Source of the DNA: Campylobacter volucris
Lineage (GTDB): Bacteria > Campylobacterota > Campylobacteria > Campylobacterales > Campylobacteraceae
Direction: 5' to 3'
DNA length: 64,000 nt
Assembly (NCBI RefSeq): GCF_008011665.1
Contig: NZ_VOWJ01000033.1
Location: 1 to 64,000 of the forward strand
Program-made: the position numbers and the translations under genes
Shown here: in pieces, positions 1 to 64,000 of the stretch
Layout: each line of letters starts with the position of its first letter
Numbering within the stretch: the first letter of the stretch is position 1
The notes under the pieces: generated by a model
Databases searched by the model: none
What the model was told of the DNA's origin: nothing
What the model saw: only the letters and a program-made list of their open reading frames with translations

Positions 1-101
1 AAAACATCGTATTCTTTGGGCAGTCTCGAATAATCTATATCTTTCAAACTAGGTCCATTGCCGCAGATTATAGCATTGCTAATATGTAAATTATCTTTCA
101 C
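1..101 (-). CDS. Start of Cst-I-like sialyltransferase (GT42), cut by window edge
   Basis: Only the first ~33 codons are in the window; the gene continues beyond position 1. Translation of the minus strand from a GTG at 101-99 gives a short leader, then a [16 protein letters not shown] stretch ending in KEYDVF. This is the nucleotide-binding N-terminus of Campylobacter CstI/CstII alpha-2,3-sialyltransferases, which use CMP-Neu5Ac to sialylate lipooligosaccharide. The start overlaps the last 11 bases of prfB, so the two are probably co-transcribed. From memory, cst-I in C. jejuni OH4384 is also linked to prfB. No ATG precedes the conserved region, so the GTG start is inferred. Identity is fairly sure from the motif; whether the full gene is intact cannot be seen. 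Confidence 0.8.
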
Positions 102-1203
102 TTGTATTATCTTTTTTTTGACTTATCAAAACACCTTCTATGATTTTTTTAATATCTCCATCTAATATATTATCAACTTGTGAGTAAGCTTCATTTGAGC
201 GAGTATCTTTTACTTGCTGATAAGGAAAAAGCACATAAGATCTTATTTGATGACCCCAGCCTATTTCACTTTTTTCATTAGAATTTGCTTCATCTTGTTG
301 TTTTATGAGTTCAAGTTCATAAAGTCTCGATTTTAGCATTTTAAAAGCCGTGGCTTTATTTTTATGTTGACTTCTATCATTTTGACATTGCACTACTATA
401 CCACTTGGCATATGAGTTATACGCACTGCTGATTCTGTTTTATTTACATGCTGACCACCAGCTCCACTAGCTCTATAATAATCTATCCTTATATCTTTTT
501 CTTCTATTTCTATTTCTATATCATCATCAAGTTCAGGACTCACCATAACACTTGAAAAGCTAGTATGACGACGCCCGGCGCTATCAAAAGGAGAAGTTCT
601 TACAAGGCGATGAATTCCATTTTCAGCCTTTAAATACCCATAAGCATTTTCACCTTTAACTAAAAAACTTACATCTTTTAATCCCGCTTCTTCGCCTTCT
701 TGAAAATCAAGTGTTTCTACTTTAAAACCTTCTCTTTCGCAAAATCTTAAATACATTCTATAAAGCATACTAGCCCAGTCATTACTTTCTGTTCCACCAG
801 CTCCAGGATGGATAGAAACTATGGCGTTTTTATTATCATTTTCACCGCTTAAAAGCATAGAAATTTCAAGACTTACTATAAGCTCTTCTAAATTTGAAGC
901 ATCATTAAATAAAGCTTCTATAGTTTCTAAATCATTTTCACTATTTGCAAGATCAAAAAGCTCGCTTGCGTCATTTAATGCATTATTTGCATTATCATAA
1001 TTTTTAAGTAAATTTGAAATTTTAGTTTTTTCTTTTCCTATAATACCAGCTTGTTTTACATCACTCCAAAAAGAAGGTGAATTTTCAAGGCTTTCTATCT
1101 CTTGTAATCTTTCTTTAATTTCTTCAGGTTTTATGATAGAAGCAATGTTGCCTACTTTATTTTTAAGTTTTTTTAAAAGTTCGCTATATTCGTAATTATC
1201 CAT
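91..1203 (-). CDS. prfB: Peptide chain release factor 2
   Basis: Class I release factor RF2, which reads UAA/UGA stop codons and triggers peptidyl-tRNA hydrolysis on the ribosome. The 370-residue protein has the RF2-type SPF anticodon-like motif (RTSPFDSAG) and the catalytic GGQ loop ([10 protein letters not shown], around residue 250). RF1 would carry PxT instead of SPF. The reading frame is continuous from ATG at 1203, so the programmed +1 frameshift seen in E. coli prfB is absent. It is divergent from rimO and its 3' end overlaps the sialyltransferase start. Confidence 0.97.
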
Positions 1204-1266
1204 TAAAAATTCTTTCTAGTTTTTGTTATAATTATATCAAATTTCAAACCATTCAAAGTGAGAAAA

Positions 1267-2577
1267 ATGCCAAAACTTTTTTTAATGTCTTTAGGGTGTA
1301 ATAAAAATTTAGTAGATAGTGAGATAATGCTTGGAAGATTAAGCAATTATGAAATTTGCGATGAGCCAAACATTGCTGATGTCTTGATAGTTAATACTTG
1401 TGGTTTTATAGAAAGTGCCAAAAAAGAAAGTATAGAAGCTATCTTAAATTTACATGAGCAAAGAAAAAAAGATTCTTTATTAGTGGTAACTGGTTGTTTG
1501 ATGCAGCGTTACAAAGAAGAATTGATGAAAGAATTGCCTGAAGTAGATTTGTTTAGTGGTGTGGGTGATTATGAAAAAATTGATGAGATGATACTTAAAA
1601 AAACTAATGCTTTTTCAAATTCTACTTATTTGCAAGATGCAAACGCAAAGCGTGTTATAACAGGATCAAATTATCATGCGTTTATAAAAATATCTGAAGG
1701 CTGTAATCAAAAATGCTCATTTTGTGCCATACCAACCTTTAAAGGCAAATTAAAATCTAGATCCTTAGAAAGTATAGTAAATGAGGTTAAAACTCTTGTT
1801 GATAAAGGCTATAAAGATTTTTCTTTTATAGCACAAGATAGTAGCTCTTATATGCTTGATCTTGGTATTAAAGATGGGCTTATAAAGCTCATAGATGCTA
1901 TTGAAAATATCAAAGGTATAAAAGCAGCTAGAATTTTGTATCTTTATCCAACTAGCACCACCAAAGCCTTGATAGAAAAGATTATCAATTCTAAAATTTT
2001 TGTAAATTATTTTGATATGCCATTGCAGCATATAAGCGATAAAATGCTCAAAATCATGAAAAGAGGGAGTGACAAAAAAAGACTTTTAGAGCTTTTAAAT
2101 TTAATGAAAAATGCAAAAGATTCTTTTTTAAGAACAGGTTTTATAGTGGGTCATCCCAATGAAAGCGATGAGGATTTTAATGAACTTTGTGAGTTTTTAA
2201 AAGAATTTAAATTTGATAGAATTAGTGTTTTTGCTTACTCTAAAGAAGAAGATACAGCTGCTTTTGATATGGAACAAGTTCCAAATAAGATTATAAATTC
2301 TAGATTAAAAATTATAGAAAAAATAGTAGATGAAACTATAGAGCAAAGTTTAAATAAACAAATAGGTAAAAAAATTAACGCATTTTGCGAAGGCCAAAGT
2401 AGTGAAGGAGAATTTTTTATAGCAGCTAAGGATATTTGCTGGGATAGAAATATAGACGGAGAAATTCTCATAAATGAAAGTGAATGTGGTGATTTAATAA
2501 TGGGTGAACTTTATGAGTGTGAAGTGCTTGAAAGTGTAGATAAAAAGCTTATTGCTAAGGCTTTGAAAAGGAAATAA
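1267..2577 (+). CDS. rimO: Ribosomal protein S12 methylthiotransferase RimO
   Basis: Radical-SAM enzyme that adds a methylthio group to an aspartate of ribosomal protein S12, using two [4Fe-4S] clusters. The N-terminal UPF0004 domain has its cysteines in SLGCNKN, NTCGF and VTGCLMQ; the radical-SAM CxxxCxxC is in [18 protein letters not shown]-like region closes the protein. The frame is open from a GTG at 1258, but [15 protein letters not shown] from ATG 1267 matches the family start, so I chose 1267. It leads a tight plus-strand operon: a small antitoxin-like ORF begins 2 bases after its stop, followed by doc and tilS. Confidence 0.95.
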
Positions 2578-2579
2578 TT

Positions 2580-2705
2580 ATGAAAGAAAAAGATAAAAAA
2601 TATATAGAAGAAAGAAAAATTGTACAAAAGGCTATAAAATTAGCTAAAAAAGAGATTAAAAAACCTGAAGTATTAGCAGTTTTTAAAAGACTAAAAGATA
2701 AATGA
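2580..2705 (+). CDS. Putative 41-residue antitoxin upstream of Doc
   Basis: A short ORF starts at ATG 2580, two bases after the rimO stop. It encodes 41 very lysine/glutamate-rich residues (begins MKEKDKKYIEERK). Its TGA overlaps the doc start by four bases (ATGA), the translational coupling typical of antitoxin-toxin pairs. It is too short to hold a full Phd DNA-binding domain, so it could only be a neutralising peptide or a minimal antitoxin. I recognise no family; the antitoxin role is inferred purely from position, size and coupling. Confidence 0.55.
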   Translation: MKEKDKKYIEERKIVQKAIKLAKKEIKKPEVLAVFKRLKDK

Positions 2706-3067
2706 GATATTTAAATTTAGAAGAAGTTATTTTAATACATGATATTATCATAGAAGAAACGGGCGGACTTAAAGGGTTTAATAATTGTTCTATTGGATAT
2801 TTAGAATCAGCATTAGAGCAAATTGAAATAGACGATTTTTATCAAAGCTTTGAAGATAAATTAGCTCATTTAATGTTTGCATGTATAAAATTTCATCCAT
2901 TTAATGATGCAAATAAAAGAAGTTCTATTTATATAGGAATGCATTTTTTGCTAATAAACGACAAAAGTATAGAAAATTTTGCAATCACAATGGAAGAAGT
3001 CGTTGTTTTGGTAGCTGAAGATAAAATTAGCAAAAATGAGTTAAAAAATATTATAAAAGATTTTTAA
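2702..3067 (+). CDS. doc: Death-on-curing (Doc) family toxin
   Basis: A Fic-fold protein of 121 residues. The motif HPFNDANKRSS (around residues 63-73) is the Doc version of the Fic motif, with asparagine-lysine-arginine where true Fic AMP-transferases have GNGR. Known Doc proteins use this site to phosphorylate elongation factor Tu and stop translation. Length and the N-terminal YLNLEEVILIHDIIIEETGG are typical of the family. It overlaps the antitoxin-like ORF by four bases and ends three bases before tilS, so it is embedded in the rimO-tilS operon. I do not recall a doc gene here in C. jejuni, so it looks acquired. Target and activity are inferred from the family. Confidence 0.88.
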   Translation: MRYLNLEEVILIHDIIIEETGGLKGFNNCSIGYLESALEQIEIDDFYQSFEDKLAHLMFACIKFHPFNDANKRSSIYIGMHFLLINDKSIENFAITMEEVVVLVAEDKISKNELKNIIKDF

Positions 3068-3070
3068 ATA

Positions 3071-4036
3071 ATGGATAAATACTTTTCTATTTTAAAAAAT
3101 GAAAAAAATTTACTAGCTTTTTCTCATGGAAGTGATTCTAGTGCTTTGTTTTTTATGCTTTTAGAACAAAGTATAGAATTTGATCTTGCTTTGATAAATT
3201 ATAAAACTCGTTTAAATAGCGATATAGAAGAGCAAAGTGCTAAAGAATTGGCAAAAAAATATAATAAAAAAATTTATATAAAAATAGCGCCTAAAATAGA
3301 AAAAAATTTTGAAGCAAATGCAAGAGTTGTGCGTTATGAATTTTTTGATGAAATTTGTTTTAAATATGGATATAAAAATTTGATTTTGGCGCATAATTTA
3401 AATGATAAATTTGAGTGGTTTTTAATGCAATTTAGCAAAGGTGCTGGACTTTTTGAGCTTTTAGGTTTTAATGATATCGAAAAAAGGAAAAATTTTACTA
3501 TAGTTAGACCTTTAATAGAAACTTCAAAAAAAGAAATTTTAAAATTTTTAGATGATAAAAAAATCAAATATTTTCACGATGAAAGCAATGATAATGAGAA
3601 ATATTTTAGAAATCATATAAGAATTAATTATACAAATGACTTTTTGCTTGAATTTGAAAAAGGTGTAAAAAATAGTTTTAAATATCTACAAAATGATTTA
3701 TCGTTTTTTGATGATAATTTTAAAATCTTTCATGGAATTTACATATGTTTAAAACAAGAAAATATCATTGCTAAATGTTTTAAACATTTAGGGATACTTT
3801 TAAGTGCTAAACAACGCCAAGAAGCTTTAAAACACGATGGAGTAATTTCTCATAAAATAGCCATAGTTTATATGTATGATAAGGCTTTAATTTTTCCTTT
3901 TATTAAGTGTGAAAAAATTCCAAAAGAATTTAGAGAAAATTGCAGAAAAATAAAAATTCCAAAATTACTAAGAGCATTTTGCTTTTTAAAAGATATTAAT
4001 TTAAAAGAATTAAACCAAGCGTTGGATTCATTTTAA
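3071..4036 (+). CDS. tilS: tRNA(Ile)-lysidine synthase TilS
   Basis: ATP-dependent ligase that converts C34 of the AUA-reading isoleucine tRNA to lysidine; normally essential. The N-terminal PP-loop is SHGSDSSALFF (residues 18-28) instead of the common SGGxDS; as I recall, a variant loop is usual in Campylobacter TilS. The LAHNLNDKFEWFLMQ and HDESNDNEKYFRNHIR motifs of the family follow. At 321 residues it is shorter than E. coli TilS, lacking most of the C-terminal domain, which fits epsilonproteobacterial forms. Its 3' end overlaps the convergent hemerythrin gene by nine bases. No terminator is visible between them. Confidence 0.92.
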   Translation: MDKYFSILKNEKNLLAFSHGSDSSALFFMLLEQSIEFDLALINYKTRLNSDIEEQSAKELAKKYNKKIYIKIAPKIEKNFEANARVVRYEFFDEICFKYGYKNLILAHNLNDKFEWFLMQFSKGAGLFELLGFNDIEKRKNFTIVRPLIETSKKEILKFLDDKKIKYFHDESNDNEKYFRNHIRINYTNDFLLEFEKGVKNSFKYLQNDLSFFDDNFKIFHGIYICLKQENIIAKCFKHLGILLSAKQRQEALKHDGVISHKIAIVYMYDKALIFPFIKCEKIPKEFRENCRKIKIPKLLRAFCFLKDINLKELNQALDSF

Positions 4037-4618
4037 TTCTTCATTATTATCTTGAGTTGCATAAACAAGTTCTTTAAAGCATTTTTTGCATTTATATAAT
4101 GCATTAAGATATTTAATTTTAATATGTATTCCATAATCTACTTTATGAATGAAATTTTCACATCCACACACATAATCAAATATTTTTTCTTCGACAATAT
4201 TTTTCTTTTCTTCTATTTTTAAATTACTTTTTTTCCATATATTTATCATCATGTCATGTTCTACAATATGTTCTAGTAACCATATTGAAACTATTTCATA
4301 TAATCTTTCTTTTAAATCATTAGTAGTATTGCATTCATTTAGCAAAGCACTCATTTCTTTAATAATTTTTTTATGCATAGCTTTGTGTTCTAGTAAATAT
4401 GGATAATTTATAGAAGACATATAATCTTCCTCATCTTTAAAGTGTATTTTCATATAATCAAAAAATTCAGTTAGTAATTCTTTAATCTCTATTTTATATA
4501 TATGTCTATTTAGTAATTTAGCTGCTTTATTTGCTAGGTCAAAAAGAGTTTGATGTTGTAAATCTATATTGGGTTCATCTATGCTAAATTTATCACTCCA
4601 TATAGGAAATGTATCCAT
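4028..4618 (-). CDS. Bacteriohemerythrin with C-terminal cysteine-rich domain (first of tandem pair)
   Basis: Residues 1-130 form a hemerythrin four-helix domain with the diiron ligands in LQHQTLF, HFKDEEDYM, LEHKAMH and LLEHIVEHDMM, so the O2-binding site is complete. The last ~45 residues form a small Cys/His region (VCGCENFIH...YKCKKC) that looks like a zinc ribbon. In Campylobacter, hemerythrins such as HerA/HerB protect oxygen-labile iron-sulfur enzymes; this one most resembles the Cj0045c type as I recall it. The next hemerythrin gene ends one base upstream of this ATG, so both form one operon, transcribed second-to-first. Function (oxygen sensing, storage or protection) is not settled by sequence. 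Confidence 0.85.
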   Translation of the reverse strand: MDTFPIWSDKFSIDEPNIDLQHQTLFDLANKAAKLLNRHIYKIEIKELLTEFFDYMKIHFKDEEDYMSSINYPYLLEHKAMHKKIIKEMSALLNECNTTNDLKERLYEIVSIWLLEHIVEHDMMINIWKKSNLKIEEKKNIVEEKIFDYVCGCENFIHKVDYGIHIKIKYLNALYKCKKCFKELVYATQDNNEELK

Positions 4619-4619
4619 C

Positions 4620-5174
4620 CTACAACTCTACCAATTCTTTTTTACATATTTTGCAAATATATTTCTTTCCATTGCATATATTTAAATGTATATGATAAGG
4701 TAATTTATGTTTCTTACAATTACAAATATAAAAAAATAAATCTTTTTTCATATTTACTGTATCATCCATTACCAATTGATAGCTTCGATTTTCCTCTTCG
4801 TATTTATGATATTTCATATCTTCTGTCAAAATATGCTCTACAAGCCATTTTTCAATAATAATATTTAATTTTTCTTTTAAATCATTAATTGTTTTTATAT
4901 TTTTAACCAAATCAATCAAAGAAGAAGTGATTTCTTTATGAATTTTTTTATGCTGAGTTAAATCTGGATAGCCTATTGCTTCCATATATTCTTCTTCGTA
5001 TTTAAAATGAATTTTTATATACTCAAAAAGCTCAATTAAAACAAGTTTTATATCAGATACACTTACATGGCGATCTACTATAAAATAAGCTTTTTGTGCA
5101 ATCTCAAATAAATTCTTATGTTGCTTATCTATAGTTTCATTATCAACACTATATTCGTTTGACCACTTTATCAT
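4620..5174 (-). CDS. Bacteriohemerythrin with C-terminal cysteine-rich domain (second of tandem pair)
   Basis: The promoter-proximal member of the tandem pair, 184 residues. Diiron ligands are visible in DKQHKNLF, HFKYEEEYM, LTQHKKIH and LVEHILTEDMK. The C-terminal tail has the same plan as its neighbour: YICNCKKHKLPYHIHL, then YICKICKKEL, i.e. CxC-His-CxxC. The two proteins are clearly paralogous but diverged, suggesting an old duplication. The about 110 bases upstream (5175-5282) are very AT-rich and hold no gene; they presumably contain the promoter. Confidence 0.85.
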   Translation of the reverse strand: MIKWSNEYSVDNETIDKQHKNLFEIAQKAYFIVDRHVSVSDIKLVLIELFEYIKIHFKYEEEYMEAIGYPDLTQHKKIHKEITSSLIDLVKNIKTINDLKEKLNIIIEKWLVEHILTEDMKYHKYEEENRSYQLVMDDTVNMKKDLFFYICNCKKHKLPYHIHLNICNGKKYICKICKKELVEL

Positions 5175-5282
5175 AAAAAATTCTTTTAATAATAATATTT
5201 TATTATCTATTAGTTTAAATAATAAAATTGTATTATATGAATTTTTATATAAAAAAATTTTTAAATATTTATTTAATTAATA

Positions 5283-6647
5283 TTATTCTAAATTCAAAAT
5301 TTCATAAAATAATTCTTTTGCCTTTGTTTCTAAAAAATCTTTAAATTCTAAAGTCGTAGCTTCACTTCGTATGATAAGATACGGGCTTGTATTTGAAGCA
5401 CGCAAAAGCACCCATCCATCTTTAAAAATAATTCTTATTCCATCAATTTCATTGCACTCAAGCACATTCTCAAAAGCATTGGTTTTTACTTTTTCTTTAA
5501 ATTTTTCTATGATTTTAAATTTATTTTCTTCACTTACTTTTAGTTTTATTTCTTCACTAGAATATAATTTTGGCAATTGATTAAGCATTGCTTGAAAATT
5601 ATAATTTTTAGCTAAAAGTTCTAAAGCTCTTAAAAATGCATAAATTCCATCATCATAACCAAAATATCTATCTTTAAAGAAAATATGCCCACTAAGTTCT
5701 GCTGCTAAGTCAATATTATATTCTTTCATCATTGCTTTGATGTTAGAATGTCCTGTTTTACCCATCATAATAAAACCAAATTTAGCTACCTCATCAAAAA
5801 GATTTTTAGAGCATTTAACCTCTCCCAAAACCCTAGGATTGTCAATATTTTTAGCAAATAAATAACAAAGCTCATCTCCTTTAAACACATAATCTTTACT
5901 AGCTACTACCAAACGATCTCCATCTCCATCAAAAGCAAAGCCCATCTTGGCATTTTCATCTTCTTTTAAAGCATTTTGTAGTGCGTGTAAATTTTCAATT
6001 TCTGTTGGATCAGGAGCATGATTTGGGAAATTTCCATCTGGATTTTCAAACAAAATTTGTGCATTTAAACCTAATTTTTCCACTAAAGGCTTTATAATCA
6101 CACCAGTAGCTCCATTAGCACAATCTATGATGATTTTTTCTTTATAGTTTTTCAAATGATCAAATTGCTTAGCCAAAAAATCTATATACAAATTTTTTAC
6201 ATCATATTTTTCGCATGTAAAATTATCTTCTATTGTTAAATTTAAATATTCTTGCACTTTCTTAGAAAGAACTTTTAAATTCTCTCCAAAAAAACTTTGT
6301 TTTTGTATGGTAATTTTAAAACCATTATATTCTTTAGGATTATGAGAACCTGTTATCATGATATTTGCATCAAAAATCTCATCAAAAAACAAGCTAAAAT
6401 ATCCAACAGGAGTTGGCGCCAAACCTATGTCAAAAATTTGCAAATTAGCCTTGTTTAATCCACTTACTAAATAATTAAAAAGTTCATTGGCGCTATATCT
6501 TGCATCATATCCTATGCTAACTTTTTTGCAATTTTTCTCTTTCATAACTAAACCTAAAGCATAGCCTATAGCCTTAACACTTTTTTCATTTAATTCACTT
6601 GGAAAAAGCCCTCTGATGTCGTATTCTCTAAAAATTAAATCTAACAT
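5283..6647 (-). CDS. manB: Phosphomannomutase/phosphoglucomutase (ManB/AlgC family)
   Basis: Alpha-D-phosphohexomutase that interconverts hexose 1- and 6-phosphates for surface polysaccharide precursors. The active-site phosphoserine loop is TGSHNPKEYNGFK (about residues 99-111), the Mg-binding loop is FDGDGDRLVV, and the C-terminal phosphate-binding RASNTSPYL loop is present. Length (454) is normal. It corresponds to Cj1407c as I recall it. The ATG is preceded by AAAGGAAATAAA. It starts 10 bases after the GGDEF-like gene stop and is probably co-transcribed with it. galU and pgi, also in the window, act on the same sugar-phosphate pool. Mannose versus glucose preference cannot be told. Confidence 0.9.
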   Translation of the reverse strand: MLDLIFREYDIRGLFPSELNEKSVKAIGYALGLVMKEKNCKKVSIGYDARYSANELFNYLVSGLNKANLQIFDIGLAPTPVGYFSLFFDEIFDANIMITGSHNPKEYNGFKITIQKQSFFGENLKVLSKKVQEYLNLTIEDNFTCEKYDVKNLYIDFLAKQFDHLKNYKEKIIIDCANGATGVIIKPLVEKLGLNAQILFENPDGNFPNHAPDPTEIENLHALQNALKEDENAKMGFAFDGDGDRLVVASKDYVFKGDELCYLFAKNIDNPRVLGEVKCSKNLFDEVAKFGFIMMGKTGHSNIKAMMKEYNIDLAAELSGHIFFKDRYFGYDDGIYAFLRALELLAKNYNFQAMLNQLPKLYSSEEIKLKVSEENKFKIIEKFKEKVKTNAFENVLECNEIDGIRIIFKDGWVLLRASNTSPYLIIRSEATTLEFKDFLETKAKELFYEILNLE

Positions 6648-6657
6648 TTTATTTCCT

Positions 6658-7653
6658 TTATTTTTGTTTTTTTAATTCTAATTTGGCTTGTTTGATAGAA
6701 TTTTCTATATTATCATTTTCATTGGATAAACAAAGTTTGATTTCTAACTTAGCGCGTTGTTCTTTGAATTCAAAATCATATTTTTGCATAAAATTTTCAA
6801 GCATTTGTAATTTACTTTGTATAAAAGCTACATTTTCATTTTCAAACACGATGATAAAATAATCCTTATCATCTTTAAAAATTCTAGTATGTAGTGCTTT
6901 TTTTAAAATTTTTGCAAAAGAATGCAAAATATATTCTTGCACAAAAATGCCATTTTGATGATAAATTTCATTAAGATTTTTAAGTTCAATCACTGCTAAA
7001 TGAAAATTTTCAAGTCCTTGAGAATATCTTCTTAACGCTTTTAAATTAGGTAAATTTGTAAGAGTGTCAAAAAAAGCTATTTTATAAGCTTTATAAGCTA
7101 AAAATACTATAAAAACCAAAGAAGCAAATTCATAATATCCCAAATCAATATTATTATAAAATAAAAACTGCACACTTAAGCCCATATAAGCTAGTAAAAA
7201 ATGAAAATCATTGTTTTTCAAATAAGAAAACAATAAAAACAAAAACCCTACCCAAAAAACACAAAAACTAAGCTCGCTAATAGGTTTAAAAAAATACGAA
7301 GGAAAATTGAAAATTTCACTTGCTATATTTGCGTTAAAATTTGTATTTGTACTAAGTAAAAAAGCAAGCAAAATCATAAAAACTATATAAGCAATTTTAA
7401 CCAAATTTATCTTTTCAAATACAAGTTTGCTATCTTGTAAAAAGACAAAAAGCACAAAAGAAAATGGTAAAAATATAGAAATAAACAAATGTGCTTGGTA
7501 TTCACTAGCTACCAAAGATAAAGCCCTAGCACATAAAATCAACAAAAGCAAGAAAAAAATTTTATTTTGCTTGAAAAAATAAGCTAAAAATAAAGCTAAA
7601 ATTTCAAAAGCAAAACTAAATGAAGATAAAAAAGAAAGTAAAAACAAATTCAA
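6658..7653 (-). CDS. Membrane protein with degenerate GGDEF domain
   Basis: The first ~190 residues are a run of hydrophobic helices (about six to seven membrane segments). The C-terminal ~140 residues look like a diguanylate cyclase domain: DTLTNLPNLKAL matches the start of GGDEF domains. However the signature GGDEF position reads DDKDYFIIVFE, so the catalytic site is lost and cyclic-di-GMP synthesis is unlikely. It may act as a GTP or c-di-GMP sensor, or only as a structural relic. The start is TTG at 7653 preceded by AAGG; no nearby ATG fits better. It precedes manB by 10 bases. Confidence 0.65.
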   Translation of the reverse strand: MNLFLLSFLSSFSFAFEILALFLAYFFKQNKIFFLLLLILCARALSLVASEYQAHLFISIFLPFSFVLFVFLQDSKLVFEKINLVKIAYIVFMILLAFLLSTNTNFNANIASEIFNFPSYFFKPISELSFCVFWVGFLFLLFSYLKNNDFHFLLAYMGLSVQFLFYNNIDLGYYEFASLVFIVFLAYKAYKIAFFDTLTNLPNLKALRRYSQGLENFHLAVIELKNLNEIYHQNGIFVQEYILHSFAKILKKALHTRIFKDDKDYFIIVFENENVAFIQSKLQMLENFMQKYDFEFKEQRAKLEIKLCLSNENDNIENSIKQAKLELKKQK

Positions 7654-7709
7654 AGAAAAAACCTTATAATATAAAAAATATTTTTTTTAAATTATACAAT
7701 AATTTCAAA

Positions 7710-7907
7710 TTATTTTTTTAACACATGTTTTTGTGCACCTTTTTGAATTAATAAAAGTTTTTCATAATGCTCTTTGCTTTCCTTAACGGCTTCTTCAAAA
7801 GCCAAGCCTTGCATAATAACACGGTAAAGATTTGGACGAGTTTTTTGCCAATTACGCAATGTTTGCACATCAACTCCTAAAAAGCCTGCTATATCTCGTT
7901 TTGTCAT
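7710..7907 (-). CDS. Small helix-turn-helix DNA-binding protein
   Basis: A 65-residue protein beginning MTKRDIAGFLGVDVQTLRNWQKTRP, a clear helix-turn-helix of the MerR/Cro-like type (residues 3-25). The frame is open to an ATG at 7970, but the internal ATG at 7907 has an AAGAAG ribosome site and starts directly at the domain, so I prefer it. It lies divergently from the TM2/lipoprotein operon, with ~180 bases between, so it could regulate that operon. No target sequence is evident. Partner and role are unknown. Confidence 0.7.
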   Translation of the reverse strand: MTKRDIAGFLGVDVQTLRNWQKTRPNLYRVIMQGLAFEEAVKESKEHYEKLLLIQKGAQKHVLKK

Positions 7908-8074
7908 ATTTAAATTCTTCTTTGTAAAAATTAATATTTTTGAGCATACTTGAAAATTATTTAAAAGCAAACAGCATAATATTTATTCTATTTATAAAAA
8001 AATAAATAAATATTATGTTTTTTAAGATTTATTTAATACTTATTTTTTTAATTTCAATAAAATTATTCACAGAT

Positions 8075-8080
8075 AGGAGG
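8075..8080 (+). promoter_or_regulatory. Strong Shine-Dalgarno for the TM2 gene
   Basis: A perfect AGGAGG lies five bases before the ATG at 8086. It fixes the start of the TM2 protein and predicts strong translation. Confidence 0.7.
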
Positions 8081-8085
8081 ATTTT

Positions 8086-8538
8086 ATGGAATATATTTTT
8101 TTAGTAAATTCTTTAACTAAAAAACTTCCAAAAGAATCAAAAGAGTTGATAATAACAGAAATTGAAAAACTCAATGAGAATCAAAAAAATAGCGTTTTAA
8201 ACAAATTATCAACACTTCATTTAAAAAATCCAGCATTGGTATTTTGGATAGGAAATTTCTTATTTGGAAGTTTCGGAATTGCTCGTTTTATGATTGGAGA
8301 TATTAAACTTGGATTAATAAGATTAATTTTAGCTTTTACATCCTTACTAATATTTTCCATGGCAGATGAAGGCAGTATCGACAAGGGTAGCTTTTTTGCT
8401 ATAGTAGGAGGGGTTGTCTATATATTAAATTCTTGGGTTTGGTATATTATAGACTTATTCTTAGTGGGTAAAAAACTTAGAAAACAAAATTTAGAAAAAG
8501 TTTTAAATGCACTAAATAAATATAAGGAGAATCAATGA
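8086..8538 (+). CDS. TM2-domain membrane protein
   Basis: A 150-residue protein with a soluble N-terminal ~50 residues, then a TM2-type region: FWIGNFLFGSFGIARFMIGD, a second helix, and WVWYIIDLFLVGKK. The glycine-rich turn followed by R-F and the closing Y-x-I-D are hallmarks of TM2 proteins, which have a beta-turn between two membrane helices and no agreed bacterial function. The stop overlaps the start of the lipoprotein gene (ATGA), so the two are translationally coupled. A helix-turn-helix gene lies divergently upstream. Confidence 0.75.
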   Translation: MEYIFLVNSLTKKLPKESKELIITEIEKLNENQKNSVLNKLSTLHLKNPALVFWIGNFLFGSFGIARFMIGDIKLGLIRLILAFTSLLIFSMADEGSIDKGSFFAIVGGVVYILNSWVWYIIDLFLVGKKLRKQNLEKVLNALNKYKENQ

Positions 8539-8888
8539 AGAAAATTATTAAATTAATTTTATTATCACCTTTGGTAATATTATTTATAGCATGCGGAAAA
8601 TCTAATATTCCAAAATGTAACGATGAAACTGTTCAAGAAATTTTAACATCTATTATTTTAGACAATAGATTTCAAAATCTATCCAAAATAGAACAAAAAA
8701 AGCTTAAATTTACATATAGTGCTTTTATAACCCAATTAAGTGACCAAGAAGGGAAAACTAATTATTGCAAAGCACAAGTAAAAATTTTTGGAACAAATTT
8801 TAAAGATGAAGCGTGGATAGAATTTACAACTCAATTTACAGATGATAAAAAAGAAATCTATGTGGAACTTGAAAATTACAAAAGATAA
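8535..8888 (+). CDS. Small lipoprotein coupled to TM2 gene
   Basis: 117 residues with a signal peptide and lipobox ending LFIACGK; Cys20 would be lipidated. The mature part contains two further cysteines (PKCND and NYCKAQ) that could form a disulfide. No family recognised. It overlaps the TM2 gene by four bases and is followed by a clear terminator, so TM2 plus lipoprotein form a closed two-gene operon at the envelope. Confidence 0.75.
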   Translation: MKKIIKLILLSPLVILFIACGKSNIPKCNDETVQEILTSIILDNRFQNLSKIEQKKLKFTYSAFITQLSDQEGKTNYCKAQVKIFGTNFKDEAWIEFTTQFTDDKKEIYVELENYKR

Positions 8889-8898
8889 CTCACGATCA

Positions 8899-8930
8899 AT
8901 CAAAGAGAATGACAACTTCTCTTTGATTTT
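8899..8930 (+). terminator. Rho-independent terminator after TM2/lipoprotein operon
   Basis: An 11-bp perfect stem (ATCAAAGAGAA at 8899-8909 pairing with 8917-8927) closes a 7-base loop and is followed by a T run. It lies 10 bases after the lipoprotein stop. Confidence 0.8.
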
Positions 8931-9025
8931 TAATATTTATCATAAAAAATAAAATATATTCTCATATATGCAAAAAGTATTATACAATATTTTGTAAAAT
9001 TATAACAAAATATTCAAGGATATTA

Positions 9026-10600
9026 ATGGTAGAAGTTAAAAATCTTACGATGCGTTTTGCAAATCAACTTTTATTTGAAGATGTAAATTTAAAATTAAAT
9101 CGTGGTGAAAGATATGGACTTATAGGAGCAAATGGAGCTGGTAAATCAACCTTTTTAAAAATTCTCTCAGGCCAAATAGAATCAAGCAGTGGAGAAATTT
9201 GCATAGATCCGAATTTAAAAATCGCTGTTTTAGGTCAAGATCAATTTGCCTTTGAAAACTACACTATAAAAGATGCGGTAATGTGTGCAAATAAAAGACT
9301 ATACGATGCACTAAAAGAAAAAGAAAAACTTTATATGAGCGAAGAATTTACCGATGAAATTAATGATAGATTAAGCGAACTTGAAATTATCACAGCAGAA
9401 GAAGATCCAAACTATGATTGTGAGCTTAGATGTGAAAAAATTTTAAGCTCTTTAAATATCAAAGATTTTAACGCCTTAATGAGTACCTTACAAAGTGCTG
9501 ATAAATTTAAGGTATTACTAGCTCAAGTTTTATTTTTAGGTGCGGATATTTTATTTTTAGATGAACCTACAAATAACCTTGATTTAGAAGCAATTTCTTG
9601 GCTTGAAAATGAACTTTTAAGACATGAAGGAACTTTAGTAGTAATCAGCCACGATAGGCATTTTTTAAATAAAGTTTGCACAAGAATTTTAGATGTGGAT
9701 TTTAAACAAATACGCGATTTTGCAGGAAATTATGATGATTGGTATATGGCCTCAACCTTGCTTGCTAAACAAGCTGAACTCAAACGCGATAAAACCCTAA
9801 AAGAAAGAGAAGAGCTAGAAAATTTCATACGCCGTTTTAGCGCAAACGCATCAAAGGCTAAACAAGCTACAAGTAGAGCTAAAGCTTTGGAAAAACTTGA
9901 ACTTGAAGAGATTAAAACCTCTAGCAGACGCGATCCTAGTATAGTTTTTAGAACCAATAGAGAAATAGGGAATGAAATTTTAGAATTAAAGGGTATCAGT
10001 AAAACTTATGATAAAGTTTTGTTTGAAAATTTAAATTTAAAACTTGAAAAAGGAGATAAAATAGCATTAATTGGAGCAAATGGTGTAGGCAAAAGCACTT
10101 TAGCCAAAATCATTGCTTCAAAATTAGAACCTGATAATGGTCATATACATTTAGGTGCTACCATAGAAATGGGATATTTTGCCCAAGATACTACTAATTT
10201 AATCAATGAAGATTTAAAGCTTTATGAGTGGCTAATGAGTGAAAAATTTAAAGATTTAGATGAAATTCGTAAATGTCTTGGAAGAATGCTTTTTAGTGGA
10301 AGTGATCAAGAAAAAAAAGCTTTAAGTTTAAGTGGGGGTGAAAAACACCGCTTAATGCTTTCAAAACTTATGCTAGAGCGTGGGAATTTCTTGCTTTTAG
10401 ATGAACCAAATAACCATTTAGACTTAGAAAGTATTATAGCACTAGGTGAAGCTTTGTATAATTTTAAAGGTTGTGTGATTTGCATAAGTCACGATAGAGA
10501 ATTAATCAGTGCTTTTGCAAATAGAATTTGGCTTTTAGAAGATGGAAAATTGATAGACTTTAAAGGAAGTTATGATGAATTTTTAGGAGGTTTAGAATGA
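9026..10600 (+). CDS. ABC-F family ATPase (YbiT-like)
   Basis: A soluble protein with two ATP-binding cassettes and no membrane segments. Cassette 1 has GANGAGKST (about residues 35-43) and LDEPTNNLDLE; cassette 2 has GANGVGKST, LSGGEKHRLMLSKL and LDEPNNHLDLE. A charged linker (about 240-300) joins them. This is the ABC-F plan; such proteins act on ribosomes in translation, and length (524) and spacing best fit the YbiT group. It corresponds to Cj0426 as I recall it. The 10597 ORF overlaps its stop by four bases, so they are coupled. Resistance ABC-F proteins have longer linkers, so a housekeeping role is more likely. Confidence 0.9.
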   Translation: MVEVKNLTMRFANQLLFEDVNLKLNRGERYGLIGANGAGKSTFLKILSGQIESSSGEICIDPNLKIAVLGQDQFAFENYTIKDAVMCANKRLYDALKEKEKLYMSEEFTDEINDRLSELEIITAEEDPNYDCELRCEKILSSLNIKDFNALMSTLQSADKFKVLLAQVLFLGADILFLDEPTNNLDLEAISWLENELLRHEGTLVVISHDRHFLNKVCTRILDVDFKQIRDFAGNYDDWYMASTLLAKQAELKRDKTLKEREELENFIRRFSANASKAKQATSRAKALEKLELEEIKTSSRRDPSIVFRTNREIGNEILELKGISKTYDKVLFENLNLKLEKGDKIALIGANGVGKSTLAKIIASKLEPDNGHIHLGATIEMGYFAQDTTNLINEDLKLYEWLMSEKFKDLDEIRKCLGRMLFSGSDQEKKALSLSGGEKHRLMLSKLMLERGNFLLLDEPNNHLDLESIIALGEALYNFKGCVICISHDRELISAFANRIWLLEDGKLIDFKGSYDEFLGGLE

Positions 10601-10929
10601 ATTCATTTAAAATAAAATACGCAGCAGGTTTTGGACATTTTACACAAAATCATAAAGGATTTGGACCTACAATTTATATTGAAGAAAGTATTGATTTTCA
10701 AAGCGAGAAAGATTATTTTGACTATATAGAATTTTATGAAAAATTTAGCAAAGAAGATGATACATATTTTCATATTTCTTTTTTAGAAGATCGTCCTCTA
10801 AATGAAAAAGAGTTAGAAAGTAGAAATGCTTATAGAAAACTAAGAGATGAACGATGTCAAAAAGCAAAGGAAGAATTTATTAAAAACAATGAAATAGATG
10901 CCGAATATTATCCAACACATGGTGATTAA
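10597..10929 (+). CDS. Conserved hypothetical protein (Cj0427-like)
   Basis: A soluble 110-residue acidic protein without signal peptide or recognised domain. It contains aromatic-rich stretches (FGHFTQNHKGFGPTIYIEE, YFDYIEFYEKF). It overlaps the ABC-F stop by four bases (ATGA) and precedes the FedD-like gene, the same order as Cj0426-Cj0427-Cj0428 as I recall it. The sigma-54-type promoter of the next gene begins inside or immediately after its last codons. Function unknown. Confidence 0.75.
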   Translation: MNSFKIKYAAGFGHFTQNHKGFGPTIYIEESIDFQSEKDYFDYIEFYEKFSKEDDTYFHISFLEDRPLNEKELESRNAYRKLRDERCQKAKEEFIKNNEIDAEYYPTHGD

Positions 10930-10946
10930 GGAATGATTTTTGCTTG
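10928..10946 (+). promoter_or_regulatory. Sigma-54-type promoter before FedD-like gene
   Basis: The sequence AAGGAATGATTTTTGCTTG has GG at 10930-10931, exactly ten bases, then GC at 10942-10943, matching the Campylobacter sigma-54 core (TTGGAACN..TTGCTT) at the -12 half. It is 38 bases before the ATG at 10981. A near-identical core lies at 54724-54742. Confidence 0.75.
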
Positions 10947-10980
10947 TTTTTCTTTGCAATATTTTTGAAAAGGAGAATAC

Positions 10981-11322
10981 ATGCAAGTTAATCATGACAA
11001 TGTATCGGTTAGAGAATATGGTTATAGTCAAAATAGTAACTATAAAAGCACTCAAGGTACTAGCGAGGATTTTACATCCTTACTTCATCAAAAAACAAAT
11101 GAAAACCTTGATGGGCAAAATGCTAATTTTGATGAGTTTTTTTCAAAAGCTATAAGTCAAGATCAATTTAGCAGTAGTGGAATTTATAGTTCTAATATGT
11201 CAAATATTTACAATTATCGCTTTAGAGCTCAAAACAATGAAATACCTTCTCAAGCAAATACTCAAACAGCAACTAAAGATGATTCAAAAGATATAGTAAA
11301 AGATCTTTTAAATTCTTTATAA
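10981..11322 (+). CDS. Flagellar co-expressed protein (Cj0428/FedD-like)
   Basis: 113 residues, very rich in Ser, Asn and Gln, with no signal peptide or membrane segment, and a likely disordered start (MQVNHDNVSVREYGYSQNSN). By position after the Cj0426-Cj0427 pair it matches Cj0428, which I recall as FedD, a protein co-expressed with flagella and needed for full colonisation. A strong AAGGAG site precedes the ATG. The sigma-54-type promoter just upstream supports flagellar-cascade control. A hairpin follows. Molecular role is unknown. Confidence 0.7.
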   Translation: MQVNHDNVSVREYGYSQNSNYKSTQGTSEDFTSLLHQKTNENLDGQNANFDEFFSKAISQDQFSSSGIYSSNMSNIYNYRFRAQNNEIPSQANTQTATKDDSKDIVKDLLNSL

Positions 11323-11327
11323 TAGAG

Positions 11328-11347
11328 AGTAAGCCAAAAGGCTTACT
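11328..11347. terminator. Hairpin between convergent fedD-like and yigZ genes
   Basis: An 8-bp perfect stem (AGTAAGCC, loop AAAA, GGCTTACT) spans the last codons of the minus-strand yigZ gene. The following T run is weak, so it may be a modest bidirectional terminator. Confidence 0.55.
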
Positions 11348-11924
11348 TTAAGATAATATCTCTAAATTCATACTCTTTCATAAAAGTTTTAAATTCTTTT
11401 TCTTCTTTTTCATTAAGCCAAATTTTTAACGCAACTTGATGAGTAAATTCTTTTTCAAAAATAATATTATTTTTATTTAAAAAATACTCAAATCTAGCAT
11501 ATAATGCAAAAGGTATTTCTATATGGGTAACTTTTTTTAATTCAAATTCTATAAGTTGTGCATTTAAAATAGCTAAATTTGTAGCTTCACTATAAGCTCT
11601 TACTAATCCTCCAACACCGAGTTTAATCCCGCCAAAATATCTTACCACTATAATAGCACTATTTATAAGCAAAACTCCTCTTAAGACATTCAAACAAGGC
11701 ATAGCAGAACTTCCTTTTGGTTCGCCATCATCGCTTTTATCTTCAACTATTTGATTAAATTCATTTAAATATCTATATGCATATACAAAATGCACTGCCT
11801 TTGGATGATCATTTTTTAATTCTTTTAATAAAATCTTAAAATTGTCAAATGGACACAAAAAAGCTAAAAAATTTGATTTTTTAATCTCAACTTTTGCATG
11901 ATAAATTCGATCAATTGTTTTCAT
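11343..11924 (-). CDS. yigZ: YigZ/IMPACT family protein
   Basis: Matches the IMPACT (UPF0029) family, with the signature DKSDDGEPKGSSAMPCLNVL and the following VVRYFGGIKLGVGGLVRAYSEA (split here into two adjacent parts). The eukaryotic relative regulates the kinase GCN2; bacterial YigZ is thought to bind RNA or ribosomes but has no firm role. Length (193) is typical, with a less conserved C-terminal EF-G-like domain. It is divergent from galU and convergent with the FedD-like gene. Confidence 0.88.
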   Translation of the reverse strand: MKTIDRIYHAKVEIKKSNFLAFLCPFDNFKILLKELKNDHPKAVHFVYAYRYLNEFNQIVEDKSDDGEPKGSSAMPCLNVLRGVLLINSAIIVVRYFGGIKLGVGGLVRAYSEATNLAILNAQLIEFELKKVTHIEIPFALYARFEYFLNKNNIIFEKEFTHQVALKIWLNEKEEKEFKTFMKEYEFRDIILK

Positions 11925-11943
11925 TTTTGCCTTATAAATTTGC

Positions 11944-11949
11944 TATAAT
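11944..11949 (+). promoter_or_regulatory. Extended -10 promoter for galU
   Basis: TTTGCTATAAT shows a TG-n-TATAAT extended -10 within the yigZ/galU divergent gap, with AT-rich sequence upstream typical of Campylobacter sigma-70 promoters. It implies a leader of about 45 bases. Confidence 0.55.
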
Positions 11950-11999
11950 TATTAATAAAATTATAATCAAAACAACTTATAAAATTTTAAGGAATTTAT

Positions 12000-12824
12000 A
12001 TGCTTCAAACTTGTATTTTCCCAGCTGCTGGCTATGGAACTAGATTTTTACCTGCTACTAAAACTTTGCCCAAAGAATTATTGCCGATTTTAACTAAACC
12101 TTTAATTCACTATGGAGTTGATGAGGCTTTAGAAGCTGGTATGGAAACAATGGGCTTTGTAACAGGTAGGGGCAAAAGAGCTTTGGAAGATTATTTTGAT
12201 ATATCCTATGAACTTGAGCATCAAATCGCAGGTACTAAAAAAGAATATCTTTTAAGCGAAATTAGAACACTAATTAATCGTTGCACCTTTACTTTTACAA
12301 GACAAAATGAAATGAAAGGCCTAGGCGATGCTGTATTAAAAGCAAAACCTTTAGTGCAAGATGAAGCTTTTGGAGTAATTTTAGCTGATGATTTATGTGT
12401 AAATGAAGATGGTATTAATGTGATGGCTCAAATGGTAAAAATTTATGAAAAATATCGCTGCTCAGTTGTTGCTGTTATGGAAGTGGAATATGATCAAGTG
12501 CAAAATTATGGAGTAATTGCGGGAAATAGTGTTGAAGATGATTTAATCATGGTAAATTCTATGGTAGAAAAGCCAGATCCTAAAGATGCACCAAGTAATT
12601 TAGCTATCATAGGAAGGTATATTTTAACACCCGATATCTTTGGTATATTAGAAAATACAAAAGCAGGTAAAAATGGAGAAATTCAACTTACTGATGCATT
12701 ATTAGCACAAGCTACAAATAATATGGTCTTAGCGTATAAATTCAAAGGAAAAAGATTTGATTGTGGTAGCGTGGAAGGTTTTGTAGAGGCAACGAATTAT
12801 TTTTATAAGAAAAATCAATGTTAA
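12000..12824 (+). CDS. galU: UTP-glucose-1-phosphate uridylyltransferase
   Basis: Makes UDP-glucose from UTP and glucose-1-phosphate for lipooligosaccharide and other surface sugars. The nucleotide-binding loop PAAGYGTRFLPATKTLPKEL is at residues 8-27; GLGDAVL, VILADDL and VEKP motifs follow. 274 residues is normal. It corresponds to Cj1536c. It overlaps pgi by seven bases, so glucose-6-phosphate supply and UDP-glucose synthesis are linked in one operon. A ribosome site AAGGAATTTAT precedes the ATG. Confidence 0.95.
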   Translation: MLQTCIFPAAGYGTRFLPATKTLPKELLPILTKPLIHYGVDEALEAGMETMGFVTGRGKRALEDYFDISYELEHQIAGTKKEYLLSEIRTLINRCTFTFTRQNEMKGLGDAVLKAKPLVQDEAFGVILADDLCVNEDGINVMAQMVKIYEKYRCSVVAVMEVEYDQVQNYGVIAGNSVEDDLIMVNSMVEKPDPKDAPSNLAIIGRYILTPDIFGILENTKAGKNGEIQLTDALLAQATNNMVLAYKFKGKRFDCGSVEGFVEATNYFYKKNQC

Positions 12825-14041
12825 ATAATACTTTATTTTTCAAAACCCAAAATTTACAAAACATTAGTGCTTATGCAAATAGAATGAATGACGAGCTAGA
12901 AAATGGAGATATAGGATATTATCATCTTGTAAATACTAGTTTTGATTTAATTTCACAAAGTAAAGAATTTATCAAAGATAAGACACAGATTAAAAGCATT
13001 GTTTTAATTGGCATGGGTGGATCAAGCTGTGGAGTAAAAGCTTTAAAAGAACTTTTATTTGATCATGAAGAAGAAAAAGAACTTTTCATTCTTGATAACA
13101 CTTCTTCTCATACTTTTACTAATATCATGAAAAAACTTGATATTAAAAAAACTTTATTTATCATCGCGAGTAAATCAGGTGCTACCATAGAAGTTATTTC
13201 TTTATTTAAGCTTATCATAGCTTATTTTAATTTAGAGCAAAAAAAACTAAGCGAAAATTTTATTTTCATTACAGATTTAAATTCAAAACTCCACAAACTT
13301 GGCGATGAGTTAAATATAAAATGTTTTTTTATTCCTCAAAATGTTGGCGGTAGATTTAGTGTTTTATCAGCTATTGGTATAGTGCCTTTAACTTTTTGTA
13401 ATTATAATACAAAAGCATTGTTAGAGGGAGCAAGAGCTTGTTTTGTTGATTTCTTTGAAAAAAAAGAAACTCATATTTTACAAAAAGCATATCATTATTG
13501 CACTCATAAAAATGCTCATATTAATGTATTATTTTCTTACGGAGATGCTTTTAAAGCTTTTAATGAATGGTATGTGCAGTTAATTGCTGAAAGTTTGGGT
13601 AAAAAACAAGGTTTTAAACGCATAGGATTAACTCCTATTGCTCTTATTGGTGCTAGGGATCAACATAGCTTTTTACAGCTTATTATGGATGGACCTAAAG
13701 ATAAAACAATCACTTTTTTAAAAATAAAAGATAATCAAAAATCACCTAGCATTCCAAATATAAGTTTAAATCACTTACAAAGTTGTGATTTTACCAATAA
13801 CATTAATTTGCACGATCTTTTAAATGCACAATGTGATGCTACAGCTCAAGCTTTAATCTCTGAAAATTTAAGCGTAGATATCATTGAGTTAGAAAAATTA
13901 GATGCTTGGCATTGTGGATATTTGATGTATTATTATGAACTTTTTACCTCAGCTTGTGGAATAATGCTTGGCATCAATACCTATGATCAACCCGGAGTTG
14001 AAGTGGGAAAACTTATACTAAAAAATATGCTTAGCAAATAA
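12818..14041 (+). CDS. pgi: Glucose-6-phosphate isomerase
   Basis: Interconverts glucose-6-phosphate and fructose-6-phosphate; in most campylobacters it serves gluconeogenesis because phosphofructokinase is missing. The first SIS region has LIGMGGSSCGVKAL and ASKSGAT (about residues 66-125); the active-site GGRFSVLSAIG follows, and GARDQHSFLQL near residue 285 is typical. At 407 residues it is the short form found in epsilonproteobacteria. It overlaps galU by seven bases. Confidence 0.93.
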   Translation: MLNNTLFFKTQNLQNISAYANRMNDELENGDIGYYHLVNTSFDLISQSKEFIKDKTQIKSIVLIGMGGSSCGVKALKELLFDHEEEKELFILDNTSSHTFTNIMKKLDIKKTLFIIASKSGATIEVISLFKLIIAYFNLEQKKLSENFIFITDLNSKLHKLGDELNIKCFFIPQNVGGRFSVLSAIGIVPLTFCNYNTKALLEGARACFVDFFEKKETHILQKAYHYCTHKNAHINVLFSYGDAFKAFNEWYVQLIAESLGKKQGFKRIGLTPIALIGARDQHSFLQLIMDGPKDKTITFLKIKDNQKSPSIPNISLNHLQSCDFTNNINLHDLLNAQCDATAQALISENLSVDIIELEKLDAWHCGYLMYYYELFTSACGIMLGINTYDQPGVEVGKLILKNMLSK

Positions 14042-14137
14042 ATTTGCATTATTTTAAAAAAAGAGTATAATGAAACAATGATAATTTGTAATATAATGTT
14101 ATTAATTAATAATAATTATTAATTATAAATTTTATGT

Positions 14138-14143
14138 TATAAT
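14138..14143 (+). promoter_or_regulatory. Putative dps promoter -10 with upstream AT palindrome
   Basis: TTATGTTATAAT carries a TATAAT 26 bases before the dps ATG, which is preceded by GGAGAG. A 12-bp palindrome TAATAATTATTA at 14110-14121 lies just upstream; by position it could be a Fur or PerR site, but the region is nearly all A/T so this may be chance. Confidence 0.45.
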
Positions 14144-14169
14144 TTTCAAAAACTAAAAAAGGAGAGAAC

Positions 14170-14619
14170 ATGTCAGTTAGCAAACAATTATTGCAATTAC
14201 AAGCAGATGCTCATAGTCTATGGATTAAATTCCATAATTATCATTGGAATGTAAAAGGACTTCAATTTTTTTCTATCCATGAATATACCGAAAAAGCCTA
14301 TGAAGAAATGGCTGAATTATTTGATAACTGCGCAGAAAGAGTTTTACAGCTTGGAGAAAAAGCTATAGTCTGCCCAGAAAAATTACTAAATGAAACTAAA
14401 GCACCAAAAATTCAAAAAGATTGCTTTACTCCGGTAGAAGTATTAGAATTAATAAAAGAAGATTATAAATATCTTTTGAGTGAATTTAAAAAATTAAATG
14501 AAACAGCTGAAAAAGCTAGCGATACTACCACAGCAGCCTTTGCTCAAGAAAATATCGCAAAATATGAAAAAACACTTTGGATGTTAAATTCAACCATTCA
14601 AAACACTTGCTCCATGTAA
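14170..14619 (+). CDS. dps: DNA-protecting ferritin-like protein Dps
   Basis: Forms 12-subunit shells that oxidise and store iron and shield DNA from peroxide. The Dps ferroxidase ligands lie in [13 protein letters not shown] and the [14 protein letters not shown] helix (about residues 18-62); [21 protein letters not shown] carries the metal-binding Asp and Glu. 149 residues is typical. It corresponds to Cj1534c. It has its own promoter region of 128 bases after pgi and is followed 10 bases later by the broken lipase. Confidence 0.95.
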
Positions 14620-14629
14620 GGATTTTACA

Positions 14630-15501
14630 ATGTTTTTTGACTTACAAAGCTTCATCGCTTTAAGTCAAAAAACAAATTTAAACTCTCAAGAAAAATTACT
14701 TTTATTTGCATTGCAAAATCATTTTGAAAAAAATATTGATTTATTACAAAAATTATATGATTATAGCTTGGTAGCTTGTTGTGCTAATGTATTTTTAAAC
14801 CAAAATTTGCAAAAAGAAGGTTTTCAAAAACGCAAAGCCATCTTAAAAGCTTTAACCAATCCTTTTTATAAACATGAAAAAATTCCAGTAGGCGGTTTAA
14901 ATAATGCTTTTTTTAGCTTTAAAATTTGTAAAAAATTATGAAATACTTGAGCATATCAATGAAAAACATCCACAATCTAAAATGGGCTTTAGAGCCAGTT
15001 TTATTTATGATAAAAAAAGAAAAAACTACATTTTAGCTTTCGCAGGAAGTGATTTAAATCCTTTATGTTTTGATGCTAAAGACTTTTATAGTGATTTTTT
15101 AATTTTGCTTAACAAAAAACCTAAAGGTCAAATTCAATCTATGCATCATTTTTACAATAACTTAAAACAAAAATACACTATTAATGAAAATCTCATAATC
15201 ATAGGACATTCTTTAGGCGGATATTTATGCAAGAACTTTTCCTAAAGCAATACAAGAAGTCTATGCCTTTCAAACACCTGGTTTAAAACAAAATTTTCAA
15301 ACTCATTCTTATATAAATTTTCATATAAACACTACTCATAATTTAAATTTTAACACTTACAAGTGGTGGAATTTTAATTTTATACAAAAACTTTATGAAA
15401 AAGATAGTGAAGAAATTTTATTGCATATAGGAAGTATCAAACATCATCCTAGCGTTTGCATTTACAAACTAGATGAATTTTTTAAAATTCTTAACCCATA
15501 A
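14630..15501 (+). pseudogene. Lipase/alpha-beta hydrolase gene with two frameshifts
   Basis: Three consecutive segments in different frames together give a lipase-class-3-like protein of about 290 residues. Segment 1 starts at ATG 14630 (MFFDLQSFIALSQ...) and stops at 14941. The frame change fits an extra T in the T7 run at 14908-14914, after which FLALKFVKNYEIL continues. Segment 2 holds the nucleophile elbow GHSLGG and stops at 15245; an extra A near 15231-15237 restores TFPKAIQEVYAFQTPGLKQ. Segment 3 ends at 15501. Both breaks are single-base shifts, so they are true decay, phase variation or assembly errors. It follows dps by 10 bases. Confidence 0.8.
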
Positions 15502-15514
15502 GAAGGGCTAAGAA

Positions 15515-16675
15515 TTAATGCAAATCTTCATTAAGTTTTATAGCCTTTTTATTAAAAGCTACTATCATTGCTCCGCTAATAGAATCTTGTCTAAAATGAA
15601 GCCCATTTAAACCAGCTAACTCTAAACCTTTATATATGTCTTTATCAAATTTAAATTCAGGATTAATTTTTTGCAATTCTTCTTTGTTTTCCAATGCAAA
15701 CTTCGTTCCCTCTAAAACAGCTATACCAGCATCTACTATACAATTATCTCCTAAAGGAATTCCAGTAACTGAATTAGCACCTAAAAGACAAGCTTTACCT
15801 ATACTAATAGCATTTCCACTTGTACCACTTAAAACTCCAAGTATAGAAGCACCACCCCCTACATCACTACCCTCACCTACAACAGCTGAAGAACTAATAC
15901 GCCCTTCTACCATACAAGCTCCAGTTGTTCCTGCATTAAAATTCACATAAGCAGCTCCAGGCATTATAGTAGTTCCAGCGGCTAATACTGCGCCCATCCT
16001 AACTTTTGAGCTTTCTAAAATTCTAGTATTATCCTCAGGTATAATATGAGCTAAAAATCTTGGAAATTTATCCACATAATCAATTTTAGGATATTTTTTG
16101 CTCATTTTTAAAATAATTTCATTTTCTCTTAAAAAATCTAAATCGATTGGATTATTATCACTCCAAGCAATATTTGGCAAAAGTCCAAAAGCTCCTGTTA
16201 AATTTAAACTTCTCAAAGGTACTTTTTTGCTTGAAAGTAAATAAAGCTTTAAATACACATTTTCTAAAGTTTTTGGTGCTTGATCTTCAAACATAGCTAC
16301 AAACACAAATTCATTTTCTTTAAAATTTTCTCTTGCGGCTTTAATTACATCAATATTTTTATGACCTTGTTCTTCTACAAATGGTGCAAAACATTCTAAT
16401 GCAAAGTCTAAATCTTCTTTTATTAGCGTAGCTACAAATTCACTATCATTAAAATCAACTTCTATACCTCTTCTAAAAAAAGCTTCTAGCATAATGGCTG
16501 CTGCTGCATAATTTTGCTCATAATTTACAAAAGCAAAAGAAGTTTGAAGTTTTTTACTAGGATCTATTTGACTTAAATCAAGTCTTGCTATACCAAAAGC
16601 TTTTGGTTTTTTATAATTAAGTCTTTGCTCGATTTGTTTAACTAAATCTAAAAATTCTTCCTTATTTTCAATCAT
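15515..16675 (-). CDS. dapD: Tetrahydrodipicolinate N-succinyltransferase
   Basis: Succinylates tetrahydrodipicolinate in the lysine/meso-diaminopimelate pathway that feeds peptidoglycan. The C-terminal half is a left-handed beta-helix with hexapeptide repeats (GAVLAAGTTIMPGAAYVNF, SSAVVGEGSDVGGGASILG). The frame extends to 16699, but ATG 16675 sits six bases after AAAGGAGG and matches the family start (MIENKEEFLDLV), giving 386 residues. It corresponds to Cj1605c and lies 14 bases after mrp. Confidence 0.94.
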   Translation of the reverse strand: MIENKEEFLDLVKQIEQRLNYKKPKAFGIARLDLSQIDPSKKLQTSFAFVNYEQNYAAAAIMLEAFFRRGIEVDFNDSEFVATLIKEDLDFALECFAPFVEEQGHKNIDVIKAARENFKENEFVFVAMFEDQAPKTLENVYLKLYLLSSKKVPLRSLNLTGAFGLLPNIAWSDNNPIDLDFLRENEIILKMSKKYPKIDYVDKFPRFLAHIIPEDNTRILESSKVRMGAVLAAGTTIMPGAAYVNFNAGTTGACMVEGRISSSAVVGEGSDVGGGASILGVLSGTSGNAISIGKACLLGANSVTGIPLGDNCIVDAGIAVLEGTKFALENKEELQKINPEFKFDKDIYKGLELAGLNGLHFRQDSISGAMIVAFNKKAIKLNEDLH

Positions 16676-16689
16676 TTTTTCCTCCTTTA

Positions 16690-17790
16690 TTATGAGCAAG
16701 CACTCTTACCATTCATTATAGGTTGTATAGCTGCATTATCAACTTTACCTTCTTGATTAACCCTTTCTATAAATTCCCAAATTTTTTCAGCAGCTTGCAA
16801 GTATCTTTTCGAGCTAAGGCTTTCAGGTAAATAAAAACTCACAGGTTTTCCATTATCCCCACCTTCTCTAACACTCATTTCTATAGGAATTTGAGCTAAA
16901 ACTTCGCACTTATATGCTTTTGCCATTTCTTCAGTGGTACCTTTGCCAAAAATATCATATTCTTTATTATTATCAGGACATAAAAATCCGCTCATATTTT
17001 CTATAATTCCTGCTATTGGAATATGTAATTTTTCAAACATATCAAGCGCTCTTTTACTATCATCTAAAGATACCACTTGTGGAGTACTTACACATACTCC
17101 TGCACTAACGGGCACACTTTGAGCTAAAGTGATTTGCGCATCACCTGTTCCTGGTGGCATATCAAGTAATAAAACATCAAGTTCAGGCCATAATACATCA
17201 GCTAACAACTGCTCTATAGCTTTCATTATCATAGCTCCACGCCACATCAAGCCTTTTCCTTCCTCTATCAATACGCCCATACTCATCATATAAACCCCAT
17301 GTGATAAAATAGGACGAATTTTTTGTCCTACAATTTCAGGCTTACTTTTATTTTCTCCTAGCATTCTTGGTATATTTGGTCCATAAATATCAGCATCTAA
17401 GAGCCCAACACTTTTACCCATTTTAGCTAAAGAAATTGCTAAATTTAAAGTAGTAGTGCTTTTACCAACTCCGCCTTTACCGCTAGAAATCATAATAAAA
17501 TTCTTAATTTGCGGGGTAATATTTTTACCACTTCTTGAATTGCTTTTTTCTTCAGGAGCTTTTGGCTGGATAATTTCTAAATCAAGTTCTAAATTTAAAT
17601 CTTTTAAAACATTGGTGATATTTAGTTTTAATTCTTGTGCAATTTGAGCATTAGCTGAAACAATCTCAACCACAATATGTACTTTTTGAGCATTAACTTC
17701 AATTTGCTTTACAAAATTAAAACTGACAATATCTTTTTTAAAACCTGGATATATAACTTGCTTTAATCTTTCTTCTATTTTTTCTTTCAC
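16690..17790 (-). CDS. mrp: Mrp/ApbC family P-loop ATPase, iron-sulfur carrier
   Basis: Scaffold/carrier ATPase for iron-sulfur clusters. An N-terminal DUF59-like domain (residues 1-80) is followed by the deviant Walker A SSGKGGVGKSTTTLNLA (about 97-113) and LLDMPPGTGDAQ. In most Mrp proteins a CxxC pair follows the MS-x-F sequence; here it reads MSGFLCPDNNKEYDIFG, with only the first cysteine, while another cysteine lies at the very C-terminus (KSACS). That makes the usual cluster-binding site incomplete. It is transcribed just upstream of dapD. Confidence 0.9.
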   Translation of the reverse strand: MKEKIEERLKQVIYPGFKKDIVSFNFVKQIEVNAQKVHIVVEIVSANAQIAQELKLNITNVLKDLNLELDLEIIQPKAPEEKSNSRSGKNITPQIKNFIMISSGKGGVGKSTTTLNLAISLAKMGKSVGLLDADIYGPNIPRMLGENKSKPEIVGQKIRPILSHGVYMMSMGVLIEEGKGLMWRGAMIMKAIEQLLADVLWPELDVLLLDMPPGTGDAQITLAQSVPVSAGVCVSTPQVVSLDDSKRALDMFEKLHIPIAGIIENMSGFLCPDNNKEYDIFGKGTTEEMAKAYKCEVLAQIPIEMSVREGGDNGKPVSFYLPESLSSKRYLQAAEKIWEFIERVNQEGKVDNAAIQPIMNGKSACS

Positions 17791-17896
17791 AATTTTCTCC
17801 TTAATTGTTTAAAAAATAATTCTACTAGTATAAATATTAATTTTGGCTTTTATGATGTATAATATCGTAACATTGATAAAAATTAAGGTGTAACAA

Positions 17897-19009
17897 ATGT
17901 TAGATATTTCCTTGATTATGCTGTCTGCTGGAGAATCAACAAGGTTTAATCTTCCCGTAAAAAAACAATTTTTAAGATTAGGCGATCTACCTTTATGGTT
18001 ATATACAACCAAAAATATTAGCTCTTTTTACCCTTTTAAAAAAATAATTGTTACTTCTGGTAATATTTCTCATATGAAAAAATTTGCTCCAGAATATAAA
18101 TTTGTTCAAGGTGGTGATACAAGAGCTAAATCTTTACTTAATGCTTTAGATTTGATCCAAAGTGAATATGTTTTAGTTAGTGATGTTGCTAGAGTTTTAA
18201 TTAGTAAAAATTTATTTAACAATCTTCTTGAAAACTACGATAAGGCAGATTGTATAAGCCCTGTATTAAAAGTAAGTGATACTACTATTTATGAAGAAAA
18301 TTACATCCAAAGAGATAAAATCAAACTCATACAAACTCCTCAACTTTCTAAAACAAGTATGCTTAAAAAAGCATTGCAAACAAATTTAAATTTTACTGAT
18401 GATAGCACAGCTATTCAATCGCTTAATGGTAAAATATGGTATATCCAAGGAGATGAAAAAGCCAAAAAAATCACTTATAAAGAAGACTTATTAAGCTTAG
18501 ATCTTCCAAAACCTTCACAAGATATATTTAATGGTAATGGTTTTGATGTACATGAATTTGGAGAAGAAAGAGTATTGCTTTTAGGTGGGATTAAAATTCA
18601 TCCTAACATGGGACTTAAAGCTCATTCTGATGGAGATGTATTAGCTCATGCGTTAATCGATGCACTTTTAGGAGCTGCTGGGCTTGGGGATATCGGAGAA
18701 CTTTTCCCAGATAATGACATACAATATAAAAATGCAGATTCTATGCTTTTATTGCAAAATGCTTATAATATGGTGCAAAATTATGGATTTGAGCTTGTAA
18801 ATGCTGATATAACCATCATAGCTCAAACTCCAAAAATGAAAGAATTTAAAGATGATATTGCTTTCAATATCGCTAAATTTTTAAAAACCACGCCAAATAA
18901 AATCAATATCAAAGCTACCACCACTGAACATTTAGGTTTTATAGGCAGAAAAGAAGGTATAGCTGTATTAGCTAGTGCAAATTTAAAATATTATGATTGG
19001 ACAAAGTAA
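17897..19009 (+). CDS. ispDF: Bifunctional IspD/IspF
   Basis: Fusion enzyme of the MEP isoprenoid pathway: CDP-ME synthesis (IspD, residues 1-205) and 2C-methyl-erythritol 2,4-cyclodiphosphate synthesis (IspF, 210-370). IspD begins SLIMLSAGESTRFNLPVKKQ. IspF has the metal-binding GFDVHEF and AHSDGDVLAHALIDALLGAA, plus ATTTEHLGFIGRKEGIAV. The fused form is standard in campylobacters (Cj1607). Its TAA shares a base with the ATG of the regulator gene, so the two are coupled. It is divergent from mrp. Confidence 0.96.
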   Translation: MLDISLIMLSAGESTRFNLPVKKQFLRLGDLPLWLYTTKNISSFYPFKKIIVTSGNISHMKKFAPEYKFVQGGDTRAKSLLNALDLIQSEYVLVSDVARVLISKNLFNNLLENYDKADCISPVLKVSDTTIYEENYIQRDKIKLIQTPQLSKTSMLKKALQTNLNFTDDSTAIQSLNGKIWYIQGDEKAKKITYKEDLLSLDLPKPSQDIFNGNGFDVHEFGEERVLLLGGIKIHPNMGLKAHSDGDVLAHALIDALLGAAGLGDIGELFPDNDIQYKNADSMLLLQNAYNMVQNYGFELVNADITIIAQTPKMKEFKDDIAFNIAKFLKTTPNKINIKATTTEHLGFIGRKEGIAVLASANLKYYDWTK

Positions 19010-19884
19010 TGAAAGTATTAATCGTAGAAAATGAATTTTATTTAGCTCAAAGCATAGGATCAAAGCTAAATTCCATAGGATATGAATGTGATATTATCAC
19101 TAGTGTGCATGAGCTTTCAAATCATGATTATGAAATTATTTTACTATCAACTAGTATTGCAAATTTTGAACATATAGTCGAAATTTTTAAACACAAAATA
19201 ATAATACTATTGATTTCCTACATAAGCTCAGATACTGTTTTATCACCACTCAAAGCAGGAGCGAGCGATTATATACAAAAACCTTTTATGATAGAAGAAT
19301 TAACAAGAAAGATTAAACATTTTCAAGATTTTAAAAAAATGAGTATTTTAAATCATACTTATAAATCATACTTAAAACATAAATTTGAAACTATAAAACT
19401 TCCTAATTTTGATTATAAAAAAATAAAACTACCGCTTATTTTAAAAACCAATAATCAAAACTATGCAGATTGTTTTGTGTTTAACTTTTCTAATGAAAAT
19501 AATATTGCTAGCATATATTTAGATCTGTCTCATCCACAAAATATTGATAAAATTCTACAAAATGATGCTTTGTATTATCTAGTTAATTTTCAAAATTTAA
19601 AATCATCAGAAAAAGAAAAAGTTTTAAATTTAGCAATGAAAAAACCCATTATCATACATACAAATACAAGCTTAGAATATAAAGAAATCCCGATTTTAGA
19701 ACTTGAAAATGAAGAAAAAAGTTTTGAGGCTAGTGGAATTTTAACTATCGATGATTATGTTAAACATATTATAGTAAGTTATCAAAATATCTTTCCAGAT
19801 ACTGATTTGTCTAAAAAGTTAGGAATTTCAAGAAAATCTTTATGGGAAAAAAGGAAAAAATATGGCATCAGTAAGAAAAAATAG
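19009..19884 (+). CDS. cemR: Atypical response regulator (CemR/Cj1608-like, HP1021 family)
   Basis: Residues 1-110 form a receiver-like domain (MKVLIVENEF...), with the conserved lysine in YIQKPF, but the phospho-acceptor position reads LLSTS instead of LLD, so phosphorylation by a sensor kinase is unlikely. A poorly conserved middle part leads to a C-terminal Fis-type helix-turn-helix (DLSKKLGISRKSLWEKRKKYG). This is the plan of HP1021/Cj1608, known to control energy metabolism and chromosome replication start. ATG 19009 overlaps the ispDF stop by one base; an upstream ATG at 18997 is less likely. Its end overlaps the next gene by 23 bases. Confidence 0.88.
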   Translation: MKVLIVENEFYLAQSIGSKLNSIGYECDIITSVHELSNHDYEIILLSTSIANFEHIVEIFKHKIIILLISYISSDTVLSPLKAGASDYIQKPFMIEELTRKIKHFQDFKKMSILNHTYKSYLKHKFETIKLPNFDYKKIKLPLILKTNNQNYADCFVFNFSNENNIASIYLDLSHPQNIDKILQNDALYYLVNFQNLKSSEKEKVLNLAMKKPIIIHTNTSLEYKEIPILELENEEKSFEASGILTIDDYVKHIIVSYQNIFPDTDLSKKLGISRKSLWEKRKKYGISKKK

Positions 19885-21022
19885 CATCATAATTACAGAA
19901 GAAGAATACGAAGTTTTATGCTTTATTAAAGAAGGAATTTTTGGATCTTTTACCAAGTTGATGAATGAAAAACAAAGAGATGAATTTTTAAAAACAAAAA
20001 TGGTAAATCAACATAAAATTCCTTACGCTTTAACCTTTGCTCCATCTAGCATAAATAAAAAAACTCTAGAACATACAAAAACTCAAGATAAACTAGAATT
20101 TATTTGCAATGATCAAGTAGTAGGACACATCATACTAGAGAGTAAATTTGAAAATGACAAAAATACTAATGATATTTTTAGACCCAATACTTGCTTAATT
20201 GAAGATTTTGGTGAAATTTGTATTAGTGGTGAATTTGAAATTTATCAAAACCGCATTAAAACTCTCAAAGAAAATTTTGAAAAAATCAAAAAAAGACTCA
20301 ATCCTTCTAATATTACAGCCATAGTTTCAAGCTTTGATCCTTTCCATAGAGCACATGAGAGAATTTTAAGATGGGCTATAGAACAATCTGACTTAGTCAT
20401 CATTTTTCTCATAGAATCTTATGAAAATAATGGTTTGAGTTTAAATTTGAAAAAGCGTTGTTTTGATGTATTTGCTCAAAATTATTTACCTTCTTCAAGA
20501 GTTTTGCTCATACCTTTACATAATATAAAAATTTTTGCTTCTCATTTAAATCCTATTTTAGAATGTGCTTTAGCCAAAAGTTTTAATTGTAATAAACTTT
20601 TTGTAGGGCAAAATCACGCTGGACTTGGAATGTTTTTTAATCAAAATAGAGCCTTTACTGTGCTTGATGATTTTGCCAAAGATTATAATATAGAAGTAAC
20701 CATACTTCCTGAATTTGTATTTTGCGATGAGTGTAAAATGATAGTAAGCTCTAAATCTTGTCCGCATGGAGCTCATCATCATATGAAATACCACGGGGAT
20801 TCTTTAAAAAATTTACTAAGACTTGGTATTATTCCACCAGCAGTTTTTATAAGAAGGGAAATTTCTGCCCTGATTTTATCAGAGCTTTTTCCAAATCGCT
20901 TTCATAATAAACAAAATATCTATAGCAATTTATTTCCAACACATGGAATTTTAGAATACAGAAGTGATAAAGAATTTTATGAACAACTTATAAAACTCCA
21001 TCAAATGTCTTATATGGTGTAA
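19862..21022 (+). CDS. ATP-sulfurylase-like nucleotidyltransferase
   Basis: 386 residues with the plan of sulfate adenylyltransferase: an N-terminal PUA-like domain (1-150), then a Rossmann nucleotidyltransferase domain. SSFDPFHRAHERI (about 158-170) matches the HxxH nucleotide motif, and KLFVGQNHAGLG matches the GRDHAG motif of ATP sulfurylases. But the sulfate-binding QxRN is replaced by SSFD. A Cys/His-rich stretch (FVFCDECKMIVSSKSCPHG) could bind zinc, as in some sulfurylases. It corresponds to Cj1609. It may act on another substrate. It overlaps cemR by 23 bases and ends two bases before pgpA. Confidence 0.75.
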   Translation: MASVRKNSIIITEEEYEVLCFIKEGIFGSFTKLMNEKQRDEFLKTKMVNQHKIPYALTFAPSSINKKTLEHTKTQDKLEFICNDQVVGHIILESKFENDKNTNDIFRPNTCLIEDFGEICISGEFEIYQNRIKTLKENFEKIKKRLNPSNITAIVSSFDPFHRAHERILRWAIEQSDLVIIFLIESYENNGLSLNLKKRCFDVFAQNYLPSSRVLLIPLHNIKIFASHLNPILECALAKSFNCNKLFVGQNHAGLGMFFNQNRAFTVLDDFAKDYNIEVTILPEFVFCDECKMIVSSKSCPHGAHHHMKYHGDSLKNLLRLGIIPPAVFIRREISALILSELFPNRFHNKQNIYSNLFPTHGILEYRSDKEFYEQLIKLHQMSYMV

Positions 21023-21024
21023 AA

Positions 21025-21516
21025 ATGCAAAAATTATTTTTAACTTTTTTTTACTCAGGTAGTATAAACAAAGCTCCTGGGACTTTTGGAACTATTGCAG
21101 CACTTATCCCTGCTTTTTTTATACTAAGATATCTTGGCATAGAAACTTTGATTTTACTTGCGATTTTACTTTTTTTAATTTCAATTAAAATCATCGATCA
21201 ATATGAAAAACAAACAGGTAAGCACGATGATAAACATATAGTTATAGATGAAGTTGTAGGAGTATTTTTGGCCTTAGCAATTTGCGGGCAAAGTATTTTT
21301 ACATTTTTGCTTTCTTTTGTTTTATTTAGATTTTTTGATATCACAAAACCTTCTATCATTGGTAAAATTGACAAAAAAATCAAAGGCGGTTTAGGCGTAA
21401 TGCTAGATGATGTTTTAGCAGGGATTTTCGCAGGATTATTTAGTGCAGTCATTTATGGAATTTTACTTAAATTTGATCTTTTATGGTTTGATATAAGCAT
21501 TATGGAGATACTATAG
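21025..21516 (+). CDS. pgpA: Phosphatidylglycerophosphatase A
   Basis: Dephosphorylates phosphatidylglycerophosphate to phosphatidylglycerol at the inner membrane. The 163 residues contain the PgpA motifs SGSINKAPGTFGTIAAL near the start, HDDKHIVIDEVVGVF (metal-binding Asp/Glu) and GLGVMLDDVLAGI, and about four membrane segments. It follows the sulfurylase-like gene by two bases and probably ends the ispDF operon. The ~140 bases after it hold no gene or terminator I can recognise. Confidence 0.93.
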   Translation: MQKLFLTFFYSGSINKAPGTFGTIAALIPAFFILRYLGIETLILLAILLFLISIKIIDQYEKQTGKHDDKHIVIDEVVGVFLALAICGQSIFTFLLSFVLFRFFDITKPSIIGKIDKKIKGGLGVMLDDVLAGIFAGLFSAVIYGILLKFDLLWFDISIMEIL

Positions 21517-21656
21517 AATTAAATACATTATAATACCATCCAAAAAACTATCAAGTCACTGCTAAAACATAAAAAAGTAATAATAAAAATAGCTAATTTT
21601 CACTTATTTAAGAATAGTTTTATACAATATAATTGGTATTTGAATGTAAAATCGGC

Positions 21657-21881
21657 TTATTTAAACGACACCAAAAAACCAAATATTAGTCCAAGTATTA
21701 CACCCCAAACAAGTAATTTAAAGATAATCTCTCCGATTTCATCTTTATACTCATAAATTAAACCAATTGCACCCATAACAACAATAATACCTATAATTAC
21801 AGCCCAAATTTCCCAAAATTTAACCAGTAATATGATAAAAATCATAATTAATATTATACCAATCAAACCAATAAGTTGCAT
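21657..21881 (-). CDS. Small hydrophobic membrane protein
   Basis: 74 residues, nearly all hydrophobic: three membrane segments (about 2-20, 27-44, 54-72) with a short charged loop YEYKDEIGE between the last two. No family recognised. Its ATG lies ~75 bases downstream (in its own direction) of the terminator of the lipoprotein genes, so it probably has its own promoter. Could be a membrane-stress or holin-like protein; nothing in the sequence decides. Confidence 0.6.
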   Translation of the reverse strand: MQLIGLIGIILIMIFIILLVKFWEIWAVIIGIIVVMGAIGLIYEYKDEIGEIIFKLLVWGVILGLIFGFLVSFK

Positions 21882-21953
21882 TTTAACCCTTAGAATTTCA
21901 AAATACTACAATATAATGTCTTTATATGATTTTTCAATTTTTTTATTATTAAA

Positions 21954-21980
21954 ACTAATCTTAACGAAATTAAGATTAGT
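21954..21980 (-). terminator. Terminator after the three-lipoprotein operon
   Basis: On the minus strand an 11-bp perfect stem (arms 21970-21980 and 21954-21964, 5-base loop) is followed by TTTTAATAAT. It lies eight bases after the stop of the last lipoprotein gene. Confidence 0.75.
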
Positions 21981-21987
21981 CTATTTT

Positions 21988-22410
21988 CTATATATTCTCT
22001 TTTTCAAAGAATATTGCCTTATCTAGCACTTGAAAAAACGAATGATAAATTTCTGGATCTTCTACCAGAGTTGGAATTTGCATATTAGATCCATATTGGG
22101 CATTAGCTCTAATAGTTGATTTTTTATCTCCTTTTTCTCTTATAACCAATGTTATACGCATTGTTGCACCTTTTGATAATTTCGTTGCAGTAACTGTTCC
22201 TGTTTGCAAATCCGCTTTATCAATTACAAAACCAAGATCTTGTAATGTAAAAACACCAGCTTTTGCAACAATTTTTTTAGGATAATCATATTCTTTTGTT
22301 TGATATGTTCTAACTTGAAGCTGCTGAGTATTTTCAATAACCATTTGTCTAGAATTCGTACCACACCCAACAAAATACAAAGTCATTATAAATAATAATA
22401 TTTTTTTCAT
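21988..22410 (-). CDS. Lipoprotein, third gene of lipoprotein operon
   Basis: 140 residues with a signal peptide and lipobox LYFVGCG (Cys16). The mature part has FTLQDLGFVIDKADLQTGTV, which closely matches a segment of the upstream lipoprotein (ATLQDLGFNIDEINRDFGIV), so the two are paralogues. No family with known function recognised. It overlaps the preceding gene by four bases (ATGA) and is followed by a terminator. Probable outer-membrane location. Confidence 0.75.
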   Translation of the reverse strand: MKKILLFIMTLYFVGCGTNSRQMVIENTQQLQVRTYQTKEYDYPKKIVAKAGVFTLQDLGFVIDKADLQTGTVTATKLSKGATMRITLVIREKGDKKSTIRANAQYGSNMQIPTLVEDPEIYHSFFQVLDKAIFFEKENI

Positions 22411-22940
22411 AGTTCGTTTGCCTCCAAAAACACTGATTTTGATAATTTTTCATAAAATTGTTGGTAAATTTCTGCTTCTCTTATACTTCCAACTTCATTA
22501 ACAGAACCCTCTTGATTTCTTACAATTCTTTGCATTGTAAACCTTACAAAAGTCTTTTTGATTTTATTATTTGTAGAGATAACCACACTTGCCTTAATTT
22601 CTTGCGTATGATCTGAATGTTTTGAAGCAGTCATAGCTGCACCCGGAGATAAAAGCACCAAGACAATAATCCCAGCTTGAGTAGAAACTTCTCTAGCATC
22701 TCTTGTTTTAGATGCACTTACTATTCCAAAATCTCTATTAATTTCATCTATATTGAATCCAAGATCTTGCAATGTTGCAATACTAGATGATAAAATTTTA
22801 TTTGTATCAACAGTATTAAAACTTTTAGTCTGCAATTGCCTTTCTTGTGCTGTAGATGTTTCAATCTTCATCATCTCTTTAACACTAGTTGTTGCACAAC
22901 CACTAAAAATAAGTAAAAAAATAGGTATTATAAACTTCAT
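22407..22940 (-). CDS. Lipoprotein, second gene of lipoprotein operon
   Basis: Starting at ATG 22940 it has a clean signal peptide and lipobox LIFSGCATT. The frame is open to 23003, but the extra 21 residues would spoil the signal peptide. The mature protein has LQDLGF shared with the third gene, then a hydrophobic stretch (AGIIVLVLLSPGAAMTA) that could be buried or membrane-inserted, and a C-terminal beta-strand-rich part (RFTMQRIVRNQEG). It overlaps the third gene by four bases and begins 10 bases after the first gene ends, so all three are co-expressed. Confidence 0.75.
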   Translation of the reverse strand: MKFIIPIFLLIFSGCATTSVKEMMKIETSTAQERQLQTKSFNTVDTNKILSSSIATLQDLGFNIDEINRDFGIVSASKTRDAREVSTQAGIIVLVLLSPGAAMTASKHSDHTQEIKASVVISTNNKIKKTFVRFTMQRIVRNQEGSVNEVGSIREAEIYQQFYEKLSKSVFLEANEL

Positions 22941-22950
22941 ATTTAATACC

Positions 22951-23340
22951 TTAAAAACTTGAAGTGTGATATGCCACATCTCTAACTTTTTGGTTATTAT
23001 CAAATTTTATAATAACAGTTAAAGTTCGTTGTGTACCAACATTACTACCACTATTTCCAGCAACTCCGGCAAAAATAATACTTATACCACCAGATGAATT
23101 TTGATAAGCTCTTTGGGTGCTAATCTTATCATATACCCAAACTTCTCTTCTTTGCTCATCAGTTGATATAATATTTGGAGATCCCATTATTTCTATGATT
23201 TCAGATGAGCTCATACCAATTTTTATATCTTTTTGAGCTTTTGCTACTGTTATTTTTTCATCCACTTGCGGATTATATAAAGTTTTATTACATGCAATGA
23301 ATGATAAAGCAATGATAAAAAGCAATGAAACTTTACGCAT
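22951..23340 (-). CDS. BamE/OmlA-like lipoprotein, first gene of lipoprotein operon
   Basis: 129 residues with lipobox LSFIACNK (Cys17). The mature part has KIGMSSSEIIEIMGSPNIIS and REVWVYDK, the helix-turn and strand motif of the SmpA/OmlA/BamE fold found in outer-membrane assembly lipoproteins and related inhibitors. A glycine-rich insert (SSGGISIIFAGVAGNSG) is unusual for BamE. The ATG lies just after the first of two palindromic sites shared with a divergent helix-turn-helix gene, implying specific control. Confidence 0.75.
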   Translation of the reverse strand: MRKVSLLFIIALSFIACNKTLYNPQVDEKITVAKAQKDIKIGMSSSEIIEIMGSPNIISTDEQRREVWVYDKISTQRAYQNSSGGISIIFAGVAGNSGSNVGTQRTLTVIIKFDNNQKVRDVAYHTSSF

Positions 23341-23356
23341 TAAATCTCCTTTAATT

Positions 23357-23370
23357 TATCCTATAGGATA
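23357..23370. promoter_or_regulatory. Palindromic operator-like site 1
   Basis: TATCCTATAGGATA is a perfect 14-bp palindrome between the lipoprotein operon and the divergent helix-turn-helix gene. The second copy of its core TCCTATAGGA is 38 bases away, centre to centre. By position it would control the lipoprotein operon promoter. Confidence 0.75.
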
Positions 23371-23395
23371 TATTTAAAAAAATTATATCTTTTTA

Positions 23396-23407
23396 ATCCT
23401 ATAGGAT
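23396..23407. promoter_or_regulatory. Palindromic operator-like site 2
   Basis: ATCCTATAGGAT, a perfect 12-bp palindrome with the same core as site 1, ends five bases before the ATG of the helix-turn-helix gene. Binding here would block transcription or initiation of the regulator, consistent with autoregulation. Confidence 0.75.
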
Positions 23408-23412
23408 AAAAA

Positions 23413-23662
23413 ATGGAAGAGAACTTTAGCAATTCTAGCGAAGAAGAAATTCTAAATTTTTATAAAAAAGTATCATTAAATATAAGAAATTTCAGAGAAA
23501 AAAAAGGAATTTCTCAGCTGGAACTAGCTCTAGATATAGGTATAAAATCTGTTGCATTTTATTCAAATTGTGAGTGCAATCGATATGGTAAGCATTTTAA
23601 TTTAGAACACTTATAAAATTTCTAAAAGTTTAGAAGTTCCATTAAAAGATTTATTAGATTAA
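23413..23662 (+). pseudogene. XRE-family HTH regulator with frameshift
   Basis: From ATG 23413 the frame encodes an N-terminal tail, then a Cro/C1-type domain (IRNFREKKGISQLELALDIGIKS). It stops at 23616 after FNLEHL. Two bases appear to be missing there: in the next frame YKISKSLEVPLKDLLD, the exact end expected of an XRE domain, runs to a stop at 23660-23662. The site reads CACTTATAAAATT, where a TATATA run would restore the frame. The helix-turn-helix core is encoded before the break, so a truncated product might still bind DNA. It likely regulates the divergent lipoprotein operon through the two palindromes. Confidence 0.7.
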
Positions 23663-23687
23663 TCTACAGCACCAAAAAAGGGTGCCA

Positions 23688-24701
23688 TTATTTTATAAAT
23701 CCACTTGCAAGCACTAAATCTTTATCGTAAAATACAGCCATTTGACCACTAGCAACGCCATAAATTGCTTCTTTTAATTCTACTTTGATCTTATCATCTT
23801 CAATGGTAAGAATACAAGGAGTCATTTTACTTCTATAGCGAATTTTTACACCACATTCAATTTGTTTTTGTTCGACAAATAAATTAATATTTTTTAACTC
23901 AAAACTGCTTACTTTAAGTTCTTCTTTTTTGCCTACTATGATTTCATTTTTACTAGGATCAATTTTTAGTACAAAATGTGGCTCATGTGCACCCTTTACT
24001 TCAAAACCTCGTCTTTTTCCTATGGTATAGTGCATATATCCTTCGTGTTTTCCTACTTCTTTACCACTACTATCTCTAACAATTCCAGGAATTTTAGTAT
24101 CCATAAATTGATCTAAAACTTGCACATAGGTATCTTCCACAAAACAAATTTCAGAACTTTCTTTTTGAGTAGCAAAAGATTTTAGTACTTCTATAGTAGA
24201 AGCAAATTTTTTAACATCTTCTTTCTTCATATCTCCAAGTGGAAATATCAAATATTTTAAAGCATCTTTATCAGCACTTGCTAAAAAATAACTTTGATCT
24301 TTACTTTCATCAAAAGCACATCTAATTAAATTATTTTCTATCCTTGCATAATGACCTGTAGCTAATTTTTCACAACCTAAACTTTTAGCAAATTCTAACA
24401 ATTTTCCAAGTTTTATAAAACGATTACACAAAGCACAAGGATTTGGAGTTTTTCCTTCTTTATAAGTATCCACAAAAGGCATATAAACTTGCTTTTTAAA
24501 ATCTTCTTGCAAGTCTAAAATATGATATTTAATACCCAAAAAATTAGCAACTTTTTCAACTTTTTTGATATTTTCTTCATGATAATTTGGCTTACCATGA
24601 AGTTTCATATAACAACCTTGCACCTCATGACCAGCTTGTTTTAATTTATAAGCAGTAACAGTACTATCTACACCCCCGCTCATCGCAACAAGAATTTTCA
24701 T
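23688..24701 (-). CDS. mnmA: tRNA 2-thiouridylase MnmA
   Basis: Adds sulfur to U34 of Lys, Glu and Gln tRNAs. PP-loop [15 protein letters not shown] at residues 5-19; the catalytic cysteines are in [13 protein letters not shown] and [12 protein letters not shown] (CxxC-type pair at about 97 and 197). 337 residues is normal. The frame has two consecutive ATGs; the second (24701) gives the usual [10 protein letters not shown] and better spacing to AAGGA. Its 5' end overlaps the LOG-like gene by ~38 bases. It corresponds to Cj0053c. Confidence 0.94.
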
Positions 24702-25296
24702 CATTGTCCTTTATTGTTTTTATAACTTCACTCAAATCATCACTTATGCTATATTTTAACTCATCGTTTTTAGATATAACATTAAGCTCCAACAAAGAAG
24801 TTTTAATAAATTTATCAAGAGGTTGCCAAAATTTTTGCCCGACTAAAATAATAGGAACATTTTTCTTAAATTCAAGCTGTTTAAGGGTAAGAATTTCAAA
24901 AAATTCATCTAATGTTCCAAAGCCGCCTGGGAAAATCACAAAAGCAAAACTCTTTTGAATAAGAGCCATTTTGCGAATGGCTAAGCTCTTAAAAGTTATA
25001 TTATACTCTAAAAACTCATTTGCTTTTTGCTCAAATGGTAAATGTATATTAAATCCTATAGATTTTAAATGAGAATTGTTACTTTGCATTGCACCATAAT
25101 TAGCAGCTTGCATAATCCCTGCTCCACCACCACTAACAATACAATATCCTAAATTTGCTAATTCTTGAGCTAATTTAGAAGCAAGAATGCTATATTCATT
25201 ATCTTGAGCTAACCTTGCTGAACCAAAAAAAGTTACAGCTTTTGATAAATTTTTTAACTCATCAAAATACTTTATATCTTCGATAATTTCTTTCAT
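24664..25296 (-). CDS. LOG-family (TIGR00730) Rossmann-fold protein
   Basis: 210 residues with the lysine-decarboxylase-like/LOG fold: [29 protein letters not shown] and the signature [19 protein letters not shown], in the PGGxGTxxE form. Proteins with PGGxGTxxE are usually nucleotide 5'-monophosphate phosphoribohydrolases (PpnN/LOG), which release free bases, or nucleotide-binding regulators; they do not decarboxylate lysine. The C-terminus has two cysteines (NSCCDERG). It overlaps both fliY (4 bases) and mnmA, so it belongs to the end of the flagellar operon. Confidence 0.85.
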
Positions 25297-26141
25297 CTTA
25301 ATTGTTCTAATCTTTCTTTTTTAGAGCCAATCTCTGTAATTTGCACTCCAAAATTCCCGTCTACAATCACAACTTCACCGTAAGCAATTTTTTTATCACC
25401 TACTAAAATTTCCAAAGGATCATTTGCAAGCTGATCAAGCTCTATAACAGAACCAATATCCATAGTTAAAACATCTTTTAAAAGCATTTTTTTACTACCT
25501 ATGCGCACTCTTATAGGCAAACGCACATCCATAATCAAACCGATGTTTTTTAATTCTTCTACATTAGCTAAAACTTTATGATTTTGCACCTCATCGTTAG
25601 GATTAGATAAATTTGCAACCACTTCTTCTAAATCTGCTTTAGTTAAAACTTTGTAAATTTTTTCATCAAATACAAGAGAAACTTTTTCTTCTAAATCTGC
25701 AATTTTTACATTGTATAAATATAATTTATGAAAACCGCCAAGTTCTAAACTATCTGCCACAAATTCGCAATTTTCTAAGTTAAATTCCATTTTAGGAATT
25801 TCTTTTTGAGCACCTAAAGTAGTAGAAAATGCTGAGATAATATTTTGCATGGCTTCTTTTGCTGCATCCATTTCATCTTCGTTTAATTCACTGTTTTTAG
25901 AAATTTCTTCTTCGCCCATCATCCATTCACCAATGGCACTCATTAAAACAGCACTTGCTAAAACTTTGATTTTCATATCATCATTTACTACAAAAGTAGC
26001 ACTAACTAAAGGAGGAGTCATAGAATCTTGAGCACTTACATCATACTCATAATACTCGCTAAATTCAGCACTTTTGCCTGTCAAACCTTCAATAGTGCTG
26101 ATGCATTCATTTACAAATATACTTAAAAAATTATTAATCAT
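25293..26141 (-). CDS. fliY: Flagellar motor switch protein FliY
   Basis: FliN-type switch protein with an extra CheC-like N-terminal domain. The C-terminal ~80 residues form the SpoA/FliN domain (MDVRLPIRVRIGSKKMLLKDVL...VGDKKIAYGEVVIVDGNFGVQITEI). The N-terminal part (EDEMDAAKEAMQNIISAFSTTLGAQ, read with its leading residues) resembles the CheC family but I cannot judge phosphatase activity. The frame opens at 26147, but ATG 26141 has AGGAGG six bases upstream, so I chose it. It forms the C-ring with FliM, whose stop it overlaps. Confidence 0.92.
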   Translation of the reverse strand: MINNFLSIFVNECISTIEGLTGKSAEFSEYYEYDVSAQDSMTPPLVSATFVVNDDMKIKVLASAVLMSAIGEWMMGEEEISKNSELNEDEMDAAKEAMQNIISAFSTTLGAQKEIPKMEFNLENCEFVADSLELGGFHKLYLYNVKIADLEEKVSLVFDEKIYKVLTKADLEEVVANLSNPNDEVQNHKVLANVEELKNIGLIMDVRLPIRVRIGSKKMLLKDVLTMDIGSVIELDQLANDPLEILVGDKKIAYGEVVIVDGNFGVQITEIGSKKERLEQLR

Positions 26142-27222
26142 CTTCATCCTCCTCTACTTCTTCATTCTCATCATAAGAATTTGCTTTTGCTCTTCTTTCG
26201 TCTTCATATCTTTCAAGCATTTCTTTGATCTCATCCTTATCTGTTTTGATAAGCTCTAGAATTTTAATTGATTTTCTAAACCTATGAAGACCAACTTGAG
26301 CCAAAAACACTTCTTTTTTATCTATGGCGACCAAAGCTTTATCATCTGCGCTTCTATCAAGTTTTAAAATATCACCTTGTTTTAACTCTAAAAATTCACT
26401 CACATTGATAAAAGTTTTGCCCAGCATCGCTTCATATATAACTTCTGCACGACCTATTAAGGTTTTTAATTCTTTGTTTCTTGATTTTTTAGCACTTGTT
26501 TCACCCATCATTATATCACGATTAGCAAGACGGCTTAAAATACTTTCTAAATGCACAACAGGATAACAAATATTTACCATACCACTTGAATTTCCTATGA
26601 TAATTTCCATTACCACCATAATAACAATTTCATTTTGTGAAACAATTTGCACAACATTTGGGCTTGATTCTTTTGCTTCTACACTTGGATAAATTTCACT
26701 TACATTCATCCAACTTTCTTTAAGTCTTTGCATAATAATACGCAAAATAGAATCAAGTAAATTAAGCTCAATTTCTGTCAATTCCCGTAAAGTATCAAAG
26801 CTATCACCTTGCCCACCTAAAAGTCTATCTATCATAGGAAAGGCTATGCTTGGATTGATCTCTAATACGCAGTTTCCATCAAGAGGTTTTATGGAGAAAA
26901 CATTAAAGCTAGTTGGAGATGGCAAAGACATTAAAAATTCACCATAAGTCATCTGATCTACCGAGTGAAGTTTGATTTCAACAATACTTCTCATCATAGA
27001 AGAAATTTGAGAAGCTAAATTTCTTGCAAGTTTATCATGTATGCCTTTGATAGAGCGAAGTTGTTCTTTTGAGACCCTATTAGGACGCTTAAAATCATAA
27101 ACAACTATATCTCTTTTATCTTCTAATTCTTCAAGTTTAGAAGAAGCAGCACTATCATCGCTATCATCATCAACAACTTCCAATAAAGCATCAATTTCTT
27201 CCTGGGAAAGTATTTCAGCCAT
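26134..27222 (-). CDS. fliM: Flagellar motor switch protein FliM
   Basis: C-ring protein that binds phospho-CheY and sets rotation direction. The N-terminal EILSQEEIDALLEVV is the CheY-binding segment, followed by the FliM middle domain (LNLLDSILRIIMQRLKESW) and a C-terminal SpoA domain. An acidic tail (EENEEVEEDEDD-like) ends the protein. 362 residues is usual for epsilonproteobacteria. It starts one base after the fliA stop, so sigma-28 and switch genes are co-transcribed. Confidence 0.95.
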   Translation of the reverse strand: MAEILSQEEIDALLEVVDDDSDDSAASSKLEELEDKRDIVVYDFKRPNRVSKEQLRSIKGIHDKLARNLASQISSMMRSIVEIKLHSVDQMTYGEFLMSLPSPTSFNVFSIKPLDGNCVLEINPSIAFPMIDRLLGGQGDSFDTLRELTEIELNLLDSILRIIMQRLKESWMNVSEIYPSVEAKESSPNVVQIVSQNEIVIMVVMEIIIGNSSGMVNICYPVVHLESILSRLANRDIMMGETSAKKSRNKELKTLIGRAEVIYEAMLGKTFINVSEFLELKQGDILKLDRSADDKALVAIDKKEVFLAQVGLHRFRKSIKILELIKTDKDEIKEMLERYEDERRAKANSYDENEEVEEDEDD

Positions 27223-27909
27223 CTAAGCTAACCTCTCACGAATTTTCTTTAATAAGCGTTTGTGAATTTGTGAAATTCTAGACTCACTAATCTCCAACAC
27301 CTCAGCAATTTCTTTTAAATTTAATTCTTCATAATAATAAAGCTGTATAACTAATTTTTCTCTTTCTTTAAATTCTTCCAAAACAGCATTGATTTTTTCT
27401 ATTAATTCTTCTTTTTCAATTTGTTCTATGATATTACTATCATTAAAACAATTTAATTGCTCATCTAAAGGCATTACAAGTGAAATTGCGTGTGCAGCTC
27501 TTGCTTCTTTGACTTTATCCACCTCTAAATTAAGCCTTTGTGCTAAATACTCATCATCTGGTTCTTTTTCATTTTCTTGATAAAATTCATCAATTATAGC
27601 ATCAATTTCTTTGATAATTTTTCTATTACTTCGACTCATTACATCAAGGCTTCTTAGATAATCAAGCATAGCTCCATTAACTCTTTTTCTTGCAAAACCC
27701 CAAAAATTATCATTTTGCTCTTTATCATAACGACGTGAAAGTTTAATCATCTCTTCAACACCAATGCTAATTAAATCATTTACATCAATATTTGCTGGCA
27801 AACGCTCTTTTAATCTAAATGCCATAGCTCTTAAAGCAGGCATATAAGAGATTACTAAATCATCTTGTTCTTTTTTTAATGCCGAAGCATAGGCATTATG
27901 CGGCTGCAT
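27223..27909 (-). CDS. fliA: Flagellar sigma factor FliA (sigma-28)
   Basis: Alternative sigma factor for late flagellar genes such as flaA. It has region 2 (YMPALRAMAFRLKERLPANIDVNDLISIGVEEM), region 3 and a C-terminal region 4 helix-turn-helix (LNLKEIAEVLEISESRISQIHKRL), each split by variable parts. The frame continues to a TTG at 27942, but ATG 27909 (MQPHNAYASALKKE) matches the family start. It overlaps the membrane-protein gene upstream by 14 bases. Here fliA lies in the flhF-flhG operon, as in C. jejuni. Confidence 0.93.
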   Translation of the reverse strand: MQPHNAYASALKKEQDDLVISYMPALRAMAFRLKERLPANIDVNDLISIGVEEMIKLSRRYDKEQNDNFWGFARKRVNGAMLDYLRSLDVMSRSNRKIIKEIDAIIDEFYQENEKEPDDEYLAQRLNLEVDKVKEARAAHAISLVMPLDEQLNCFNDSNIIEQIEKEELIEKINAVLEEFKEREKLVIQLYYYEELNLKEIAEVLEISESRISQIHKRLLKKIRERLA

Positions 27910-28255
27910 GTTTGACACTTTTTCGTTTGTTAGAGGTTTCAAGCTTTTTCAAATCTTCTCTTTCTTCTTGAAGTTTTTCTAATAAATAATCCATTTTCTT
28001 TTCTCTAGCAGCTAACTCTGCAATGAATTTATTATTTTCTGTTTCATACTTTTCTTTATTAAAATGCCTACCACCAATTTTATGAATATCTACAAATACC
28101 ATAATAACAATATGTATCAAAACATAAAAAACAAAGGTAATCAAACAAGTATATACTACTATTTCTACAGCATCATTTATATTAACTATAGTAAACATTA
28201 AACCTATAAAAAAACCACAAACTGTAAAAAAAGCTACAAAATTGTCTGGTCTCAT
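27896..28255 (-). CDS. Small membrane protein of flagellar operon (Cj0062c-like)
   Basis: 119 residues: two membrane helices (about 7-24 and 32-55), then a highly charged cytoplasmic coiled coil (AAREKKMDYLLEKLQEEREDLKKLE). It sits between flhG and fliA, as Cj0062c does from memory, 15 bases after flhG. Conserved position suggests a link to flagellar assembly or placement, but no function is known to me. Confidence 0.75.
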   Translation of the reverse strand: MRPDNFVAFFTVCGFFIGLMFTIVNINDAVEIVVYTCLITFVFYVLIHIVIMVFVDIHKIGGRHFNKEKYETENNKFIAELAAREKKMDYLLEKLQEEREDLKKLETSNKRKSVKHAAA

Positions 28256-28270
28256 AAATTTCCTTCAATC

Positions 28271-29134
28271 TCAAAAACGATCCAAAAGCTTTTTGAAAAA
28301 ACTCATAATGCTTTTATCACCTACATTTTTAAGCACTTTTTGTTCCAACCTATACAAAAGTTTAGAAGCTATAGCTTTAAGCTCATCGCTTGCATTAGTA
28401 TCTTCATCACTAAATAAAGTTCGTTTTTTAATACTTGAGCTTATATCCTTACTTTGAGCTAAAAAGCCTAAAAATTCTAAATCCAAATTATGTTTTATAT
28501 TGATATTTGCTACTTTTTTAATATTATCAAAAATTCTTAAAGCTTCACTTTCATTTTTGACTACATTAAACACCATTAATAAATTTTCTTTAGTTTTTGA
28601 AGTGGTTTTTATAGTCGCATAAGCATCAGTAATAGCAGCAGGATCAGGAACGGTAATCACTATAACCTCATCTGACATTTCTAAAAAATTACCTATATTT
28701 CCACCAATACCTGCTCCTGTATCAATGATTAAAAAGTCTAAATCATCCAAAATACTAGTTTGGTTTAAAAATCTCTCATAAATATTTTTATCATTGTATT
28801 TTAAAATCTCATCTCCGCTTTCACCTGGAATAAGCCACAAATTTGGCTTTACTTCGATTAAAATATCTTCTAATGAACACTCGCCTTTTAAAACATGTAA
28901 AAGATTTTTTTCTACACGCACATTTAAAATCACATCTAAATTTGCAAGTCCAATATCTGCATCAAAAAGCCCTACTTTATAGCCATTTTTAGATAAAATA
29001 TTTCCTAAATTTGCACTAAAAGTACTTTTTCCAACTCCACCTTTACCACTAGTTACAGCGATAAAATGAGTTTGCTTTGTATTAGTTTTTTCATCTTTTA
29101 TTAAATCTTTTAATTTTTCTGCTTGATTACTCAT
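28271..29134 (-). CDS. flhG: Flagellar number regulator FlhG (MinD-like ATPase)
   Basis: MinD/ParA-type ATPase that limits polar flagella and stimulates the FlhF GTPase; in Campylobacter it also influences polar cell division. Deviant Walker A TSGKGGVGKSTFSANL (about 28-43), LFDADIGLANLDV and LIIDTGAGIGG are visible. A C-terminal basic helix would bind the membrane. ATG 29140 is also possible, but ATG 29134 has AAAAGGG six bases upstream. The longer start would overlap flhF by 14 bases; from 29134 the overlap is eight. Confidence 0.94.
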   Translation of the reverse strand: MSNQAEKLKDLIKDEKTNTKQTHFIAVTSGKGGVGKSTFSANLGNILSKNGYKVGLFDADIGLANLDVILNVRVEKNLLHVLKGECSLEDILIEVKPNLWLIPGESGDEILKYNDKNIYERFLNQTSILDDLDFLIIDTGAGIGGNIGNFLEMSDEVIVITVPDPAAITDAYATIKTTSKTKENLLMVFNVVKNESEALRIFDNIKKVANINIKHNLDLEFLGFLAQSKDISSSIKKRTLFSDEDTNASDELKAIASKLLYRLEQKVLKNVGDKSIMSFFKKLLDRF

Positions 29135-30512
29135 TTTCATCCCTTTTAAAACCCTCTAATACACAACGCACTAAAAAGTCACTACTAGCCATTTCTATAT
29201 CATCAGGAACTTCTTGCCCTATAGAAAAAAAGCTCATTGGAGTATTGGTTTCATATAATAATGAAAAAACATTTCCAAAAACTTTTGTTTCATCAAATTT
29301 AGTAATGATTAAAGTATCTATATTTAAAAATGAAAAATTATTATAAGTTTCTAGTAAATCTTCATATTTTGTATTGGCTGAAAGAACCAAATTTACATCA
29401 ATTTGTGCATTAGAATGAGATAAAAATTCTTTAGTTTTTTCAAGTTTTGCTTTATCATATTGAGAATTTCCTGTTGTATCTACTAAAATTACCTCACAAG
29501 TATTTAAACTTTTTATAGCATCATCTAAATCAGATGGCTCAATGCTATCAATAATAGGTAATTTCATCATCTTAGCATATTGAAAAAGTTGCTCTACTGC
29601 ACCAATTCTATAAGTATCTAGGGTAATAATCCCTGTTTTATAGCGTCTATCTCCATAAGCATAACGAAAAGCTAACTTTGCCAAAGTAGTTGTTTTTCCC
29701 ACTCCTGTTGGTCCCACTAACATCATAATTTTTTGTTTTTTTATTTCATTTTCTAAACGACAAGGAAGCATATTTCTTAAAAGTGAGTAAAAATACCTTT
29801 GAACTGCTTCTTGGTTTGCTTTCATAGTACTTGGCATATTTTCAATAGTAGCTTTCATAATCGCTTCCAAATGAGCTTCTTGCATACCACTTGCTTTAGC
29901 TTGTTTATAAATACTTGCAAATTCAGGTGGTATGACAAGTTCTTTACGCAAATCTGCTTTATCATCCCACATCATATCTACAAGCAAATTCATTTTATCA
30001 TTAAGTTTATTCATTTGTTTTTCAAATGCTTCAATCTTTTTATCATAATTTACATTATTTGGCATAGAAAAATCTTGATAATTAGAAACCTTACTAATTT
30101 CTGAACTAACTTGAGAAAGTTTATTTTTTAAATTTAAAAAATTATCATCTTTTTTGTTGCTACTAGTGTAAGAATTGATAGGTTTTTGTTTTGCTTTTGA
30201 AGAAAAATCTAGCACTACATCTTCTTCTTTTTTCTCATTTTCTTGTAAAGGAGCTTGAATTTTTGCCTCAGGGAAATTCGCTATACTTGGTTTTTTCTTA
30301 GATGGTAAAGGTTTATTGTTTTGTCTTAAGTGTTCTTCGTAATCAGCTTCTTCTATCGCCACAATCACTTCATATAAAGGCTTTTGATTAATTGTCTTTG
30401 GTCTAATTTGCTTGTTAGTTACAATTAAAGCTTTATCACCATAATCTTGTTTTACCTTAGGTATGATCTCATCTGTGCTTTCAACCGTAAAAGTATGAAT
30501 TAATTGTCCCAT
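29127..30512 (-). CDS. flhF: Flagellar biosynthesis GTPase FlhF
   Basis: SRP-type GTPase that places the flagellum at the pole and is needed for sigma-54 flagellar gene expression in Campylobacter. The N-terminal B domain (1-160) is low complexity and lysine-rich; the NG domain follows with MMLVGPTGVGKTTTLAKLA, DTYRIGAVEQL and LVDTTGNSQYD, then ITKFDET. 461 residues is usual. folK ends nine bases upstream, so the flagellar operon may be driven from the aroQ-pepQ-folK side. Confidence 0.95.
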   Translation of the reverse strand: MGQLIHTFTVESTDEIIPKVKQDYGDKALIVTNKQIRPKTINQKPLYEVIVAIEEADYEEHLRQNNKPLPSKKKPSIANFPEAKIQAPLQENEKKEEDVVLDFSSKAKQKPINSYTSSNKKDDNFLNLKNKLSQVSSEISKVSNYQDFSMPNNVNYDKKIEAFEKQMNKLNDKMNLLVDMMWDDKADLRKELVIPPEFASIYKQAKASGMQEAHLEAIMKATIENMPSTMKANQEAVQRYFYSLLRNMLPCRLENEIKKQKIMMLVGPTGVGKTTTLAKLAFRYAYGDRRYKTGIITLDTYRIGAVEQLFQYAKMMKLPIIDSIEPSDLDDAIKSLNTCEVILVDTTGNSQYDKAKLEKTKEFLSHSNAQIDVNLVLSANTKYEDLLETYNNFSFLNIDTLIITKFDETKVFGNVFSLLYETNTPMSFFSIGQEVPDDIEMASSDFLVRCVLEGFKRDENE

Positions 30513-30520
30513 GTTTTTCC

Positions 30521-30994
30521 TTATCTTAACAAGCCCAAAGGCAAAGTTACACTAATTCTATCATTTACCCCTATATGAGGCACTGTGCAATACTCATCTT
30601 TTCTTGCTTTCTTTGAAAAATATAACAAATCCAAATCCAGCGTTCTAGGAGCATTTTTAAAAGTTCTTTTTCTTTTGAATTTAAACTCATAAAAAAACAA
30701 AACTTTTAAAAGTGCTCTTGCATGCAAGCTAGTGCTTACTATCATCACAGCATTGGTAAAATCTTTTTGATTTTCAAATCCAAAAGCTTTGTTGATCAAA
30801 AAAGGTGAAGTTTGCAATATCTGCAAACGCCTATCTTGCATCAAAATCCTAAAAAGGGCCAAAAAGCGTTTTTTTTCATCTTCTATGTTGCTTCCCAAAC
30901 CTATAATAGCTATATATTTTCCTCTTTTGCCATTGCTTGAATAAAAAGGAAAAAAACGATTTTTTTCTATCCTTCTAGCTCCTTTAATTAACAA
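30521..30994 (-). CDS. folK: HPPK (folate pathway pyrophosphokinase)
   Basis: Transfers pyrophosphate from ATP to 6-hydroxymethyl-dihydropterin. IIGLGSNIEDEKKRF is the N-terminal motif; RTLDLDLLYFSKK carries the Mg-binding Asp pair. An N-terminal extension of ~28 residues (MLIKGARRIEKNRFFPFYS) resembles that of the Campylobacter protein as I recall it, supporting the chosen start. It lies in the order aroQ-pepQ-folK-flhF. Confidence 0.92.
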   Translation of the reverse strand: MLIKGARRIEKNRFFPFYSSNGKRGKYIAIIGLGSNIEDEKKRFLALFRILMQDRRLQILQTSPFLINKAFGFENQKDFTNAVMIVSTSLHARALLKVLFFYEFKFKRKRTFKNAPRTLDLDLLYFSKKARKDEYCTVPHIGVNDRISVTLPLGLLR

Positions 30995-30995
30995 A

Positions 30996-32021
30996 TTACA
31001 ATACCACCGCCTTTTCTTTAGTCAGATAAACCATATCTTCAATTCTAACTCCTAATTTATCTTGAATATAAATTCCAGGCTCGATAGTAAAAACCATTCC
31101 TTCTTTTAACTCTAAATCACTTCTTGGGCTAATGTTTGGAAGTTCATGTATATCAAGCCCTACTCCATGACCTAAACTATGTATAAATTCTTTTTCAAAG
31201 CCTGCATTTTTTATAACTTCTCTAGCTATAAAATCAAGCTCACTTGCCTTCATACCAACACGCACTTTTTCTATAGCTTTAAGTTGAGCTTGTTTGACTA
31301 CTTCATAAATTTGTGCTATTTCCTTGTCTTTAAAATTAGGTTTATTTTTATCAAAAATTATTCCATTCTCATCAAAACAAGCTGTTCTAGTACGATCAGA
31401 ACAATACCTTTGATACACTACTCCCGCATCAACTAATAATAAATCCCCAAATTCTAATTTTTTCTCGCTTGGTAAAGCATGGGCCTTAGCTGCATTTTCA
31501 TTAATCGCCACAATAGGAGAAAACGAAAGTCCTAATTTTCCTTTTTTTTGAAAAATTTCACATGCTTTAAACCAAAGCTCTCTTTCACTTTTACCATGCC
31601 CTTCTTTGCTAATAAATTTAGCAAATTCATCAAAGCATTCTTTCCCAAAATTCACGCTCTTTTGTAAAATTTCTAATTCTTGAACAGTTTTTATAATACG
31701 TTTGTTTTTACTTAAATCTAATTTTTCTTCAAATTCTATAGTGCTATCTTTACTAAGCTCTTTAAAATCAAAACAAGTGAAATCTTTTGGATCAAAACTT
31801 ATTTTTTTAATAGCATTATCTGCGAGTAATTCTCTTGCCTTAGCAAATAAATCTTGAGCTAATATAATTTGAGCATTTTTTATACATTCTTTTGCTTCAA
31901 ATATATATCTAGCATCAGTAATAAAAAATGCTTCATTTTCTAAATTCAAAAACAAAGCATTATCACAAGAATATCCACATTCATAAAAAAGTGCATTCTC
32001 GTTTTTTAAAATATAATTCAT
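30996..32021 (-). CDS. pepQ: M24 family proline dipeptidase/aminopeptidase
   Basis: Metallopeptidase of the creatinase (M24) fold that cleaves X-Pro bonds. After a ~120-residue N-terminal domain, the metal ligands are all present: [18 protein letters not shown] (two Asp), [21 protein letters not shown] and VRIEDMVY. At 341 residues it is a short form. Helicobacter pylori has a pepQ between folK and aroQ in my memory, whereas C. jejuni lacks it there, so this may be the ancestral order. It overlaps aroQ by four bases and ends one base before folK starts. Confidence 0.9.
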
Positions 32022-32491
32022 TGATTTTGTTGAGCTTGTACTGCTTTATGAGCATTAATTCTTTCAAAAATTTGAAAAAGTCCCATTAATGCCATATGAT
32101 AACCAAAAGGACCAAAACCTACAATACTACCTGCACAAACTGGTGCTATCATGCTTTTTTGTCTAAATTCTTCTCTTCTATAAGTATTGCTAATATGCAC
32201 TTCAACTACAGGCAAATTAATCGCTGCAATTGCATCACGAATCGCTATAGAAGTGTGTGAGTAAGCAGCTGCATTGATGATTATACCATCAACACTTCCT
32301 ATACATTCTTGAATTTTATCTACCAATTCTCCTTCAAAATTGCTTTGAAAAAATTCAATTTCAACATTGGATTGCTGTGCAGCCATTTTCATTTGTTCAT
32401 GGATATCGTCCATTTTCATATTGCCATAAATATGAGTTTCTCTAATGCCTAACATATTTACATTTGGACCTTGTATAACCATAACTTTCAT
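32018..32491 (-). CDS. aroQ: Type II 3-dehydroquinate dehydratase
   Basis: Third step of the shikimate pathway. [15 protein letters not shown] near the start carries the catalytic-loop residues; [17 protein letters not shown] and [14 protein letters not shown] follow, with the catalytic Tyr/Arg loop and His. ATG 32491 gives the usual [10 protein letters not shown] start with AAAAGG upstream; the frame also opens at 32512. 157 residues is typical. It is the first gene of the minus-strand run leading into the flagellar operon and is divergent from the deaminase-like gene. Confidence 0.94.
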
Positions 32492-32580
32492 TACTTTAAC
32501 CTTTTTTAGCAAAATTTACTATATTATAACATTTTAAAGCTAAATTTTAGCTACAATTTACCTTTCACTAAGGATAATGC

Positions 32581-33804
32581 ATGTATATAATAGCTCCTAA
32601 AATTATTTTTGTCTGCGATGATGATTTTAGTATATTAAAAGATCAAGCTTTGCTTTTTGATGAAAAAATTTTACAAATAGATACTTTAGAAAATTTACAA
32701 AAAAATTATCCTCAAGCAAGGCTTATTGATATAGATAAAAACTCTATTCTCTTACCTGCTTTTATCAATCCTCACACGCATTTAGAATATAGTGCAAATA
32801 ATGGAAATTTAGCATTTGGAGATTTTTTAGCTTGGCTAGAAAGTATTTTTACAAATCGCTTTGATTTAAGCCAAAAAGCTAAAGAAAATTTAATCTTAAA
32901 AAATATCCAACAAATGTTAAAAAGTGGTACAAGTACTATAGGAGAAATATCAAGTTTTGGCACCGATTTAACATCTTGTGCGAAATCTCAAGCAAGAATC
33001 ATATTTTTTAATGAAATTTTAGGATCAAATGAAACTTTTATAAAAGAAAAAAAAGAAGAATTTTTAAAAAGATACAACGATAGCTTAAAATTTAAAAGCT
33101 CTAAATTTATCCCTGCTATATCTATACATTCTCCATATTCTACGCATCCTAAACTTGCTCAATTTGCGCTCAATATCGCTAAAAAAAATAAACACTTAAT
33201 TTGTACTCATTTTCTAGAAAGTAATCATGAAAACAATTGGCTACGCTTTCAAAAAGGAAAATTTAAAAAAAGCTTAGTCAAATTCACCAAAAATCCAAAG
33301 CCTTTTTATACTCCTGCAAATTTTTTAAAACTTTTTGAAGGTCAAAAAACTTTATTTACCCATTGTGTATATTTAAAAGAATTTGAAAATTTAGATAAAA
33401 ATTTACACTCAATCACTCATTGTGCGATGTCAAATAGACTATTAAGCAAAAAAACATTTAATTTAAAACAAAATTTAAAAAAAGGTATTAATATACACCT
33501 TGGAAGCGATGGCTTAAGCTCAAATGTATCACTAAGTATGCTAGATGAAATGCGAGCAAATTTATTAATCCATGGTGATTTTGAGTTAGAAAAATTTGCT
33601 AAAATATTACTTTTAATGGCAACAAATAAAGCCGCCAAAGCTTTAGATTTAAATTTAGGAGAAATCAAAAAAGGTAAAATTGCTGATTTTAGTATTTTTA
33701 AACTACCAAATAGTGCTAATTTAGAGCAACTTCCTTTGCAATTTATCCTACAAAGTAAAGAAGTTTCAAAAATATTTATCGAAGGAAAAGAATGCAAATT
33801 ATAA
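32581..33804 (+). CDS. Amidohydrolase, aminofutalosine deaminase family
   Basis: Cog0402-type metal-dependent hydrolase, 407 residues. The metal ligands fit the family: FINPHTHLEY (HxH), SIHSPYS, CTHFLESNHE (Glu) and LGSDGLSSN (Asp). Epsilonproteobacterial members, e.g. Nis0429 as I recall, deaminate 6-aminodeoxyfutalosine in menaquinone synthesis. In C. jejuni the nucleosidase MTAN is instead reported to act directly on aminofutalosine; mtnN is also in this window. Other possible substrates are guanine or thiomethyl-adenosine. It overlaps sppA by 13 bases. Confidence 0.75.
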   Translation: MYIIAPKIIFVCDDDFSILKDQALLFDEKILQIDTLENLQKNYPQARLIDIDKNSILLPAFINPHTHLEYSANNGNLAFGDFLAWLESIFTNRFDLSQKAKENLILKNIQQMLKSGTSTIGEISSFGTDLTSCAKSQARIIFFNEILGSNETFIKEKKEEFLKRYNDSLKFKSSKFIPAISIHSPYSTHPKLAQFALNIAKKNKHLICTHFLESNHENNWLRFQKGKFKKSLVKFTKNPKPFYTPANFLKLFEGQKTLFTHCVYLKEFENLDKNLHSITHCAMSNRLLSKKTFNLKQNLKKGINIHLGSDGLSSNVSLSMLDEMRANLLIHGDFELEKFAKILLLMATNKAAKALDLNLGEIKKGKIADFSIFKLPNSANLEQLPLQFILQSKEVSKIFIEGKECKL

Positions 33805-34685
33805 AATCATTTTTTAAAGGCATAGGTAAAATTATCTCTTTTATAAACACTTATTTTAAGACTTTTGTATTTTTATTTATAGTTTTTTTAATCCTTTCTC
33901 CAAGCTCTGAAAATACAAAACTTTCTAATGCCAATTTAGCTCAAATCAACTTAAAAGGCGAAATTAGCGATGCGAGTAATCTTTTAGAGCAAATTTATAA
34001 ACTTAAAGATAATGAAGCCATAAAAGGAGTATTATTTTACATCGATAGTCCTGGTGGGGCATTTGCTCCAAGTATGGAAATAGCCTTAGCTATACAAGAT
34101 TTAAAAGCTAAAAAACCTGTCATAGCATATGCTGGTGGAACTATAGCTAGTGGGAGTTATTTAAGTGCTGTAGGAGCTAATGCTATCATTGCTAATCCTG
34201 CTAGTTTTGTAGGGTCTATTGGGGTGATTATGCAAGGTTTTAATGCAAGTGAGTTAGCTCAAAAAATAGGCATAAGTGATCAAACCATAAAAGCTGGAGC
34301 ATACAAAGAAGCTGGAACTTTCATGCGACAATGGAGTGAAAAAGAAAAAGAATTTTTACAAAATTTAGCTGATCAAAGCTATATACTATTTACAAATTTT
34401 GTAGCTAAAAATCGCGATTTAGATCTAAATCAAACACAAATTTGGGCTGATGCAAAAGTATTTTTAGCCGATGAAGCTTTAAAATTAAAATTAATTGATA
34501 AAGTGGGAAACTATGAACTTGCTAAAAAAGAATTAGAAAAATTAGCCAAAGTAAAAAATCCTATCTGGCAAAAAGAAGATGCTATAGATAAATTCTTAAA
34601 AAGATTAGAAGAACGAAGTGCAAGTTTTTTTACAAACACCTTAACGCAAATTTTCACCCAACTAAACTCGCAAAAAATTTACTAA
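33792..34685 (+). CDS. sppA: Signal peptide peptidase SppA
   Basis: Membrane serine protease of the S49 family that degrades leftover signal peptides. One N-terminal membrane helix (residues 14-37), then the protease domain with the catalytic Ser in YAGGTIASGSYLSAVGAN and the Lys in IKAGAYKEAGTFMR. At 297 residues it is the short single-domain form, which acts as an oligomer. It corresponds to Cj0068. Overlaps the upstream hydrolase by 13 bases, and its stop is inside a convergent terminator. Confidence 0.93.
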   Translation: MQIIKSFFKGIGKIISFINTYFKTFVFLFIVFLILSPSSENTKLSNANLAQINLKGEISDASNLLEQIYKLKDNEAIKGVLFYIDSPGGAFAPSMEIALAIQDLKAKKPVIAYAGGTIASGSYLSAVGANAIIANPASFVGSIGVIMQGFNASELAQKIGISDQTIKAGAYKEAGTFMRQWSEKEKEFLQNLADQSYILFTNFVAKNRDLDLNQTQIWADAKVFLADEALKLKLIDKVGNYELAKKELEKLAKVKNPIWQKEDAIDKFLKRLEERSASFFTNTLTQIFTQLNSQKIY

Positions 34686-34712
34686 AACCAAAAAAAAGGT
34701 TTTAGTATTTTT
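34680..34712. terminator. Bidirectional terminator between sppA and ribD
   Basis: A 10-bp perfect stem TACTAAAACC/GGTTTTAGTA (34680-34689, 34698-34707) with an A8 loop, followed by a T run on the plus strand. It spans the convergent sppA stop (34683-34685) and the ribD stop (34702-34704). Confidence 0.75.
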
Positions 34713-35688
34713 CATAAATTCCATAAGTATCATTTTCCAAAAAGCCTTTGTATAAAGGTTTTAATTTCATATCTAGTTTGACATTTTCAAAAGTATTTAA
34801 ATTTGAACTTGAAAAAATCAAAAACATATCCATTTCATCTTTGAAAGCTTTTAAAAAATTCTCTCCACCTTCATACATAATAAATTTAGCATCACTAGGA
34901 ATGCTTGAAAAAATCTTTCTATTTGGAACACTAAATAAAGGTATAGTTTTATCAAACTCATCTATATTTTGATGGCTTAATATACATAAATTAGGTGCTT
35001 TAGCCTGAACTAATCTTACATCTAAAATAGGCCTATCATACCTTATGGTTTCACCGCCCACTACCAATAAATCAAGCTTTGAACGCACGGCATGAACATA
35101 GCTTCTACTTGCATTAGAACTTACTATTTTTCCATATGCTGAACCATTTAGCGAAAGAGCAAGTTTAAAAAATTTAAAACTTGATTTTTGCCATTTTAAA
35201 AAAGGTTTTAAAAGATCTTTAGCCCTTTGTTTGCATATACCTATTTGAACTTCTATGCCATTTTGTTTTAAAAACTTTGCTCCCCCACTTGCTATTTGGT
35301 GTTCATCTTCTATGGCAATAAAAACTTTTTTAAATCCAAGCTCACTAAAAAGTTTTGCACAAGGTGGAGTTTTTCCTTGATGATTGCAAGGTTCTAAACT
35401 CACATAAGCAATGGCATCTTTTAATAAATTTTGATGATTTTTGCAAATAAATTCATGCAAATCATTTAGATTTTTTGGTAGATTTAAATTTGAATTTAGT
35501 TTTTGTAAAGCTATGCTTATAGCCCCAAGTTCTGCATGAGCATTACCTGCTTCTTTGTGTGCTTCTATGCTTAAAATTTTACCATTTTTATCCAAAATCA
35601 CACAGCCCACAGCAGGGTTTGGATAAGTTAAAAATTGATATTTCCAAGCCTCATCAATAGCCAAATTCATATAAAACTCGTGAGTCAT
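34702..35688 (-). CDS. ribD: Riboflavin biosynthesis deaminase/reductase RibD
   Basis: Two steps of riboflavin synthesis. The N-terminal deaminase has the zinc site HAELGAI plus PCNHQGKTPPCAKLF (residues ~50 and ~100-115). The C-terminal reductase domain begins near FFKLALSLNGS and is somewhat short; 328 residues total versus ~367 in E. coli. It corresponds to Cj1622 from memory. It is divergent from the restriction-modification block. Confidence 0.9.
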   Translation of the reverse strand: MTHEFYMNLAIDEAWKYQFLTYPNPAVGCVILDKNGKILSIEAHKEAGNAHAELGAISIALQKLNSNLNLPKNLNDLHEFICKNHQNLLKDAIAYVSLEPCNHQGKTPPCAKLFSELGFKKVFIAIEDEHQIASGGAKFLKQNGIEVQIGICKQRAKDLLKPFLKWQKSSFKFFKLALSLNGSAYGKIVSSNASRSYVHAVRSKLDLLVVGGETIRYDRPILDVRLVQAKAPNLCILSHQNIDEFDKTIPLFSVPNRKIFSSIPSDAKFIMYEGGENFLKAFKDEMDMFLIFSSSNLNTFENVKLDMKLKPLYKGFLENDTYGIYEKY

Positions 35689-35746
35689 ACTACCTTCTCA
35701 TCTATAAATAAGATAATTTCTAATGCCTAATTTATAGTCAATATTA

Positions 35747-35752
35747 TATAAT
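35747..35752 (+). promoter_or_regulatory. Putative promoter -10 for the methyltransferase operon
   Basis: TATAAT at 35747-35752 in the ribD/methyltransferase gap, 43 bases before the ATG at 35796. A GATAAG-rich, AT-rich leader follows; no clear -35, as is usual in Campylobacter. Confidence 0.45.
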
Positions 35753-35795
35753 AGATATTTTAATTATCTTTGATTACGGATTATACGATTAAAAC

Positions 35796-36759
35796 ATGTT
35801 TGACAATACAAAAAAATTAGAAACTATTGATTTATTTGCTGGAATTGGTGGAATACGAATTAGTTTTGAAAATATATTTAAAGAAAAAATGAAAGTTGTT
35901 TTTTCCTCAGAAATAGACAAATTTGCTCGTCAAACTTATTTTGATAATTTTAACGAACTCCCACATGGAGATATAACACAAATAAATGAAAATGATATTC
36001 CTAAACATAACATATTATTAGCAGGGTTTCCATGTCAGGCCTTTTCTATTGCTGGACATAGAAAAGGCTTTAATGATACTAGAGGAACATTATTTTTTGA
36101 TGTTGCACGCATAGTAAAAAAACATAAACCCGAAGTTATTTTTCTAGAAAATGTTAAAGGTTTTAAAAATCACGATAAAGGAAGAACTTTTAATATCGTA
36201 AAAAATACTTTAGAAAATATGGGTTATGATGTTTTTTCAGAAGTATTAAATGCTAGAAACTTTGGAATACCACAAAATAGAGAAAGAATATATATTGTAG
36301 CTTTTCTAAAAAATAAATTTAAAAAAATATCATTTAATTTTAATGAGTTAAAAAATATTACAATAAAATCTAAACTAGGAGACATTTTAGAGAAAAATGT
36401 AGATGAAAAATATACTATTTCAGATAAGCTATGGGCTGGTCATCAACGTAGAAAATTAGAGCATAAAAAAAGGTAATGGGTTTGGTTATTCTTTATTTAA
36501 TCATAACTCAGATTATACTAGCACTATTAGTGCTAGATATTATAAAGATGGGTCTGAAATATTAATTGAACAAAAAAATAAAAATCCTAGAAAACTTACT
36601 CCAAGAGAAGCAGCTAGATTGCAAGGTTTTCCTAATAGTTTTAAAATAACAGCAAGCGATAATCAAAGTTATAAACAATTTGGTAATAGTGTAGCTATTC
36701 CCGTAATTGAAAATATTGCTAAATTAATTTATAAGGAGTTATATAATGTCAATAGATGA
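35796..36759 (+). pseudogene. Dcm-type C5-cytosine DNA methyltransferase, frameshifted in A7 tract
   Basis: The first 226 residues hold motifs I (DLFAGIGGIR), IV with the catalytic Cys (AGFPCQAFS), VI (FLENVKGF) and VIII (PQNRERIYIVAF). The frame stops at 36476, right after an A7 run at 36465-36471. One base fewer, or two more, joins it to [10 protein letters not shown], a target-recognition part with [14 protein letters not shown], then motifs IX ([12 protein letters not shown]) and X ([12 protein letters not shown]), ending at 36759. The recognition part resembles Dcm/EcoRII enzymes (CCWGG). No ATG, GTG or TTG suits the second part, so a natural split enzyme is unlikely. It overlaps the nuclease gene by 14 bases. 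Confidence 0.85.
36465..36471 (+). repeat. A7 tract at methyltransferase frameshift
   Basis: A run of seven adenines exactly at the point where the reading frame of the cytosine methyltransferase changes. Six or nine adenines would give an intact gene, so slippage here could switch it on or off. Confidence 0.7.
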
Positions 36760-37729
36760 TAAAAAATTTGATATCAATTTAAAATTTTATTTTTTTATGA
36801 AATATCTAGTTAAAATTAATTTTTCAGACACACAAATGATAAAAATTTTATACGATATATCAAAAAATGAAAATTCTTTACATAAACTTAAACAATATAT
36901 AAATTTAAATACTAAAAATGGTTTAAACCAGTGGAATTATTTAGAACAAATTATTTACGAAATTAGAAATAATATAGATTTTGATATATTTATATTTTCT
37001 TTAAAAATTTATTCAATTAAAAATTTACTACTAGAATTAGCTAAAATAAAACAAATCAGCAATGCCGAGTTATTATTAAAATTAGATCCATTATCTTTAG
37101 AATACGATAAAATAACAATATATAATCCATACTCAACTAGAGTTAATGGAGCTTTGTTGGCATTAACATTTTTTAATCATATAGACAACAATCAATTCTT
37201 TCATGATGACATGAATAAAGAATATTTTTTAAGCATTTGCCACCTTTCTCAAGAATTAAAAAAACATGGCTTGGAACCAAATCAAATTTTTATGCTTATT
37301 TTCAATGAAAGTATTAATCAATCTATCATAAGTTATAGTGGTAATAATTATGAAAATAGAATACTACAAAAATTACAATCTATAGGAATAAATCAGGAAA
37401 CAATAGCCAAAAAGCATGATGAAAACGATAGCTCTACAGAATTTGATTTCTTTTTTAATTTCAATGGAAAATCTTATGGAATAGGAGCAAAAAGAACTTT
37501 AAGAGAAAGATATAAGCAATTTATAAAAACAAGTCAAATGAGCAAAATAGATGTTATGATTGAAATAACTTTAGGATTAGATTTAAGTGAAGAAAAAGCA
37601 AAAGCTATTCGTAATCATGGAGTATATTTAATTGTGTCCGATGAAATATATAAACAAAACGAATATTTACAAAATATGAAAGGGATAAGTTCATCACAAC
37701 TCACATTAGAATTATTACAAAATTTATAA
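36746..37729 (+). CDS. Putative type II restriction endonuclease (EcoRII-like)
   Basis: 327 residues, mostly unrecognised, with a C-terminal nuclease-like core: [20 protein letters not shown] followed by [10 protein letters not shown]. The G-A-K plus R-T-L-x-E-R-x-x-Q pattern resembles the AKTTCKDRWRQ segment of EcoRII, the partner of a CCWGG methylase. This fits the adjacent Dcm-type methyltransferase, whose end it overlaps by 14 bases behind AAGGAG. The acidic residues of a PD-(D/E)xK site are plausible (E and D of TEFD) but not proven. Its frame is intact while the methylase frame is not. Function is inferred. Confidence 0.65.
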
Positions 37730-37735
37730 ATTTTT

Positions 37736-39061
37736 TCAAAAAGGTAAAGGTGCAAAAAATATTTGCACTTTTATATCACATTTTTGATCTTCAAAATGCA
37801 AATGCTTATTTGCATTAAATTCTAACTCTTTTATTATAGTTTTTAACTCATTTGTTCTTTCACAAAGTGGATAAACAAGCTTTATATTATTTATCTTAAA
37901 TTTACAAGCATAAGCAAACATCTGATACAAATCACTCTGTGCTATGCCATGCTTTTTATCTTCGCTATTTTGATCGGGAATTTTCCATTTAGTATCTAAA
38001 ATCATTTCATTTTCTATATACAAATCAGGCTTTAGCATAAAACATTTTTCATCATTTTTATTTGCTAGATATTTTCCACTACTTTGAGTTTTGATATTTT
38101 TATTTGGATTTGTAAATTTAAGCATATAAGCTACATAATCTTCAAAAATTTTCTCCATAGGAAAAAGCAAAGCAAAAGCTTCTTTTTGACCTTTATAAGG
38201 TGCAAAGCTTTGATTTTGTAAAAAAATCTTGCACCAAGAAAGTATATTTTCATAATAATCAAAATGTCTTGAAATTTTATAATCAAAATCTTTTGCATAA
38301 TTTGTAGAAAATTCTACCCCATCTAGCATTTGCAAAGCTTTTGTGATTTTAAATTTATACATAGTTGTTTTTGATTTTAAAAATTTTAGTGTTGATTTTA
38401 TCAAACGATTTGGAGCTACATCTAAAATAAATTCATCACTTTGAGTGAAAAATCTTTCTTTATGAACTAAATTTTGTTTGATATTTTCATTAAAAAGTAA
38501 TTTTCCTTTCAAAAAAGCTCTATTTTCTTCAATACTTACATAATCTCTTTTTAAACCTTTTGTAATAACACTATCAAATTCATCTAAAAACATCTTAATA
38601 AAAATTTCAAACAAAGGCATTTTAGAAATTTGCAAAGATGAAATTTGAGATTTTTTAAATGGAGAATTTTTTAAAGTTTTTAGCATATTGATTAAAAGAA
38701 TTTTAGGATTAAATTTAAAATTTTCTCCATAAAAATCATAATTTTTAGATGTATTATCCAATTTGTAGTATTTTTTTAGTTTTTCTTTATCGTGAGTTGA
38801 AGAATCATCTTCTTTATAACTATCTAAATCCGTGCATTTTGGTAAAATTTCTAAAACACCACTTTTTGTTTGTATAATACCCACATAATTTTTAGCTTTT
38901 AAGGTATTTTTATTTTTAAATCCTAAAAAATCTTCATTATCTTTGGCAAAATTTTCTAATTCTCCATAGAAAACTTCAGCCTTTTCTTTGAAAATCTCTT
39001 TTAAATCTTTTTTGGAAAAAGCTTGGTGTTCTATGATAGAAAAGGTATTACTTGTTTTCAT
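37736..39061 (-). CDS. mcrC: McrC-family nuclease subunit
   Basis: 441 residues of the McrC family, which supply the PD-(D/E)xK nuclease of McrBC type IV restriction. The catalytic core appears as KPDLYIENEMILDTKWK (about residues 339-355), followed by DLYQMFAYA, the usual C-terminal McrC motif. It overlaps the mcrB stop by one base, so the two are coupled. It corresponds to Cj0140. It is convergent with the EcoRII-like gene, with only six bases between stops. Confidence 0.88.
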   Translation of the reverse strand: MKTSNTFSIIEHQAFSKKDLKEIFKEKAEVFYGELENFAKDNEDFLGFKNKNTLKAKNYVGIIQTKSGVLEILPKCTDLDSYKEDDSSTHDKEKLKKYYKLDNTSKNYDFYGENFKFNPKILLINMLKTLKNSPFKKSQISSLQISKMPLFEIFIKMFLDEFDSVITKGLKRDYVSIEENRAFLKGKLLFNENIKQNLVHKERFFTQSDEFILDVAPNRLIKSTLKFLKSKTTMYKFKITKALQMLDGVEFSTNYAKDFDYKISRHFDYYENILSWCKIFLQNQSFAPYKGQKEAFALLFPMEKIFEDYVAYMLKFTNPNKNIKTQSSGKYLANKNDEKCFMLKPDLYIENEMILDTKWKIPDQNSEDKKHGIAQSDLYQMFAYACKFKINNIKLVYPLCERTNELKTIIKELEFNANKHLHFEDQKCDIKVQIFFAPLPF

Positions 39062-41292
39062 TATTCATATATTTTTTTAAAAGTATTTTCATCCCATTTT
39101 TGACTATCGCTAAATTTATAAATAATCTTATCACTTTCTATAAATTCTGTCATATTTTTTAAATAATCGTTATTTATATCTTGTTTTTCTAATATACCAT
39201 TTTTATTTAAAACCGCATCCATTAATGCATAATCATTGTAAAAATACTCTTGCAAAAGCGGAATAATTTTATTTTGAAAAACATTTTTTAAATCATTCAA
39301 ATTTTCAACACCTATAAAAAACGCGTGTCCTATAGTTTTTTCTCTATCTAGCAAGTATTCTATACGCGTATTTATAGCTTTTAATAATTCTTGTAAATTA
39401 ACACCTCCGCAATCTGTAGATAACTCGCTTACATCAGGCATCATCTCGACAAATTCAAAGCGTCTTCGCAAAGCTGTATCAAGTGAAGTGATGCTTCTAT
39501 CGGCTGTATTCATAGTCCCTATGATATAAACATTTTTAGGCACCCCAAATTCTTCACCACTATAAGGCAATCTCACTTTTAACCCTTCTGGCTCACCTAT
39601 CCTTTTACTAGGCTCTATCAAGGTTATAAGCTCACCAAAAATCTTACTTACATTACCACGATTGATCTCATCTATGATGATTATGTAAGGTAAATTTGTT
39701 TTTTCATCTTTTTCTTCATAATCTCTTAAACCTTGCGATTTTAAATAATGTAATATAGCTCTAACATACGCTGAATTGTATATTTCATCTACACTAGAAG
39801 TTTTATATAATTTTTCTATATTATCTATATTTACAGGATAATCTTTATGATTTTTACTCATATCATCAAATTTAATTCTAAATGTTTTTCCACCCCTATA
39901 TTGAATAGAATATTTTGTATTTGGTAGTTTGAAATATTTTTCTGGATTATTACCATCTTCTTTCGCTTTTTCTTTTAAATCATTTATATGAAAATTAAAA
40001 CTTTTTATATTATCTCTATTTTCCAAAGCTTTTTTACAAAGCTTTTTAAAAATCCCATCTTTTATATCATATTTTACTTCTTGAGAATTTTCATCATTAT
40101 CTATTATAGGTTTTATGCCTTCTACAAATTCTTCATATCCATAGCTTTGATGAAAAGTGGTAAAAACTATTTGTCCATTTTTTACATACTCATCAAATTT
40201 CGCTTTTTTATCATCTCTATTTTCTAAATTTTCACCTAAAATTTCTAAAGCTTTATCTATGGTATGATAAGTCTTTCCTGTCCCTGGAGGTCCATAAAGA
40301 ATTTGGTTTAAAGGTGGATTTTCTACATTTAATCCTTTATTTGTTTCTTTATTATTATAAAACTCTTCATCGGAAGAATTAATCAGAAAATCTCTATAAT
40401 ATTTTATAGCACTCGAATATCTATTTTTATTTGTAGAATTCTGATCTAAATATTTTTTATTATTTTCTAATTCTTTACATTTAAGATCAAATTGTTTTAT
40501 ATCACATTTATATAGATTTACATTCAAATATTTGGCAGAAATTCGAGAAATATCTTTTATATAATTTTCTTTAGTTCCTTCACTTAGTTTGCTACCATCT
40601 TTTTTAGTAACTTTATTTAAGTATATAGAAAAATTAATTTTATTTTGTTCGATTGCATTATTACTCGAATTTGAATAACACTCCCATAATGGAACCGAAA
40701 CTTCATTTCTCATACTATCGAGTGTATAAATTTTATCTTTTAACAGCTTTTTATGTAATTCATAAATTTCTAAATTGCTTTTAAATTCATTTTTACATAT
40801 TGCCTCTAATATATCTTTTTTAAATATATTAACAATTTTAATATCATTTGGATTTTGATAATGAAACGCTATCTTCCATTTTAAACCAAAAGGTAAAATT
40901 TCATTTAAAACTTCTTTATCAATACATTTTAAATTATTATTTTGCGAATATTCTATAACTTTAACTATTTCTTTTTTTACTTTTTCAAAAACTTCATCTT
41001 TAGTATTTCCAAGATTTTTTCTCCAAGCATATCTATTATCATATAAATAATCATCTTTTTTAGGTGGTTTTTTATAGCGATAAATTCCAAATTTTCCAGC
41101 ATCATTTCCTCCAAATCCTGCATATTCTTTTAATAAAACATCTAACCAATAACAATAATAATTTGGGTTTTCATGTTTAAGATTTGTATATTCTTCAAGA
41201 CTCATACTTTTAACTTTTTCTAAAGTCCAATTTTTTTGAAATTCTAAAAATTTATTACTTTCTTTTTGTTTTTCATCTAAAATAATATTCAT
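39061..41292 (-). CDS. mcrB: McrB-family AAA+ GTPase-like subunit
   Basis: 743 residues. The N-terminal ~330 residues are not the DUF3578 domain of E. coli McrB; a part near 220-310 (SEGTKENYIKDISRISAKYL) looks like a SAM-like helical DNA-binding fold. The motor starts with Walker A LYGPPGTGKTYHTIDKA (about 336-352), then TFHQSYGYEEFVEGIKP, Walker B IIIIDEINRGNVSKIFGEL, and the McrB GTP-motif IGTMNTADRSI. A ~90-residue insert lies between the F-H-Q-S-Y and Walker B parts. It drives McrC to cut modified DNA in known systems; here the recognised modification is unknown. Corresponds to Cj0139. Confidence 0.88.
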   Translation of the reverse strand: MNIILDEKQKESNKFLEFQKNWTLEKVKSMSLEEYTNLKHENPNYYCYWLDVLLKEYAGFGGNDAGKFGIYRYKKPPKKDDYLYDNRYAWRKNLGNTKDEVFEKVKKEIVKVIEYSQNNNLKCIDKEVLNEILPFGLKWKIAFHYQNPNDIKIVNIFKKDILEAICKNEFKSNLEIYELHKKLLKDKIYTLDSMRNEVSVPLWECYSNSSNNAIEQNKINFSIYLNKVTKKDGSKLSEGTKENYIKDISRISAKYLNVNLYKCDIKQFDLKCKELENNKKYLDQNSTNKNRYSSAIKYYRDFLINSSDEEFYNNKETNKGLNVENPPLNQILYGPPGTGKTYHTIDKALEILGENLENRDDKKAKFDEYVKNGQIVFTTFHQSYGYEEFVEGIKPIIDNDENSQEVKYDIKDGIFKKLCKKALENRDNIKSFNFHINDLKEKAKEDGNNPEKYFKLPNTKYSIQYRGGKTFRIKFDDMSKNHKDYPVNIDNIEKLYKTSSVDEIYNSAYVRAILHYLKSQGLRDYEEKDEKTNLPYIIIIDEINRGNVSKIFGELITLIEPSKRIGEPEGLKVRLPYSGEEFGVPKNVYIIGTMNTADRSITSLDTALRRRFEFVEMMPDVSELSTDCGGVNLQELLKAINTRIEYLLDREKTIGHAFFIGVENLNDLKNVFQNKIIPLLQEYFYNDYALMDAVLNKNGILEKQDINNDYLKNMTEFIESDKIIYKFSDSQKWDENTFKKIYE

Positions 41293-41386
41293 ATCTAAAT
41301 CCTATTTTATTTTATAATAAATTACAAAATAATGTATTTAACTTTAATTATATAAAAGATAAGTAAAAATTTAGAATTCTAAAATT

Positions 41387-41809
41387 TTACCACTGCACAA
41401 AAGTTTTAGCTTTTTTTATATCATTGAAATTTATAGTAGTTTTTTCTTGGGTTTTTAAATTTTCTAAAGTGATATTTCCATCATTTACACTTATGATTTT
41501 TGCCTCGATTTTTTCTTTTTCATTTGTAGTGATTTTTACGAGTTCATTTATACTTTTTGCAAAATGATCTAATTTACTTAACTTTCTCTCAAGCCCACAG
41601 CTTGAAACTTCTAAAAAATATTCTCCATTTACAGGCGGTTCTACATCAAAAATAGGTGATAAAATTTCACTTAACTTAGCACAATCATCAAGCCTTACAC
41701 CACCTTCTTTTTGCACATAAATTCTATAAATTTTTTTACCATTTTCACTTACTAACTCATCATCATAAAAACTAAGTCCGACTTCTTTACACAAAGCTTC
41801 AAGATTCAT
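41387..41809 (-). CDS. rimP: Ribosome maturation factor RimP
   Basis: Helps 30S subunit assembly. 140 residues, with an N-terminal RimP domain (VDEPPVNGEYFLEVSSCGLERKL-like stretch, read in its two parts EPPVNGEYFLEVSS and CGLERKL; the usual SPGLDR is CGLERK here) and a C-terminal Sm-like domain. It overlaps rbfA by 11 bases in the infB-rbfA-rimP operon. The ~95 bases between it and mcrB are AT-rich with no feature I recognise. Confidence 0.9.
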   Translation of the reverse strand: MNLEALCKEVGLSFYDDELVSENGKKIYRIYVQKEGGVRLDDCAKLSEILSPIFDVEPPVNGEYFLEVSSCGLERKLSKLDHFAKSINELVKITTNEKEKIEAKIISVNDGNITLENLKTQEKTTINFNDIKKAKTFVQW

Positions 41810-42161
41810 TTCTTTCCTTTTTTATCTTTTCAAAAAGTGCATCCATATGGTTTTGATACTCTAATCTATCATCAAATTTAAAATGAAAATTCGGACATCT
41901 ATACCATCCTTGCTCACTCATACAGTAATTTTGCAAAGCTTTTGAAGCTTTTTTAAGCTGATTGAGTATGATTTCTTGTTCGTGAGTATTAAAAAACATC
42001 TTGTCTAAATATACAAAAGCATCATATCTACCTTTTTTACACTCTACATCAACAACGCATAAATTTTTTAAATTTGCATTATCTAAATTTGATAGAGCTT
42101 CAGGTATAAGCTCTTTTAAAATGCTTTCTGTGCGAAGTTTTTTAATCTCTGATGGATTCAT
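41799..42161 (-). CDS. rbfA: Ribosome-binding factor A
   Basis: Binds the 30S subunit during 16S rRNA maturation. 120 residues with a KH-like fold; the start [20 protein letters not shown] is typical of the family. It overlaps infB by four bases and rimP by 11, so all three are translated in a coupled chain. Confidence 0.88.
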
Positions 42162-44782
42162 AAGCTTACTTTTTCCTCAACTTCTTTATAACTTTCTATA
42201 TAATCACCCACTCTCATATCATTGCATCCTTCTATACCTACACCACATTCATAGCCTTTTGCTACTTCTTTTACATCATCTTTAAAGCGTTTAAGTGAGC
42301 TTACATTGCCCTCATATACTACAACACCTTCTCTAATAAGTCTTATCTTAGCTCCGCGATTTATAATACCTTCTGTTACCATGCACCCTGCTATTTGACC
42401 TAATTTTGGCACATTTATAACTTGACGAATTTCAGCTTGGCCAAGTTGCTCTTCTGAAATAATAGGACTCATCATACCACCAAGTAAAGCTTTAACATCG
42501 TCTAATAAATTATAAATTACATTATAAGTTTTTATTTCTACACCTTTATCTTTAGCACGCTCTTTAATCTCTCCGGTTGGGCGTATATTAAAACCTATGA
42601 TAATAGAATTTTCACTAGCACTTGCAAGCTCTATATCACTTTGCGTTATACCACCTACTCCACTATGTATGATATTTACTTTAATTTCATCATTTCTAAG
42701 TTTTTCTAAACTAGCCTTAAGTGCCTCTAAAGATCCTTGCACATCGGCTTTTAAAATTACAGGCAATGCTTTTAAACTTCCTTCTTTAATCTTATCTCCA
42801 AGTTCATCTATGCTTACTTTTGTTGATTTGCTAAGTTCTTTTTGGCGATTATACTCATGGCGTTTATTTGCGTATTCTCTTGCTTGTTTATCACTATCTA
42901 CAACTATTAAAGTTTCACCAGCATCAGCTACTTCACTAAGTCCTATGATAACGCCACATTCACCCGGTTTTATTTCTTTTAAAGGTTTTCCTTGATCATC
43001 ACTCATGGCACGAACTTTACCATAAGCAACACCTGCTACCATTGTATCTCCAACTTTTAAAGTTCCATTTTGAACTATTATAGTAGCTACAGGACCTCTA
43101 CCTTTTTGCACTGAAGATTCTATAATACTAGCTTTTGCTTTAGTTTTAGGATTTGCTTTTAGTTCTAAAATATCAGCTTGAAGTAAAACTATCTCAAGCA
43201 AATCTTCTATACCATCGCCTTTTTTAGCTGAAACAGGGACAAATTCATAAGATCCACCCCATTCTACTGGCATTATTTCCATTTCTGCAAGTTGAGTTTT
43301 TACCATATCTGGATTTGCATTTTCTTTATCCATTTTATTTATTGCTATGATTATAGGCACATTAGCAGCTTTTGCGTGATTTATAGCTTCTTTGGTTTGT
43401 GGTTTTACTCCATCATCAGCTGCAACAACTATAATAACAATATCTGTTATACTAGCTCCTCTTGCACGCATAGCTGTAAAAGCTTCATGGCCTGGAGTAT
43501 CTATAAAGGTTATTTTTCTTCCATTTTTTTCTACCATATAAGCACCAACATGCTGAGTTATGCCACCTGCTTCACCACTTGCGATACGAGATTTTCTTAT
43601 AAAATCAAGTAAAGAAGTTTTACCATGATCAACATGCCCCATTATAGTGATAACTGGCGCTCTTTGGCTTAAATTTTCTTCTACTTGATTTTCATCATAA
43701 TCTTTTACATAGTCAAATTCATTTGCTTCGTCTATTATGTTAATCTCTATACCAAATTCTTCAGCTAAAATTTCTATAGCCGTTTCATCTAAAAAGTCAT
43801 TTTTGGTAGTCATCATACCAAGCATAAAAAGCTTTGAGATAATTTCACCTGTATTTTTGCCTATTTTATCAGCAAATTCATAAACACGAATTTCTTTAGG
43901 TATATTAACACTTGTTATGGCTTCACTTTCTTTTTTTTCTATCTTTTTAGGTGGTTTTTTACGACTTCTTCTTTGAATTCCACCTTCGCCAAAAGGATTA
44001 ATGGAATTATTTAAAGATTGTCTTAAAACGCTTGGTTGTTTTTTGTTTAAATTTGCACTTGGTTTTTGTTGCTCTTGAACACTAAAGTCAGGCAAAACCA
44101 CTTCATCTTCATTCTCTAATGAAATTTCAGCAAAATCTTTATCACCTAAAAGATCCATTTTGGTAGTATTTTCTTTTTTACTTGCAACTGGATGATGAGG
44201 TTTTTTTTCTTTTTTCTTTTTCTTTAAATTCTCATCAGAATTAGAAAAAATCATACTCAAACTGAAACCTTGAGTATTTTGAGTTGATTTTTCTTCCTTT
44301 TGAGCTAAATTTTCTTTTGCTTCTTCTTTTTTCTTTTTGACAATCACCAAACCTCTTCGTTTAGCTAAATTCAAATTTGAACCTAATTTTTCTTCTAATT
44401 TAATTTCTTCTTTTTCTTTTTGGGTAATTTCTTCTTTAATAGGATTTGTAATTGTTGCTACTTTTTCTTCTTTTATTTGAGGGATTTTAGTGCTAGTTTT
44501 GGGTTCTTTTTTGTTAATTTTTTTCTCTTGTTTTTTGGGTTCTTCTTCTTTTTTGATGGTTTTTTTTGTAGTGCTTTCTTTTTTAGGTTTTTGCATTTTT
44601 TTAACCACATCTAAAATTTTACCAGATTGAACATACTCATATATAGCTACTGCTATTTCAGAAGATACTTTCTTATTGGGTGATTTTATATCTTCTAAGC
44701 CCATCTCAACTGCTTTTTCTATGATCTCTTTACTTGAGTATCCTAATTCTTGAGCTATCTCGCTAATCTTTACATCTGCCAT
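42158..44782 (-). CDS. infB: Translation initiation factor IF-2
   Basis: GTPase that brings initiator tRNA to the ribosome. After a lysine/glutamate-rich linker (residues 70-370) come the G motifs: [36 protein letters not shown] and SAKKGDGI, followed by the domain II-IV region. The N-terminus has the IF2-N domain ([21 protein letters not shown]). 874 residues is normal. It overlaps the ylxR-like gene by 20 bases and rbfA by four. Confidence 0.97.
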
Positions 44783-45029
44783 TAAAAAATATCTCCTTTA
44801 ATTCCTGCTGTTTTACACTGCCACCAAAACTACCCTTGCTAACTTTTAAAAAGGTTTTTTGTAAGGTCTTATCGTCTTTATTTAAACACAAATTACAAAT
44901 ATACAAACTTCTTCCAAATTCTACTTTTGTAATAATTTGAGAGTTTTTAATTTGAAATTGGTATAAACTTTGTTTCTCGAAACGACCTTTGCATGCAATG
45001 CACATTCTAATGGGTATATGATTTTTCAA
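44763..45029 (-). CDS. ylxR: YlxR-family RNA-binding protein
   Basis: 88-residue DUF448 protein, beginning [19 protein letters not shown], with a second cysteine pair in [10 protein letters not shown]. YlxR proteins bind RNA and often precede infB, as here, with a 20-base overlap. In Bacillus YlxR also affects RNase P; no such evidence here. Confidence 0.85.
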
Positions 45030-45053
45030 AATTATATCTTTTTTTTTAAATTT

Positions 45054-45932
45054 TTAGCAAATTTTAAAGCCTTCATTGTCAAAATCTAAAAGCTTAACTC
45101 GAAAGTTACCAAATTTATTTTTAAGCTTTTCTTGAATATTTTTTGCATCATCATTATAAGCTAAGGTAAAAAAGCTTGAGCCTGAACCTGAAAGTGTGCT
45201 CATAAGAGCATTATTTTGCAAAGAAATTTTTTGCACTTCAAATAAATCTGGCAAAATTTTCATTCTTTGTTCTTGATGAAGCTTATCCAAACTAGCATAT
45301 TTTAATAAATCATATTTTTTTTCTAAAAAACATGCGGTTAAAAATGAAGAATGACAAAGATTAAAAACCCCATCACTAAAATTGATTTTTTTTGCTAAAA
45401 CTGATCTTGATTTTTGAGTATTCATAGGCACATTTGGTATGGTAATGATAGCTTTTAAATCTTTATCTATATTTTTTTTAATGGCTAAAACTTTATCATT
45501 TTGCACTATAGAACATACAAAACCACCAAGTGTAGCTGGGGCTATATTATCTGGATGATTTTCAAATTTTAAAGCTTCATTTAAAATAGTATTTTTATCT
45601 ATCTTGAAACCACTCATACCATAAGCACAAGCAATAGCTGCTACAATAACAGCAGAAGAACTCCCCATACCTCTTGATAAAGGAATTTTATTGTAAAAAA
45701 TAAAACGAAAATTTTCTTTTTTACCGCTTAATCTTTGATAAATTTCATTAAAAATATTTATAAAAGTATTGTTTTTTTTAAGGTACATATTATTTTCACC
45801 TTCTCCATGCACGCTAATACTAAAAAATTTTGATTTTTCTACTATGGTTTGATTGTAATATCTTAAACTTAAACCTAGACAATCAAACCCTGGGCCTAAA
45901 TTGGCACTTGTAGCAGGAACTAAAATTTTCAT
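45054..45932 (-). CDS. thrB: Homoserine kinase
   Basis: GHMP-family kinase that phosphorylates homoserine for threonine synthesis. Starts with PATSANLGPGFDCLGLSL; the ATP loop is PLSRGMGSSSAVIVAA (about 90-105) and STLSGSGSSFF is the third GHMP motif. 292 residues is normal. It corresponds to Cj0134 and lies seven bases after the tsaB gene. Confidence 0.94.
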   Translation of the reverse strand: MKILVPATSANLGPGFDCLGLSLRYYNQTIVEKSKFFSISVHGEGENNMYLKKNNTFINIFNEIYQRLSGKKENFRFIFYNKIPLSRGMGSSSAVIVAAIACAYGMSGFKIDKNTILNEALKFENHPDNIAPATLGGFVCSIVQNDKVLAIKKNIDKDLKAIITIPNVPMNTQKSRSVLAKKINFSDGVFNLCHSSFLTACFLEKKYDLLKYASLDKLHQEQRMKILPDLFEVQKISLQNNALMSTLSGSGSSFFTLAYNDDAKNIQEKLKNKFGNFRVKLLDFDNEGFKIC

Positions 45933-45939
45933 TTAAACC

Positions 45940-46377
45940 TCAATTAATCGCATCTAAGACATAAAAAGGAGTATGATCCTCACTCAAATTTAAATTTTTC
46001 AAACTTTGTGGCATAAAAAATTTCCCAGCTTGTGCTTTTTGTAAGCAAATATCACCTTTTTCATTTTTTACAAAACACAAATGTTTATTAGCTGGTATTG
46101 GCTCGTTATTATTTAACTCAAAAGCATTTATGGCTAACAAAGGTATGTTTTTAACAATAGCTAAAGTTTTAAACGATACATAGCTAATCTTAATACCCAT
46201 ATATGAACCTGGTCCATGAACATAAATTAATTTTTCAAGCTCATACTTAAAAAGTATTTCTTGCATTATTTTGGGTAAAATTTCACTTACTTTTAAATCA
46301 TTTTCAATAAGCTCTAATAAATTCTCATTTTCATAAATTCCAAGCATTAAAGGCTTAGAAATAGCATTTAAAAGCAA
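45940..46377 (-). CDS. tsaB: Short TsaB-like protein (t6A tRNA modification)
   Basis: 145 residues with the TsaB/YeaZ motif GPGSYMGIKISYVSFKTLA (about residues 56-74). TsaB helps TsaD and TsaE make N6-threonylcarbamoyladenosine at A37. The protein lacks the full C-terminal half of E. coli TsaB, as is common in epsilonproteobacteria. Assigned from the motif and from position between lpxC and thrB; TsaB symbol is reasonable but not certain. Confidence 0.75.
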   Translation of the reverse strand: MLLNAISKPLMLGIYENENLLELIENDLKVSEILPKIMQEILFKYELEKLIYVHGPGSYMGIKISYVSFKTLAIVKNIPLLAINAFELNNNEPIPANKHLCFVKNEKGDICLQKAQAGKFFMPQSLKNLNLSEDHTPFYVLDAIN

Positions 46378-46388
46378 AGTAATCTTTT

Positions 46389-47273
46389 TTATGCAAAAAC
46401 CTTTTCATAGACTTTTTGAGTACTTTTTTCTAAGCTTACCACCTCATATGCACTAGAATCTTTTAATAATTCTTTTGTTAAAAGATGATTAAGTTTATGC
46501 GAACCCGCATAAGAAGTATAATTTCCAAAAACTCTATACCCAAGCAAAGTCAAATCCCCAATAGCATCTAAAATTTTATGACGCACAAACTCGTCTTTAA
46601 AGCGCAAACCTTCAGGATTTAAAATACGATTATCATCAATTACTACTGCATTCTCCAAGCTTCCACCAAGACCTAAATTCATAGCTCTTAGTGCTTGAAC
46701 ATCTTTTAAAAAGCCAAAAGTCCTAGCCCTTGCTATTTGCTCGATATAGTTTTGCTTACTAAATTCAAAACAATAATTTTGTTTTCCGATGATAGGATTA
46801 TCAAATTCTATAGTATAGTTTATAATAGGCATATCTGTAGGACTTAAGCGAACAAATTTATTACCTTCTTTAACTTCAATAGTTTTTTTAATCACTAAAA
46901 TTTTCTTTACCTCATCAAGCTCTTTTAAACCTGCTTCATCAAGCATCATACAAAAACCTATACTACTACCATCCATAACAGGAGCCTCATTAGCGCTTAA
47001 TACGATACGAATATTATCTATACCATAAGCATTAATAGCACTCATTAAATGCTCTATAGTTGAGATATATCCTCTTTGATCTCCTATTACTGTGGCCATT
47101 TTTGTGTCAATGACATTTTGAGGCTTGGCTTCATAAGAAATTCCAAGATCACTTCTATAAAAAACTATGCCACTATTTGCCTCTAATGGTTCTAATTGGA
47201 TACTAATTGGTTCTCCTTTATGCAAGCCTATACCTACACCTTTTACAATCTTTTCTATAGTTGTTTGATTCAT
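46389..47273 (-). CDS. lpxC: UDP-3-O-acyl-N-acetylglucosamine deacetylase
   Basis: Zinc deacetylase, committed step of lipid A synthesis. Zinc ligands lie in STIEHLMSA (His) and HKILDAIGDL (His and Asp); the catalytic loop NEAPVMDGSS is present and GSHKLNHLL near the end carries the catalytic His. The frame opens at 47282, but ATG 47273 gives MNQTTIEKIVKGVGIGLHKG, the family length (294), and no overlap with the upstream gene. It corresponds to Cj0132. Confidence 0.95.
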   Translation of the reverse strand: MNQTTIEKIVKGVGIGLHKGEPISIQLEPLEANSGIVFYRSDLGISYEAKPQNVIDTKMATVIGDQRGYISTIEHLMSAINAYGIDNIRIVLSANEAPVMDGSSIGFCMMLDEAGLKELDEVKKILVIKKTIEVKEGNKFVRLSPTDMPIINYTIEFDNPIIGKQNYCFEFSKQNYIEQIARARTFGFLKDVQALRAMNLGLGGSLENAVVIDDNRILNPEGLRFKDEFVRHKILDAIGDLTLLGYRVFGNYTSYAGSHKLNHLLTKELLKDSSAYEVVSLEKSTQKVYEKVFA

Positions 47274-47274
47274 C

Positions 47275-48654
47275 TTATTCACTCAAAATTTTTTTCTTAC
47301 TTGAATTTAAAACATTATATATATTATCTTTTATCCATTTTGCATCCTGCCATTGTTCAGGACGCACCTCAATTCCTTGAACCAATACTCCAAAATGCAC
47401 ATGATCTCCAAGTGCCAAGCCTGTAGTTCCGGTAGTGCCTATGATTTCTCCTGCTTTAACTTTATCTCCTACATTTACTTTTGCATCAGTACAATGCCCA
47501 TAAAGAGTATAAATTCCAAAGCCATGATAAATAATAATATTTAATCCATAAATTCCATTTTCTTGGACAAGGACAACTTCACCATCATTATTACTAATAA
47601 TAGGAGCTTCTTTAACACTAGCCAAATCAAGTCCCATATGATAAGAACTACTCAAAGGTTCATTATTATAAGAATAAAATCTATGATCAGCATAATCAGC
47701 AACTTTTTGACCATTTTTTAAAGGTGCAAAAAGATTTATCTTAAAATTGTTGATAATATCATCTGGAACCTTACTCGTAATCTCATGTATCAATGCTTCA
47801 TTAGAATTTCTTAAATCTTCATTGACAAATTTAAATTTTTCAAGTCTAGTTAATTCTCGACCCTTTGGAGCATATGTTTTAGCTAAAAATTCAATTTTAC
47901 CATCTATAAATTTATCATTTAATTTTATATTAGATACTCGGTATTTTTTATTAGCAAAATAGTATCTAATTCTTTGTTTATTAATATTTCCTGCTTTATC
48001 TTTAGCTACAATATAAGCTCTAAAATTTTCATCTTTAACATCCCAAGGAATCAATGCTGCGTAGTATCCTTTTTTAACAAAAGGAATTGCTTTAAATACT
48101 CTATCTTTATCAGTTATTATATACACATCTTCTAAATTTTCATCATTTGCTTTAAATACTACACTACCTACTCCACCTTGTTCTATTTGATAAGAATTAT
48201 TTATAATATCTACTGCAGGATTTTTTGTATCTACTATAATTTTTACCTCTTTAGAAGCAATATTTCCTAAGAAAAGATTCCAAAAGCTACTATCACTAGC
48301 TTCGATTAAAAGCTTATATGAATTTATTTTTTCTTTATAAGCTAATTTCGGAAGTTTTAAATCAAAGCGTATATTTTTCTTTTTTCCTTGAACTTTTTCA
48401 TTGACTAAAATTTGGCCATTTAGCTCATTGTCTTTAAATAAAGTTACTTTTACATCTTTTAGAGTAATTTTATCATCAATTTCTATAGTAATTGGATTAT
48501 TTAAATTGCTATATATAACTTCTGCTTTAGTTTTAATAATAGGAACTCCTCTTTCAAACCATCCTGTATTTAAAACAAAAGCGGCTATGATGATTAATAC
48601 CAAAAATACTAAGAAAAACCATTTTTTATTTGATCTTTTACGAGCAAAAACCAT
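47275..48654 (-). CDS. M23 family peptidoglycan endopeptidase
   Basis: Membrane-anchored murein hydrolase: one N-terminal helix (about 13-30), a ~280-residue periplasmic part, and a C-terminal LytM domain with both zinc motifs intact, HMGLD (HxxxD) and HVHFG (HxH), so it should be active. Such enzymes cut peptide cross-links and, in Campylobacter, help set helical shape. It corresponds to Cj0131. ATG 48654 with AAGG upstream fits better than the open frame to 48693. It ends two bases before lpxC starts. Confidence 0.88.
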   Translation of the reverse strand: MVFARKRSNKKWFFLVFLVLIIIAAFVLNTGWFERGVPIIKTKAEVIYSNLNNPITIEIDDKITLKDVKVTLFKDNELNGQILVNEKVQGKKKNIRFDLKLPKLAYKEKINSYKLLIEASDSSFWNLFLGNIASKEVKIIVDTKNPAVDIINNSYQIEQGGVGSVVFKANDENLEDVYIITDKDRVFKAIPFVKKGYYAALIPWDVKDENFRAYIVAKDKAGNINKQRIRYYFANKKYRVSNIKLNDKFIDGKIEFLAKTYAPKGRELTRLEKFKFVNEDLRNSNEALIHEITSKVPDDIINNFKINLFAPLKNGQKVADYADHRFYSYNNEPLSSSYHMGLDLASVKEAPIISNNDGEVVLVQENGIYGLNIIIYHGFGIYTLYGHCTDAKVNVGDKVKAGEIIGTTGTTGLALGDHVHFGVLVQGIEVRPEQWQDAKWIKDNIYNVLNSSKKKILSE

Positions 48655-48701
48655 TTCTACCTTCAATCTTAAAAATTTAATTTTGTTATACAATATATTA
48701 T

Positions 48702-48707
48702 TCTATA
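48702..48707 (-). promoter_or_regulatory. Putative -10 for the M23-lpxC operon
   Basis: On the minus strand TTTGCTATAGA has a TG-C-TATAGA extended -10 about 50 bases before the M23 start. Confidence 0.4.
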
Positions 48708-48864
48708 GCAAATTAAGAGTAAATTAATAGATAAAAATTACAAAATTTCTCTCAAATTTCTTTGTATCTTTAAAATATAGATAAAAATCTTTTATGTGAA
48801 TCAAATCTAACTATTCCAACTTTTATAATTTTGCATTAAAAACTATTGATTAAAAATATTTTGC

Positions 48865-48870
48865 TATCAT
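48865..48870 (+). promoter_or_regulatory. Putative extended -10 for bamA
   Basis: TTTTGCTATCAT has TG-C-TATCAT 36 bases before the bamA ATG (48906). The gap 48694-48899 holds no gene; it contains this and the divergent promoter. Confidence 0.4.
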
Positions 48871-48905
48871 AATGCTTTTGTATATAAAATTTTAGGTAAT
48901 TGCTA

Positions 48906-51122
48906 ATGAGAAAATGGTTTATATTTTTTGCGCTATCAAGCTCACTTTGTGCATCTACTATTAAAGAAATTAAATTTGAAGGTTTGTCTCAACTTTCCAA
49001 AGAAAGTGCTTTAGCTATTTCAAAGCTAAAAATTGGACAAAAAATTAACCTTGCAAATATAGACACAGCTGTTAAAAATCTTTTTAGTAGAAACTATTTT
49101 AAAGACATAGTGGTAGAAGAAAATAATGGAGTGATTATTTTTAAAGTAGTTGAAAAACCTTCCATTGGAAAAATAGATATACAAGGTATCGCAAGTAATG
49201 ATAGAAAACAAATAGAAAATCTTGTAGGATTAAAACCTGGTCTTTTATATGATGAAAATTCTATTAAAGAATCCATAGAAAAAATAAAGCTTTTCTATCA
49301 AGCAAAAGGCTTTTACGACACTGTAGTAGAAGTAAAAAGTGAGAAACTTAGTAACTCTAGCGCTTTAAAAGTTACCTTTATCGTCAATCGCGGTGAAAAT
49401 ATTATTATAGAAAATGTCCATTTAAGTGGGGCTAAAAAATTAGATTATTCAGATATAGAACCAGCTATTGCTAATAAACAAAGAGAACTATTGGGTTGGA
49501 TGTGGGGCTTTAATGATGGAAAACTTAAAATTTTTGATTTAGAAAGTGATAGCTCAAGAATCTCTGATGTGTATTTAAAAAAAGGTTATTTGGATGTTAG
49601 CGTATCTCCAGCATTTTTAAAAACTTACATGGATACTTACCAAGCTGATTTAACTTATTTTATCAATGAAGGTGAAATTTATAAAGTCAAAGATATTCAA
49701 ATTTATAATCCTGTTTTTAGCGAGGAAGAAAATAAAAAATTAGTAAAAGATCTTGAATTAAGCATAGGAAAAAAAGTCAATATAGAAAAATTAAGAAAAG
49801 ATATAAAAACCATAGAAACAAAAACTGCTGATTTAGGTTATGCTTATACCCAAGTTATACCAGATATTCAAAAAGATAAAGAAAAGCATGAAGCTGTGAT
49901 AATATTTAAAGTCATACCAAATGAAAAAGTTTATATAAGAAATGTTGAAATTTCAGGTAATACAAAAACAGTCGATAGAGTCATTCGTAGAGAGCTTTAC
50001 CTAACCGAAGGAAACCTTTACAACCGAACAGATTTGATAGATTCGCGCAACGCATTAAGAAGAACTGCCTATTTTGAAAATGTAGATATAAAAGAACAAA
50101 GAGTTGATGATACCCATATGGACTTGATAGTTGAAGTCAAAGAAGCTTCAACTGGAGCTATATCAGGCGGTATTGGCTATGGCACAAGTGATGGAATCTT
50201 GCTTAGCGCTTCTTTATCGGATGCAAATATTTTAGGTTCTGGTATGAAAGGTAGTGTTAATATCGATAAAGGCGATGAAACTTTATCAGGAAGAGTAACT
50301 TTAAAAAATCCAAGGGTAAATGATAGTGAGTATTCACTTGGTGGATCTTTATATTCTGATCGTTTTGAATGGAATAGCTATGATGAAAGAAATCATGGTT
50401 TTGACATTAGCGTAGGTAAATCTTTAGGAAGATACACTAGTGTAGATCTTACTTACAATCTTGAACAAAGTGATATTTATCATTTGAGCGATCGTTTGAT
50501 TAATCAAGGCTATAAATTAGGAAAAAGCTATAAAAGTTCTATTGCTCCATCTATTGTATTTAATAATACAGATGATTATTATTTACCAAGAACTGGGTTT
50601 ATCGCTTCTACTACTTTAGAATATGCAGGATTAGGTGGGGATCAAAAATTTATTAGCTCAACTAGTAAATTTAATTATTATCAAGGTTTGGAAGATTACA
50701 TAGGCTGGGATTTAATTTATCGTTATAAGGCAAGTTTTTATAAGGTATGGGATCAAGGATATTTACCAATTAATGAAAAATTATACCTAGGTGGTATAGG
50801 AACGATTCGAGGTTTTGATAGAAGAAGTGTTAGTCCTAAAAATGCATGGGGAGATGAGACTGGAGGAACTATAGCATTTGCAAATTCTGTAGAGCTTAGT
50901 TTTCCTATATTTGATAGAATCAAACTTAGAGGAAGTGTCTTTTTTGATTATGGCACTATAGGAGAAAGTTCAATCACTCAAATTCAAAGATGGAGCACTG
51001 GGGTGGGTTTTGAATGGCTAACACCGCTTGGGGCTTTGAATTTAGTTTTTGCTAAACCATTTAATACTAGATCAACTGATGATTTAAGCAAATTTGAATT
51101 TATGTTAGGCGCAAGATTTTAA
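48906..51122 (+). CDS. bamA: Outer membrane assembly protein BamA
   Basis: Central Omp85 insertase for outer-membrane beta-barrel proteins. A signal peptide (MRKWFIFFALSSSLCAS) precedes five POTRA domains (about 20-400) and a C-terminal 16-strand barrel, with the conserved loop motif GGIGTIRGF (VRGF/Y equivalent is IRGF) and a terminal phenylalanine (LGARF). ATG 48906 replaces the open TTG at 48900. 738 residues is normal. It corresponds to Cj0129c and faces the M23-lpxC operon divergently. Confidence 0.95.
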   Translation: MRKWFIFFALSSSLCASTIKEIKFEGLSQLSKESALAISKLKIGQKINLANIDTAVKNLFSRNYFKDIVVEENNGVIIFKVVEKPSIGKIDIQGIASNDRKQIENLVGLKPGLLYDENSIKESIEKIKLFYQAKGFYDTVVEVKSEKLSNSSALKVTFIVNRGENIIIENVHLSGAKKLDYSDIEPAIANKQRELLGWMWGFNDGKLKIFDLESDSSRISDVYLKKGYLDVSVSPAFLKTYMDTYQADLTYFINEGEIYKVKDIQIYNPVFSEEENKKLVKDLELSIGKKVNIEKLRKDIKTIETKTADLGYAYTQVIPDIQKDKEKHEAVIIFKVIPNEKVYIRNVEISGNTKTVDRVIRRELYLTEGNLYNRTDLIDSRNALRRTAYFENVDIKEQRVDDTHMDLIVEVKEASTGAISGGIGYGTSDGILLSASLSDANILGSGMKGSVNIDKGDETLSGRVTLKNPRVNDSEYSLGGSLYSDRFEWNSYDERNHGFDISVGKSLGRYTSVDLTYNLEQSDIYHLSDRLINQGYKLGKSYKSSIAPSIVFNNTDDYYLPRTGFIASTTLEYAGLGGDQKFISSTSKFNYYQGLEDYIGWDLIYRYKASFYKVWDQGYLPINEKLYLGGIGTIRGFDRRSVSPKNAWGDETGGTIAFANSVELSFPIFDRIKLRGSVFFDYGTIGESSITQIQRWSTGVGFEWLTPLGALNLVFAKPFNTRSTDDLSKFEFMLGARF

Positions 51123-51163
51123 AATCTTGTTATAATTTTGAAATTTTATTTTAGGTAGAGATG

Positions 51164-52006
51164 ATGAATTTTTTAGATATTTTTTCTAGTATAAGACGCA
51201 AACAAGCAACCCCAAATGAAGCACCAAATCACTGGGTAAAATGTAATTCTTGTCATGCACTAATGTACTACAAAGAAATAGAAACTTCTTATAATGTTTG
51301 CCCAAAATGCAATTTTCACATGAGACTTTCTCCATTAAAACGCATAGAATTATTAAGTGATGAAAACTCTTTTATAGAAATGGATAAAGATCTACACGCT
51401 ATAGATCCTTTAAAATTTGTTGATAGTAAATCTTATAAAAAAAGATTAGCAGAAAATGAAGAAAAAACAGGTAGAAAAAGTGCTCTTATAAGTGGAGAAT
51501 GTACTATAGATGGAACAAAAACTCAACTTGTTGTTTTTGATTTTTCTTTTATGGGTGGAAGTTTAGGTTCGGTTGAGGGTGAAAAAATTGTAAGAGCGAT
51601 AGAAAGAGCGATAGAAAAAAAGACTCCTGTAGTAATTGTAAGTGCTAGTGGTGGTGCTAGAATGCAAGAAAGTACTTATTCTTTAATGCAAATGAGCAAA
51701 ACAAGTGCGGCATTAAAACTTTTAGCTGAAGAAAAATTACCCTTTATTTCAGTATTAACCGATCCTACTATGGGTGGAGTAAGTGCATCTTTTGCATGGC
51801 TTGGAGATATTATCATAGCTGAACCTGGAGCATTAGTAGGCTTTGCTGGCGCAAGAGTTATCAAGCAGACTATAGGAGCTGATTTACCTGAAGGTTTCCA
51901 AAGAGCTGAATTTTTACTTGAACACGGCTTAATTGATGCTATAGTAGAAAGAAATGATCATAAAAAATTTATTGGTGATTTTTTAAGATTTTTTTCTAAA
52001 AATTAA
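51164..52006 (+). CDS. accD: Acetyl-CoA carboxylase subunit beta
   Basis: Carboxyltransferase beta subunit for malonyl-CoA synthesis. Four-cysteine zinc ribbon near the start (CNSCHALM and CPKCNF), then the CoA-binding [24 protein letters not shown] and [11 protein letters not shown] motifs. Two ATGs occur in a row; the second (51164) matches the usual MNFxDIxSxIRRKQ start. 280 residues. Starts the plus-strand run accD-rlmH-dksA-membrane protein-dus, where genes are only 0-8 bases apart or overlap. Confidence 0.96.
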
Positions 52007-52008
52007 AA

Positions 52009-52464
52009 ATGCAAATTCAAATCATTAGCATACAAAAAAATAACAATGATGAATTTTATAAGCTTAATGAATACTATATCAAGCTTATAAAAAAATTTGC
52101 AAATTTTAATCAAATATGTGTTTTTAATAATAAAATAGCTAACGCACAAAATATTAATACCAATGAAGCAAAAAAAGCTTATACTCAAGCTTTAAATCCC
52201 TACAAGAAAGGTTTTTGTATAGCCTTGGATGAAAAAGGAAAAGAATTTACAAGTATTGAATTTGCTTCGTTTTTACAAGATAAAAATGAAATTTCTTTTT
52301 TCATAGGTGGAGCATATGGCTTTGAAAAAACTTTTCTTGAACAAATGGATATAAATTTAGCTTTAAGTAAAATGACTTTAGCCCATAAATTTGCAAAAAC
52401 AATGCTTTTAGAACAAATTTATCGAGCATTTTGCATTAATACAAACCATCCATACCACAAATAG
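52009..52464 (+). CDS. rlmH: 23S rRNA pseudouridine-1915 methyltransferase RlmH
   Basis: SPOUT methyltransferase acting on the 70S ribosome. 151 residues; the SAM-binding knot is visible as [25 protein letters not shown] and [22 protein letters not shown] (motif shown as its main parts). It lies two bases after accD. Confidence 0.93.
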
Positions 52465-52472
52465 GAGCATTT

Positions 52473-52829
52473 ATGCAAGAATTACAACTTGAAGAATTTA
52501 AACTTATTCTTGAAAAAAGACAAGAAGAAATTTTACAAGAGCTTCAAGGTAATATAACTAATATCAAGAATCTCCACAGTAGCGAACCACGCGATGAAGT
52601 AGATATACAACAAATTGATAATAGCTCACACATTGATTTTACGATAAATGAAAATTTAAAAAAAGAATTAAATGAAATTAAGCTTTCATTAAGTAAAATA
52701 GATAACAACACCTACGGAATTTGCGAATATTGTGAGGAATACATTCACCCTGAAAGATTGAAAGTCAAACCTCATGCAAAATATTGCATTAATTGTCGTG
52801 AAAATTTAGAAAAAAGGAAAGAAATATGA
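52473..52829 (+). CDS. dksA: DksA/TraR-family zinc-finger protein
   Basis: 118 residues: a coiled-coil N-terminus (QEEILQELQGNITNI) followed by a C4 zinc finger (YGICEYCEEYIHPERL and YCINCREN). DksA-like proteins bind RNA polymerase and, in Campylobacter, reduce ribosomal RNA synthesis under stress. It corresponds to Cj0125c. Its end overlaps the next gene by four bases. Confidence 0.9.
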   Translation: MQELQLEEFKLILEKRQEEILQELQGNITNIKNLHSSEPRDEVDIQQIDNSSHIDFTINENLKKELNEIKLSLSKIDNNTYGICEYCEEYIHPERLKVKPHAKYCINCRENLEKRKEI

Positions 52830-53809
52830 AAGTAAAATTATTTTTCTTTGCAAGTTTGATTTATCTTTTAATCATCGCTGCTTTAGTTTATAATTTAAAT
52901 TTAGGTGATTATACTTTCACTCTTTCTACTTTTGAACTTACTTTGCCTATTAGCATATGGATCATTCTGCCTGCTTTTATTTTAATGATATTAGCACTTT
53001 TACATATGAGTTTTTATGGATTTTTAAAACATTTACAATTTAAAAATCTTATAAAAGATAGTAAAAACTATGAAAATTTAATCGAAAATTTATTACTCAA
53101 AAAAAATGTTAAAGTTAAATTTAAAACCCAAGAATTCCAAGATATAGAAAAAATTACCAAAAGTTTGGTATTTAAAGAAAAAGTGCAAAATGAAAAAATT
53201 GATATTATTATTGATATTTTAGATGAAATTTATAATGGATCTTTTGTAGATCTTAAAAAATATAAATTAGATTATAATAATGAAATTTTCATACTCAATG
53301 AGAAAAATCACTTCAGTAAAGACTATGATTATGCATTTTCATACTTAAAAAATAAAGAAAAATTAAACAATGATCTAGATATTAGTGCTTATAAAGCAAT
53401 TTTAAAACAAGCCCCTTATAACAAAATAAAAAGCTTAAAAATTCAAAAATCTCAAGAAGATATTTTAACTCTTTTCCAACGCTATGAATTAGAAAATTTA
53501 GAACTTTCACTTGCTGAAATAGAAATTTTACTAAGTATAAATGAAATCAATGAGCAAATATTTTTACAAAGTGCAAAAATTCTTTGTAAAAAAATAGAAC
53601 CTCAAAATTTAATAGTTTTATTTAAAAAGATCAAAGATACTCATACACAAGCTTTTAGAGCATATTGCTATATTTTGGTTGAATTTGGTATGTATGAAGA
53701 ATTAATGAGCGAATTAGGCAATGATCAACAAGAATTTAAAGATTTTAGACTTATATTGTTTTTAAAAGAACATAATAAAAAATTTGATTTAGATAAAATG
53801 ATACAATGA
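52826..53809 (+). CDS. Membrane protein with two N-terminal helices (Cj0124c-like)
   Basis: 327 residues: two membrane helices (about 5-25 and 42-65) with a short periplasmic loop, then a lysine-rich cytoplasmic part of ~260 residues that is mainly alpha-helical. I recognise no domain; the helical part could hold TPR-like repeats. It overlaps dksA and dus by four bases each, so it is strongly coupled to both. Position matches Cj0124c as I recall it. Confidence 0.75.
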   Translation: MKVKLFFFASLIYLLIIAALVYNLNLGDYTFTLSTFELTLPISIWIILPAFILMILALLHMSFYGFLKHLQFKNLIKDSKNYENLIENLLLKKNVKVKFKTQEFQDIEKITKSLVFKEKVQNEKIDIIIDILDEIYNGSFVDLKKYKLDYNNEIFILNEKNHFSKDYDYAFSYLKNKEKLNNDLDISAYKAILKQAPYNKIKSLKIQKSQEDILTLFQRYELENLELSLAEIEILLSINEINEQIFLQSAKILCKKIEPQNLIVLFKKIKDTHTQAFRAYCYILVEFGMYEELMSELGNDQQEFKDFRLILFLKEHNKKFDLDKMIQ

Positions 53810-54732
53810 TTGATTTTAAGCAAAAACCTTTATTTTTAGCTCCTATGGCTGGATTTTCTGACTTACCTTTGCGTAATTTAGTAAAACAATTTGGAGCTGA
53901 TGTTACAATTAGCGAGATGATCAGTTCTAATGCTTTAGTGTATGAAAGTGAAAAAACCTTAAAAATGCTACAAAAAGCCGAACTTGAAAATCCTTATATA
54001 GTTCAAATTGCAGGATCAGATGAAAAAATCATCAAACAAGCTGTAGAAATCTTAAATCGTTTTGATTTTATAGATGGAATTGATTTTAATTGTGGTTGCC
54101 CTGTAAATAAGGTCATAAAACAATGCTCAGGAAGTGCTCTTTTGCAAGATCTTGATAAATTACAAAAAATTTTAGAACTCATTAAAAAAACAAGCAAGAA
54201 AAAAACAACAAGTGTTAAAGTAAGATTAGGATATGATAAAAAAGATCCTATCTGTATAGCAAAAGCTTGTGAAAATGCTGGGGTTGATTTTATCAGCATG
54301 CATGGTCGAACAAGAAAGCAAATGTATAGTGGAAATGCTGATTATGAAGCCATAGCACTAGCTAAAGAAAATATCAAAATTCCTTTAGTTGCAAATGGCG
54401 ATATAAATGCTTTAAATGCTCAAGAAGTATTTAATAAAACTAAATGCGATGCATTAATGATAGGAAGAGCTAGTATAGGTAAACCTTGGATTTTTTATGA
54501 AATCAAGCAAGGTATAAAAATAGATAAAAAAACTAAAAATGAAATCATTTTTGCTCATTTTGAAGAAATGTTAAAACATTACAAAGAACAAGGTGTTAGT
54601 ATTTTTAGAAAGCATTTGCATGAATACTCCAAAGGACTTGAAGATGCTTCAAATTTTAGAGATCAAGTAAATCGCATTAACGATCCTCAAATTATGCGAG
54701 ATTGTATGAGAGAATTTTTCAATAAGGAATGA
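53806..54732 (+). CDS. dus: tRNA-dihydrouridine synthase
   Basis: FMN-dependent enzyme that reduces uridines in tRNA. LFLAPMAGFSDLPLRNL opens the TIM barrel; the catalytic cysteine is in NCGCPVNKVIKQCSGSALL, and MHGRTRKQMYSG, LVANGDI and MIGRASIGKPW are family motifs. 308 residues, DusB-like. The sigma-54-type promoter of the next gene overlaps its last codons. Confidence 0.93.
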   Translation: MIDFKQKPLFLAPMAGFSDLPLRNLVKQFGADVTISEMISSNALVYESEKTLKMLQKAELENPYIVQIAGSDEKIIKQAVEILNRFDFIDGIDFNCGCPVNKVIKQCSGSALLQDLDKLQKILELIKKTSKKKTTSVKVRLGYDKKDPICIAKACENAGVDFISMHGRTRKQMYSGNADYEAIALAKENIKIPLVANGDINALNAQEVFNKTKCDALMIGRASIGKPWIFYEIKQGIKIDKKTKNEIIFAHFEEMLKHYKEQGVSIFRKHLHEYSKGLEDASNFRDQVNRINDPQIMRDCMREFFNKE

Positions 54733-54742
54733 TTTTTGCTTG
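54724..54742 (+). promoter_or_regulatory. Sigma-54-type promoter before 106-residue gene
   Basis: AAGGAATGATTTTTGCTTG: GG at 54726-54727, ten bases, GC at 54738-54739. The 19 bases equal those at 10928-10946. It lies about 50 bases before the ATG at 54793, in a place with no other visible -10. Confidence 0.75.
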
Positions 54743-54792
54743 TTTAGCAATAAGCAATATAATGAAGAGATACCATAAAACAAGGAAGGTTA

Positions 54793-55113
54793 ATGGGAGC
54801 TCATATTAGTTCAAAAGGAATTTGTAAAGTAGTAGAAGGGATTAGAACAAGTGCAAATAACCTTGCAGCACATGCTTCAAAACTCAACAATCAAACTTTA
54901 AATTTTGAACAAATTTTACAAGAACAAAATCCAAAATGCATTAGTTCTTGCATCCAAGATTCACAACATCAACTTAGCAAGTTGCTAAAAAGTATAGAAA
55001 ATAGCAAGGAAGATATTTTCAAAGATGCTTGTGTTAATAATGTTGATATTATCGCAAGATTAAGACAAGAGGCGATTACAATGTATGATATTACTCTTAA
55101 AACCCCTCTTTAA
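54793..55113 (+). CDS. Small helical protein with sigma-54-type promoter (Cj0122-like)
   Basis: 106 residues, mostly helical and rich in Ser, Gln and Asn, without signal peptide; starts MGAHISSKGICKVVEGIRTS. A GGAAGG ribosome site precedes the ATG. No family recognised; by position it matches Cj0122. The upstream sigma-54-type core, identical to that of the FedD-like gene, suggests expression with the flagellar middle genes. It converges with recO and overlaps it by 17 bases. Confidence 0.7.
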   Translation: MGAHISSKGICKVVEGIRTSANNLAAHASKLNNQTLNFEQILQEQNPKCISSCIQDSQHQLSKLLKSIENSKEDIFKDACVNNVDIIARLRQEAITMYDITLKTPL

Positions 55114-55711
55114 TAATCTTATATAATTTATCAATTTCTTCATCGCACATATGCGATGAATTTTGTTTTTCATAAAAATGGCATAAATGTCTAGGATTAA
55201 ATTCGTAACCAAATACACACTTGCTATGAGCTGGTAAAAAAGCTCTAATTAAAACTACATCTTGCATTATCTGCTCATCACAAGCAAAACAGACAAATTC
55301 TTTATGTAAACGACCTTCATAATTTAAAATTTTCAAATACGCATCTACTATTACTCTTTTACAATCTTGCTTTTCAAAGCGTTTAGCACACTCATCTAAA
55401 AGCTCAAAATAAAAAGAGTCTAAATTTTCTACATCTTTTAAATGCCAATAAAAAAGTCTAATAAATTCTTGCCAAAAAAACATTTTTTCTCTATCTAAAA
55501 TCCAAGAAAAACCAATATGCAAAACATCTTTTAATCTAGGCAAAAATCTTGAGCTTTCTTCTAATTCAAAATCTATCTTATAGCCATTTAAAATATTTGA
55601 ATGTCTCATTCCATAAAAACGATAAGATTTAACCACTTGTTTAAGACTTAATATATTTACAATTAAATCTTCATCTTTTACACTTTGAGTGTGTAAAATA
55701 TATCCTTGCAT
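55097..55711 (-). CDS. recO: Recombination mediator RecO (epsilonproteobacterial type)
   Basis: 204 residues. The N-terminal part resembles the RecO OB-fold (MQGYILHTQSVKDEDLIVNIL), and the C-terminus has a cysteine/histidine set (FVCFACDE, FNPRHLCHFYE) that could bind zinc. RecO loads RecA onto single-stranded DNA with RecR. Epsilonproteobacterial RecO is short and divergent, so the symbol is likely but not certain. It abuts the cysteine hydrolase gene. Confidence 0.7.
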   Translation of the reverse strand: MQGYILHTQSVKDEDLIVNILSLKQVVKSYRFYGMRHSNILNGYKIDFELEESSRFLPRLKDVLHIGFSWILDREKMFFWQEFIRLFYWHLKDVENLDSFYFELLDECAKRFEKQDCKRVIVDAYLKILNYEGRLHKEFVCFACDEQIMQDVVLIRAFLPAHSKCVFGYEFNPRHLCHFYEKQNSSHMCDEEIDKLYKIIKEGF

Positions 55712-56223
55712 TATACAATCTTCACACCATAAGCTCTTAAAATTTCAAAAGCACTTTGTTCTAATTTTTCATCAAAACTTGCACAAGCTTTTTGATGTAA
55801 TAAAATTTCAGAATTACAACTAGCACTTTGAGCTAAAATAATATTGCTAAAAACGCAAATATGTGAAACTAAGCCACAAAATTCAATACTTTCATAAAAA
55901 TTAACTCTTAAAAAATTCGCAAATTCTAAACTTCCAAAAGTATTTTTATAAAAAATGTGTTTGGCATGTTTTAAATATATATCAAATTCTTTTGGCATAT
56001 TCCAGCCATTTGTATCTTTTAAACAATGATAAACAGGGATATTTTTACCTTCTTGAGTGTCTAAATAATCTTTTTCGTGTGTATCGAAAGTAAAAACTAT
56101 ATCACCTTGGTGATTTTGCAAAAGAAAGAGTATGTTTTCTTTGATTTTAGTAGCTTGAGCAAAACCCAAACTACCATCTATAAAATCATTTTGATAATCT
56201 ACTACAACTAAAAGCTTACTCAT
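55711..56223 (-). CDS. Isochorismatase-fold cysteine hydrolase
   Basis: 170 residues of the nicotinamidase/isochorismatase fold. The putative triad is Asp in VVDYQNDF, Lys in FYKNTFGS and Cys in GLVSHICVFSN. Metal-binding residues resembling PncA (DTHEKDY) are present, so nicotinamidase is the best guess, though pyrazinamidase or another amidase is possible. It overlaps the ttcA-like gene by eight bases and recO by one. Confidence 0.75.
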   Translation of the reverse strand: MSKLLVVVDYQNDFIDGSLGFAQATKIKENILFLLQNHQGDIVFTFDTHEKDYLDTQEGKNIPVYHCLKDTNGWNMPKEFDIYLKHAKHIFYKNTFGSLEFANFLRVNFYESIEFCGLVSHICVFSNIILAQSASCNSEILLHQKACASFDEKLEQSAFEILRAYGVKIV

Positions 56224-56968
56224 TCATAAAAAAACTATTTAAATGTATATTACTAAATGCAGTTTTTAAACTAGTAAATAATTTTGGATTTTCTTTTTCT
56301 AAATTTGCTAAAAGCTGTTTTGCTTCTTCTCTAGCATGTGGAAATTTAACATTTTTTTCACTAAGTTTCATACCAGGACAAAACTCATTTCCTATAACTT
56401 CTAACTCATTATTTATAGCATTTTCCCTAAGTTGTCTTTCTCTTGCAAATATTAAAGGCCTAATCACCTCTATACCTCTTTTACTTTTGTATTTTGGAGC
56501 CAAACTTCTTAAAGATCCATTATAAATAAAATTCATAAAAAAACTTTCCACTGCATCATCTAAATGATGAGCTATAGCAAGTTTATTGTATCCATTTTCT
56601 AATGCATAAGTATATAAAGCACCTCTTCGCATCCTAGAAAAATAACTACAAAAACTAGAATTTTTTCTTATAGTATCACCAGAAATTTCATATATATTAG
56701 AATCAATCACTTCGTGATCTATACCATGCTCTTTACAATGATTATGTAATTTAGTATAGTCTTCTCCCATACCATAGCTTAAAGTTACAGCTTTAAGTTC
56801 AAATTTAAAAGGAGCGTGTTTTTGCATACGCGATAAAAGATGGACTAAAGCTAAAGAATCTTTACCCCCGCTAAGCCCTAATAAAACTTTATCTTTATCT
56901 TCTATAAGAGAAAATTTAGCATTAGCCTTAGCTACTTCTCTGATAAGTCTTTTGCTAAGATTTATCAT
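56216..56968 (-). CDS. ttcA: TtcA-like PP-loop protein (tRNA 2-thiocytidine family)
   Basis: 250 residues with PP-loop LLGLSGGKDSLALVHLL (about 29-45) and the family segment RMRRGALY. TtcA thiolates C32 of tRNA using a [4Fe-4S] cluster held by CxxC plus a third Cys. Here the segment before RMRRG reads NSSFCSYFSRMRRG: the first cysteine is kept but the second is Phe; a later CPGM supplies one more Cys. So the cluster site looks incomplete and the enzyme may differ from E. coli TtcA. It overlaps mtnN by four bases. Confidence 0.75.
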   Translation of the reverse strand: MINLSKRLIREVAKANAKFSLIEDKDKVLLGLSGGKDSLALVHLLSRMQKHAPFKFELKAVTLSYGMGEDYTKLHNHCKEHGIDHEVIDSNIYEISGDTIRKNSSFCSYFSRMRRGALYTYALENGYNKLAIAHHLDDAVESFFMNFIYNGSLRSLAPKYKSKRGIEVIRPLIFARERQLRENAINNELEVIGNEFCPGMKLSEKNVKFPHAREEAKQLLANLEKENPKLFTSLKTAFSNIHLNSFFMNE

Positions 56969-57651
56969 AATTTATCGCACATTTTTAATACAAAATTAGC
57001 TGAAATTCTTGCTGATTTTTCTACAAATTCATCAAAATCAAATTCAGCCTTTTCACCAGCTTTATCGCTCATTGATCTTAATATAAGACAAGGAATTTTT
57101 AAAGCATCACAAACTAAAGCCACACTAGCTCCTTCCATTTCACAAGCATCAGCATTAAAAATATCTCTTATTTTTGCTTTTTTGTTTTCATCGCAAATAA
57201 ATTCATCTCCAGTAGCTATAACACCTGATTGAATTTTGATATTTAATTCTTTTGCAACTTCTAAAGCTAGATTATTTAACCTCTCATCAGTTTTTATAAA
57301 AATTTCATTACCAGGAACATATCCCAATGGATGCCCAAAAGCAGTTATATCTAAATCATATTGAGCTAACTTTGTAGCATAGATTAAATCACCTATGTCT
57401 AAATTTGGATTAAACGCACCTGCAACCCCAGTAAAAAGTAAAATTTCTGCTTTAAATTTTTCTATCATTATACTAGCACTAAGAGTGGAATTTACTTTAC
57501 CTATCTTAGAATAAGCAATAACCAAATCATGATTTTTATACTTTGCTAAATAATAAGCATTATTAGCATAATTTATAGTTTCATAATCTTTTAAAGTTTC
57601 CAATAAAGGGGTAATCTCTTCTGGCATAGCGCCTAAAATTGCAATTTTCAT
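56965..57651 (-). CDS. mtnN: MTA/SAH/aminofutalosine nucleosidase
   Basis: Hydrolyses 5'-methylthioadenosine and S-adenosylhomocysteine; in Campylobacter and Helicobacter it also cleaves 6-amino-6-deoxyfutalosine for menaquinone. The catalytic residues fit: Glu in GAMPEEITPLLE, Glu in CEMEGASVA and Asp in LRSMSDKAGEKA. 228 residues. It corresponds to Cj0117 and overlaps both ttcA and fabD by four bases. Confidence 0.94.
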   Translation of the reverse strand: MKIAILGAMPEEITPLLETLKDYETINYANNAYYLAKYKNHDLVIAYSKIGKVNSTLSASIMIEKFKAEILLFTGVAGAFNPNLDIGDLIYATKLAQYDLDITAFGHPLGYVPGNEIFIKTDERLNNLALEVAKELNIKIQSGVIATGDEFICDENKKAKIRDIFNADACEMEGASVALVCDALKIPCLILRSMSDKAGEKAEFDFDEFVEKSARISANFVLKMCDKL

Positions 57652-58568
57652 TTTAAAACCTTTAATACTTCATCTATATCTTGCATTTTGCTTAAAGCAT
57701 ATGTTTCTTTTTGGCTAATTTTTTTATTTAATCCCTTTAAAACACTAGCACCAAATTCTATATAAAAATCAATCTTTTCATCTATGTTTTGTATGCTTTG
57801 TTTATAAAGCACAGGTTTAATCAGTTGATCGCTTAATAATTGCAAAGCTTGATCTTTATTAGTATAAATTGTTGCATTTACATTAGAAACAACTTGATTA
57901 AAATCAGATTTTAAAATACTTTTTAATTCTTGTGTTAATTTTAATGAAGCTTCTTTTAAAAGCGGACAATGGCTTGCTACACTCATATTTAAAAGCATAG
58001 CTCGTTTAGCTCCAGCTTCTTTAAATTCTGCCTCAGCTAGAATCAAATCAGGCTTTAATCCTGCAACTACAATTTGCCCTTGGCAATTATAATTAGCTGC
58101 GTATATTTTTTTACCATTTTGCTGAGCTTTATAACAAATTTCTTCTACCACTTCATCTTTTAAGCCTAAAACCACCATCATACCAGCTTCTATTTTAGAG
58201 CAATCTTCTTGCATAAAAATTCCGCGTTTATTAACCAAAGAAATCACTTCTAAAAAATCAAATGCACCTTGCACCGCTAAAGCACTAAATTCACCCAAAG
58301 AATGCCCTAAAGCATAATTAGTTTTTAATGCAATATTTTCATTTAAGGCTTCATATGCCATTAAAGAATTTAAAACTATAGCCATTTGAGTAAATTCGCT
58401 TTTATTTAAATCATCGTTTTCTGTAAAAAGCAAATTTTTAAAATCAATTTTACAAAAATCACTAGCATTATCTAATAATTCTTTAGCTTTTTTAGAATTT
58501 TCATAAAAACTAAGTCCCATGCCAAAGCTTTGAGAGCCTTGACCAGGAAATATAAATGCGCTATTCAT
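57648..58568 (-). CDS. fabD: Malonyl-CoA-acyl carrier protein transacylase
   Basis: Moves malonate to acyl carrier protein for fatty-acid synthesis. IFPGQGSQSFGMG opens the domain, GHSLGEFSALA holds the catalytic Ser, and ASHCPLL the His. The open frame runs to 58631, but that extension (Trp-rich) is the slyD tail read in another frame; ATG 58568 is the true start, sharing a base with the slyD stop. 306 residues is typical. Confidence 0.95.
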   Translation of the reverse strand: MNSAFIFPGQGSQSFGMGLSFYENSKKAKELLDNASDFCKIDFKNLLFTENDDLNKSEFTQMAIVLNSLMAYEALNENIALKTNYALGHSLGEFSALAVQGAFDFLEVISLVNKRGIFMQEDCSKIEAGMMVVLGLKDEVVEEICYKAQQNGKKIYAANYNCQGQIVVAGLKPDLILAEAEFKEAGAKRAMLLNMSVASHCPLLKEASLKLTQELKSILKSDFNQVVSNVNATIYTNKDQALQLLSDQLIKPVLYKQSIQNIDEKIDFYIEFGASVLKGLNKKISQKETYALSKMQDIDEVLKVLK

Positions 58569-59152
58569 TAGTGATGATGTCCTCCACAGCATCCACCACC
58601 GCCACCATGGCCATGGCCACCACCGCAGCATCCACCACCATGGTGGTGATCATGATGTCCTCTGCTAGCACATCCACAACTTCTACTACCTGCAACAATA
58701 CCTGTTAAGATTTCATCTTCAGTAGCAGGTCTTACATCAACTATATTTAAAGAAAATAACAAATCTTTACCTGCATAAGCATGGTTATAATCAATAGTTA
58801 CTTCATTATCAGTAATTTCTCTTACTATCACTCTTACGGTTGCACCATCTTCACCTTCTCCAAAAAGCTCCATACCAACTTGCAAATCAATTCCTGCAAA
58901 TTGTTCTTTCGGTAAAGTTTGTAAAGCATTTGCATCATACTCACCTAAAGCTTGTTCTTTTTTAATAACAATATCTGCATTACAAGGAGCATCTAATTTT
59001 TGAATTTCTTCTTCAAGGCCTTCTAAAATTTGACCTTTACCTAAAATAAAAGATATAGGTTCTGCGTGAATATTTGATTCTAAAATCTCATTTGTATTTG
59101 CATCTTTTAATTCATAAAACATAGAAACTACACTATTTTTTTCTATAGCCAT
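58568..59152 (-). CDS. slyD: FKBP-type prolyl isomerase SlyD with Gly/His/Cys metal tail
   Basis: Peptidyl-prolyl isomerase and chaperone. FKBP and insert-in-flap parts fill residues 1-150 (ILGKGQILEGLEEEI, VTIDYNHAYAGKDLLFS). The last ~40 residues are a repeat-like tail of Gly, His and Cys (GHHDHHHGGGCCGG, GHGHGGGGGCCGGHHH), which in E. coli SlyD binds nickel for hydrogenase or urease maturation; Cys adds further metal sites here. It is the fabD-side end of the tol-pal operon. Confidence 0.95.
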   Translation of the reverse strand: MAIEKNSVVSMFYELKDANTNEILESNIHAEPISFILGKGQILEGLEEEIQKLDAPCNADIVIKKEQALGEYDANALQTLPKEQFAGIDLQVGMELFGEGEDGATVRVIVREITDNEVTIDYNHAYAGKDLLFSLNIVDVRPATEDEILTGIVAGSRSCGCASRGHHDHHHGGGCCGGGHGHGGGGGCCGGHHH

Positions 59153-59166
59153 TTTTACTCCTTTGT

Positions 59167-60165
59167 TTATTTTCTATCTGGTGAAGCTTTTGCCTCGGGA
59201 CTATCTGGATAAGCCGTTTTTAAAGCTTTATAAAATTTATTTGCCGATTTTGTATCTCCAACTTTATCTAAACTAATTGCCGTATGATAAAGTAATTTTG
59301 GCACATAATCACCTTTAGTGCTTATAGCTGAACTCTTTTTATAAAACCCTAATGCACCCGCATAATCTTGCTGTTTGTATTGAATTTCACCCAACCAAAA
59401 AGTAGATCTAGCAGGTTTATAATGGATGCTTATTAAGTACTCAAATTTTTCTTTTGCATCATCAAATTGATTTTTATTTACTTCATCAATTGCTTTCTTT
59501 AAAATTTCATTTGATTGTAATTTTTTCCAATTATCATCTTTGATTTTAACTACTTCTTGAGTTGCATTATCATCAGTAGTGTTTAATTCTTGATTTATCT
59601 GAGTTTTGTTGTTATCATTGATAATCAATGGTTTTAAAGATGTTTTATTGTCTTGTTGGACTTTTGAAATTTCAGACTGAAAAAACATTATACTTTGATT
59701 CATATCACTTTGAGAAACATAATCTGCATTGATTTTATTTACCACTGCAGTCATTTCGCTTAAAATTTTTTGAATTTCTTGATAATTTTTTTCTTGAATT
59801 TTTCTACTTTCTTCTATATAAGCTCTTAAATTTTGTATCTCTTGAGTGACATTAGAATCTAAATTTTGATGACTTTCTTCTAAAGAAAGCAATCTAGTAT
59901 TTGCTTTAGAATACTGAGCATTTAAGCCTTCAGTAACACTTTGTAAGCCTTCTATATTTTCCGCTGCTGTATTAAGCTTGTTGGTTAAATTTGTATAATA
60001 CTCGTTTAATACTCTTAAGCGTTCTTGGTTTTCATATTGAAGCTTTTCATTTTGAGTTAAACCATAAGGTGTTTTGCTATCTACTTTTCCTGCGTCAAAA
60101 GCTGAAATTTCAGCATGTAAAAAAGTAGCTCCTAAAAGAGCTACTGAAAATAATTTAAATTTCAT
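59167..60165 (-). CDS. cpoB: Cell-division coordinator CpoB (YbgF-like)
   Basis: Periplasmic protein linked to Tol-Pal and, in E. coli, to PBP1b during division. Signal peptide (VALLGATFLHAE), a coiled-coil N-terminal half (about 40-180), then C-terminal TPR repeats with FWLGEIQYKQQDYAGALGFY. 332 residues. Lies 15 bases after pal. Confidence 0.88.
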   Translation of the reverse strand: MKFKLFSVALLGATFLHAEISAFDAGKVDSKTPYGLTQNEKLQYENQERLRVLNEYYTNLTNKLNTAAENIEGLQSVTEGLNAQYSKANTRLLSLEESHQNLDSNVTQEIQNLRAYIEESRKIQEKNYQEIQKILSEMTAVVNKINADYVSQSDMNQSIMFFQSEISKVQQDNKTSLKPLIINDNNKTQINQELNTTDDNATQEVVKIKDDNWKKLQSNEILKKAIDEVNKNQFDDAKEKFEYLISIHYKPARSTFWLGEIQYKQQDYAGALGFYKKSSAISTKGDYVPKLLYHTAISLDKVGDTKSANKFYKALKTAYPDSPEAKASPDRK

Positions 60166-60180
60166 ATTTTGATTAAAAAA

Positions 60181-60666
60181 TTATTTTGCTATTTTAAATT
60201 CAGCACGACGATTTTGAGCGTCGCAAGCTTTTGTTCTTTCAGTACATACAGGATTGGTTTCTCCATAGCTTTTAACACTAATTCTATCAGCATTAACACC
60301 TTGAGCTACTAAAGATTCTTTTACAGCTTTTGCTCTTTTTAATCCAAGAGCTTGATTATATTCATCAGTACCCCACTCATCGCAGTTTCCTTCAACAACG
60401 ATAGCAGAATTTATAGCCTCGCTATTAAAAATTTTAGCATTATTTACTACAACTTTTTGCATATCACTTCTAACATTAAATTTATCAAAATCAAAATAAA
60501 CATTAGAAATGGAATTTAAAGACTCTAAACTTTCAAATCTATCCGATCCACCGCTTCCCTTAGAACCATCTACACTACTTGAACTGCTTACAGTTGTATT
60601 TTTTGTAGCACATCCACTTACAATTACAGCAAAAGCAGTGATTGAAGCAAAAATGATTTTTTTCAT
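60181..60666 (-). CDS. pal: Peptidoglycan-associated lipoprotein Pal
   Basis: Outer-membrane lipoprotein that binds peptidoglycan and TolB. Lipobox VIVSGCATK, a Ser/Gly-rich linker, then an OmpA-like domain with NVYFDFDKFNVR and GNCDEWGTDEYNQALGLKRA (the usual GHTDxxG is GNCDEWG). 161 residues. Own promoter and the tolB terminator lie between it and tolB. Confidence 0.95.
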   Translation of the reverse strand: MKKIIFASITAFAVIVSGCATKNTTVSSSSSVDGSKGSGGSDRFESLESLNSISNVYFDFDKFNVRSDMQKVVVNNAKIFNSEAINSAIVVEGNCDEWGTDEYNQALGLKRAKAVKESLVAQGVNADRISVKSYGETNPVCTERTKACDAQNRRAEFKIAK

Positions 60667-60696
60667 TACCTCTCCTTATTTAATAAAATCTTGCTA

Positions 60697-60702
60697 ATTA
60701 TA
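60697..60702 (-). promoter_or_regulatory. Putative -10 for pal
   Basis: On the minus strand TTGTTATAAT has TATAAT about 30 bases before the pal ATG; AAGGAGAG is the ribosome site. It directly follows the tolB terminator. Confidence 0.5.
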
Positions 60703-60709
60703 ACAAAAA

Positions 60710-60728
60710 AAATATCATTTTGATATTT
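60710..60728 (-). terminator. Terminator at end of tolB
   Basis: On the minus strand an 8-bp stem AAATATCA/TGATATTT with a 3-base loop overlaps the tolB stop codon and is followed by a T run. Confidence 0.65.
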
Positions 60729-61927
60729 TACCAATCAATTGATTGAATTTTACCAACTTTTAACCCGTAATAAAAAGCTTTATTAGCTTTAATTCTTATC
60801 ACACCTAAAGCACTTTGAGAACCCAAATACTTTATAAAAACTATACTTTCACCATCACTTGAAAATCTAGGAAATAAATTTTTTCCATTTGCCGTAAGTT
60901 GGCGTATATAATCACTTTGAGTTGACATTAAATAAAGATTAAAAACTCCGCTTTGATTTGCCTCTCTGCTAGAATAAACTATATAATTTTTATAAGTAGA
61001 AACTGAAGAATTATTTTTTCCGTGAAACACAACTTGCTCTGTAATATTTGTCCCTAAATCTTGCATAAAAATATTTGGATAACCTAAACGATCTGATATA
61101 AATACTATTTTTTGATCTCCATCGACAAAATTTCCATTTACATCTATACCAGAATAATTTGTAAGCTGATGATAATTTTTTGTATTTGTATCATATAAAT
61201 ACACATCAGGTTGATCTTTTGGAGCCATAGTAAGAAGAATTTTTTTACCATCATCACTTACATCAGAAGCTACTATCATGCCTTTACTTGCTATGATTTT
61301 TGTAGTACTTTTATTTTTCATATTATATTTATATAAAGTTGGAATTTCATCATCATATGCAGTAAAATAAAATGCATCTTGCTCTTTATTTGCCCATTTA
61401 GGAAATAAATTTAAGCCTTTAGATATCAAAACCTTTTGATAGGTTAATGTATAATCTGCAAGCAAAATATCACTTTGTTTGCTACCTTGAGTTCTCGCTA
61501 TTAAAATTTTATGATCCATCCAATCAACAGGAGAAAAACCTAGTTTTTTATTCATTTGAGCGATACTCTTATGTGCTAAAAATGGATACTCTTCTATTGA
61601 TAAAATTTGTTCATAAAATCTTGCTTTACTTTCTTTTCCAGCTAAAACTTCAACATCAATATCTAAAAGCTTTCCATTTTTATTTAAAATGTAAGAAAAT
61701 ACATAATCTCCTTTAGCCTCTTCTTCGACTACTTCAAAATTTGCACTCACTTTAATATCATTTACAAGCATATTATAAAAACTTTTTTTAAGATCTAAAT
61801 CTGTTAAACTAGACTGATCTTTAATATAAATTTTTGGTAATTGCATACCTTTATTGATAACAGATATAGTTGCATCTTCTCCAAATAAAATAGTGCAAAA
61901 AAATAAAAAAACTAATATCTTTTTCAT
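60728..61927 (-). CDS. tolB: Tol-Pal system protein TolB
   Basis: Periplasmic beta-propeller that binds Pal and TolA. Signal peptide, N-terminal domain (20-150), then six blade repeats with D-G-x-x-I/L motifs such as DVSDDGKKILLTM and FSSDGESIVFIK. 399 residues. Its start shares a base with the tolA stop. Confidence 0.93.
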   Translation of the reverse strand: MKKILVFLFFCTILFGEDATISVINKGMQLPKIYIKDQSSLTDLDLKKSFYNMLVNDIKVSANFEVVEEEAKGDYVFSYILNKNGKLLDIDVEVLAGKESKARFYEQILSIEEYPFLAHKSIAQMNKKLGFSPVDWMDHKILIARTQGSKQSDILLADYTLTYQKVLISKGLNLFPKWANKEQDAFYFTAYDDEIPTLYKYNMKNKSTTKIIASKGMIVASDVSDDGKKILLTMAPKDQPDVYLYDTNTKNYHQLTNYSGIDVNGNFVDGDQKIVFISDRLGYPNIFMQDLGTNITEQVVFHGKNNSSVSTYKNYIVYSSREANQSGVFNLYLMSTQSDYIRQLTANGKNLFPRFSSDGESIVFIKYLGSQSALGVIRIKANKAFYYGLKVGKIQSIDW

Positions 61928-62703
61928 TATTTCTCCGTATTAAATTCAATTACATCACTAAGTTTCATTTTAATTTGTCGTATTTTACCATTTGGAGGTA
62001 AAGTTATATATTTTCCTTCTAAATTTTTTAAAAATTCTTGTGCTTTTGTGTCAAAATTTTCGCTAAATGATTTAGAAGAATTAACCAGATGAAAACATCC
62101 ATTATTATCGATAATAAATTCAACATCTATACTTAAATTTCCACTTGGATTATATACTCTCCATCTTTCTTCAAGATATTTTCTAACAGCTCCTAAAAAC
62201 TGATCATAAATTCCAACTTTTTGCTCTATTAAAGACTGACCCAATTCTTGATTATTCTGTAAGCTTTTATTAAGTTGTTTAGAAAAATCTGAAATTTGCT
62301 CTCTTTTAGAAAATACAGGTTGTTTCGAAGGCATTGAAGATTGAACTTTAGTTGTTTTTTCTTCTTGATAATCTTCTAAATCTCCGAATAATTCATTAAA
62401 TTTACTTGCTTGTTGCTCTACATCTTGGGTTTTAACATTTTTATTAGTAGTATATTTTTGTACTATATTTTTTTCAAAAAGATCTTGCAAAGATTCTTTT
62501 TGCGCTTCTTGTAGTGTTGATAAAGGATTTGTATTAACATTATCTCCTAATTCTATATTGATAAAACTATTTGGATCATCAGTATATTCCAAAGCTTGTG
62601 GCTTGTATTGTACTATTTTAAAAAATACTAAAAAAACAACACTAAAATAAATCAAAATAGCATAAATTAAAGATCTAGTAGTGTATTCAGAATGCTCTTG
62701 CAT
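61927..62703 (-). CDS. tolA: TolA/TonB-like energy transducer
   Basis: Inner-membrane protein linking ExbBD/TolQR to the outer membrane. One N-terminal helix (about 12-30), a long charged Gln-rich coil (50-190), and a C-terminal TolA-like domain (YLEERWRVYNPSGNLSIDVEF). 258 residues. Placed between tolR and tolB, so TolA is the best reading. Confidence 0.85.
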   Translation of the reverse strand: MQEHSEYTTRSLIYAILIYFSVVFLVFFKIVQYKPQALEYTDDPNSFINIELGDNVNTNPLSTLQEAQKESLQDLFEKNIVQKYTTNKNVKTQDVEQQASKFNELFGDLEDYQEEKTTKVQSSMPSKQPVFSKREQISDFSKQLNKSLQNNQELGQSLIEQKVGIYDQFLGAVRKYLEERWRVYNPSGNLSIDVEFIIDNNGCFHLVNSSKSFSENFDTKAQEFLKNLEGKYITLPPNGKIRQIKMKLSDVIEFNTEK

Positions 62704-62706
62704 ATT

Positions 62707-63096
62707 TTACTCAGTTTGTAATGCAACCTTATGAAAACCTATATGTTTCATAGTTCTTAAAACACTCATCACATCATCATATTTTAAATTCTTATCTGCT
62801 CTTATAAATACTATTTCATTAGTATCATACTGAGCTTTTAAGGCATTAATATTATCAGCAAAACTCAAAAAATCAAATTTATTGTTACCAATAAAAATTT
62901 CTTTTTTAGCATTGATGGTAATAATTAAACTTTTTAAATTTGGAGCACTAGAATTTTTTTGAGAACCTTGAGGAAGTTGAACTTTTTCCTCATAAGTCAC
63001 ACTCGGTGCAGTAACCATAAGTATAGCAAGTAAAACAAGCATAATATCCACCAAAGGAGTGATATTTAATTCAGGTTTTTCTTCTAAAAATTTCAC
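62707..63096 (-). CDS. tolR: TolR/ExbD proton-channel subunit
   Basis: Single N-terminal membrane helix with the proton-channel Asp in ITPLVDIMLVLLAILMV (about 13-29), then a periplasmic domain ending KIGFHKVALQTE-like. 129 residues. Lies one base after tolQ. Confidence 0.92.
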   Translation of the reverse strand: MKFLEEKPELNITPLVDIMLVLLAILMVTAPSVTYEEKVQLPQGSQKNSSAPNLKSLIITINAKKEIFIGNNKFDFLSFADNINALKAQYDTNEIVFIRADKNLKYDDVMSVLRTMKHIGFHKVALQTE

Positions 63097-63097
63097 C

Positions 63098-63655
63098 TTA
63101 AGCCTTTGTACTAACTAATAACTTAATCTCACTATCTAATATATTTATCAATTCGTAGGCTTTACGCTTAATTATTAAATGAAAACTATAAGCAGGAATA
63201 GCCACTAAAATTCCACATCCAGTCGCCACTAAAGCTTCACTAATTTTTGGCGCAATAATACTTAAAGAATTTTGAACTTCTAATCCTCCAAAGGTCTCAA
63301 GTATAGAAATGACTGTTCCAAAAAGACCTATAAAAGGAGAGGTAGAAGCTACAATACTAAGCCATGTTAAACCTATAGAAGCTTTTTTTTCTAAAGAATT
63401 TTTATAAATATTCATTTTAGCTTCATCTATTTCAATACATTTTTTTAAAATAGAGGCACTTTGACTTAAATCTTTTTCACCTCCCATCAAAGCTTTAAGT
63501 GCTTGAGACTCATTTTGTATCCAATTATTTATAGTCATTAATCTTGAAAACAAAATAGTAAAACTAAGTATAAAATACACAGAAAGCCAAGCTAATACTA
63601 TATAAGTAATTAAGCTTGTGTTTCCAAAAAAATGAAAAATTGCTTGAAAATCCAC
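63098..63655 (-). CDS. tolQ: TolQ/ExbB proton-channel subunit
   Basis: Three membrane helices; the last two form the channel (STSPFIGLFGTVISILETFGG and SEALVATGCGILVAIPAY segments, both family hallmarks). 185 residues. Its ATG overlaps the atpC stop by one base (TAATG), so the tol genes may be expressed with the ATP synthase operon. Confidence 0.93.
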   Translation of the reverse strand: MDFQAIFHFFGNTSLITYIVLAWLSVYFILSFTILFSRLMTINNWIQNESQALKALMGGEKDLSQSASILKKCIEIDEAKMNIYKNSLEKKASIGLTWLSIVASTSPFIGLFGTVISILETFGGLEVQNSLSIIAPKISEALVATGCGILVAIPAYSFHLIIKRKAYELINILDSEIKLLVSTKA

Positions 63656-64000
63656 TATTTTTGCCTTACATTATTATCCATTTTAGCAAAAGTAGAAGCT
63701 AAAGCTGCATTATCACTACTCATTGATTTAATGAGTTCTTTTGCTTCATTAAGTTTTTTTGCTATTTCGCTATCGCTATTTCCACCAACCCAAACAGCAC
63801 CTTTAGCAAGAACACTTACTTTTGTTTCAGAAACTTTAACATGTCCTGAGTCAATCGCAATTAATTCATGGGTAGAATTTGCCGTTTCAACATCTATAAC
63901 ACCTGCTTTTAAAGATGATATTAAAGAAGCGTGTCCTTTTAATACTCCAAATTCTCCTTCACTTCCTGGCAAAACAACGAGCTTTACTTCATCTTTATAA
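63655..64000 (-). CDS. atpC: ATP synthase epsilon subunit, cut by window edge
   Basis: The 3' 115 codons are present; the start lies beyond 64000. Reading through the edge gives YKDEVKLVVLPGSEGEFGVL, the epsilon N-terminal beta-sandwich, followed by GHASLISSLKAGVI and a C-terminal helix pair (SDSEIAKKLNEAKELIKSM). The subunit couples and regulates F1Fo ATP synthase. The first ~15 residues are off the window. Confidence 0.94.
   Translation of the reverse strand, partial: YKDEVKLVVLPGSEGEFGVLKGHASLISSLKAGVIDVETANSTHELIAIDSGHVKVSETKVSVLAKGAVWVGGNSDSEIAKKLNEAKELIKSMSSDNAALASTFAKMDNNVRQK

Follow-up and report, generated by a model that had tools for sequence, protein, structure and literature searches.

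Three small lipoprotein genes of Campylobacter volucris, designated here A, B and C, face a regulator of the XRE family across two palindromic operators in the window (the whole 64,000-nucleotide stretch that was analysed). Comparison of genomes makes it well supported that the regulator and its twin palindromes constitute a shared switch with interchangeable, mostly exported cargo. The triple ABC, in turn, may tentatively be regarded as one mobile cargo of such a switch-plus-cargo cassette, namely a BamE/BamC-like lipoprotein complex that is expressed conditionally and alters the outer membrane, a reading that falls somewhat short of an even chance.

The lipoprotein operon and its products

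The genome belongs to the family Campylobacteraceae, and its gene content suggests a Campylobacter similar to the lari group. The island lies between pgpA (21025-21516, forward strand) and mnmA (23688-24704, reverse strand). The operon is read from the reverse strand and begins with gene A (22951..23340; BamE-domain lipoprotein of 129 aa), followed by gene B (22407..22940; 177 aa) and gene C (21988..22410; 140 aa), which encode lipoproteins with an LQDLGF motif and a predicted helix-grip fold. The coordinates, a gap of 10 bp between A and B, an overlap of 4 bp between B and C and three lipoboxes (FIAC, FSGC and FVGC, respectively) confirm the three coupled lipoprotein genes described in the earlier note. 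The terminator that the same note placed behind them is also present as a hairpin 3' of gene C (21952..21982, reverse strand; fold -12.6 kcal/mol, z -3.84) and was absent from a G-C based terminator scan.

The note had further regarded the island as self-contained and had counted a membrane protein as its member. This view is not sustained, since the gene of this 74-aa protein (21657..21881, reverse strand) is situated past the terminator, has no counterpart at either of the two nearest ABC loci and occurs as a cargo gene in genomes G107 and G108, in copies that are 63% identical. The membrane protein belongs to the exchangeable gene pool of the locus, outside the conserved triple. Farther downstream between pgpA and mnmA, genes of small exported and membrane proteins are reshuffled among species as a common pool (L017 8432-9064, L018 8823-9474 and L080 5866-6322). 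The search for a tRNA or Rfam RNA as an integration site found none.

The product of gene A exceeds the Pfam BamE (PF04355) cut-off (24.5 versus 23.2 bits), as the earlier description of a BamE-like lipoprotein implied, and is the sole BamE-domain match in the 1.54-Mb genome. The same cut-off is reached by the copies from Azospirillum (27.3), Acinetobacter (24.3) and the phage contig L096 (24.4). The protein remains below the NCBIfam BamE and OsmE equivalog cut-offs: NCBIfam BamE PRK11548 is matched at all by three of seven A members (best E 0.015), and OsmE is matched weakly by all seven members scanned (best E 3e-5). A belongs to the wide BamE/OsmE superfamily. Every A copy read, of alpha, gamma, epsilon or phage-contig origin, ends in Y-[HR]-x-S-x-F-COOH (22951-22971 in the window).

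B and C are paralogous, as had been noted earlier (hhalign E 7e-33), and matched no Pfam or NCBIfam family. Their AlphaFold models, built for the individual proteins from shallow alignments of 7 sequences, have pLDDT values of 71 and 79 and a predicted order of strand-helix-four strands-helix; B additionally contains a hydrophobic stretch inserted at residues ~84-109. In a Foldseek search against the PDB the top match of both was E. coli BamC (E 1.6e-5 for C and 1.4e-4 for B), at TM-scores of about 0.37-0.57, that is, a moderate fold match. Because B and C are paralogues, these two matches are not independent tests, and helix-grip folds occur with many functions. In the models both proteins have a single domain (140-177 aa) with a short N-terminus and lack the two helix-grip domains of BamC and its long unstructured N-terminal BamD-binding segment. 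Sequence homology to BamC (PF06804) was not found by Pfam or as a family match in the genome, and the hhalign alignment of B and C with BamC was restricted to the leader, so that no sequence link was detected; profile searches of the PDB with each of the three proteins gave nothing meaningful. Thus B and C are predicted to have a BamC-like fold and do not belong to the BamC family. The B proteins of three phage contigs (L052 4186-4947, L054 4356-5084, L050 4228-5001) contain an extra insertion of ~60-70 residues, which is absent from chromosomal and plasmid copies.

A twin-operator switch with exchangeable cargo

The divergent gap between A and the XRE gene is 72 bp long and contains, as the earlier note stated, two palindromes, which are exact copies of ATCCTATAGGAT; this 12-mer is otherwise absent from the 1.54-Mb genome. 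The cargo-side operator TATCCTATAGGATA (23357..23370, unstranded) covers the copy at 23358-23369 just downstream of a putative -10 box of the lipoprotein promoter (GATATAAT; 23382..23389, reverse strand), proposed from its position and conservation, and the regulator-side operator (23396..23407, unstranded) is located just upstream of the XRE start codon. A conserved block between the operators, in the region of the putative -10 box, is kept in the relatives.

The divergent XRE gene itself is present (23413..23616, forward strand), but not as the intact frame of 83 aa that had been reported. A 2-bp deletion near 23613 shifts the frame to a stop at 23616, leaving 67 aa; the frame remnant runs to 23662, and this position, given earlier as the end of the gene, is where the shifted frame terminates. 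Two in-frame stops in this gene were flagged by the genome search, and its relatives are intact at 82-89 aa and exceed the HTH_3 cut-off. The operator pair of the window is also 18 bp shorter than in all relatives (38 bp between centres versus 55-56). Sequencing error alone is unlikely to account for two independent lesions, one in the regulator and one in the control region.

The pattern TCCYATRGGATTAA-N(22-50)-TATCCTATRG was searched in 397 Campylobacteria genomes with the reversed pattern as control. It was found in 19 genomes of 7 genera and 3 families, and the control gave 0; according to this result and the uniqueness of the 12-mer in the genome, chance was rejected as the origin of the twin palindromes. 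An XRE gene with the recognition region GIKS[VI]AFYSNCE is divergent from the twin operator at a distance of 5-46 bp in all 19 cases, and the operator centres are spaced at 55-56 bp in all of them except the window. The palindromes are therefore conserved, which was the test set for them beforehand, and the operator pair is not "private" as initially supposed.

The genes behind this switch differ. ABC is the cargo in the window, G092 and G105; a 90-aa protein with small exported or membrane proteins takes this position in G079, G087, G107, G108 and G121, and further small proteins, which carry a Sec-type leader or a lipobox, are found in G002, G015, G169, G213, G214, G257, G306 and G387. No clear cargo frame was read beside the twin operator in G163, G263 and G380. 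The alternative cargo genes were not found on plasmids or phages, and the idea that the G087 cargo is a Cas9-related fragment was discarded, as the one match of approximately 990 aa that was examined (G089) reads as Mfd and Cas9 fails to align. In G104 the pgpA-mnmA locus (L078 5115-9349) holds a Cas9 of the CjCas9 type (995 aa) and Cas1 behind the same XRE gene, which faces this operon; the twin operators are lost there.

A sister XRE with another recognition region (HNSVSLVSFAE) has its own twin palindrome, AACTTATTATAATAAGTT; the gene opposite this regulator belongs to ABC in G223 and encodes a different lipoprotein in G293. Regulator and operator sequences thus co-vary, and this is the best computational evidence that both interact. 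In genus g13 the sister cassette stands opposite an unrelated lipoprotein of 185-186 aa in G240 and G293 and opposite a lipoprotein-like frame in decay in G208; the loci are L081 4586-5146, L066 and L082. The divergent layout, the two palindromes and the position of one operator across the beginning of the cargo promoter are shared with XRE repressors of the Cro/CI type, but here the regulator/operator cassette is conserved in three families and the controlled exported genes are replaced.

Genomes G088 and G169 contain ABC without an adjacent XRE gene. In both, a poly-G tract abuts the putative ABC -10 box from upstream (G9 in G088, L019 7911-7919; G13 in G169, L047 8458-8470), and since G9 runs are scarce in these genomes, both placements at ABC promoters are unlikely to be due to chance. 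The tracts look like a signature of slip-strand phase variation. The suggestion of a regulated envelope system, made from the window only, gains support from the XRE gene with its twin operator, from these poly-G promoters and from the lipoboxes.

Recurrence and exchange of the triple

The genome searches for ABC spanned Campylobacterota. The order A-B-C is fixed in G092, G105 and G088, of the same genus as the window, and recurs in three genomes of genus g9 (one of them Campylobacteraceae bacterium Kf353_bin114); a different family contributes three more genomes (G153, G169, G223). These loci occupy different places in the genomes and have unrelated neighbours. ABC is also carried by an Azospirillum brasilense plasmid, where its genes are annotated as "hypothetical protein", and by an 8-kb Acinetobacter baumannii plasmid. 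All three genes are present in five IMG/VR contigs, a sixth having C at its very edge. That these contigs are of phage type is shown by profile matches to tail fibre in L052, to portal and head protein in L053, to terminase in L054 and, at a weak level, to portal in L096. No ABC was found among 50,697 records of cultured phages. Co-occurrence of the lipoproteins elsewhere had been proposed as a refutation test, and they were found in fixed A-B-C order far outside the genus. The triple is present in about 7 of 397 Campylobacteria genomes, and this rare and patchy occurrence indicates an accessory system and not a core part of BAM, the machinery that assembles outer-membrane proteins.

Between the window and G092 the dS values of the cargo genes (A 0.10, B 0.08, C 0.07) contrast with those of mnmA (0.74), pgpA (0.63) and the XRE gene (0.33), which indicates that the cargo moved between species and the flanks stayed. 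By this measure ABC appears to have been exchanged recently with a sister species. The dN/dS ratios are about 0.08-0.29, with the exception of 0.52 for C in the closest pair, and thus point to purifying selection on the three genes in the majority of comparisons. A beta-barrel outer membrane protein (OMP) gene adjoins ABC in the phage-type contig L096 (49-789), where it scores above the cut-off of Pfam OMP_b-brl. Another probable gene of this type, which matches a Helicobacter OMP family below cut-off and contains a G8 run, is situated by ABC in a g9 genome (L021 2236-2847).

Proposed function and competing explanations

According to the proposed mechanism, the small XRE regulator would bind the two palindromes, which lie on either side of the divergent promoters at a spacing of 56 bp. 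As the cargo-side palindrome would span roughly +5 to +18 relative to the cargo promoter, repression of both the cargo and the regulator itself is most likely; in the window, where the regulator is frameshifted and the spacing shortened, the lipoproteins are probably constitutive. A, B and C would be exported, lipidated according to prediction, and probably joined in one outer-membrane complex, in which A may take the place of BamE and B and C that of the helix-grip domains of BamC. Such a complex would most likely work at or beside BAM and alter which OMPs are assembled, and hence the cell surface, a change that may be selected both on and off, as would fit XRE repression, poly-G promoters and plasmid and phage-type carriage. 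The action at BAM is the weakest step of this scheme; it is suggested by the fold and domain resemblance and by the beta-barrel neighbour in L096 and probably L021. The BamE domain together with the BamC-like fold also makes outer-membrane assembly the best reading of "secretion support", which the earlier note had listed among possible roles. The far-reaching version, in which ABC is a mobile, conditionally expressed BAM-mimic and one of several interchangeable exported cargos of a switch common to Campylobacterota, and redirects the OMP assembly of the host, including lineages thought to be without BamC and BamE, is rather doubtful.

The main rival, quite possible if hardly probable, is that ABC serves as an exclusion module of prophages, plasmids and islands, masking or altering a surface receptor against further phages or plasmids with no action on BAM. 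Lipoprotein factors of superinfection or entry exclusion include Cor and Llp of phages and TrbK and Eex of plasmids, which act alone. The ABC proteins resemble them as small, predicted exported lipoproteins on phages and plasmids, but no sequence relation was found, and here three genes stand together. The presence of the complete triple beside portal, terminase or tail-fibre genes in the five phage-type contigs and on the small Acinetobacter plasmid is in agreement with exclusion, as are the promoters of phase-variable type, frequent for phage-related surface traits, and the CRISPR-Cas9 operon behind the same XRE gene in the same island of G104. However, PADLOC matched none of A, B, C and the membrane protein, the single match of a C copy to the Cor exclusion protein spans only the leader, and the lack of ABC in the cultured-phage records also argues against it. 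Exclusion and action at BAM could both be true together.

An OsmE-like stress function, in which ABC would be a self-standing complex for envelope maintenance, unrelated to BAM or exclusion and acquired by mobile elements in the manner of other fitness genes, is unlikely: the weak OsmE matches of all seven A members, the superfamily of A and the purifying selection agree with it, but systems of this kind do not usually show a patchy, mobile distribution, recent exchange or promoters that switch on and off. OsmE and OmlA (SmpA) are lipoproteins of the superfamily of A; OsmE is a single gene, whereas A is followed by B and C at every locus where all three are readable. Derivation of the triple from a spanin-like phage cassette for lysis or outer-membrane disruption, domesticated by bacteria, is highly improbable. 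A 3-TM holin-like gene near the phage copy in L054 and weak spanin matches at leader level point in this direction, but a transmembrane partner is lacking, the helix-grip domains are predicted to be folded, chromosomal copies are under purifying selection, and the holin neighbourhood occurs in only one of the five contigs.

With regard to the preferred reading of a BamE/BamC-like complex, BamE (PF04355), which bridges BamA and BamD in the BAM complex, and BamC (PF06804) are taken here as BAM accessory lipoproteins of gamma- and beta-proteobacteria. The likeness of ABC to them consists in the BamE cut-off reached by A, the predicted folds of B and C and the predicted lipoprotein nature of the products. 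In contrast to them, ABC is mobile and encoded as a unit of three genes, two of whose products are BamC-like and have a single domain, and B and C differ from BamC in having neither sequence homology to it nor its long N-terminal BamD-binding segment. In the study of Anwari et al. (2012) BamC was not found in alpha-, delta- and epsilon-proteobacteria and the epsilon BAM complex gave no evidence for BamB, BamC or BamE, and the authors proposed that these roles might be taken by proteins as yet unknown (PMC3359395). ABC occurs in lineages reported there as BamC-free. A BamC-/BamE-like phage lipoprotein system, the ABC triple and the regulator were undescribed in the open-licence literature searched.

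In summary, B and C, which have no family in Pfam or NCBIfam, accompany a BamE-domain protein in epsilon-, alpha- and gamma-lineages as well as in phage-type contigs. Given its rarity, ABC is a concrete candidate for an accessory complement of the epsilon BAM complex and not for a replacement of its core. The conservation of one regulator/operator pair in three families with swapped exported targets raises the question of which signal unites these cargos. If ABC acts on BAM, phages and plasmids would be equipped to remodel the surface of their hosts.
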